From NCBI GenBank assembly GCA_026197075.1, contig JAPHQV010000029.1, positions 1 through 35,971 of the forward strand: a DNA stretch of 35,971 nt, in the 5' to 3' direction. The notes under the pieces were generated by a model. The model had not been told where the DNA came from and ran no database searches. It was given only the letters and a program-made list of their open reading frames with translations. The DNA comes from Gammaproteobacteria bacterium (GTDB lineage Bacteria > Pseudomonadota > Gammaproteobacteria > DSM-19610). Every line of letters begins with the position of its first letter. The first letter of the stretch is position 1. Below, in pieces: positions 1 through 35,971 of the stretch. Position numbers and translations under genes: made by a program.

Positions 1-47
1 AGCGGGCTCTGCCCGCGAACGGGTTCGCGGGCAGAGCCCGCTCCTAC
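1..47. repeat. REP-like hairpin, GGGCTCTGCCC class (cut by window edge)
   Basis: The arms GCGGGCTCTGCCCGCGAA and TTCGCGGGCAGAGCCCGC form a nearly perfect hairpin. The outer left bases are lost at the window edge. It lies just after the aspS stop codon and may act as a transcript-end structure for aspS. The same element recurs at several other intergenic sites in the window. Confidence 0.85.
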
Positions 48-82
48 AGGGGAGGGAGGACGCGCCCCGGGGCAGGGCGGGT

Positions 83-1870
83 TCAGCCCGCCTTGGACTC
101 CGCCGCGGGTTTGCGCAGGCGGATGCCCAGCTCGCGCAGCTGGGCCTCGCCCACCTCGGAGGGGGCCTGGGTGAGCAGGCAGGCGGCGGTCTGGGTCTTC
201 GGGAAGGCCATGACCTCGCGGATGGAGCTGGCGCCTGTCATCAGCATCACCAGCCGGTCCATGCCGAAGGCGATGCCGCCATGGGGTGGGCAACCGAACT
301 GCAGGGCAGTGAGCAGGAAGCCGAACTTTTCCTTCGCTTCCTCGTCGCTGATGCCCAGTAGTTCGAACACCCGGGTCTGCACGTTGGAACGGTGGATACG
401 CATGGAACCGCCACCCAGTTCGGTGCCGTTGAGCACCATGTCGTAGGCGCGCGACTTGCAGGCCGCCGGATCGGAGTCCAGAAGCCCAAGATCCACCTCG
501 CGCGGCGAAGTGAAGGGATGGTGCAGGGACACCCAGCGCTTGGCATCCTCGTCCCATTCGAACATGGGGAAGTCCACTACCCAGAGGGGCGCCCAGTCGC
601 CCTGCAGCAGGCCACGATCCTGTCCCAGGCGGATGCGCAGCGCCCCCAGGGCCTCGTTGACCACGCGGGCCTTGTCGGCGCCGAAGAACACCAGGTCGCC
701 GGTCTCGGCACCGGTGCGCTCCAGGATGGCGCTCACCACCTCGTCGGGCAGGAACTTCAGGATGGGCGACTGCAGGCCCTCGCGGCCGGCGGCCAGGTCG
801 TTGACCTTGATGTAGGCCAGGCCCTTGGCGCCGTAGATGGCGACGAAGGCGGTGTAGTCGTCGATCTCCTTGCGGGTGAGTTCACAGCCGCGGGGGAGAC
901 GCAGGGCCGCCACCCGCCCATGGGGATCGCAGGCCGGGCCGGAGAACACCTTGAATTCCACGCCGCGCATCAGGTCGCCCACGTCCACCAGTTCCAGCGG
1001 GTTGCGCAGGTCCGGCTTGTCGGAGCCATAGCGGTGCATGGCCTCGTCGTAGTCCATGCGCGGGAAGGGCTTGGGCAGTTCCACGTCGAGCACGTCCTTG
1101 AAAAGGCCGCGCATCATGTCCTCCATAATGCCCATGAGCTCATCCTCGCCCAGGAAGGAGGTCTCGATGTCGAGCTGGGTGAACTCGGGCTGGCGGTCGG
1201 CGCGCAGGTCCTCGTCGCGGAAGCAGCGCACGATCTGGTAGTAGCGATCCATGCCCGACATCATCAGCAGCTGCTTGAACAGCTGCGGCGACTGCGGCAG
1301 GGCGAAGAAACTGCCGGGATGGGTGCGGCTCGGCACCAGGTAGTCGCGGGCGCCTTCCGGGGTGGCCTTGGTCAGGATCGGGGTCTCGATCTCGAGAAAG
1401 CCCTGGTCGTCGAGGCAGTTGCGCAGGAAACGATTGACCTGCGAGCGCAGGCGCAGGCGCTGCTGCATCAGCGGGCGACGCAGGTCGAGGTAGCGGTAGC
1501 GCAGCCGGTGTTCCTCGGACACGCTGTCGTCGTCCAGCTGAAAGGGCGGGGTCTCGGAGGCATTGAGGATGGTCAGTTCCAGGCCCAGAACCTCCACCTG
1601 GCCGGTGGCCAGGTCGGGGTTCTCGGTGCCGGCCGGGCGACGCCGCACCCGCCCCTTCACCTGCAGCACGTATTCGTTGCGCACCCGCTCCGCCGTGGCG
1701 AAGGTGGCCTCCCGGTCGGGGTCGAACACCACCTGCACCAGGCCCTCGCGGTCGCGCAGGTCGACGAAGATCACCCCGCCATGATCGCGCCGGCGGTTGA
1801 CCCAGCCAGCGAGGGTAACTTCCTGGTCCAGAAGGGATTCATTGACTTCACCACAGTACAGGCTACGCAT
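83..1870 (-). CDS. aspS: Aspartyl-tRNA synthetase
   Basis: This enzyme charges tRNA with aspartate in the cytoplasm. The 595-residue product matches the bacterial AspRS length. The order is an N-terminal OB-fold anticodon domain ([13 protein letters not shown] from residue 23), class II motif 2 ([16 protein letters not shown], from about residue 217), the bacterial GAD insertion, and motif 3 ([12 protein letters not shown], around residues 535-546). The frame is open for 62 more codons upstream, but the family start is the ATG at 1870 (MRSLYCG). His30 and the Gly in NPDLATGQ match the residues linked to relaxed tRNA specificity in Pseudomonas AspRS. A non-discriminating enzyme that also makes Asp-tRNA(Asn) is therefore plausible, but this is inference. 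fmdB lies 130 bases upstream on the same strand, a common gammaproteobacterial arrangement. Confidence 0.97.
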
Positions 1871-2000
1871 GGGATCGGGTCCGCTATCAAAGGTACGGGG
1901 CGCAGCCGGGACCGCGCCGAAAGGCGGGAATGGTACGGCCTGGACCCGGGGGACGCAACCAAGTGACCCGCCAACCCCTTTTTTGCTTTTTTGGGAACGG

Positions 2001-2300
2001 CTAGCTGCAGCTGCCACAGCCCCCGGAACCACAACCACCACCTGCGGCCTTGTCACCCCCCGATGCCTTGTCGCCGCCGGCGGGCTTGGTGTCGGTCCCG
2101 GCGATGTTCTTGCGCCCGGTCTTCTTGAAGTCGGTTTCGTACCAACCGCCTCCCTTGAGGCGGAAACCGGCGGCGGAGATCAGCTTCTGCAGGGCAGGCT
2201 TGCCGCACTCGGGACAATCCTGCAAGGGGTCGTCACTCATCTTCTGGAGGGCTTCCAGCTCATGGCCACAGTCGGTGCATTGATACTCATAGATCGGCAT
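2001..2300 (-). CDS. FmdB-family zinc ribbon protein
   Basis: A 99-residue protein starting [16 protein letters not shown], with a second CPECGK pair about 25 residues later. The four cysteines form the CxxC...CxxC zinc ribbon of the FmdB/CxxC_CXXC_SSSS family. The tail is low in complexity and rich in Gly and Cys ([13 protein letters not shown]), which is typical of the family. The start at 2300 is chosen because the family begins with MPIYEY; an in-frame ATG eight codons earlier is less likely. The biochemical role is not established. It precedes aspS and is probably co-transcribed with it. Confidence 0.9.
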
Positions 2301-2364
2301 GTGTCGAATCCTGCTCAAAGACAATAATGACCGCCGATCTGGGGATGGGTGGCGGCGGTTTCAA

Positions 2365-2526
2365 GGGGCCTGTCGGACTTAGGCGATCGTAGCGAGCAAG
2401 GTGGGAGAGCGAGGACAGTTTTTCGATCGTTTGAGGAGAATAGCCGTAGCTATTCGACGAAAAGGATCGGAAAAATGGACCGCTCTCCCACCGGCGCAGT
2501 AGATCAGTCCTAAATCCGACAGGCCC
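2365..2526. repeat. Long imperfect palindrome, about 162 bp
   Basis: The ends GGGGCCTGTCGGACTTAGG and CCTAAATCCGACAGGCCCC are inverted copies with one mismatch. The interior continues to pair imperfectly: GTGGGAGAGCG at 2401 faces CGCTCTCCCAC at 2481-2491, and GAATAGC faces GCTATTC near the centre at about 2440-2454. The whole element can fold into one long hairpin and contains no gene. The form fits a small non-autonomous mobile element or a large RNA hairpin. I do not recognise a named family. Confidence 0.75.
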
Positions 2527-2577
2527 CTGGGGGACGCAGTATAGCCGAGAAAGCCCCGAGCCAGTGCATTTCCCACC

Positions 2578-2853
2578 TCAGCCCAGCCCCAGGTCCCCTT
2601 CCCCGTCCGTCCGTTCCCGGGCCTCCTCGACACGGGCCTGATCCAGGGCCTTGACCAGCCGGGTATGCTCCCCCTCGGCCAGGCCGAATCGGATATAGAG
2701 CTCGGCGGCCTCATGGACCTTCTCCAGGTATTCGCAGCGGTGCAGGAGGTAGAGGAAGGCATGCCCCAGGCTGTTCACGTCCTGGCCCCCGGCCCGCAAT
2801 TGTTCCGCCTGTTCCCTGGCGTCCTTCATCTGCTCGTCGCTGGGTCGTTTCAT
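2578..2853 (-). CDS. Small conserved-looking protein of unknown function
   Basis: A 91-residue, highly charged and largely helical protein. I do not recognise the family. The start at 2853 (MKRPSDEQMKD) has an AGGAG ribosome site at good spacing; the frame is open further upstream but has no better signal there. It contains several Leu/Glu-rich helices (for example HAFLYLLHRCEYLEKV and ALDQARVEEARE) and no signal peptide or membrane segment. It is divergent from the ABC exporter that starts about 120 bases away and is preceded on its own strand by no partner gene. Codon use looks like that of its GC-rich neighbours, which supports a real gene. Confidence 0.7.
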   Translation of the reverse strand: MKRPSDEQMKDAREQAEQLRAGGQDVNSLGHAFLYLLHRCEYLEKVHEAAELYIRFGLAEGEHTRLVKALDQARVEEARERTDGEGDLGLG

Positions 2854-2971
2854 GGCTTGACTCCTGAATGATGCCGTTCGATTCCGGCTTGTGCCCAAAT
2901 CATATCCGGTTTTACCCTCGAGGTGTTTGGGTACAATGGACCGCTGTTTCGCCAACCAGGCCTCTGCCCCC

Positions 2972-4786
2972 ATGCGTACCTATATCCATCCCACCGATAT
3001 GCCGGAATCCGGCCCCAGCGACCTGGGCACCCTGCGCGCGCTGTTGCCCTTCCTGTGGGACTACCGTGGACGCGTGATACTGGCCCTGGCAGCCCTGGTA
3101 TTGTCCAAGGTGGCCAACGTAGGCGTTCCCCTGGTACTCAAGGACATCGTCGATTCCCTCGACATCAGCAGCCAGGACGTCGCGCTGGTGCTTCCCCTGG
3201 GCCTGCTGCTGGCCTACGGCGCGTTGCGCATGACCTCTTCCCTGTTCAACGAGCTGCGCGACGCCCTTTTCGCCCGGGTGCGCCACGGCGCCATGCGCAA
3301 GGTCTCGCTGCGGGTGCTGGAACACCTGCATCGCTTGTCGCTGCGCTTTCACCTGGAACGCAAGACCGGCGGCATCTCGCGCGATCTGGAACGCGGCACC
3401 CGCAGTGTCAGTTCGATACTCAACTACATGGTATTCAGCATCCTGCCCACCCTGGTGGAAGTGACCCTGATCGCCGCCATCCTGCTGGGTCGCTACAGCG
3501 CCTGGTTCGCCGCTATCGCCTTTGGCTCGGTGGTCGTCTACATCCTGTTCACCTTCTACATCACCGAATGGCGCATGCACTACCGGGTGACCATGAATCG
3601 CCTGGACTCGGATGCCAATACCCGCGCCATCGACAGCCTGATCAACTACGAAACCGTGAAATATTTCGGTAATGAACCCCATGAATTGCGTCGCTACGAT
3701 CAGAACCTCACCGACTGGGAAGATGCCGCGGTCAAGAGCCAGACCTCCTTGTCGGCACTGAATTTCGGCCAGGCGGGCATCATCGCCATCGCCGTCACCC
3801 TGATGATGATACTGGCTGCCCAGGGCGTGGTGGATGGCCAGCTGAGCATTGGCGACCTGGTGCTCATCAACGCCTTTCTGTTACAACTGTTCATTCCGCT
3901 GAACTTCCTCGGCGTGGTCTACAGCCAGCTCAAACATGCCCTGACCGACATGCGCCTGATGCTCGACGTACTGGAACAACAGCCGGAGATCCAGGACCGC
4001 AAGGACGCGCCGGCCCTGGTGGTGGGACGCGGCGAAGTGGTATTCGACCAGGTCGGCTTCGCCTACGACCCCGAGCGGCCCATCCTGCACGGGGTCAGCT
4101 TCACCATCCCCGCCGGGCGCAAGGTGGCGGTGGTTGGGCCGAGTGGCTCCGGGAAATCCACCCTGGCACGCCTGTTGTTTCGCTTCTATGACGTGAACCA
4201 GGGCCGCATCCTGATCAACAATCAGGACATCCGCGAGGTCAGCCAGGAAAGCCTGCGCGCCGCCATCGGCATCGTGCCCCAGGACACCGTGCTGTTCAAT
4301 GAAAGCATCTACTACAACATCGCCTACGCCAGGCCCGACGCGGAACGGGCCGAGGTCATCGCCGCGGCAAGGGCCGCCAATATCCATGACTTCATCGACT
4401 CCCTGCCCAATGGCTATGACTCGGTGGTGGGCGAGCGTGGTCTGAAACTGTCGGGCGGCGAGAAGCAGCGCATCGCCATCGCCCGCGCCACCCTGAAAAA
4501 CCCGCGCATCCTGGTATTCGACGAGGCCACTTCGAGCCTCGACAGCCATTCGGAACAGGTAATCCTGGAGTCTCTGCGCCAGGCTGCCGCCCACCACACC
4601 ACCCTGGTCATCGCCCACCGCCTGTCGACGGTGGTGGATGCGGACCAGATCCTGGTGATGGAAAACGGACGCATCGTGGAACAGGGCAGCCACCTGCAAC
4701 TGCTGGAACGGCAAGGGGCCTATGCCAGGCTGTGGACGTTGCAGCAGGAAGAAAGCGCCAGCGAATTGCCCGAGACGACCCTGTAG
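2972..4786 (+). CDS. Atm1/HMT1-type ABC exporter, fused permease and ATPase
   Basis: A half-transporter of 604 residues with six hydrophobic segments in the first ~310 residues and a C-terminal nucleotide-binding domain. Visible motifs are Walker A (VGPSGSGKS, about 388-396), the signature LSGGEKQRIAIARA (from about 493) and Walker B (ILVFDEATSSLDS). A switch His follows in IAHRLSTV. The signature and the GERGLKLSGGEKQR context fit the Atm1/ABCB7/HMT1 group, which exports glutathione-linked or metal-thiol compounds; the substrate here is inferred. An ATG at 2936 is also possible, but TACAAT at 2932-2937, with a weak TTTTAC about 16 bases upstream, looks like a -10 box and favours the ATG at 2972. 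The stop TAG lies inside a REP hairpin. Confidence 0.92.
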   Translation: MRTYIHPTDMPESGPSDLGTLRALLPFLWDYRGRVILALAALVLSKVANVGVPLVLKDIVDSLDISSQDVALVLPLGLLLAYGALRMTSSLFNELRDALFARVRHGAMRKVSLRVLEHLHRLSLRFHLERKTGGISRDLERGTRSVSSILNYMVFSILPTLVEVTLIAAILLGRYSAWFAAIAFGSVVVYILFTFYITEWRMHYRVTMNRLDSDANTRAIDSLINYETVKYFGNEPHELRRYDQNLTDWEDAAVKSQTSLSALNFGQAGIIAIAVTLMMILAAQGVVDGQLSIGDLVLINAFLLQLFIPLNFLGVVYSQLKHALTDMRLMLDVLEQQPEIQDRKDAPALVVGRGEVVFDQVGFAYDPERPILHGVSFTIPAGRKVAVVGPSGSGKSTLARLLFRFYDVNQGRILINNQDIREVSQESLRAAIGIVPQDTVLFNESIYYNIAYARPDAERAEVIAAARAANIHDFIDSLPNGYDSVVGERGLKLSGGEKQRIAIARATLKNPRILVFDEATSSLDSHSEQVILESLRQAAAHHTTLVIAHRLSTVVDADQILVMENGRIVEQGSHLQLLERQGAYARLWTLQQEESASELPETTL

Positions 4787-4847
4787 GAGCGGGCTCCGCC
4801 CGCGAACCGTCGTGGCAACCCCGTTCGCGGGCGGAGCCCGCTCCTAC
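4783..4847. repeat. REP-like hairpin between convergent genes
   Basis: A 25-base arm (GTAGGAGCGGGCTCCGCCCG...) is repeated in perfect inversion after a short loop. The left arm contains the TAG stop of the ABC exporter (4784-4786). The right arm contains, on the other strand, the TAG stop of the PilZ gene (4844-4846). It is positioned to act as a bidirectional transcript end. Confidence 0.92.
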
Positions 4848-5428
4848 CCTTCGCTCTCCCGGCGCGCGCGCAGCATCTCTGCCTCGCGCGTGAGCAGGTG
4901 CTTGACCAGCAGGTCGCGGTCCGATTCACGGATATAGCGGTATTCCACCGCCACCCGCCAGGGCATGCCGCCATTCACGTCCCCGCGCCGCTCACAACTC
5001 ACTACCTGGCCCACGGCCAGGATGCCGGTCACGGACGGGAACAGCACCAGTCGGGTTTCCAGCAACTCACCGTGCTTGAGTTCCCGCTCGGCATTGAAGG
5101 CCATGCCCCCGGCACTGAGACTGACCTCGCGCAGGCAGGCCCCTTGCGTATTCATGGTCTCGGCCACCAGCAGCTGGGCCAGCAGGTTGAGTTTCTTGTC
5201 CAGGGTCTGCAGGCAGAGCGCCAGCTCCGGCGACTCGTTGGACAGATTCTGCAGCAGGTGTTTCATCTGCCATGAGGTGCCGGCAAAACTCGCGGCGGCG
5301 GTGAAGCGATCCGGCACTTCGTCGCGAATGCGCAACAGCACACATTCCATTTCCACTTCCGTAATCACGCGGTATTCCAGGGTAACCTGGTCTTTTACGC
5401 GAAAATATTCCCGGCGTTCGTTGCTCAT
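4844..5428 (-). CDS. PilZ-domain protein with a helical insert, coupled to the flagellar stator genes
   Basis: A 194-residue cytoplasmic protein. The N-terminus has the PilZ RxxxR motif (RREYFR, residues 5-10). The second c-di-GMP motif appears only after about 90 residues, as SLSAGGMAF (103-111), where the usual Asp/Asn is Ser. The stretch between them (about 40-95) looks helical. The PilZ beta-barrel therefore seems split by a helical insert. Its ATG overlaps the pomB stop by four bases (5425-5428), which implies translational coupling. The context suggests a c-di-GMP-responsive modulator of the motor, comparable in role to YcgR, but this is inferred. With the altered DxSxxG motif, ligand binding may be weak. 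The stop codon lies in the REP hairpin. Confidence 0.85.
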   Translation of the reverse strand: MSNERREYFRVKDQVTLEYRVITEVEMECVLLRIRDEVPDRFTAAASFAGTSWQMKHLLQNLSNESPELALCLQTLDKKLNLLAQLLVAETMNTQGACLREVSLSAGGMAFNAERELKHGELLETRLVLFPSVTGILAVGQVVSCERRGDVNGGMPWRVAVEYRYIRESDRDLLVKHLLTREAEMLRARRESEG

Positions 5429-6984
5429 GGCACCACGTTCTCCTGGTCTGGAGTGACAGGTGGCCGCAGGGCACCCGCGGTAACACCACTTTCCCCGCGA
5501 CGCGGACTGTCGACGGGCCGCGCCGTTCCGGCACTGATGCCGGATGTGGGTCGGGTCGGCGGCGACGCCACGGCGGGGGCAAGCCCCGGTTCCGGCGTGG
5601 CATCGCCCGTATCCGCGCCAGCCTCCACCACGGGATCGACAGAAGGAGCCGCGCCAGCGGCCTCGGCCTGCGCCTCACCCTCGACGGGTGATTCCTTGTC
5701 TGTTCCGGCCGGCATGATGGCTTCCTCGGGCACCTCCACCATGGCGGGAATCGCCTGGGTAACGGCGTCCGGCGCTTCCGGCTTGTCCGCTTCGACCAGC
5801 GCGGCGCTGCGTGTCTGCGGCTGCAGGCCCTGCTGACTGATCTCCTGTTCGGCCTCCTGGTCATTCCCTTGCGTAAGGATGATTTCCACCCGGCGATTCC
5901 GGGCGCGATCGGCCGGCGAGTCATTGGATGCCACGGGATGAGTCTCGCCATGACCTTGCACCAGGAAACGCTCCAGGGGCATGGCGGTCTGCCACAGCAG
6001 TTCATGCACCACGGACACCGCACGCCCAGCGGAAAGCTCCCAGTTGGACCGGAAGCGGGGCGTGCTGATGGGGATATTGTCCGTATGGCCGGCCACCACG
6101 ACACGGCCCTCCATGCCCTCGATGATCTCACCCAGGCGCCACAACACCGGCTTGAAGCTGGCCACCACCTCGGCACTGCCGGAACCGAAGGAGGCCTTTT
6201 CGCGAATACGAATAATGATCTTCTGCCCTTCCCGTTCCACATCCACGGCACCGGCCAGGATCTGTTCCTCCAGCTCGTTGAGGATTTTCTCGGCATGCTC
6301 TTCCAGCTCGCGCTTGCGTTCCCGGGCCTCGCGGGCCGCCAGGATCTCCTCGGCGGTGGCATCGTCCAGGCGGTTCTCCTCGCGCTGCTCCAGTTCCCGC
6401 AGCGCTTCCTCGCGTTGCCGGATCTCTTCCTTCATCCTTTCGATTTCTTCCCGTTCCTTCTCGACGGCTTCCTGCTCTGCCTGGATTTCCTGCTGTTCCG
6501 CCTGCATGTCCTCCATTTTCTGCTGCAGTTCCTGCTCCCGTTTCAGAATCTCTTCCTGGGTGATCGACTCGCCCACCGGTTGCTCCGACTTCATGGTGGC
6601 CTGTTCCGTCGGTTCCTGCTTCTGGACACGCGGCGCGGGCGTTGGCCGGGTCTTTTCCCCGCCCACTTCCAGGTGGATGCGCAGGTCCGAGGTGGTCTTC
6701 TGCCGTACCACGTTCAAGGGCGTAGGCTGGGGTTGCCCGGGACTGAATTCACGGGCAATGATGTTGATGCCCTTGGGCGGATCCTTGGCCTCGATGTCAC
6801 GCTGCACCCCGAAGGCATGGGCCATGGAACCGGCCAGCTGCTTGTACTTGAGGATATCCATCTCCGAAAAAGACAGAATCAGGACGAAAAAGCACATCAA
6901 GAGGGTCATGAGATCGGCAAAGGTCATGACCCACAGGGGCAGGCCCGCGGGAACGTTTTTCTTGGGGGAGGTGTATTCAGACAT
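5425..6984 (-). CDS. pomB: MotB/PomB-type flagellar stator protein with long extra regions
   Basis: A 519-residue stator subunit, well above the usual ~280-340. One membrane helix (about 16-38) carries the ion-binding Asp24 in TFADLMTLLMCFF. A proline-rich linker follows. A long Glu/Arg/Gln-rich coiled coil spans about 140-245. The OmpA-like peptidoglycan-binding domain spans about 255-373, with VAGHTDNIPIST and NRRVEIIL. The final ~145 residues are rich in Ala, Pro and Glu and look disordered. The start at 6984 has an AGGGA ribosome site. It lies 41 bases after pomA and overlaps the PilZ gene. Most of the extra length is in the coiled coil and the tail, which could alter reach to the wall or gating. 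Assignment as PomB rather than MotB rests on the PomA-like partner. Confidence 0.93.
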   Translation of the reverse strand: MSEYTSPKKNVPAGLPLWVMTFADLMTLLMCFFVLILSFSEMDILKYKQLAGSMAHAFGVQRDIEAKDPPKGINIIAREFSPGQPQPTPLNVVRQKTTSDLRIHLEVGGEKTRPTPAPRVQKQEPTEQATMKSEQPVGESITQEEILKREQELQQKMEDMQAEQQEIQAEQEAVEKEREEIERMKEEIRQREEALRELEQREENRLDDATAEEILAAREARERKRELEEHAEKILNELEEQILAGAVDVEREGQKIIIRIREKASFGSGSAEVVASFKPVLWRLGEIIEGMEGRVVVAGHTDNIPISTPRFRSNWELSAGRAVSVVHELLWQTAMPLERFLVQGHGETHPVASNDSPADRARNRRVEIILTQGNDQEAEQEISQQGLQPQTRSAALVEADKPEAPDAVTQAIPAMVEVPEEAIMPAGTDKESPVEGEAQAEAAGAAPSVDPVVEAGADTGDATPEPGLAPAVASPPTRPTSGISAGTARPVDSPRRGESGVTAGALRPPVTPDQENVVP

Positions 6985-7025
6985 CCGCTATCCCTGCCAT
7001 TGCGCGCCTGGGCCGGCGGCCGGCC

Positions 7026-7790
7026 TCAAGCCGCGTCTTCCTCGTCGGCCCGCTCACCCACCGGCAGGTAGGTCTTCAGCAGTTCTTCCATCACCCGCGG
7101 GTTGATGCCTTCCTGGATGGCATTGATGGCCTCCAGGATCAGTGCCTTGTTGAGGCGTTCCTCGTTGCTGCGCAGCGCCAGCTTGTCGGCGATGGGGATG
7201 GCGAAGGCATTGGCGATGACGGCACCATACAGGGTCGTCAGCAGGGCGACGGCCATGGCCGGGCCGATGGCCTTGGGATCATCCATGTTGGTAAGCATCT
7301 GCACCAGGCCGATGAGGGTGCCGATCATGCCCATGGCCGGCGCCACGTCACCGATGGCACGGAAGATGGCCTGGCCGCGTTCGTGGCGCTCGATGGTGAG
7401 GTTGACGTCCTTGTTGAGCATCTGGCGCACGAACTCCGGCTCATGGCCATCGACGCACAACTGGATGCCCCGCTCCAGGAAGGGATTGGAGATCTCACGG
7501 CCTTCCAGGCCCAGCACGCCTTCCTTGCGGGCGATATTGGCCAGCTCCACCCCCTCGCGAATGAGGGACTGGGGGTCCTCCGGCTTGTGCATGAAGGCCT
7601 TCATGGCAATCTTGAAGGCGCTGAAGAAATGGGCCAGGGGGAACTTCATCAGCACCACCATGACCGTGCCCAGGCCCACGATGAGCAGCGAGGGCACATT
7701 GAGGAAGATCAGGGCGCTACCGCCGATGACGATGGCAGTGGTAATGATGCCGAAGGCACCGATGAGGCCAATGAGGGTGGCGAGATCCAC
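7026..7790 (-). CDS. pomA: MotA/PomA-type flagellar stator protein
   Basis: This 254-residue inner-membrane protein forms the stator ion channel with the pomB product. It begins MDLATLIGLIGAFG, close to Vibrio PomA, so a sodium-driven motor is possible. Helix pairs lie at the N-terminus and around residues 145-190, where DVAPAMGMIGTLIGLVQML and PAMAVALLTTLYGAVIAN are the conserved TM3/TM4 segments. The large cytoplasmic loop between the pairs contains the charged residues that contact the rotor. I chose the GTG at 7790 because GGGGAG lies seven bases upstream. A GTG six codons earlier is open but has no such signal. It is the first gene of pomA-pomB-PilZ. No other flagellar genes are in the window. 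Confidence 0.94.
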   Translation of the reverse strand: MDLATLIGLIGAFGIITTAIVIGGSALIFLNVPSLLIVGLGTVMVVLMKFPLAHFFSAFKIAMKAFMHKPEDPQSLIREGVELANIARKEGVLGLEGREISNPFLERGIQLCVDGHEPEFVRQMLNKDVNLTIERHERGQAIFRAIGDVAPAMGMIGTLIGLVQMLTNMDDPKAIGPAMAVALLTTLYGAVIANAFAIPIADKLALRSNEERLNKALILEAINAIQEGINPRVMEELLKTYLPVGERADEEDAA

Positions 7791-8080
7791 TAGCGCACTC
7801 CCCCACACGCCCGGCAGGAGACGGGCAGCCGGGCGCCTTCAACCCCTGGCGCGAGCCTGGCACGGGAGCCACGCGGCGAAACAGGCTGAATATCCAGCTT
7901 CAGCAAGTGCTTGGGCTCCATGCGGAAAACATCTCCTGTACGACGGTCGGCGGGAATCGGGAGCTTGCCTGGAATGTATCGCCGTCCACGGGGAAATCTT
8001 GAGCCGCGAGATGGCTCGCTTCCCCTCCGCCCTGCGATTACAATTCACTGATTACAGGAGAGAATTTATCGAGCCCCGGG
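7791..8080. other. Intergenic region between pomA and the SDR gene
   Basis: About 290 bases between divergent genes. It should hold promoters for both, but I could not identify a convincing sigma-28, sigma-54 or sigma-70 pair. Short open frames here look like chance. No strong repeat was seen. Confidence 0.5.
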
Positions 8081-8947
8081 ATGCCCGTCGTGCCCGCCAA
8101 TAAGCCCCCCGCCCCCGTCCTGATCACCGGCTGCTCCTCGGGCATCGGCCTGTGCGCCGCACGCACCCTGGGGCAGCGGGGCTTCCAGGTATTCGCCAGC
8201 TGCCGCCGGGAAGAGGATGTACAACGCCTGCGGGACGAGGGGCTGCGTTGCCTGCGGCTGGACCTGGAGGATTCCACGTCCATCCAGACGGCCGTGGACG
8301 AGTTGCTGGAAGAGACCGGCGGCCGGCTCTATGGCCTGTTCAACAATGCGGGCTACGGCCAGCCGGGCGCCGTGGAGGACCTGCGCCGCGAGGTGCTGCG
8401 CGCCCAGTTCGAAACCAATGTGTTCGGCACCCTGGAACTGATCAACCGGGTCATCCCGGTCATGCGCCGCCAGGGAGAAGGCCGCATCATCCAGAACAGC
8501 TCGGTGCTGGGTTTCGTTGCGCTGCGCTACCGGGGTGCCTACAACGCCAGCAAGTACGCCCTGGAGGGCCTGTACGACACCCTGCGCCTGGAACTGGCGG
8601 GGACGGGCATCGGCGTGTCCCTGGTGGAACCCGGTCCCATCGAGAGCCGCTTCCGCGCCAACGCCTACGAGAAATTCCTGGCCCATATCGACGCCGGTGC
8701 CAGTGTCCACCGTGACACCTATGCCACCATGGTACAGCGCCTGACCAAACCCGGCCCGGCCGCGCCCTTCACCCTGCCCGCCGAGGCCGTGGTGGCCAAG
8801 GTGGTACATGCGCTGGAAAGTCCGCGGCCGCGGCCGCGCTACTACGTCACCTTCCCCACATATCTCTTCGGGACGCTCAAGCGGGTGTTGAGCACGCGCA
8901 TGCTGGATTGGGTGTTGATGCGGGTTTCACGAAGGGAACAACGGTGA
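8081..8947 (+). CDS. SDR-family oxidoreductase
   Basis: A 288-residue short-chain dehydrogenase. The NAD(P)-binding motif TGCSSGIG is at residues 16-23 and NNAG at 88-91. The catalytic Ser is near 141 (NSSVLG), with Tyr154 and Lys158 in YNASK. The C-terminus has an extra hydrophobic and basic stretch (YLFGTLKRVLSTRMLDWVLM) that could touch the membrane. This resembles the classical SDRs often annotated as retinol- or hydroxysteroid-dehydrogenase-like, but the substrate cannot be read from sequence. The ATG at 8081 has only a distant AGGAG, about 20 bases upstream, so translation may be weak or the start slightly different. It stands alone and is followed by a REP hairpin. Confidence 0.92.
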   Translation: MPVVPANKPPAPVLITGCSSGIGLCAARTLGQRGFQVFASCRREEDVQRLRDEGLRCLRLDLEDSTSIQTAVDELLEETGGRLYGLFNNAGYGQPGAVEDLRREVLRAQFETNVFGTLELINRVIPVMRRQGEGRIIQNSSVLGFVALRYRGAYNASKYALEGLYDTLRLELAGTGIGVSLVEPGPIESRFRANAYEKFLAHIDAGASVHRDTYATMVQRLTKPGPAAPFTLPAEAVVAKVVHALESPRPRPRYYVTFPTYLFGTLKRVLSTRMLDWVLMRVSRREQR

Positions 8948-8956
8948 CAAGGCACC

Positions 8957-9024
8957 TGTAGGAGCGGGCTCTGCCCGCGAAAGGTTCGTGCCCGGTTCGT
9001 TCGCGGGCAGAGCCCGCTCCTACA
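8957..9024. repeat. REP-like hairpin, GGGCTCTGCCC class
   Basis: The arm starting TGTAGGAGCGGGCTCTGCCC and its exact inverted copy (25 bases each) flank an 18-base loop. It follows the SDR stop codon by nine bases. Confidence 0.92.
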
Positions 9025-9051
9025 AGGACCTGTGAAGGTGGCAGATTTCAG

Positions 9052-9107
9052 GATGCCCGTTTATTCGTCATTCCCGCGCATGCGGGAATGACGAATAAAC
9101 GGGCATC
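9052..9107. repeat. Perfect 26-bp-stem palindrome containing an ATTCCC...GGGAAT core
   Basis: Bases 9052-9077 pair without mismatch to 9082-9107 around a four-base loop. The core CGTCATTCCCGC...GCGGGAATGACG matches the repeat family seen at 13832 and 24471. It sits directly beyond the clpB terminator. Confidence 0.9.
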
Positions 9108-9138
9108 AAAAAAAGGGGACAGATTCAAATCTGTCCCC
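9108..9138 (-). terminator. Intrinsic terminator of clpB
   Basis: On the minus strand, GGGGACAGATT pairs with AATCTGTCCCC around a two-base loop and is followed by seven T residues. It lies 12 bases after the clpB stop. This is the classic Rho-independent form. The stem sequence belongs to the GGGGACAGA repeat group also seen at 11858. Confidence 0.88.
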
Positions 9139-9150
9139 CGTTTTCGTCGA

Positions 9151-11748
<2,598 letters not shown>

Positions 11749-11791
11749 GCGGTATGACTCCCGGTCACAATAATCGAATCTGCTAACAAGG

Positions 11792-11817
11792 ATGGGGGCT
11801 TTGGGGGGATTTTCAAG
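11792..11817 (-). promoter_or_regulatory. Sigma-32 heat-shock promoter of clpB
   Basis: On the minus strand, CTTGAAA (11817-11811) is followed after 13 bases by CCCCAT (11797-11792), about 45 bases before the clpB start. This matches the RpoH consensus CTTGAAA-N13-15-CCCCAT almost exactly. Confidence 0.9.
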
Positions 11818-11857
11818 GGGTGGGGGTAGCTAAACCGTTCGCGGGCAGGAGGAACGG

Positions 11858-11877
11858 GGACAGACTTAAGTCTGTCC
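11858..11877. repeat. 20-bp perfect palindrome downstream of the deformylase gene
   Basis: GGACAGACTTAAGTCTGTCC is a perfect inverted repeat 11 bases past the stop codon of the deformylase gene. It has the same GGGGACAGA start as the clpB terminator stem but lacks a T tract. A partial REP arm (GTTCGCGGGCAGGA) lies beside it at about 11837-11850. Confidence 0.8.
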
Positions 11878-11888
11878 ACACCCCCACC

Positions 11889-12392
11889 TCACTGGTAGTT
11901 CTTGCGCCGGAACAGGTCGTTGCGGCGACTCACCAGGCGGTCGAGGAACAACAGGCCGTCCAGGTGATCCATTTCGTGCTGCACGGCGCGGGCCTCGAAG
12001 CCCTGCATCCGGAATTCCAGGGATTCGCCCCAGGGATCGCGAGCCTCCAGGCGGATGGTCTCGGCGCGGATCACGTTACCGGTGAAATCGGGCACCGACA
12101 GGCAGCCCTCGCGGCCCACGGCGAAACCCTCCCATTCGGTGATCTCGGGGTTCACCAGTACCAGGTGGCCGTGGTTGGGCACCGGCTTTTTCAGCTTCGA
12201 CACATCGACGATCACCACCCGTTCGAACCAGCCCACCTGGGGCGCGGCGATGCCCACGGCACCCGGGCCGGCCAGGCGGGTCTCCTCCAGGTCGGCGACG
12301 CGCGCCCGCAGCTCGTCGTCGAAGGCGCTGACCGGAACCGATTCCTGCTTCAGGCGCTCGTCGGGATAGGTGAGGATCTCCAGCACCGCCAT
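11889..12392 (-). CDS. def: Peptide deformylase (probable second copy)
   Basis: This metalloenzyme removes the N-formyl group from new proteins. The product is 167 residues, normal for type I enzymes. All three motifs are present: GAVGIAAPQ (about 44-52), EGCLS with metal ligand Cys97, and QHEMDH with ligands His139 and His143 and catalytic Glu140. The first motif has Val where Gly-Leu is more usual. The principal gammaproteobacterial def gene normally lies beside fmt; here it follows a ZIP transporter and an ACT-domain regulator, so this may be an additional deformylase. It begins three bases after the upstream ACT gene ends, so the genes are probably co-transcribed. Confidence 0.95.
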   Translation of the reverse strand: MAVLEILTYPDERLKQESVPVSAFDDELRARVADLEETRLAGPGAVGIAAPQVGWFERVVIVDVSKLKKPVPNHGHLVLVNPEITEWEGFAVGREGCLSVPDFTGNVIRAETIRLEARDPWGESLEFRMQGFEARAVQHEMDHLDGLLFLDRLVSRRNDLFRRKNYQ

Positions 12393-12395
12393 GGC

Positions 12396-12917
12396 TCACC
12401 CGATCATGGTTTCGATGGACTGCACCTCCACCTCGACACCGCTGTCGCGCAGCGGCGCCAGGGCCTGTTCGATGGTCTCCACGCCGTCATCGGCCTGGCC
12501 CTCGATATGCAATACATAGAAGGGGGCCGTCTTGCTGCCCCCCACATCGGACTGCAGGTCGAGGATATTGAAGCCAACCTGCGCCAGGGCCGTGGTCACC
12601 TGCGCCACGATGCCGGCACGGTCGGCACCGAACACGCTGATACGGACATCGGGGATAGGGTGCTCGTGCAGGTGGACCTCAATGGGATCCAGGTGCAGCC
12701 GCAGGCCCAGGGACGCGGCCACCGGTTCCACCAGCGACCGCAGGGCCTCGGTGTCGCCTTCATGCTGCACCATCATCATGACGGTGAAATTACCCCCCAG
12801 ACGGGCCATTGAGGTCTCGCCGAGATTGGCGCCACCCTGGAACAAGGCCTGGGTGATGGCCGCCACGATACCGGGCCGGTCCGCGCCCACCAGGGTCAGC
12901 ATGCACCAGTTGCTCAT
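12396..12917 (-). CDS. Tandem ACT-domain protein, GcvR-like regulator
   Basis: A 173-residue protein made of two ACT domains, at about residues 4-80 and 90-168. Each starts with a small-ligand turn (GADRPGIVAAIT and GADRAGIVAQVT). This layout matches the glycine cleavage system repressor GcvR, which has no DNA-binding domain and acts by contacting GcvA. No gcv genes are present in the window, so the target is unknown. It lies 10 bases after the ZIP gene and three before the deformylase gene, as the middle gene of a three-gene unit. An alternative reading is a generic amino-acid sensor. Confidence 0.88.
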   Translation of the reverse strand: MSNWCMLTLVGADRPGIVAAITQALFQGGANLGETSMARLGGNFTVMMMVQHEGDTEALRSLVEPVAASLGLRLHLDPIEVHLHEHPIPDVRISVFGADRAGIVAQVTTALAQVGFNILDLQSDVGGSKTAPFYVLHIEGQADDGVETIEQALAPLRDSGVEVEVQSIETMIG

Positions 12918-12927
12918 GGTTCGCTCC

Positions 12928-13728
12928 TCAATGCAGAGTGGAATGGGCCAGGTAGATGACCGTAACCCCCGCCGCGATCAGCAGCAACTGCTGCAGCGTG
13001 ACCTTCACCTCCAGGCGCTTGTGCAAGCCGGGGATCAGGTCCGCCACGGCGATGTACAGGAAGCTGGAAGCGGCCACCGCCAGCACGTAGGGCAGCGCCT
13101 GCCGGGCCTCGCCCAGGGCATAGAAGGCCACCACGCCACCGATCACCGTGGTCAGGCTCGAAAGGATGTTATAGACAAAGGCCTTGCGGCGGCTGAAGCC
13201 GCTGTGCAGCAGCAGGGCGAAATCACCCACCTCCTGGGGGATCTCGTGGGCCGCCACCGCCAGTGCGGTGACCACGCCGAGATGGAAATCCGTCAGGAAA
13301 GCCGCCGCGATGAGCACCCCGTCCACCAGGTTGTGCAGGCCGTCGCCCACCAGCACCATGGTGCCGATGGCCTGCTGCTGGGCGTGGGCGTGTCCGTGAT
13401 GTTCGTGTTCATCCGGGGCATGCACCTCGCACACCTCGTGGTGACAGTGACGCCAGATGACCAGCTTTTCCAGCAGGAAGAACGCGAACAGGCCCAGCAG
13501 CACGGTGCCGGTGATGACGTGGTAGTCCTCCACCCCCGGCGCGGCCAGGGCGTGTGGCAACAGCGCCAGCAGGGCCGCGCCCAGCAGGGCGCCGATGGCG
13601 AAGCTCACGAAATGGGGCAGCAGGTCGGTACGCGTGCGCTCCGGCAGGAGCAGGAATACCGAGGCGGCGAGCACGCTGAGCACGCCGCCCAGCAGAGTGA
13701 AGAGGATGATCCAGAGTAACAGGGGCAT
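12928..13728 (-). CDS. ZIP-family divalent metal transporter
   Basis: An inner-membrane importer of zinc or a similar metal, 266 residues, with about eight hydrophobic segments. The cytoplasmic loop between TM3 and TM4 is histidine-rich (HCHHEV... and EHEHHGHAHA, about 95-116). The TM4 motif GDGLHNLVDG (128-137) and the TM5 motif AAHEIPQEVGD (159-169) supply the metal-site His, Asn, Asp and Glu residues. It is the first gene of the ZIP-ACT-deformylase unit. Pairing a metal importer with a metal-dependent deformylase may be meaningful or may be chance. Confidence 0.93.
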   Translation of the reverse strand: MPLLLWIILFTLLGGVLSVLAASVFLLLPERTRTDLLPHFVSFAIGALLGAALLALLPHALAAPGVEDYHVITGTVLLGLFAFFLLEKLVIWRHCHHEVCEVHAPDEHEHHGHAHAQQQAIGTMVLVGDGLHNLVDGVLIAAAFLTDFHLGVVTALAVAAHEIPQEVGDFALLLHSGFSRRKAFVYNILSSLTTVIGGVVAFYALGEARQALPYVLAVAASSFLYIAVADLIPGLHKRLEVKVTLQQLLLIAAGVTVIYLAHSTLH

Positions 13729-13831
13729 GCTGGTTTACTGCTTCCTCTAGTGTTCCAAAAAAACCGAGTCGGCTGGTGAAAAACACACGCCAAGGCAAGG
13801 GGTCAACTATCCGCCATTGGCGCTATAAAGC

Positions 13832-13899
13832 CGTCATTCCCGCGAAGGCGGGAATCCAGGTTTTCAAAGCAATGGATTCCCGCCTTCGCGGGAATGACG
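13832..13899. repeat. Inverted pair of CGTCATTCCCGCGAAGG repeats
   Basis: A 27-base unit (CGTCATTCCCGCGAAGGCGG...) appears at 13832-13858 and in perfect inversion at 13873-13899. The ATTCCC-N8-GGGAAT core resembles the Neisseria dRS3 repeat. It lies between pgeF and the ZIP gene. Confidence 0.88.
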
Positions 13900-13956
13900 A
13901 CATCGTTTCGCGGAATGACGAAACCGGCATGATACCCGAAGCCGGGCCCGGCCGCG

Positions 13957-14703
13957 TCACTCCCGCCAGATCAGGGTCGCCATGCGGCCGGTGACCCCGT
14001 CGCGGCGATAGGAATAGAAGCGCTCGGCCTCGCGGAAGGTGCAATGCTCGCCGCCATAGACCTCATCCACCCCCCGGGCGGCCAGGCGCAGGCGCGCCAG
14101 ACCATACAGGTCCGCCAGCCAATGACCGGGCCGGGTCTCCTGGAAGGCTGCGGCGGCGGCCGGCTGGAAGGCCAGGAAGGCGTTGCGCACCTCCGGTCCC
14201 ACCTCGAAGGCCGCCGGACCGATGGCCGGTCCCAGCCAGGCCAGGTACTCCCCGGGTCCGAGGGCATCGAGGGCGGCCTCCAGCACGCCGCCGGCCAGGC
14301 CGCGCCAACCGGCATGTACCGCCGCCACCCGCTGGCCATCGAGGCTGCAGAACAACACGGGCAGACAATCGGCGGTGAGCACGGCGCACACCGCACCCGG
14401 CGTGGTGGCATAGCTGCCATCGGCCTGCACCGGGGCGCTGGCCCGCGCCGCGTCCACCAGGCTGCTGCCATGCACCTGCGTCAGCCAAACCGGCTCTGCC
14501 GGCAGCCGGAAGCGCTCGCGCAGGAGACGGCGATTTTCGCGCACCGCCTCCGGGTCGTCGTCCACGTGGTCGGCCAGGTTCCAGTCCGCGAAGGGCACCC
14601 GGCTGACGCCGCCGCGACGCAGGGTGGTCAGGGCCTTCACGCCGGCCGGTGCCGGCCAGTCCGGCAGCAGTACGTGGGGTTCGCAGGGACGATGGTCGGT
14701 CAT
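13957..14703 (-). CDS. pgeF: Peptidoglycan editing factor PgeF (YfiH/laccase-domain family)
   Basis: A 248-residue protein of the multicopper polyphenol oxidase (YfiH) fold. In E. coli, PgeF removes misplaced L-Ser from peptidoglycan precursors; older annotations call the family laccase. Visible metal-site motifs are TQVHGSS (His near 81), TADCLPVLFC and HAGWRGL. The length is normal. The ATG overlaps the rluD stop by four bases, so the genes are translationally coupled. The rluD-pgeF order, often next to bamD, is widespread in gammaproteobacteria. Confidence 0.93.
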   Translation of the reverse strand: MTDHRPCEPHVLLPDWPAPAGVKALTTLRRGGVSRVPFADWNLADHVDDDPEAVRENRRLLRERFRLPAEPVWLTQVHGSSLVDAARASAPVQADGSYATTPGAVCAVLTADCLPVLFCSLDGQRVAAVHAGWRGLAGGVLEAALDALGPGEYLAWLGPAIGPAAFEVGPEVRNAFLAFQPAAAAAFQETRPGHWLADLYGLARLRLAARGVDEVYGGEHCTFREAERFYSYRRDGVTGRMATLIWRE

Positions 14704-15659
14704 GGGTTGTCCTGCAGGTCGGCGCGCAGGATGGCCAGCAATTCCTGCATATCCGCCGGCAGCGGGATCTCCCAGCTCATTTCCTCGCCGCTCAGGGGGT
14801 GGCGCAGGGTCAGACGCGCGGCATGCAGGGCCTGGCGCGGGAAACCGCGCAGGGCCTGGCGCAGGGCCTCGCCCGTTCCCTTCGGGATGCGCGGGCGGCC
14901 GCCATAGACGGGATCGCCCACCAGCGGACAGTGGATATGGGCCATGTGCACCCGGATCTGGTGGGTGCGGCCCGTCTCCAGTCGTACGCTCACGTGGGTA
15001 TGGCCGCGAAACCGCTCCACGACCCGGTAGTGGGTCACCGCCGGCTTGCCCCCGGGCGTCACCGCCATGCGCTTGCGATCCACGCCGTGGCGCCCGATGG
15101 GTGCGTCGATCGTACCGCCGGCGGTCAGTACCCGCTGCACCACCGCCTGGTATTCCCGCCCCATGGTATGGGTCTGCAACTGCTCCACCAGGGATTTGTG
15201 GGCCACCAGGCTGCGCGCCACCACCATCAGGCCGGAAGTATCCTTGTCCAGGCGGTGCACGATCCCCGCGCGCGGCAGTGTGACCAGGCCCGGATCATGG
15301 TGCAGCAAGGCGTTCTGCAGGGTGCCGTCGGGATTGCCCGCCGCGGGGTGCACCACCAGCCCGACGGGCTTGTGCAGCACCAGGATGGCCTCGTCCTCGT
15401 GGACGATGTCGAGGGGAATCGCCTCCGCCTCGACCCGGCCCTCCGGCTCCAGCTCCGCATCGATGAGCACCTGCTCGCCGCCCAGCACCGCATCCCGGGG
15501 GCGCGGCAGGCGATCGTCCAGGCGCACCTGCCCCGCCTTGATCCACTGGCTCAGGCGGCTGCGGGAATAATCCGGAAACAGCTCCGCCAGCACCTGGTCC
15601 AGGCGCCGGCCGGCCTGCTCAGGGGGTATGCGCGCGGCGAGTCGAATGGTTTCATGCAT
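14700..15659 (-). CDS. rluD: 23S rRNA pseudouridine synthase RluD
   Basis: This enzyme makes pseudouridines in helix 69 of 23S rRNA. It has 319 residues with an N-terminal S4 RNA-binding domain (SRSRLSQWIKAGQVRLDD, about 32-49) and a RluA-family catalytic domain. The catalytic Asp138 lies in HRLDKDTSG. Further family motifs are LHKPVGLVVHP (about 95) and ETGRTHQIRVHMAH. It is divergent from bamD, with starts 71 bases apart, the standard gammaproteobacterial layout, and coupled to pgeF. RluD fits better than RluC or RluA because of the bamD neighbour and the presence of the S4 domain. Confidence 0.96.
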   Translation of the reverse strand: MHETIRLAARIPPEQAGRRLDQVLAELFPDYSRSRLSQWIKAGQVRLDDRLPRPRDAVLGGEQVLIDAELEPEGRVEAEAIPLDIVHEDEAILVLHKPVGLVVHPAAGNPDGTLQNALLHHDPGLVTLPRAGIVHRLDKDTSGLMVVARSLVAHKSLVEQLQTHTMGREYQAVVQRVLTAGGTIDAPIGRHGVDRKRMAVTPGGKPAVTHYRVVERFRGHTHVSVRLETGRTHQIRVHMAHIHCPLVGDPVYGGRPRIPKGTGEALRQALRGFPRQALHAARLTLRHPLSGEEMSWEIPLPADMQELLAILRADLQDNP

Positions 15660-15730
15660 CGGGAATCGGGCCTGGTTTGCGGTATACTGCGGGGCATTCT
15701 GCGATCACCATGACGAGATACCCCAGCCCC

Positions 15731-16537
15731 ATGCGTTTGTCGAGTATTTTTCTGATTACCTGTCTCCTGGTCCTCAACAGCGGCTGTGCCTGGCTGAGCA
15801 AGCAGGCCGATCCCACCGCCCGCATGTCCGCCGAGGAGCTGTACGCCACCGCCAAGGAATCCCTGGAGAAGAACGATTACGAAGTCGCCATCCAGCATTT
15901 CGAATCCCTGGAGGCGCGTTTCCCCTTCGGCCGCCACGCCCAGCAGGCACAGCTGGAGATCGCCTACGCCTATTACAAGAGCGGTGAATCCGATTCCGCC
16001 CTCGCCGCCCTGGACCGTTTCATCAATCGTCACCCGCAACATCCGCACGCGGATTATGCCTGGTACATGAAGGGGCTGGTGAATTTCAACCGTGGCGCCA
16101 GTTTTCTCGACCGCCTGTTCCCGCGTGATGCCACGGAACGGGACAATCGGGCCGCGCTCCAGGCCTTCCAGGATTTCAGCGAACTGCTGCGGCGCTACCC
16201 CAACAGCCGCTATGCCGAGGATGCCAGCCTGCGGGTGGTGTTCCTGCACAACGGCCTGGCGCGCCATGAGATAAACGTGGCGGAATACTACATCCGCCGC
16301 GGCGCTCCGGTGGCCGCCATCAACCGCGCCCGCTTCGTGCTGGAGAATTACCAGCGCACCCCGGCCGTGGCCGACGCCCTGGTGGTACAGGTGAAGGGCT
16401 ATCGCATGCTGGGGATGGACAGCCTGGCGAAGGATGCCCTGCGGGTGCTGCGGATGAATTACCCGGAGCATGCCTTTTTTGACGGACAGGCGGACGGCAA
16501 CACAGTAAGGCCGACCACCACCGGGTTTTCCCTGTAG
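15731..16537 (+). CDS. bamD: Outer-membrane assembly lipoprotein BamD
   Basis: An essential lipoprotein of the BAM complex that inserts beta-barrel proteins into the outer membrane. The 268-residue product has a lipoprotein signal, MRLSSIFLITCLLVLNSGC, with Cys19 the lipidated residue. Tandem TPR helices follow (SAEELYATAKESLEKNDYEV, ALAALDRFINRHPQHPHAD). The frame is open upstream, with ATGs at 15677 and 15710, but 15731 gives a clean signal peptide. A possible -10 box TATACT lies at 15683-15688. The TAG stop is provided by the start of a REP hairpin. It is divergent from rluD. Confidence 0.95.
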   Translation: MRLSSIFLITCLLVLNSGCAWLSKQADPTARMSAEELYATAKESLEKNDYEVAIQHFESLEARFPFGRHAQQAQLEIAYAYYKSGESDSALAALDRFINRHPQHPHADYAWYMKGLVNFNRGASFLDRLFPRDATERDNRAALQAFQDFSELLRRYPNSRYAEDASLRVVFLHNGLARHEINVAEYYIRRGAPVAAINRARFVLENYQRTPAVADALVVQVKGYRMLGMDSLAKDALRVLRMNYPEHAFFDGQADGNTVRPTTTGFSL

Positions 16538-16602
16538 GAGCGGCCTTGGCCGCGAACGCTTTGGCACGAAACCCGGTTCGCGGGCAGAGCCCGCTCCTAC
16601 AG
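16532..16602. repeat. REP-like hairpin with arms of two classes
   Basis: The left arm is of the GGCCTTGGCC class and the right arm of the GGGCAGAGCCC class. They pair at GTAGGAGCGG/CCGCTCCTAC and CGCGAAC/GTTCGCG but not between. The element looks like a recombinant of two REP types. It contains the bamD stop codon. Confidence 0.85.
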
Positions 16603-16652
16603 GCGCTTCATTGCGAGCAAAACTCAGCAATAACGGTCACGCCGGGGCTGGA

Positions 16653-18801
<2,149 letters not shown>

Positions 18802-18829
18802 CGGGCGCCGATCATCGCAGCCACGCCCT

Positions 18830-18911
18830 TGTAGGAGCGGCCTCTGGCCGCGAAGGGGTTTTGACCTTGCAGATAAACGAAACCCCTTCGCGGCCAGAGG
18901 CCGCTCCTACA
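18830..18911. repeat. REP-like hairpin with a perfect 32-bp stem
   Basis: Bases 18830-18861 (TGTAGGAGCGGCCTCTGGCC...) pair without mismatch to 18880-18911 around an 18-base loop. It lies between sucD and nadE, which run on the same strand. It is the longest perfect REP stem in the window. Confidence 0.93.
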
Positions 18912-18945
18912 GGGAGGGAAAAGCGAAAAGGGGACAGAGCCCTTT

Positions 18946-19818
18946 TCATCCGGTGAAGAACTCCTGCATGAGCTTGCCCATGTCCGCCGGGGAGCGCGCG
19001 ACGCGCACGCCGGCGGCTTCCAGGGCGTTGATCTTGGCGGTGGCGGTGCCGCTGCCACCACTGATGATGGCGCCGGCATGGCCCATGCGCTTGCCCTTGG
19101 GCGCGGTGACACCGGCGATGTAGGCCACCACCGGCTTGCGCACCTTGGCCTTTATATACTCGGCGGCACGCTCCTCGGCGTTACCGCCGATCTCGCCCAC
19201 CAGGATGATGCCCTTGGTCTGGCGGTCGGCCTCGAACAGTTCCAGGCAGTCGACGAAGTTCAGGCCCTGGATGGGATCGCCGCCGATGCCGACGCAGGTG
19301 CTCTGTCCCAGGCCCACCTGGGTGGTCTGGTGCACGGCCTCGTAGGTCAGGGTACCGGAGCGGGACACGATGCCGATGCTGCCGGGCTGGTGAATGGAAC
19401 CCGGCATGATGCCGATCTTGCACTCGCCGGGGGTGATGATGCCGGGGCAGTTGGGACCGATCAGCCGGCTGCCGCTGCCCTTGAGCACCGCTTTCACCTT
19501 GAGCATGTCCAGCACCGGAATACCTTCGGTGATGCAGACGATGGTCTCGATGCCGGCATCGGCCGCCTCCAGGATGGCGTCGGCCGCGAAGGGCGCCGGG
19601 ACGTAGATCATGGTGGCATTGGCGCCGGTTTCCTGCACCGCATCGCGCACCGTGTCGAACACCGGCCGCTCGAGGTGCTGCTGGCCGCCCTTGCCCGGGG
19701 TGACGCCGCCCACCAGGTTGGTGCCGTAGGCAATGGCCTGTTCGGAATGGAAAGTGCCCTGCTTGCCCGTGTAGCCCTGGCAAATGACCTTGGTGCTCTT
19801 GTCGACGAGGATGCTCAT
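18946..19818 (-). CDS. sucD: Succinyl-CoA synthetase, alpha subunit
   Basis: The TCA-cycle subunit that binds CoA and carries the phosphohistidine. The 290-residue length is standard. The N-terminal CoA-binding fold starts [20 protein letters not shown], and the active-site His lies in [10 protein letters not shown] near residue 247. The frame is open far upstream in sucC, but the ATG at 19818 overlaps the sucC stop by four bases and gives the family N-terminus. A half-copy of the GGGGACAGA repeat lies just past the stop. Confidence 0.98.
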
Positions 19819-20981
19819 GCGGCGAGCACCTCGTGGACCGCCTTCTTGGCGGCATCGGTGAGGCCATCCGCCGTCAGCACGTTCAGGCCTGAATCGGCGA
19901 GCAGGCGCTTGCCCTGCTCCACATTGGTCCCTTCCAGCCGCACCACCACCGGTACCGTCATCCGCACCTCCTTCACCGCCTGGATAATGCCCTCGGCAAT
20001 CAGGTCGCAACGCACGATGCCACCGAAGATATTCACCAGGATGGCCTTCACCTTGGGGTCGGAGAGGATGAGCTTGAAGGCCTCGGCCACCTTCTCCGCG
20101 GTGGCACCACCGCCCACGTCGAGGAAGTTCGCCGGTTCGCCGCCGTGCAGCTTGATGAGGTCCATGGTGGCCATGGCCAGGCCGGCGCCATTCACCATGC
20201 AGGCGATGTTGCCGTCCAGGGTTATGTAGTTGAGGCCGTGTTCGCTGGCGGCCATTTCCCGGGCATCCTCCTGGCTGGTGTCGCGCAATTCCTGCAGCTC
20301 GGCGTGGCGGTAGAGGGCGTTGGCGTCCAGGTCCATCTTGGCATCCAGGGCCAGCAGCGTGCCTTCCTCGGTCACCACCAGGGGATTGATCTCCAGCAGG
20401 CTGGCATCCAGGTCCTGCATCAGCCGGTAGAGGTTCAGCAACAGGCTGGTGAGCGCGGCGACCTGTTTGCCTTCCAGGCCGAGGGCGAAGGCGAGGTTGC
20501 GGCACTGGTAGGGCTGCAGACCGGCCGCCGCGTGTACCGCCTCAGTAATGATCGCCTCGGGGGTTTCCGCCGCCACCTGCTCGATGTCCATGCCGCCGCT
20601 GGCCGAGGCCATGAACACCACTCGTTCGCGGGAGCGGTCCACCAGCACGCTCAGGTACAGTTCCCGCGCGATGCCCACGGGCTGCTCGATGAGCAGACGA
20701 TGCACCGGCAGGCCCGTGGCACCGGTCTGGTGGGTCACCAGGGTGGAGCCCAGCAACTGGTTGGCGAAGTGGGCCAGGTCGTCGAGGCCCTCCACCATCC
20801 GCACCCCGCCGGCCTTGCCGCGTCCGCCGCTGTGCACCTGGGCCTTCACCACCCAGCGTCCCCCGCCCAGCGCCTTGGCGGCGGACAGGGCCTCATCGGG
20901 GCTATGCGCCACGCGGCCCTCGGGAACGGGGATGCCATAACGGGCGAACAACTGCTTGGCCTGGTGTTCGTGAAGATGCAT
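19815..20981 (-). CDS. sucC: Succinyl-CoA synthetase, beta subunit
   Basis: The nucleotide-binding subunit of succinyl-CoA synthetase, 388 residues, the same length as in E. coli. It begins [22 protein letters not shown], the conserved start of the ATP-grasp domain. The C-terminal ligase domain carries [16 protein letters not shown] and [11 protein letters not shown]. The ATG at 20981 is chosen by family alignment over a longer open frame. It is translationally coupled to sucD. It is divergent from the PP0621-type gene and pilSR, a neighbourhood I recall from related gammaproteobacteria. Confidence 0.98.
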
Positions 20982-21103
20982 GCAGGGCTCCCGGGCGTTG
21001 GAAAGGACGTATTGTGGAATATTGGCGTGGGCAGTGCAAAAGTGCCTGAGGCCAGCCCCTTTTCGCCTTGCGTCCTTTCCCCCCAACCGGGAAACTAACC
21101 CCT

Positions 21104-21328
21104 ATGTTCGGAATCCGCCTGCTGATCGTCCTGTTCGCCATCGCCGCCGTGGTACTCATCCTGCGGCGCATGTACCGCCGTCCGGCGCCCAAGCAGCCGC
21201 TCGCCGCTCCGGGGCAGATGGTGCGTTGTGCCCACTGCGGTCTGTACCTGCCCCGCGACGAGGCGACCCGCAAGGACGACCTGGATTTCTGTTCCGCCGA
21301 CCATCGTGACCGGCACACCCGGGGCTGA
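21104..21328 (+). CDS. PP0621-type small membrane-anchored zinc-ribbon protein
   Basis: A 74-residue protein with one N-terminal membrane helix (about 3-20), a basic stretch, and a C-terminal ribbon with Cys pairs (VRCAHCGLYLP and DFCSADHRD). This layout fits the PP0621 family, often found just before pilS in gammaproteobacteria. The function is unknown. The start at 21104 (MFGIRLLIVL) is preferred over an upstream in-frame GTG. It ends two bases before the pilS frame opens, so the genes are probably co-transcribed. Confidence 0.85.
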   Translation: MFGIRLLIVLFAIAAVVLILRRMYRRPAPKQPLAAPGQMVRCAHCGLYLPRDEATRKDDLDFCSADHRDRHTRG

Positions 21329-21330
21329 CC

Positions 21331-22950
21331 TTGATCCCGGCCTACCTGGAGCCCTTCAGCGCCACCCCGGACATGGCCCGCGACAGCCAGAGCTGGGGTC
21401 CGCTGCGCTTCCTGACCTTCTACCGGCTCATCCTCGCCGGCTCCCTCACCACCATTTTCATCCTGTCCGACACCGTTCCCCTCGGGCAGGACGTCCCGCT
21501 GCTGTTCGCCGCCACCGGGATCCTCTATACCGCCTTCGCCCTCGTCGCCGGCTTCGCCGCGCGCCTGCGCCGCCCCGCCTTCGGCTGGCAGACCGGCGTG
21601 CAGATCCTGGTGGACATCGTCGCCATCACGCTGTTGATGCACGCCAGTGGCGGCCTCTCCAGCGGCCTCGGCATCCTGCTGGTGGTGGCGGTCGCCGCCG
21701 GCAGCCTGCTGATGCCGGGGCGGCCGGCCTTCCTGTTCGCGGCCATCGCCACCCTGGCGGTATTGGGCCAGTACGGCATCGCCTTCCTGCAGAACATCGC
21801 CATCCCCGCCGGCGGCATCACCCAGTCGGGTCTGCTGGGCGCGGCCTTCTTCGCCACCGCCGCCATGGCACGCATGCTGGCCCTGCGCCTGCGCGAGAGC
21901 GAGGAACTGGCGGAACAGCGCGGCGTCGACCTTGCCAACCTGCGGGAACTCAATGAACGCATCGTCCAGCGCCTGCAGTCGGGCATCGTGGTGGTGGATC
22001 CGGAGGGCCGGGTGCGGCTCATGAACCGCACTGCCTGGATGCAGCTGGGCATGCCGCCGGAGCAGGCGGGCCGGCCCATCGCCGAGATCTTCCCGGAACT
22101 GCACCAGCACCTGAACACCTGGTGCAAAAACCCCGACTGGACCCCGCCCATCCTGCGCCCGGAGGGCAGCGAGACGGGGCTGATCCCCAAGTTCACCCGC
22201 CTGGGAACCGCCAGCGGCGTGGGCGCCATCATTTCCCTGGAGGACAGTACCGCCCTCGCGGAACAGGCCCAGCAGATGAAGCTCGCCTCCCTGGGCCGGC
22301 TCACCGCCAGCATCGCCCACGAGGTCCGCAACCCCCTGGGCGCCATCAGCCATGCCGCCCAGCTGCTGGCGGAATCGGACCAGCTCGGGGCCGGCGACCA
22401 GCGCCTGGTGCAGATCGTGCGCAACCACGCCCAGCGCATGAACGGCATCATCGAAAACGTGCTGCAATTGTCGCGGCGGCGCCAGAACGCCCCCCAGCCG
22501 CTGGAACTGGGCAGCTGGCTGGAACACTTCCTGGCGGAGTTCAATGCCACCCTGCACACCAGTGCCGGCCAGATCCAGCTGCACGCCTCCGGGCCCGTGC
22601 AGGCGGAGATGGACCCCAGCCACCTGCACCAGGTGCTCTGGAACCTGCTACAGAACGCCCTGGAACACGGCGGCGCCCACGGTCAGCCGGTGCGGGTGCG
22701 CATCAACACCGGCTACCTGGAGCCCGGCGGCAAGCCCTTCATCGAGGTGATCGACAACGGCCCCGGCATCACCCCCGAGGCGCGCGAGAACATCTTCGAG
22801 CCCTTCTTCACCACCGCACCCCAGGGCACCGGCCTGGGCCTGTACATCGCCCGCGAGCTGTGCGAAAGCAACCAGGCGCGCCTGCGCTATGATGCGGTAC
22901 CGGACGGTGGCAGTTGTTTCCGCATCGAGCTGCCGCGGGTGAGTGAATGA
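21331..22950 (+). CDS. pilS: Sensor histidine kinase PilS
   Basis: An inner-membrane kinase that controls pilin transcription by phosphorylating PilR. It has up to 539 residues. About six membrane helices occupy the first ~190 residues, followed by a PAS-like domain (about 212-300), the phospho-acceptor His330 in SIAHEVRNPLG, and the HATPase boxes WNLLQNALEHG, VIDNGPGI and GTGLGLYIA. The start is uncertain: the TTG at 21331 follows the upstream stop by two bases, and an ATG at 21373 is the alternative. pilR follows after a REP hairpin. Confidence 0.93.
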   Translation: MIPAYLEPFSATPDMARDSQSWGPLRFLTFYRLILAGSLTTIFILSDTVPLGQDVPLLFAATGILYTAFALVAGFAARLRRPAFGWQTGVQILVDIVAITLLMHASGGLSSGLGILLVVAVAAGSLLMPGRPAFLFAAIATLAVLGQYGIAFLQNIAIPAGGITQSGLLGAAFFATAAMARMLALRLRESEELAEQRGVDLANLRELNERIVQRLQSGIVVVDPEGRVRLMNRTAWMQLGMPPEQAGRPIAEIFPELHQHLNTWCKNPDWTPPILRPEGSETGLIPKFTRLGTASGVGAIISLEDSTALAEQAQQMKLASLGRLTASIAHEVRNPLGAISHAAQLLAESDQLGAGDQRLVQIVRNHAQRMNGIIENVLQLSRRRQNAPQPLELGSWLEHFLAEFNATLHTSAGQIQLHASGPVQAEMDPSHLHQVLWNLLQNALEHGGAHGQPVRVRINTGYLEPGGKPFIEVIDNGPGITPEARENIFEPFFTTAPQGTGLGLYIARELCESNQARLRYDAVPDGGSCFRIELPRVSE

Positions 22951-22952
22951 CC

Positions 22953-23003
22953 CTGTAGGAGCGGGCTCTGCCCGCGAACATCCGCGGCCAAGGCCGCTCC
23001 TAC
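22953..23003. repeat. Compact REP-like hairpin with arms of two classes, inside pilSR
   Basis: The left arm is CTGTAGGAGCGGGCTCTGCC, and the right arm is GCGGCCAAGGCCGCTCCTAC of the other class. The outer ten bases pair; the interior does not. It lies between pilS and pilR and so could tune the ratio of the two products. Confidence 0.82.
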
Positions 23004-23038
23004 GGGGGAGCAGCACATTGACAGACTGGAATCACGAC

Positions 23039-24394
23039 ATGGCAACCCACACCGCACTAGTAGTCGATGACGAACCGGACATCCGCGAGCTGCTGGAGCT
23101 GACCCTGGGGCGCATGAACATCGAGACCCGCGCGGCGGCGGACCTCAAGGAGGCGCGCGGCCTGCTTGCCGGCCAGCACTTCGACCTGTGCCTCACCGAC
23201 ATGCGCCTGCCCGATGGCAACGGCCTGACCCTGGTGGAAGAAATCCAGCAACAGTTCCCGGACCTGCCGGTGGCGGTGATCACCGCCCATGGCAGCATGG
23301 ACGCCGCCATCCATGCACTGAAGGCCGGCGCCTTCGACTTCGTGTCCAAGCCCGTGGACCTGCAGGTGCTGCGCAACCTGGTGAACAGCGCCCTCAAGCT
23401 GGCCGACACGGAACCCCAGCCGGACCGGCGCAGCCGCGACACCCTGCTCGGCGATGCTCCCATCATGCAGCGCATCCGCGCCACCATCGTCAAGCTGGCG
23501 CGCAGCCAGGCACCCGTATTCATCAGCGGCGAATCGGGCACCGGCAAGGAACTGGTGGCGCGCCTGATTCATGCCAAGGGTCCGCGCTACGACAAACCCT
23601 TCGTGCCGGTGAACTGCGGCGCCATCCCCGCCGAGCTCATGGAAAGTGAATTCTTCGGCCACAAGAAGGGCAGCTTCACCGGCGCCGGCGGCGACAAGGA
23701 AGGCCTGTTCCAGGCCGCCGCCGGCGGCACCCTGTTCCTGGACGAGGTCGCCGACCTGCCCCTGCACATGCAGGTGAAGCTGTTGCGCGCCATTCAGGAA
23801 AAGGCCATCCGCCCGGTAGGCGCCGCGAGCGAGATCCCGGTGGACGTGCGCATCCTCTCCGCCACCCACCGCGACCTGCCGAAACTGGTGGCCGAGGGCC
23901 AGTTCCGCCAGGACCTGTTCTACCGCATCCATGTCATCGAGCTACAGGTGCCGAGCCTGCGCGAACGGCACGAGGACATCCCCCTGCTGGCCGACCACAT
24001 CCTGGAAAAACTGGCCGAGGAGATGGGCATCGCGGTACCCCACCTGACCGACCCCGCCCTGGCCCGGTTGCAGGCCTACCCCTTCCCCGGCAATGTGCGC
24101 GAACTGGAAAACATCCTGGAACGGGCCATGACCCTGTGCGAAGGCGAGCACATCGAGGCGGCGGACCTGCATCTGCGCGACAATGGCAAACCCGTGTCCG
24201 CAACCCTGACCGAACAGGATGCCGCCAACCTGCCCGACGGCATACCCCTGGAAGACTACCTGGAAACCATCGAGAAACAGGCCATCCTCGATGCCCTCGA
24301 GAAGGCCCACCACAACAAGACCCAGGCCGCCAAGCTGCTGGGCATCACCTTCCGTGCGCTGCGCTATCGTCTGAAGAAGCTGGGGCTGGAATAG
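23039..24394 (+). CDS. pilR: Sigma-54-dependent response regulator PilR
   Basis: An NtrC-type activator of pilA transcription, 451 residues. The receiver domain has acceptor Asp54 and Lys104. The AAA+ domain has Walker A GESGTGKE (from 164), the sigma-54 contact loop GSFTGA (211-216) and Walker B GGTLFLDEVADL. A Fis-type helix-turn-helix ends the protein (AAKLLGITFRALRYRLKKLG). The ATG at 23039 starts the receiver domain; the longer frame runs into the REP. A -24/-12 promoter before pilA, 2.6 kb downstream, is its expected target. Confidence 0.96.
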   Translation: MATHTALVVDDEPDIRELLELTLGRMNIETRAAADLKEARGLLAGQHFDLCLTDMRLPDGNGLTLVEEIQQQFPDLPVAVITAHGSMDAAIHALKAGAFDFVSKPVDLQVLRNLVNSALKLADTEPQPDRRSRDTLLGDAPIMQRIRATIVKLARSQAPVFISGESGTGKELVARLIHAKGPRYDKPFVPVNCGAIPAELMESEFFGHKKGSFTGAGGDKEGLFQAAAGGTLFLDEVADLPLHMQVKLLRAIQEKAIRPVGAASEIPVDVRILSATHRDLPKLVAEGQFRQDLFYRIHVIELQVPSLRERHEDIPLLADHILEKLAEEMGIAVPHLTDPALARLQAYPFPGNVRELENILERAMTLCEGEHIEAADLHLRDNGKPVSATLTEQDAANLPDGIPLEDYLETIEKQAILDALEKAHHNKTQAAKLLGITFRALRYRLKKLGLE

Positions 24395-24399
24395 AAACC

Positions 24400-24452
24400 G
24401 GGGTCAGGTCTTGCAATCCAACTTCGCATGACGGATTACAAGACCTGACCCC
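24400..24452. repeat. Inverted repeat, GGGGTCAGGTCTTG class
   Basis: GGGGTCAGGTCTTG at 24400 and CAAGACCTGACCCC ending at 24452 are perfect inverses, and pairing continues for six more bases with one mismatch. It lies just past the pilR stop. It has no T tract, so it is more likely a repeat element than a simple terminator. Confidence 0.85.
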
Positions 24453-24470
24453 GTAGTAAGTAGTATATTC

Positions 24471-24549
24471 TCGTCATTCCGGGGAATGCCGGCATCCAGA
24501 TCCCGCTACGCGGCAAATTCATGGATTCCCGCCAGCGCCGGAATGACGA
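24471..24549. repeat. dRS3-like inverted repeat, diverged copy
   Basis: The outer arms TCGTCATTCCGG and CCGGAATGACGA are inverted. Inner blocks (GGCATCCA and TGGATTCCCGCC) match the repeat at 13832 imperfectly. It marks the left edge of the toxin-antitoxin patch. Confidence 0.78.
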
Positions 24550-24603
24550 AAAATAGCCCTCTGCCTAAGTCAGTGCCATTCCTCTATATTTGGAAATATC
24601 CTC

Positions 24604-24894
24604 ATGAAACCGTCAACCGCCCTTGAGCTCAAGCGAACCGCCATACGCGAAATGGCTCGTCGATATCGCACGGGGAATCCACGGGTTTTTGGCTCCGTAT
24701 TGCATGGCACTGACCAGGATGATAGCGACCTTGATCTGCTGGTGGATGCTCTGCCTGGGGTTACTTTGTTCGATCTCGGTGGACTGCAAGCGGAACTGGA
24801 GGATTTACTTGGTGTACGGGTGGATCTATTGACGCCCGGTGACCTGCCACCAAAGCTGCGCGAACAAGTCCTGGCAGAGGCTCGTCCCGTATGA
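24604..24894 (+). CDS. MNT-type nucleotidyltransferase, toxin-antitoxin related
   Basis: A 96-residue minimal nucleotidyltransferase. The GS-x10-DxD motif is complete: Gly30-Ser31, then Asp42 and Asp44 in SDLDLLVD. In HEPN/MNT modules this protein acts as antitoxin by adding AMP to the HEPN toxin. No HEPN gene follows. Instead its stop overlaps an ATG (ATGA at 24891-24894), the usual coupling site to the partner, and the partner sequence is lost after about five codons. It may be an orphan, still active on a toxin elsewhere, or decaying. The start has a moderate GGAAAT ribosome site. Confidence 0.85.
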   Translation: MKPSTALELKRTAIREMARRYRTGNPRVFGSVLHGTDQDDSDLDLLVDALPGVTLFDLGGLQAELEDLLGVRVDLLTPGDLPPKLREQVLAEARPV

Positions 24895-25143
24895 CCGAGA
24901 GCCGCCTTTCTGCGCACCGCACTGGAAGAAATCAGCATCCCTGGTGGCGAGGCCGCGTTTCTTGCAGCGCTCAGACAAGTGGCACAAGCCCGGGGCGGCA
25001 TCACACAGCTTGCCAAGAATGCCAACATGAAACGCGAAGCCGTTTCGAGGGCCCTGTCCACGCGCGGAAATCCTACGCTCAAGACACTCGCGACCTTGTA
25101 CCGTGCCTTGCTGCCTGATGCAGGCGACAAGGATGCCGCCTGA
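24895..25143 (+). pseudogene. Start-less HTH antitoxin remnant (COG3636-like)
   Basis: In frame with, but after, the MNT stop codon lies a coherent 82-codon stretch ending at TGA 25141-25143. It reads AAFLRTALEEISIPGG, then AAFLAALRQVAQARGG, then an HTH with KREAVSRALSTRGNPTLKTL. This matches the C-terminal three-quarters of addiction-module antidote proteins of the COG3636/HigA-like type. There is no ATG at its beginning; a GTG within QVAQARG and a later ATG would give very short products. The reading is a 5'-deleted antitoxin fused behind the MNT gene. Family assignment is from motif memory. Confidence 0.65.
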
Positions 25144-25158
25144 CCCCGGTGTACCTGC

Positions 25159-25551
25159 CTAGAGCCCCCTCATACCCAATCCCCGTGCCTTGCGATCGAA
25201 GCTGACGACCTCCTGGCAGCCGTGCGCCCACGCGAGCTCGATGATGAGTGCATCGCTGAAATCGGCATTGGCCGCCACTTGGCGCCGCAGGGCGCGCACC
25301 ACCAGCGCCGCCCGCTCCACCCGCAGCTGCCGCGTCTCCAGCAAGGCGCGCAGGGCACGGGTAACATCCACGCGCCCGATGCCGTAACAGGCCCGCAGGA
25401 CCCAGGCGATCTCCGCCAGCACCACCAGCGAGATAAAACCCGGCTGACCGGCGGAGAGTTCCTCCTCGATAAAGGCGTTGGCCCGCGCGGCCTGCACCGG
25501 ATCATCCTGCATCAGGTAGCGGACCACCACATTGGTATCCAGACCGATCAT
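25159..25551 (-). CDS. vapC: VapC-type PIN-domain ribonuclease toxin
   Basis: A 130-residue PIN-domain nuclease that cleaves RNA unless held by its antitoxin. The acidic active-site residues are visible: Asp5 (MIGLDTNVVVRYL), Glu47 (LAEIAWVL), Asp97 and Asp100 (ADFSDALI), and Asp119 (SFDRKA). All appear intact, so the toxin is probably active. It follows the AbrB-type antitoxin gene after 21 bases on the same strand, in normal antitoxin-toxin order. Confidence 0.93.
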   Translation of the reverse strand: MIGLDTNVVVRYLMQDDPVQAARANAFIEEELSAGQPGFISLVVLAEIAWVLRACYGIGRVDVTRALRALLETRQLRVERAALVVRALRRQVAANADFSDALIIELAWAHGCQEVVSFDRKARGLGMRGL

Positions 25552-25572
25552 GGCGCCTCCTTGCGCATGCCG

Positions 25573-25830
25573 CTATTTGCGGGAACGTCGGTAACGGCCA
25601 ACCACCGCCTCGGCGATAGCCTTGTCCATATCCCCAGTCGAAACCGGCGTACCGGCCGGCCCCAGCATGCCACGCAAGGACCGCACATCCCGCGTGACCG
25701 CGATCAGCTCGAATCGGCCATCGCCCAGATCGACGAACTCCACCCGGTCACCGGCCGCCAGGCCGAGCGCCTCCCGTACCGGCTTGGGGATGGTGACCTG
25801 CCCCTTGGTGGTGAGGGTGGCGATGCTCAT
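25573..25830 (-). CDS. vapB: VapB-type AbrB/MazE-fold antitoxin
   Basis: An 85-residue protein with an N-terminal swapped-hairpin AbrB DNA-binding domain (ATLTTKGQVTIPKPVREALG, then GDRVEFVDLGDGRFEL). The C-terminal ~35 residues are less ordered and would wrap VapC. It binds its own promoter with VapC in known systems. Upstream lie a TAAGGAG ribosome site and an AT-rich stretch with two GTAAGG repeats (about 25843-25866), a possible operator. The pair looks complete. Confidence 0.92.
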   Translation of the reverse strand: MSIATLTTKGQVTIPKPVREALGLAAGDRVEFVDLGDGRFELIAVTRDVRSLRGMLGPAGTPVSTGDMDKAIAEAVVGRYRRSRK

Positions 25831-25915
25831 CGCATGACTCCTTACATTACTTAATAATCCTTACCGTAGCCCAGGACTCGGAATCCGTCAATTCCAGTTG
25901 CAATTCGTGGTCCGA

Positions 25916-25942
25916 CCCTACGGCGCTACGGCGCTCCTACAG
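25916..25942. repeat. Partial REP arm
   Basis: CTACGGCGCTACGGCGCTCC followed by TACAG resembles the right arm of the REP family but has no matching left arm. It is probably a degenerate copy in the vapB-higB gap. Confidence 0.5.
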
Positions 25943-25952
25943 CGTCACGGTT

Positions 25953-25965
25953 GACGTTTAACGTC
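25953..25965. promoter_or_regulatory. Candidate HigA operator
   Basis: GACGTTTAACGTC is a perfect inverted repeat (6+1+6) located 21 bases before higB. It overlaps a TTGACG at 25951 that could be a -35 box, with TTATAC at 25971. The spacing to that -10 is short, so the promoter call is weak. Confidence 0.45.
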
Positions 25966-25986
25966 GCGCGTTATACGCTCTGACTC

Positions 25987-26268
25987 ATGATCAGGAGCTT
26001 TCGCTGCAAGGATACGCAGGCGCTGTTCGAGGGACGGACCCCGCGACGCTTCCGCGGCATCGAACAGCCGGCAACACGCAAGCTGCAGATGCTGGATGAC
26101 GTCGCTGTCCTGCAGCGCGATCTAGGAGGCATTCCCGGCAACCGTCTGGAAAAACTGTCCGGCAACCGCAAGGGACAATGGAGCATCCGGATCAACGATC
26201 AATGGCGCATCTGTTTCCAGTGGAAGGACGGTGATGCAAGCAACGTCGAGATTGTCGATTACCACTGA
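25987..26268 (+). CDS. higB: HigB/RelE-family mRNA interferase toxin
   Basis: A 93-residue ribosome-dependent nuclease of the HigB (RelE superfamily, plasmid maintenance killer) type. Family signatures are MIRSFRCKDTQALFEG at the start, RKLQMLDDVAVLQRDL in the helix, and the C-terminal sheet GQWSIRINDQWRICFQW followed by VEIVDYH. Length and motifs are complete. It precedes higA by nine bases, in the toxin-first order typical of HigBA. Confidence 0.95.
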   Translation: MIRSFRCKDTQALFEGRTPRRFRGIEQPATRKLQMLDDVAVLQRDLGGIPGNRLEKLSGNRKGQWSIRINDQWRICFQWKDGDASNVEIVDYH

Positions 26269-26277
26269 GGTACTGTC

Positions 26278-26592
26278 ATGGCTGCACCCAATAACCGCAT
26301 GCGCCCGGTTCATCCGGGTGAGATTCTGAGAGAAGACGTGCTTACGCCGATGGGCCTGAGCGCCAACGCACTCGCGCGCGAACTGCGCGTCCCGGTCACG
26401 CGGATCAGCGAAATCCTGCACGGTCGCCGGGCGATCACCGCCGATACGGCGCTGCGCCTGGCGCGTTACCTCGGCGTTTCAGCGCAATACTGGCTGAACC
26501 TGCAGGCCAGCTACGATCTGAAGGTTGCGGAGCAGACGTCGGGAAAGCAGATTGAAAGGGAAATCCAACCGCGGGAATCGGTGGCGGCTTGA
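26278..26592 (+). CDS. higA: HigA-family HTH antitoxin
   Basis: A 104-residue XRE-type helix-turn-helix antitoxin of the HigA group. It begins with the family's MRPVHPGEILREDVL (from residue 8), then the HTH SANALARELRVPVTRISEIL and the tail DTALRLARYLGVSAQYWLNL. It neutralises HigB and represses the operon in known systems. The C-terminal ~20 residues are variable. It has an AGGT ribosome site in the nine-base gap after higB. Confidence 0.95.
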   Translation: MAAPNNRMRPVHPGEILREDVLTPMGLSANALARELRVPVTRISEILHGRRAITADTALRLARYLGVSAQYWLNLQASYDLKVAEQTSGKQIEREIQPRESVAA

Positions 26593-26624
26593 ACGTCGAT
26601 TATCACCCTGACCCCAACCATCCC

Positions 26625-26650
26625 CTGTAGGAGCAGGCGCTGGCCGTGCT
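26625..26650. repeat. Partial REP arm
   Basis: CTGTAGGAGCAGGCGCTGGC followed by CGTG is a diverged left REP arm with no right arm. It lies between higA and the HicB remnant. Confidence 0.55.
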
Positions 26651-26692
26651 CGGACGACATGCGGAAGTGCGGGTAGCCTAGGAGACCCTGAC

Positions 26693-26761
26693 ATGCGCTA
26701 CCCGGTCGTGCTCCACAAAGATCCCGACAGCGATTACGGCATAACCGCTCTCGTTTGCTGA
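26693..26761 (+). pseudogene. HicB antitoxin remnant (first ~17 codons)
   Basis: ATG at 26693, preceded by TAGGAG, opens a 22-codon frame reading MRYPVVLHKDPDSDYGI before it runs into ALVC and a stop. The first 17 residues match the N-terminus of HicB-family antitoxins (MRYPVVIxKDxDSDYGV). Everything after that, including the rest of the partial RNase H fold and the DNA-binding domain, is missing. I see no convincing hicA. It looks like a deletion scar of a HicAB module. Confidence 0.7.
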
Positions 26762-26764
26762 CCA

Positions 26765-26785
26765 AGGTGACCAAAATGGTCACCT
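26765..26785. promoter_or_regulatory. Perfect 9-3-9 palindrome, orphan operator candidate
   Basis: AGGTGACCA, AAA, TGGTCACCT. It lies four bases after the HicB remnant and about 300 bases before pilA. It could be an operator left from a lost module or a regulator site for pilA. Confidence 0.5.
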
Positions 26786-26945
26786 ACTGACCCGCCGGGT
26801 CTGTCTCGGCCGGGCATGTGGCCGCGCGGGGCCAGATTCCAAACACCCCACCCTTGCCGCAACCGCCCTCTGATGAAGACTTATAAGATTGTTTTCACGA
26901 GATTTTCCAAATAATCCCCCAAGCGCGGGCCAAACTCGCCAAAGC
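26786..26945. other. Upstream region of pilA
   Basis: No gene is seen here. An AT-rich patch at about 26876-26915 (TTATAAGATTGTTTTCACG and following) sits at the distance where IHF or PilR would act on a sigma-54 promoter. I cannot assign exact binding sites. Confidence 0.4.
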
Positions 26946-26961
26946 TGGCACAACTCCTGCT
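26946..26961 (+). promoter_or_regulatory. Sigma-54 (-24/-12) promoter of pilA
   Basis: TGGCACAACTCCTGCT has GG and GC separated by exactly ten bases and matches TGGCAC-N5-TTGCW closely. Transcription would start near 26972, about 90 bases before the pilA ATG. PilR in this window is a sigma-54 activator of the kind that works on such promoters. Confidence 0.9.
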
Positions 26962-27062
26962 TTAGTCCATTCAGCCATCCCTCCATGGCACCGCCGCAAA
27001 CACGGCACCTGTGGAACGGCTTTCGATCCGACACTCGTTTCAACTGAACTGGGGATTACATC

Positions 27063-27473
27063 ATGAAAAAGGTACAACAGGGTTTCACCCTAATCGAACT
27101 TATGATCGTTGTGGCGATCATTGGTATTCTGGCGGCCGTCGCGCTTCCGGCGTATCAGGACTACACCAACCGGGCAAAGGTTTCTGAAGTCATGCTGGCA
27201 GCATCCTCAGCACGCACCGCGATTGCTGAATTTGCCTCTACAAATAATGCATTGCCTACCGCCTCCTTCGCAGTTGAGACACAGGTATCAACCTACGTAA
27301 GTGGTGTTACCTGGAACGGCACCCTCGTCACTGCAACAGCAACAGGCACAAATGTAACCGCTATTGATGGGCAAACGATCACCTTGACGCCAACCCTCGG
27401 CAGCAATGGGCAGGTATCATGGGCATGTGCCGGCTCTATACCTGACAGATTCCGTCCGTCTAGCTGTCGCTAG
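27063..27473 (+). CDS. pilA: Type IV major pilin PilA
   Basis: The 136-residue precursor of the pilus subunit. The leader MKKVQQG is cut by PilD before Phe8, giving [20 protein letters not shown], with the conserved Glu at mature position 5. The N-terminal helix continues to about residue 55. A Thr-rich stretch follows ([13 protein letters not shown] and TITLTPTLG, about 87-113). Cys122 and Cys135 form the C-terminal disulfide loop. The start has a GGGGA ribosome site. The gene is driven by a -24/-12 promoter and ends at a strong terminator. The Thr-rich face and the glycosyltransferase genes downstream make O-glycosylation plausible. Confidence 0.96.
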
Positions 27474-27504
27474 GACCATCCTGCAAAGATGCAAGATGCA
27501 TCTC

Positions 27505-27540
27505 ACAAACCCCGGCGTGTGCCGGGGTTTGTGTATTTAA
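27505..27540 (+). terminator. Intrinsic terminator of pilA
   Basis: ACAAACCCCGGC pairs with GCCGGGGTTTGT around a GTGT loop, followed by GTATTTAAATTT. The stem is strong and the T tract weak. This isolates the abundant pilin message from the glycosyltransferase genes. Confidence 0.85.
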
Positions 27541-27565
27541 ATTTCGCGCAACTCCACATTCACTC

Positions 27566-29557
27566 GTGAAGAATAATGACACTATAACTGCGGGCCTAAT
27601 TCTCTATATCGCCCTAGTAATCGTGGCGCTTGCCTATCTACCTGCACTTAGTGCGGGGTTTCATTTCGATGATATCGACAACCTTGCAGGTCTCAGCAAG
27701 ATTCTGGATACTCAGACTGCACTAGATTTTATTTTCGGTGGCCAAGCGGTCCCTTTAGGCCGACCTGTTGCACTAGCAAGTTTCGCGGCACAGGCCCATG
27801 CATGGCCAAGCTCGCCGGGGACGTTTCTTTACACCAATATCTGCATCCATCTACTAAATGGCCTTCTTGTCGCGTGGGTTGCATATCTTATTAATATCGG
27901 TAGGGGTCGAGAGCAAAAAAACTCCTCATTAATCGCCGTCATTTCAGCAGGGATTTGGATGATCCTCCCCCTGCTCGTCTCAAGCAATCTGTTCATCATT
28001 CAAAGAATGACAACACTGACATCAGGAATACTACTTGTAAGCCTGGTTGGCTACCTGAAAGCACGACAATCCCTAAACGAAAGACCATGCTTGGCGCTGA
28101 CATGGATGACACTTTGCTTAATTATAGGCACCTCATTTGCAACCTTGTCGAAAGAAAATGGCATTCTTCTACCTGCATTTGTACTGGTATTGGAATCCAC
28201 TCTACTTAGAAAGCCAGAAGTAATCCGCCCGACATTATGGCGCATATGGAAAGGAATTTTCATGTTTGTGCCACTCATAATCATTGTGGTTTTCCTAGCA
28301 CGCCAATTACCTTACCCCGAATCAACTGTTATCGCACGACAATACACCGGAGCAGAGCGGCTACTCACACAAGCTCACGTAATGTGGTTATATATCTGGA
28401 ATGCCTTTATCCCGAATCCTTCAGCACTTGGCCCATTTCATGACGACCAAGCCATCTATCGGTACCCATTAAGCTTCACGAGTGTAGTTTCTGTGCTCGG
28501 ATGGTGCCTAGCTATACTTATCGCCATCATCCATCGTAAAAGACGACCCGAAATCTCCTTTGCGGTAGGCTGGTTCATGACAGGCCACTTACTAGAGTCA
28601 TCCACTGTGGCTCTAGAACTCTATTTTGAGCATAGAAACTACACTCCAATCATTGGGCCGATATTTGCAGTTGTTACACTGTTGTTAAGCACTACAAATC
28701 TACGCTTCCAAAGGCTCGCTCACGCTGGGTTAGCAGCTTACAGTATCGCGCTGATTTTCACGCTCATAAATCAGACGAGCCTTTGGGGAAGCTCACGCCT
28801 TGCGGCCGAAATGTGGGCAATCCAGAAGCCTGATTCACCCAGGGCAATTACAAATCTCGCCATGAAGCTGGAGACAGAAGGTGAGTTCCAAGCGATTGAT
28901 CGTATATTATCTGATTTTTTGAACCGCCATCCTCATGCACAAATAATTCGTTTACAAAAAATAATTTACTCATGCAATCTTGTGCCTGAAAACTCGAATA
29001 TCGACATCAATCAGCTCAGCTTTACGCCCGTTAAAAATTCGATCAATTTTGCGACATGGGCGTCAAGAGTACCCGAAATACTTTATGCAAAAAAATTGAA
29101 CAATAACTGCGAAAATTTTAATGAAAATGAAATAGCCTCTCTTGCAAACAACCTCTTGGCACATCCCGATATCCAGTACTCGAAGATAGCAATTCACAAT
29201 TTGAACAGCATACTCTCAGCAATGGCGATAAATCGCGGCGATTTCGTTACGGCCACCATCAATCTCGACAAGGCGTTGAGCGCAAGTTTCAATATTGACA
29301 CTCTTGAAGTCGCACTGCGTGTCGCCGTTTTTAATTCTGATTTTTCCCGCGCAGAAAGCCTACTCAATGCGGCTGAATATTACCGCCCCACTCACCCTGT
29401 AAAAGGCATTATATGGGATCGAGAAATTGACCGAATGACAACATTGGTCTCCAATAGAAAATTGGAGTATTTCTCTAGCGAAAAGACCAGCCATGTTGAC
29501 GTAATTCAATCCCACGATGGGCCAGGAATTGAAAAGAATAGATCCTCCAATATATAA
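27566..29557 (+). CDS. GT-C/TMTC-like membrane glycosyltransferase, candidate pilin glycosyltransferase
   Basis: A 663-residue integral membrane protein. About eleven hydrophobic helices fill the first ~400 residues. The first outer loop carries FHFDDIDNL (32-40), the acidic motif typical of GT-C enzymes that use lipid-linked sugars. Further TMTC-like marks are SKENGI (195-200) and FEHRNYTPIIG (354-364). The final ~240 residues are soluble and helical, resembling degenerate TPR repeats. The start is a GTG at 27566 with a poor ribosome site; no better start is seen. Base composition is clearly AT-richer than left of pilA. The position right after pilA parallels tfpO and tfpW in Pseudomonas, which glycosylate pilin, but I see no clear homology to either. 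The pilin-modification role is inferred. Confidence 0.75.
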   Translation: MKNNDTITAGLILYIALVIVALAYLPALSAGFHFDDIDNLAGLSKILDTQTALDFIFGGQAVPLGRPVALASFAAQAHAWPSSPGTFLYTNICIHLLNGLLVAWVAYLINIGRGREQKNSSLIAVISAGIWMILPLLVSSNLFIIQRMTTLTSGILLVSLVGYLKARQSLNERPCLALTWMTLCLIIGTSFATLSKENGILLPAFVLVLESTLLRKPEVIRPTLWRIWKGIFMFVPLIIIVVFLARQLPYPESTVIARQYTGAERLLTQAHVMWLYIWNAFIPNPSALGPFHDDQAIYRYPLSFTSVVSVLGWCLAILIAIIHRKRRPEISFAVGWFMTGHLLESSTVALELYFEHRNYTPIIGPIFAVVTLLLSTTNLRFQRLAHAGLAAYSIALIFTLINQTSLWGSSRLAAEMWAIQKPDSPRAITNLAMKLETEGEFQAIDRILSDFLNRHPHAQIIRLQKIIYSCNLVPENSNIDINQLSFTPVKNSINFATWASRVPEILYAKKLNNNCENFNENEIASLANNLLAHPDIQYSKIAIHNLNSILSAMAINRGDFVTATINLDKALSASFNIDTLEVALRVAVFNSDFSRAESLLNAAEYYRPTHPVKGIIWDREIDRMTTLVSNRKLEYFSSEKTSHVDVIQSHDGPGIEKNRSSNI

Positions 29558-29724
29558 GCTCACTCATAACTCGTAACGGTATAAATTAAGCAGATTAGAC
29601 CAATCATTCTGACCACATCACAATTTAGAGAAGATCATAGGATGACAAGCACTATTTCTCTCCCCACAGACTTCCTCGGTAAGCCGAAACCTCCTATTTG
29701 GAAACCATCCATTACGAAAATCTC
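29558..29724. other. Gap between GT-C gene and first GT4 gene
   Basis: It is AT-rich, with no gene, hairpin or clear promoter found. A TTG at 29698 opens the downstream frame early but lacks a ribosome site. Confidence 0.4.
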
Positions 29725-30909
29725 ATGAATCACCCACACAAACTAAGCATACTCGTCGTTTCCACATCATTTCCAACGACAATGAATCCAGTAAGCGGAA
29801 TTTTCATTAAGCGACTCACCGATGCTCTCGCGATAAACAACAAACTTCGCGTACTTGCCCCCGCCGGCAGAAGGAATTTCGATGCTGATAATAGCAATTA
29901 TCCCGTAGATTTTTTTCGTTATGGAATGCGCTCTTGGCAAGGACTCACTCATGATCCAGGCGGGATACCGATGGCCATAAAACGCCAGCCTCTTTTCTGG
30001 TTCGTGACCCCATTCTTCATGGCGAGCATGTTTTTAGCCGCTATGCGAGCGAGTCGAGATGTCGATATTATTCATGCAAATTGGACAATAACAGGTCTTA
30101 TATGCTGCCTTGTAGGGAAACTTCGGCACCTACCAGTCTTAACCACACTGCGTGGATCGGATGTCGAAAGCATATCAACATCAACCCTTAGCCGGATACT
30201 TGCAGGATTAACAATTCGCCTCAGCATCAAAACCGTAACAGTAAGCAGTAAGATGCTAGAATCTCTGCAGCAGCATTTCCCCAATAATGCTCATTGCATT
30301 ACTCACATACCTAATGGAGTCAACGACGTTTTTTTTAGAATACCGTTACCTACTCCAGAAGTACGAAATATCAAGCTTGTCGCTATTGGGAACCTCACGC
30401 CCACAAAAGGTGTAAGAGATATTATCGATGCAATATCTACCATTAAGTCTTCAGTTACAATCACAATCGTCGGTGATGGGCCGGAACGAGATAATCTGGA
30501 AAACCAGGCACGCAGTCTCGGGCTTGAGGATAAAATTACATTTCTAGGCGCATGCGATCCAGAAAAAATACCAGGTATTCTTTGCGCCCATGACGCACTC
30601 ATTCTAGCAAGTCACTCAGAAGGACGCCCCAACGTGGTTATTGAGGCAATGGCGGCAGGCCGCGCAGTACTCGCCTCTATGCTACCTGGGGTTCGGGAGC
30701 TGATTGACGATCACAAAAACGGGCTCCTGTTTCCACCAGGTGACGCCGCCGCCATCTCTAAAGCAATTGTTTATTTATGTGAAGAACCAAAGAGAATTCT
30801 TCAGTTTGGAATATCTGCACGAAAAAGCATAGAAGATCTAGAACTAAGCTGGACTTCCTGCGCAAACAGGTACACTCAACTATACACTCAAATTATGGAT
30901 GGGAAGTAG
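29725..30909 (+). CDS. GT4-family glycosyltransferase
   Basis: A 394-residue GT-B enzyme. The N-terminal acceptor domain begins LSILVVSTSFPTTMNPVSGIF. The C-terminal donor domain has VAIGNLTPTKGVRD (about 219-232), IVGDGPERDNLE and the EX7E motif with Glu299 and Glu307 in EGRPNVVIEAMAAG. It is a retaining sugar transferase of the cytoplasmic face, so it probably extends a lipid-linked glycan. The sugar cannot be read. The ATG at 29725 is favoured over the TTG at 29698. It is followed by asnB after three bases, so the genes are co-transcribed. It is AT-rich like its neighbours. Confidence 0.9.
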   Translation: MNHPHKLSILVVSTSFPTTMNPVSGIFIKRLTDALAINNKLRVLAPAGRRNFDADNSNYPVDFFRYGMRSWQGLTHDPGGIPMAIKRQPLFWFVTPFFMASMFLAAMRASRDVDIIHANWTITGLICCLVGKLRHLPVLTTLRGSDVESISTSTLSRILAGLTIRLSIKTVTVSSKMLESLQQHFPNNAHCITHIPNGVNDVFFRIPLPTPEVRNIKLVAIGNLTPTKGVRDIIDAISTIKSSVTITIVGDGPERDNLENQARSLGLEDKITFLGACDPEKIPGILCAHDALILASHSEGRPNVVIEAMAAGRAVLASMLPGVRELIDDHKNGLLFPPGDAAAISKAIVYLCEEPKRILQFGISARKSIEDLELSWTSCANRYTQLYTQIMDGK

Positions 30910-30912
30910 TCT

Positions 30913-32760
30913 ATGTGCGGACTAGCGTTCCAGTACACTCACGATCAACATCCAGAAGCAGTGAAGCATGCAATGAATGCCGCACTGAAAAGACTCCAAC
31001 ATCGCGGGCCTGACGAGAATGGGCTTTACGCTGACACGCCAGCGTATTTCGCCCATGCAAGATTATCTATCGTCGACCTTAATGACAGTCATCAACCCAT
31101 GCATTCTCCTGATCAACGATTCACACTGGTATTCAATGGAGAAATCTACAACCACAAGGGATTGCGAAACGACCTTGCAAGCAAATGGACCTTCATTACT
31201 AAAGGTGATACCGAAGTTATATTGGCCGGGTTGATCCTTGAAGGCGAAAATTTCCTAACTCGCATGCAAGGGATGTGGGCATTTGCTTTTTGGGACAGTA
31301 GAACAGAACGTCTTTTACTGAGCCGTGATCGTATGGGAGAAAAACCTCTCTATTACACCCAACAACATGGCCGTTTCTCATGCGCTTCCGAGCTGCCAGC
31401 CTTACGCTGCCTAGCCACTTCACCCTGGAGCGATGACCTCGACTCGTCCGCTGACTATTTTCGCTTTGGCTATTGCTTACCAGGGTACACTGCCTGGAAA
31501 CAGGTCTTTGAGGTACTACCGGGACACTGGCTAAGCTGGCGGCCAGGAGCGCCCATTGAACAGCACGCCTATTGGAAGTTGAACCTACCTGGATCAGAAA
31601 AATCACCTACAAATGATGACGATCTCCGTCACGCACTTGGCGAAGCCGTCAGGTCACGATTATTGGCAGACGTCGAAATAGGAGCATTTCTTTCAGGCGG
31701 CATCGATTCCTCCTTGATCTGTGCTTTAGCACAAGAGCAGATAAAACGCCCTCTCAAGACCTACACAATCGGCTTCAATCAATCATCTTACGACGAAAGT
31801 CACCATGCAGCAGAAGTTGCAGCATTTCTTGGTACTGATCACCATTGCGAAATCTTCACACATTGGGATGAAAAACAGCTAGAGAGCCTATTGCACAATC
31901 ACCTTGGCCAGCCATTTTCTGATTCTTCTCTGCTTCCAACGGCGTTAGTGAGTCGCGTTGCCGCAGGGGGGGTTAAAGTTTCACTCTCTGGAGACGGCGC
32001 AGATGAGTTATTTGGCGGTTATCAGCGTTATCAGGCCCGAATCATTCTGCGATGGTACAGTCGCTTGCCCGGCACATTAAAAAAGGTCTCCGAGAAAATC
32101 ATACAAGCCATCCCAGAACCTATGACACACCATAGTCGAAACCTATTAAAAAAGGCGCATCTATTCGTGGACATTGCCATGCGACAGCGCGCAGAAACCC
32201 CCTACATAGCACCTCTAATGTTTCATCCAGACGAATATGCCACCCTTTTTCCCGACCTGGTTGGCCTCGGCCACACGCCACATGGATTACCCCAACAGTC
32301 ACAACCTGATGATCTCCAGCAAATGCTCTACAGTGATTCCCTAATCTACCTTCCGCAAGATATCTTAGCCAAAGTTGACCATGCCAGCATGGCCAGCAGC
32401 CTCGAAACACGCGCACCATTCCTTGATCATAAAGTCGTTGAACTTGCATTCAAACGGGATGCCCGCCAACATTTGTCGATCGGAAATGGAAAAAAATGGA
32501 TACGCACAGCCTTCCATGACAAGCTTCCGGAAAAGACATGGGATAGACGCAAGCAAGGTTTCGGAGTCCCTGTTCACGAGTGGTTTCGTGGCGAACTTGG
32601 CGGCAAGCTAGTAAATTTACTAGCCAGCCAACCCAGCCCCATACGGAGTGAAGCAGCACTGAAAATGCTCAGCGCACACAAAAGTGGTGCACGTGATCAT
32701 GGTCATCGCTTATGGATGCTATATGTTTACCTTAGCATGCAAAATTATGGCCAGCATTGA
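30913..32760 (+). CDS. asnB: AsnB-type glutamine-dependent amidotransferase
   Basis: A 615-residue two-domain enzyme. Cys2 (MCGLAF) is the glutaminase nucleophile, with RLQHRGPDENG and VFNGEIYNH in the Ntn domain. The synthetase domain has the pyrophosphatase loop SGGIDSS (261-267) and SGDGADELFGGYQR (around 368). Both active sites appear complete. General asparagine synthesis is possible. Its place between two glycosyltransferase genes suggests that it instead amidates a sugar acid, as proposed for WbpS-type proteins in O-antigen clusters. It begins three bases after the first GT4 gene and overlaps the second by 14 bases. Confidence 0.9.
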   Translation: MCGLAFQYTHDQHPEAVKHAMNAALKRLQHRGPDENGLYADTPAYFAHARLSIVDLNDSHQPMHSPDQRFTLVFNGEIYNHKGLRNDLASKWTFITKGDTEVILAGLILEGENFLTRMQGMWAFAFWDSRTERLLLSRDRMGEKPLYYTQQHGRFSCASELPALRCLATSPWSDDLDSSADYFRFGYCLPGYTAWKQVFEVLPGHWLSWRPGAPIEQHAYWKLNLPGSEKSPTNDDDLRHALGEAVRSRLLADVEIGAFLSGGIDSSLICALAQEQIKRPLKTYTIGFNQSSYDESHHAAEVAAFLGTDHHCEIFTHWDEKQLESLLHNHLGQPFSDSSLLPTALVSRVAAGGVKVSLSGDGADELFGGYQRYQARIILRWYSRLPGTLKKVSEKIIQAIPEPMTHHSRNLLKKAHLFVDIAMRQRAETPYIAPLMFHPDEYATLFPDLVGLGHTPHGLPQQSQPDDLQQMLYSDSLIYLPQDILAKVDHASMASSLETRAPFLDHKVVELAFKRDARQHLSIGNGKKWIRTAFHDKLPEKTWDRRKQGFGVPVHEWFRGELGGKLVNLLASQPSPIRSEAALKMLSAHKSGARDHGHRLWMLYVYLSMQNYGQH

Positions 32761-33883
32761 CCAGTCAACAAATGAAGTCACATTATTTCTAGCCAATCTC
32801 GAAATGGGAGGAGCGGAGCGAGTAATTATCACTTTATCGAAAAAATTGGTTCAAAAGGGCCACAAGGTTAGCCTTATACTTGCAGATGCAAGTGGACCCT
32901 TACTAAACGAAGTAGATCCTAGCGTTCAGATTATAGACTTAAAATCATATCGAGCTGGCGAGCCAAGTTGGATCTTTGGTCTGCGCACATTATTAAAATT
33001 GAAGAAGCAATTAGAACGCAGCACACCTAATGTCTTATTAACCACCCTCACTGGAGCCAATTTGGTGGCTCTCATCGCAAAAAAGATTAGCAGCAGCAAA
33101 TTCCGACTGGTAATTCGTGAGGCGGCGCCCCCGAAAAATATTCGCTCACTTGCGCGCAGGCAGTTGGTTCGGTGGCTATATCCGTCAGCAGACCAAATCA
33201 TCGCTTTAACGACATCAATGAAGAATGAGATGATAGCCTCCATTGGACTACCAGCAAATAAAATCAGTGTAATCGGAAACCCATTGGATTCTGAAAGAAT
33301 TAACGAACTTGCAAATGATGAACAGGACAACTTTGAAATCCTAAAGAGGAAACCTTACATTATTTCCATAGGACGGCTTACAGAACCAAAAGACTTCGTT
33401 ACCCTAATTCGCGCCACTTCTAAGCTGCCATCAACCGACATAAACATGGTGATTATTGGTGAAGGACCCCAAAGGCCTATGATTGAATCACTGATTCAAA
33501 GCCTGAATCTCCAGAATCGTATCCATTTACTAGGTTTTCGCTCTAACCCATACCCATGGTTGCAAGCGGCATCGGGGTTCGTCCTTTCATCACGTTGGGA
33601 AGGCCACCCAAACTCTCTCCTAGAAGCGCTGCATTTTGGTTTGCCAATTGTGTCCACGGAATACGATCTTTCTGTATGGTCACTATTAGCCCCTCTATCA
33701 TCCGAACAGTTTAGAATCGTACCCATTGGCGATGTTGACGCTCTTTCTCGTGCTATGACTGATATATTTATTAACGTTCATACCGAACATCAAAATTATC
33801 ATTGCGGATATTCGGCCAATAATACAGTTGAACTATTCGAATCGACACTTTTCCCCTCTCAACCGAATGGCGGCGGGCAATGA
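32747..33883 (+). CDS. GT4-family glycosyltransferase
   Basis: A 378-residue GT-B enzyme. The acceptor domain begins with LANLEMGGAERVIITLSK (15-32), a frequent opening in polysaccharide GT4 enzymes. The donor domain shows ISIGRLTEPKDF (206-217), IIGEGPQRPMIE and the EX7E pair Glu285 and Glu293 in EGHPNSLLEALHFG. The frame is open upstream inside asnB, but the ATG at 32747 gives a normal N-terminus with a 14-base overlap. It is also overlapped by the next gene (four bases), so translation is coupled through the block. Confidence 0.9.
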   Translation: MASIDQSTNEVTLFLANLEMGGAERVIITLSKKLVQKGHKVSLILADASGPLLNEVDPSVQIIDLKSYRAGEPSWIFGLRTLLKLKKQLERSTPNVLLTTLTGANLVALIAKKISSSKFRLVIREAAPPKNIRSLARRQLVRWLYPSADQIIALTTSMKNEMIASIGLPANKISVIGNPLDSERINELANDEQDNFEILKRKPYIISIGRLTEPKDFVTLIRATSKLPSTDINMVIIGEGPQRPMIESLIQSLNLQNRIHLLGFRSNPYPWLQAASGFVLSSRWEGHPNSLLEALHFGLPIVSTEYDLSVWSLLAPLSSEQFRIVPIGDVDALSRAMTDIFINVHTEHQNYHCGYSANNTVELFESTLFPSQPNGGGQ

Positions 33884-34821
33884 TTGCGCCGGAATCAAGC
33901 AGGAGTGAGCCAATCACGAATTCGCAGAACGATTGGCAGAAAAACATCCGACGGGTAGCTTATCTATTAGTTCTTTTACTAATAGTCGTATTCCTAGCAA
34001 CGCTTGGGTCAACGCCCTGGCATCATGTCATATCAAACTGGCCCACTTTGTTTGCCGTAATGATTAGCACGGGGGCCGGGATCGTTATCCAAGCTCAGTC
34101 GTTTCGGTCAGTATGCATATCTGGCGCTCCAACCTTGCTTACAACCACCTCGATATGGTCAGTTTCTGCCTTAGTTTCGATTGCAACCCCTCTGCTGGCT
34201 GGTATTGCAACTCGAACAGCCTTACTGACCAAAGCAGGAGTGCCCTTGGGGCCCTGCCTGCTCAGCAGCATTCGCCAAATGTGGGTTGGGCTAGAATATG
34301 CGTTGCTTCTAGGAGCAGTTAGCTTCCCTTTCACTTCGTGGCCATTTTCCTTATGGGCTGCGATCGGTGCTGGCGCCGCCTGGACTGCGTTGATTACAAC
34401 CCGACTCGCTAGTGCGCGTCAGCTCATCAAGAATTTGGGCAGATTCAAACCAAACCGAATCCGTAAAGCACTAGACTCCCTCAGAACACATATTCCAGGA
34501 GAGGCTCATCTCTGGTTTGTGCTGCAAATACTCATGATGAGCACCACCTATTTCTTGGGCTTCAACGGCATGGGGGCAGAGCTTAGCTTGATACAGGCAA
34601 TCGCGCTTTCAGCACTGACTGTTATTTTGAGTTTGATCGTATTTGTGCCAAACGGATTAGGCATTACCGATGCACTATGGGTATTGGTCGCTACGCATGG
34701 AGGATTCACTCTGGATCAGGCAGTAGCAGTGGCTATTGTTATCCGGCTTTCTCACCTACTATCTTCGGGACTCATATATTTCATTGCTTCAGCAAAAATT
34801 CATAAACTCAATACTTCTTAA
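33880..34821 (+). CDS. Flippase-like membrane protein (LPG-synthase TM / AglD-YbhN type)
   Basis: A 313-residue integral membrane protein with about eight hydrophobic segments. The late motif FVPNGLGITDALWVLVATHG matches the P-x-GLG-x-x-[ED] signature of the lysylphosphatidylglycerol-synthase transmembrane family, whose members flip or handle lipid-linked sugars. It lacks the soluble aminoacyl-transfer domain. The position after two glycosyltransferases suggests a part in moving the glycan lipid across the inner membrane, which would supply the GT-C enzyme. This is inference. Its ATG overlaps the upstream stop by four bases. Its 3' end overlaps the convergent methyltransferase gene by 14 bases. 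Confidence 0.8.
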   Translation: MIAPESSRSEPITNSQNDWQKNIRRVAYLLVLLLIVVFLATLGSTPWHHVISNWPTLFAVMISTGAGIVIQAQSFRSVCISGAPTLLTTTSIWSVSALVSIATPLLAGIATRTALLTKAGVPLGPCLLSSIRQMWVGLEYALLLGAVSFPFTSWPFSLWAAIGAGAAWTALITTRLASARQLIKNLGRFKPNRIRKALDSLRTHIPGEAHLWFVLQILMMSTTYFLGFNGMGAELSLIQAIALSALTVILSLIVFVPNGLGITDALWVLVATHGGFTLDQAVAVAIVIRLSHLLSSGLIYFIASAKIHKLNTS

Positions 34822-35590
34822 TGATCACACCTTGCCCAGTAGGGAGATGCACAATAGTTTCAGCGCGCCCCAACATAAACTCATTAGCTGCAGCAAAAGC
34901 CCCAGGACAATTCTCGAAGCCATAATCATCCATCACGATTATCCCTCCTGCGACCATTCGATCATAAAAGAATTCAAGACTGCTCAAGGTAGGCTCATAC
35001 AGGTCCACATCAATGTGAACCAGCTTAAATAACTGGCCGTCGACTTCAGAAAATCGCTCAGGAATCCAGCCTTTCATGATGTGAATATTACTGAATTCCT
35101 TCATGCGTTCTCTCAGGACTTCTTCGATGGAAGCCAAATCACCTTCCGACCACTGTTGCACACCTTCTGGGCTAAGGTCTTTCTCTGACGGCATAGAAAG
35201 CCCCTCAAATGAGTCGAAAAGATAGAACTCCACACCAGAAATTTCATTCGCGATAAACCATGCAGCCACACCAGTATAACTGCCACACTCAGCGACTGCG
35301 CCATCCAGATTCCGCGTACTCCTGGCGAACTCCTTCAACGCATATTTTCGCTCCATAGAAAAATAATTATGTGGCGATAAAGCCTTAAAGCGGCGACAAA
35401 AACCCTCATCGCTTAGCCAAAGCTTGTAGTCATCCCCAATATAATGTCCTCCGAGTAACTCAGCTGCAACTCGCGCTAATTCATGCAGTGCTCGGCGACG
35501 AGTCGGGGTTGGCCCGAAAATGAGTGACTTGACACCCTTAATAACCCGAAAGGTCGAAAACATGCGGGTTGGATGAGGCAAATTTGTCAT
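34808..35590 (-). CDS. TylF/MycF-type O-methyltransferase
   Basis: A 260-residue SAM-dependent methyltransferase of the macrocin O-methyltransferase (TylF) family. The SAM site is AECGSYTGVAAWF. The metal-binding acidic residues are in VHIDVDLYEPTLSSLEFFY and GGIIVMDDYGFENCPG. The N-terminal FSMERKYALKEFA region is also typical. Such enzymes methylate sugar hydroxyls and recur in O-antigen and glycan clusters. The ATG at 35590 has a GGAAAG ribosome site; longer starts at 35605 and 35635 are possible. It faces the flippase-like gene, with overlapping 3' ends. Confidence 0.9.
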   Translation of the reverse strand: MTNLPHPTRMFSTFRVIKGVKSLIFGPTPTRRRALHELARVAAELLGGHYIGDDYKLWLSDEGFCRRFKALSPHNYFSMERKYALKEFARSTRNLDGAVAECGSYTGVAAWFIANEISGVEFYLFDSFEGLSMPSEKDLSPEGVQQWSEGDLASIEEVLRERMKEFSNIHIMKGWIPERFSEVDGQLFKLVHIDVDLYEPTLSSLEFFYDRMVAGGIIVMDDYGFENCPGAFAAANEFMLGRAETIVHLPTGQGVIIKKY

Positions 35591-35887
35591 TTTGTTTCTT
35601 TCCATTCCTACCATTAACAGACCCCGACTATCCACAACCTATTTAAAGATCCCTCAGTAAGCCATGTAGAAAAACAATACCTTTCCACTCAACCTGAAAC
35701 TCCTCTTGACGCATCGGCTTCCCGTAGAGCTAAAAATTCTTCATCGCTGAAGGTTTACTGTTTCATCAAGATATGTCCATTGCGCACAAAGCATGCCTCA
35801 TGGAAGCTGCTGATGCTTAATCAGAATTGTATTAGATGGTAAAAAATCTGATCGACCACACGTTATGAATACTGGGTCTTCCCCACA
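35591..35887. other. AT-rich intergenic region
   Basis: About 300 bases with no credible gene. Short coding-like pieces (for example FSDEEFLALREADAS on the minus strand near 35705-35745) lack a start and are closed by stops, so they may be decayed sequence. No hairpin repeat of the classes seen elsewhere is present. Confidence 0.4.
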
Positions 35888-35971
35888 TCAGGTGGGTAAA
35901 CCCTGTTGCTTGATCCCGGCAGGGTAGAGATCCAGCCCGCCGAGATGGAAGTAAATTGCGTTGCGGAAGCG
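35888..35971 (-). CDS. C-terminus of an unidentified protein, cut by window edge
   Basis: A frame open to the window edge ends at TGA 35888-35890. The last 27 residues include FHLGGLDLYPAGIKQQGLP. The composition is GC-richer than the adjoining DNA. I do not recognise the family with certainty; a transposase tail is one possibility given the position at the edge of an acquired block. Confidence 0.4.
   Translation of the reverse strand, partial: RFRNAIYFHLGGLDLYPAGIKQQGLPT

Follow-up and report, generated by a model that had tools for sequence, protein, structure and literature searches.

The window analysed here, a whole gammaproteobacterial contig of 35,971 nucleotides, carries behind the major pilin gene pilA a cassette that is probably a pilin-glycosylation allele block, filling the interval between pilA and pilB and swapped as a unit. 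Its products very probably assemble a modified glycan and link this to the pilus, and an altered pilus surface is likely to serve as a defence against pilus-binding phages.

Composition and extent of the block

A change from GC-rich to AT-rich DNA with altered codon use had been described by eye in the first-pass annotation and was borne out in sliding windows of 1 kb, where composition is clearly non-uniform across the boundary. GC ranges from 0.61 to 0.72 (mean 0.65) left of 24.4 kb, whereas no window beyond 27.5 kb, up to the end of the contig, exceeds 0.494 (mean 0.46). GC3 correspondingly drops from about 0.87 in the upstream genes (pilS 0.92, pilR 0.87) to 0.40–0.48 in the cassette, with 0.44 for the GT-C membrane transferase, 0.41 for GT4a, 0.46 for AsnB, 0.40 for GT4b, 0.48 for the LPG_synthase_TM protein and 0.46 for TylF. 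The low-GC block also takes in pilA itself, whose GC3 is 0.53.

The pilA gene (27063–27473, plus strand) encodes a major type IV pilin of 136 aa (PF00114, PF07963) and is followed by a strong terminator-like hairpin of 13 pairs (27504–27533, plus strand). Such a hairpin lies 3′ of the pilin gene in 50 of 83 loci, compared with 2.3% of shuffles. A marginal Ser/Thr enrichment in the linked pilins (p=0.046, small control group) was left out of the argument. Behind the hairpin, six genes were found in the place and with the domain types previously assigned to them, the first being typed by its fold only. GT-C (27566–29557, plus strand), starting 92 bp past pilA, encodes 663 aa including a C-terminal TPR domain and is a predicted pilin glycosyl- or oligosaccharyltransferase. 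It is followed on the same strand by the glycosyltransferase GT4a (29698–30909; PF00534, PF13692), an AsnB-type glutamine amidotransferase of 615 aa (30913–32760; PF13537 and PF00733, with TIGR01536 over its cut-off), the PglJ-like glycosyltransferase GT4b (32747–33883, start codon uncertain within 32684–32747) and an HpnL/UPF0104-like LPG_synthase_TM membrane protein, a predicted glycolipid flippase (33880–34821; PF03706 with 43.1 bits against a cut-off of 33.4). The TylF-type sugar O-methyltransferase (34811–35635; PF05711, 62.3 bits) is encoded on the minus strand. The tight spacing ascribed to five of the genes holds for GT4a, AsnB, GT4b and the LPG_synthase_TM gene (+3, −14 and −4 bp), whereas GT-C and GT4a are 140 bp apart and the TylF gene is convergent, overlapping the LPG_synthase_TM gene by 11 bp.

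As the window is a whole contig ending in an insertion sequence, the right end of the cassette is not visible within it. The left end of this element (35874–35971), a repeat common to the end of contig C17, is preceded by an 8-bp target duplication, TGAATACT (35866–35873), which we take to be reminiscent of ISL3; the element's end found no match in the plasmid collection. The other end of the element forms positions 1–99 of contig C8 of the same genome (G000), followed by the second copy of the duplication (C8:100–107), and the repeats at the two ends can be aligned over 25 bp with a score of 30 against a shuffle maximum of 24. The target duplication and the paired end repeats allowed us to join the window to contig C8, on which open reading frames for a GT2 glycosyltransferase (C8:107–1087, minus strand) and pilB (C8:1272–2990), then pilC, pilD and coaE, were found beyond the insertion sequence and outside the window. 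The block therefore occupies the pilA–pilB gap and is larger than first stated, as it includes both the pilA side and the contig C8 side; a reading as six genes had missed GT2, the presumed priming enzyme, which is encoded on contig C8.

Exchange at the pilA–pilB slot

Comparison with related genomes showed that the cassette is not conserved at this site. Six genomes of the same family have an empty site with the order pilR-pilA-pilB-pilC (PilB and PilC confirmed), and others of the family have filled sites with the order pilA-GT-C-GT2-cargo-pilB. The sister species (G001) holds a different block in the gap between near-identical flanks, which upholds the idea of horizontal exchange: identity amounts to 97% for PilS, 95% for PilR, 95–96% for PilB and 96% for PilC, with 80% for GT2, but only to 53% for PilA and 35% for GT-C inside the block. 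Homology to the sister at the DNA level stops within pilA (position 27,193) and at the GT2 end, showing that block and pilA were exchanged together; this co-exchange of pilin and accessory genes between strains was observed in one genus only. An insertion directly behind an old, unchanged pilA, as originally envisaged, was rejected on the same comparison, as the variable part of pilA was swapped along with the block (PilA 53%, PilR 95%). The swap would proceed through two recombination sites, one within the conserved 5′ part of pilA and the other on the GT2/pilB side.

We also considered that the AT-rich block might be old and vertically inherited, its foreign look being due to relaxed selection. 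GT-C and GT2 are present at the site in several family members, and the pilA–pilB slot is therefore old. Nevertheless, a sister that is about 94–95% identical on both flanks carries a different pilA, GT-C and cargo, and vertical descent would not lead one to expect an orthologue with as little as 35% identity for GT-C. The comparison with the sister thus largely refutes this very improbable explanation.

Proposed transferase, lipid carrier and cargo genes

Since sequence searches in Pfam, NCBIfam and the PDB gave nothing specific for GT-C, it was assigned by fold search and a family profile. Its AlphaFold model (pLDDT 88.7) comprises a membrane part (residues 1–430) with VIA Z scores of 18.8 to yeast OST, 17.8 to AglB, 17.5 to Pmt4 and 15.6 to ArnT, and a TPR domain predicted for residues 430–640. 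Foldseek alone gave no E value below 0.001 for GT-C. The structure search proposed earlier, run here on GT-C, thus returned an STT3/PMT-like fold. Neither GT-C nor 33 relatives have a Wzy/WaaL-like (O-antigen ligase) Pfam match, and the GT-C fold sets them apart from the O-OTases PglL, TfpO, TfpM and PglS. Eukaryotic TMTC proteins, which also combine GT-C with TPR, were rejected as relatives, as no DUF1736-type match was found in 34 members; the analogy is one of layout only.

At least 583 relatives of GT-C are present in GTDB. They occur across the proteobacteria, mostly accompanied by a strongly conserved GT2. Of 80 named loci, 56 have a major pilin gene within 3.5 kb and GT-C behind it; in total this applies to 86 of 131 loci, and contig ends cut many of the others. 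In the remaining 45 of 131 no pilin was found within 3.5 kb, and a part of the family may therefore have another function. We consider it highly probable that GT-C is the transferase acting on pilin. Very improbably, it would instead be mainly a TfpY-like factor for pilin assembly or stability, acting by means of the TPR domain and hardly or not at all as a catalyst; TPR domains do bind proteins, and not all pilin accessory proteins are glycosyltransferases (PMC11841053). However, D35-D36 and EHRNY (residues 355–359) are near-invariant over 34 members of about 25% identity, the GT2 partner is constant, and GT-C is homologous to TfpW, a demonstrated pilin glycosyltransferase.

This GT2, encoded in the same pilA–pilB interval as GT-C, is a predicted polyprenyl-phosphate sugar synthase. 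Its best NCBIfam model is archaeal AglJ (TIGR04182), matched over the full length with 115.5 bits and below the equivalog cut-off of 325, while ArnC, DPMS and GtrB are its best PDB matches. Judged from these families, GT2 would load one hexose-type sugar onto undecaprenyl phosphate (Und-P) as the first step. It is the most constant partner of GT-C in the compared cassettes and exceeds it in conservation in all of 82 loci (median 60% versus 32%), as expected if GT-C itself must recognise the sugar added by GT2. The cassette products include no Wzy, WaaL or phosphoglycosyltransferase. We slightly favour a donor that is Und-P-linked rather than Und-PP-linked. In the opposite case, which appears rather unlikely, a WecA/PglC-type enzyme encoded elsewhere would start the glycan on Und-PP, GT4a and GT4b would extend it for en bloc transfer by GT-C, and GT2 would add a separate Und-P-monosaccharide. 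Such a division of labour fits GT4b being closest to PglJ, which uses Und-PP-linked acceptors, the match of GT-C to PglB, Stt3, Pmt and ArnT alike, and the use of GT2, flippase and GT-C by three-component side-branch systems (PMC11127046), but no phosphoglycosyltransferase is found in the window cassette or the compared cassettes, and GT2 remains the most conserved and constant partner of GT-C while the rest of the glycan varies.

In the preferred Und-P route, GT4a and GT4b would lengthen the glycan in the cytoplasm as a second step. GT4a shares 32–36% identity with its counterparts in four other pilin cassettes, and the best NCBIfam model for GT4b is PglJ (NF050063; 156 bits, under the cut-off of 500). 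It is unusual for a bacterial pathway to combine an Und-P-monosaccharide synthase with GT4 enzymes for extension, and the GT4s could instead use Und-PP acceptors from a WecA-type enzyme elsewhere. Within the same step AsnB, in which Cys2 and the SGGIDSS loop are intact, would convert a uronic acid to its amide, and TylF, with NovP and MycF as PDB relatives and a relative of 56% identity in the G376 pilin cassette, would O-methylate a sugar. The cassette contains no uronic acid dehydrogenase, and two UDP-sugar dehydrogenases are encoded elsewhere in the genome; whether the glycan carries an amidated uronic acid we regard as an even bet. In a third step the LPG_synthase_TM protein, elsewhere a Wzx or ABC transporter, would move the lipid-linked glycan across the membrane. 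Its role as flippase is moderately probable; Wzx/MATE or ABC transporters replace it in other cassettes, and two kinds never occur together in 11 fully bounded cassettes. GT-C would finally transfer the glycan to Ser/Thr of PilA, with the periplasmic TPR domain holding the pilin.

The GT4a-AsnB-GT4b-TylF module recurs at the pilin loci of G376, G351, G026 and Dyella/Rhodanobacter, and partially in the degraded G217. With this module next to pilin genes in six families, and with the cassette present or absent among relatives, the suggested glycan pathway and its linkage to the pilin locus stand, while amidation, methylation and the pilin as acceptor are what we infer beyond them, the last of these with high probability. 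It is improbable that a cluster for LPS, O-antigen or exopolysaccharide merely happens to lie beside pilA, with GT-C modifying that polysaccharide. Polysaccharide loci, too, can contain GT4, AsnB, TylF and LPG_synthase_TM genes, and O-antigen sugars are amidated by AsnB enzymes such as WbpS (PMC6025236). Neither Wzy, WaaL and Wza nor an ABC export set is encoded in the window cassette, however, and in several families the block borders coincide precisely with pilA and pilB. Close AsnB relatives, moreover, stand next to pilin genes in every genome in which they were found; among 350 genomes of the class they are confined to three of those with the module.

Relation to known systems

A pathway for an amidated, methylated sugar linked to the pilin locus had seemed new in the first-pass annotation, but glycan genes linked to pilA are as such already known from the pilin-accessory cassettes pilA-tfpO and pilA-tfpW-tfpX of Pseudomonas aeruginosa and P. 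paraeruginosa (PMC11841053, PMC12369383). Common to these and the present cassette are an accessory glycosyltransferase right behind pilA, a terminator in between and the exchange of pilA and accessory gene as a unit. Whereas the glycan genes of Pseudomonas lie elsewhere, in a D-Araf island or the O-antigen locus, here the whole glycan set (GT2, two GT4, AsnB, TylF and the flippase candidate) is placed in the pilA–pilB interval, with pilB after pilA.

By sequence, GT-C is a remote homologue of TfpW. The PA7 TfpW matches the GT-C family profile with an E value of 1.3e-16 over columns 9–463 of 644; we take locus L280:3837–5759 to be this P. paraeruginosa PA7 gene, with which the order pilA-TfpW-TfpX agrees. 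Both proteins share the site behind pilA, a DD in the first outer loop and RP and SKE motifs, but the match leaves out the C-terminal TPR repeats and the domain layout differs. TfpW is further partnered with a ribofuranosyl-phosphate/UbiA pathway, GT-C with an AglJ/ArnC-like GT2 and GT4s, and the cassette contains no D-Araf pathway gene.

N-glycosylation on dolichol phosphate by AglJ-AglG-AglI-AglE-AglP-AglB of Haloferax (PMC3871713) is similar in that a DPM1-like GT2 loads the first hexose onto a lipid monophosphate, further glycosyltransferases lengthen the chain, a uronic acid in it is modified by a methyltransferase and an STT3-fold enzyme performs the transfer. The present system differs in being bacterial, in its TPR-bearing transferase, its presumably O-linked pilin target, its extra amidotransferase and a GT2 below the AglJ equivalog cut-off. 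With the three-component periplasmic glycosylation by GtrA/GtrB/Gtr (PMC11127046) it shares a predicted polyprenyl-phosphate sugar synthase and a GT-C, with the LPG_synthase_TM protein as candidate for the flippase, but the additional genes for GT4, amidotransferase and methyltransferase point to an oligosaccharide, and pilin is the predicted target. A literature search, whose coverage left aside most subscription journals, retrieved no paper on such a cassette type.

These cassettes seem to form a large and mostly undescribed group in proteobacteria that uses an archaea-like lipid-linked sugar route. It is possible, although we would stop short of calling it probable, that they represent a widespread proteobacterial O-glycosylation in which an AglJ-like GT2 primes Und-P and a TPR-bearing STT3/PMT-like GT-C moves a whole oligosaccharide, lengthened and decorated by exchangeable cassette enzymes, to the major pilin, with the pilA–pilB gap as the variable locus and in parallel to archaeal glycosylation on dolichol phosphate. 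If so, the large uncharacterised GT-C/TPR family with its fixed GT2 partner would receive a name, and oligosaccharide transfer from a lipid monophosphate to protein in bacteria would become directly testable. The pilus sugars of many environmental proteobacteria would then be set by a hot-swap locus comparable to the O-antigen locus, with a bearing on the arms races between phages and pili.

Exchange at the pilA–pilB interval

The window is the whole of contig C25 from a gammaproteobacterial genome (2.99 Mb) whose family relatives include Thiogranum-like genomes. The shift in composition described in the first-pass annotation is large and real, with GC3 falling from about 0.87 in pilR to 0.40–0.48 in the six glycan genes of the cassette, and pilA already tends to the low values (0.53). 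All six genes reported are present; TylF is encoded on the minus strand and converges on the LPG_synthase_TM gene (LPG-TM).

Comparison with relatives, as proposed at that stage, revealed the pilA–pilB gap both with and without a cassette. pilR–pilA is directly followed by pilB–pilC in six same-family genomes (G003, G006, G010, G013, G016, G019), whereas GT-C, the predicted polyprenyl-phosphate sugar synthase GT2 and other glycan genes occupy the gap in G004 and G007, and the sister species reads pilA-GT-C-LPG-TM-methyltransferase-GT4-GT2-pilB. G007 (contig C79) and Thiogranum sp. LH_M44 (locus L190) share one cassette with each other. Protein identities between sister and source are 97 % for PilS, 95 % for PilR, 95–96 % for PilB and 96 % for PilC, compared to 53 % for PilA, 35 % for GT-C and 80 % for GT2. 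DNA homology stops within pilA at 27,193, restarts on contig C8 of the source genome at position 114, the end of GT2, and climbs to 95 % in pilB, a pattern that points to cassette replacement through recombination in conserved flanks. Simple insertion of genes next to a pilA left as it was does not fit this pattern; acquisition of the cassette holds as an exchange.

The terminal 98 bases of the window recur as a repeat where contig C17 ends, and C8 opens with the opposite end of an element of this kind. C25, the insertion sequence (IS) and C8 are most likely contiguous, by a join that we infer rather than read from sequence, because over 25 bp the two element ends form inverted repeats (score 30 versus a best shuffle of 24, n=300) and the 8-bp duplication TGAATACT is present on both contigs (window 35,866–35,873 and C8:100–107). 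GT2 (C8:107–1087, minus strand) is followed by pilB, pilC, pilD and coaE, and the complete order across the inferred join is pilS-pilR-(toxin-antitoxin genes)-pilA-GT-C-GT4a-AsnB-GT4b-LPG-TM-TylF(−)-[IS]-GT2(−)-pilB-pilC-pilD.

Between pilR and pilA, a stretch (24,459–25,946) with an ORF resembling a nucleotidyltransferase and with a PIN/AbrB-like toxin-antitoxin pair is missing in the sister species, and a HigBA-like pair (25,987–26,592) lies within DNA common to both (94 %). Short dispersed repeats of about 50–80 bp (1–53, 4,777–4,847, 8,955–9,030, 16,527–16,604, 17,066–17,148 and 22,951–23,007), present several times on both strands of the sister genome, look like REP-type palindromic repeats.

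GT-C and its constant partner GT2

The GT-C protein has no sequence match in Pfam or PDB. Its AlphaFold model (pLDDT 88.7) matches the oligosaccharyltransferase/protein O-mannosyltransferase type over residues 1–430 (yeast OST Z 18.8, AglB 17.8, Pmt4 17.5, ALG12 15.9, ArnT 15.6), above the Z of about 11–12 reached by unrelated helical repeats in the same search, and a TPR domain follows residue 430. Near-invariant residues include D35-D36 and EHRNY 355–359. A protein that we take, partly by gene order, to be the pilin transferase TfpW of P. paraeruginosa PA7 is a remote homologue (E 1.3e-16) without the TPR half.

The family was detected in 46 of 144 relatives and in more than 583 stretches of GTDB genomes, with hosts including Pseudomonas viridiflava, Acinetobacter, Methylomonas, Thauera, Dyella and Rhodanobacter. 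A major pilin precedes GT-C in 56 of 80 named loci, and 50 of 83 loci have a terminator-like hairpin after the pilin, versus 2.3 % of shuffles; a terminator after the pilin is likewise described for P. aeruginosa pilin cassettes (PMC11841053). In L086 (G053:C1), the pilin-adjacent GT-C gene is disrupted by several stops and frameshifts. Two pilin and/or two GT-C genes stand in tandem at L210, L231, L223, L052 and L073 (Dyella, Rhodanobacter and others), the second GT-C often being only about 28–30 % identical to that of the source; possibly, one GT-C serves each pilin or each linkage. In Pseudomonadaceae (L281–L287), other weakly related GT-C proteins of 538–697 aa are encoded immediately 3′ of pilA, near pilB, and a wide TfpW-like superfamily therefore fills this slot in Pseudomonas.

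GT2 of the source type lies downstream in 61 of 86 pilin-bearing loci and is more conserved than GT-C in all 82 of 82 (median identity 60 % versus 32 %). The solved structures closest to it belong to ArnC, dolichol-phosphate mannose synthase and GtrB. Its top NCBIfam model is AglJ (115 bits over the full length, short of the equivalog cut-off of 325), which in Haloferax attaches the initial sugar to dolichol phosphate. There, AglJ, AglG, AglI and AglE extend the dolichol-phosphate-linked glycan that AglB transfers (PMC3871713). The constancy of GT2 beside variable remaining genes suggests that the first sugar, too, may be the same throughout and would be carried by a lipid monophosphate.

Recurring cargo and predicted glycan

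Outside the source, the GT4a-AsnB-GT4b-TylF module was found in G376, G351, G026, Dyella and Rhodanobacter, and partly, in degraded form, in G217, each time at a pilin locus. G351 has the source gene order with TylF likewise on the minus strand; no relative of GT4b was found in the G026 module, nor TylF in the truncated Rhodanobacter locus L223. Between these modules AsnB is 44–63 % and TylF 33–56 % identical, GT-C only 25–33 %, and among 350 class genomes other AsnB genes above E 1e-110 occur only in three of the pilin loci carrying the module. The flippase candidate varies by cassette (LPG_synthase_TM, Wzx/MATE or ABC), and two kinds together were seen in none of the few (11) fully bounded cassettes. 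In L294 (G217:C118) the cassette has decayed: GT2 is shortened and GT4a split, AsnB is intact, and there is no GT-C; the nearby pilin has a TfpY-like 255-aa neighbour on the opposite strand, which suggests replacement by a TfpY-type cassette.

Uronic acid amidation is the usual role of AsnB-type enzymes in glycan clusters. Both the nucleophile Cys2 and the SGGIDSS loop are present in AsnB, two UDP-sugar dehydrogenases are encoded elsewhere in the source genome, outside the cassette, and WbpS amidates a uronic acid (PMC6025236). TylF resembles the sugar O-methyltransferases NovP and MycF, and no Wzy, WaaL or phosphoglycosyltransferase is among the cassette genes.

The locus is a real, exchanged pilin-glycosylation cassette, in which the chemistry of the glycan, its lipid carrier and modification of the pilin are predicted. 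The data establish gene order, exchange, recurrence, fold and homology, and the tie to the pilin, as first proposed, is borne out by presence or absence in relatives and by recurrence at pilin loci. Such a tie is no novelty as such, pilin-accessory cassettes being known; from these the present variant differs by a self-contained glycan pathway and the conserved GT-C/GT2 core. TfpO/TfpW pilin glycosylation guards against pilus phages (PMC11841053, PMC12369383), and protection from such phages would be a plausible selective force on the cassette.
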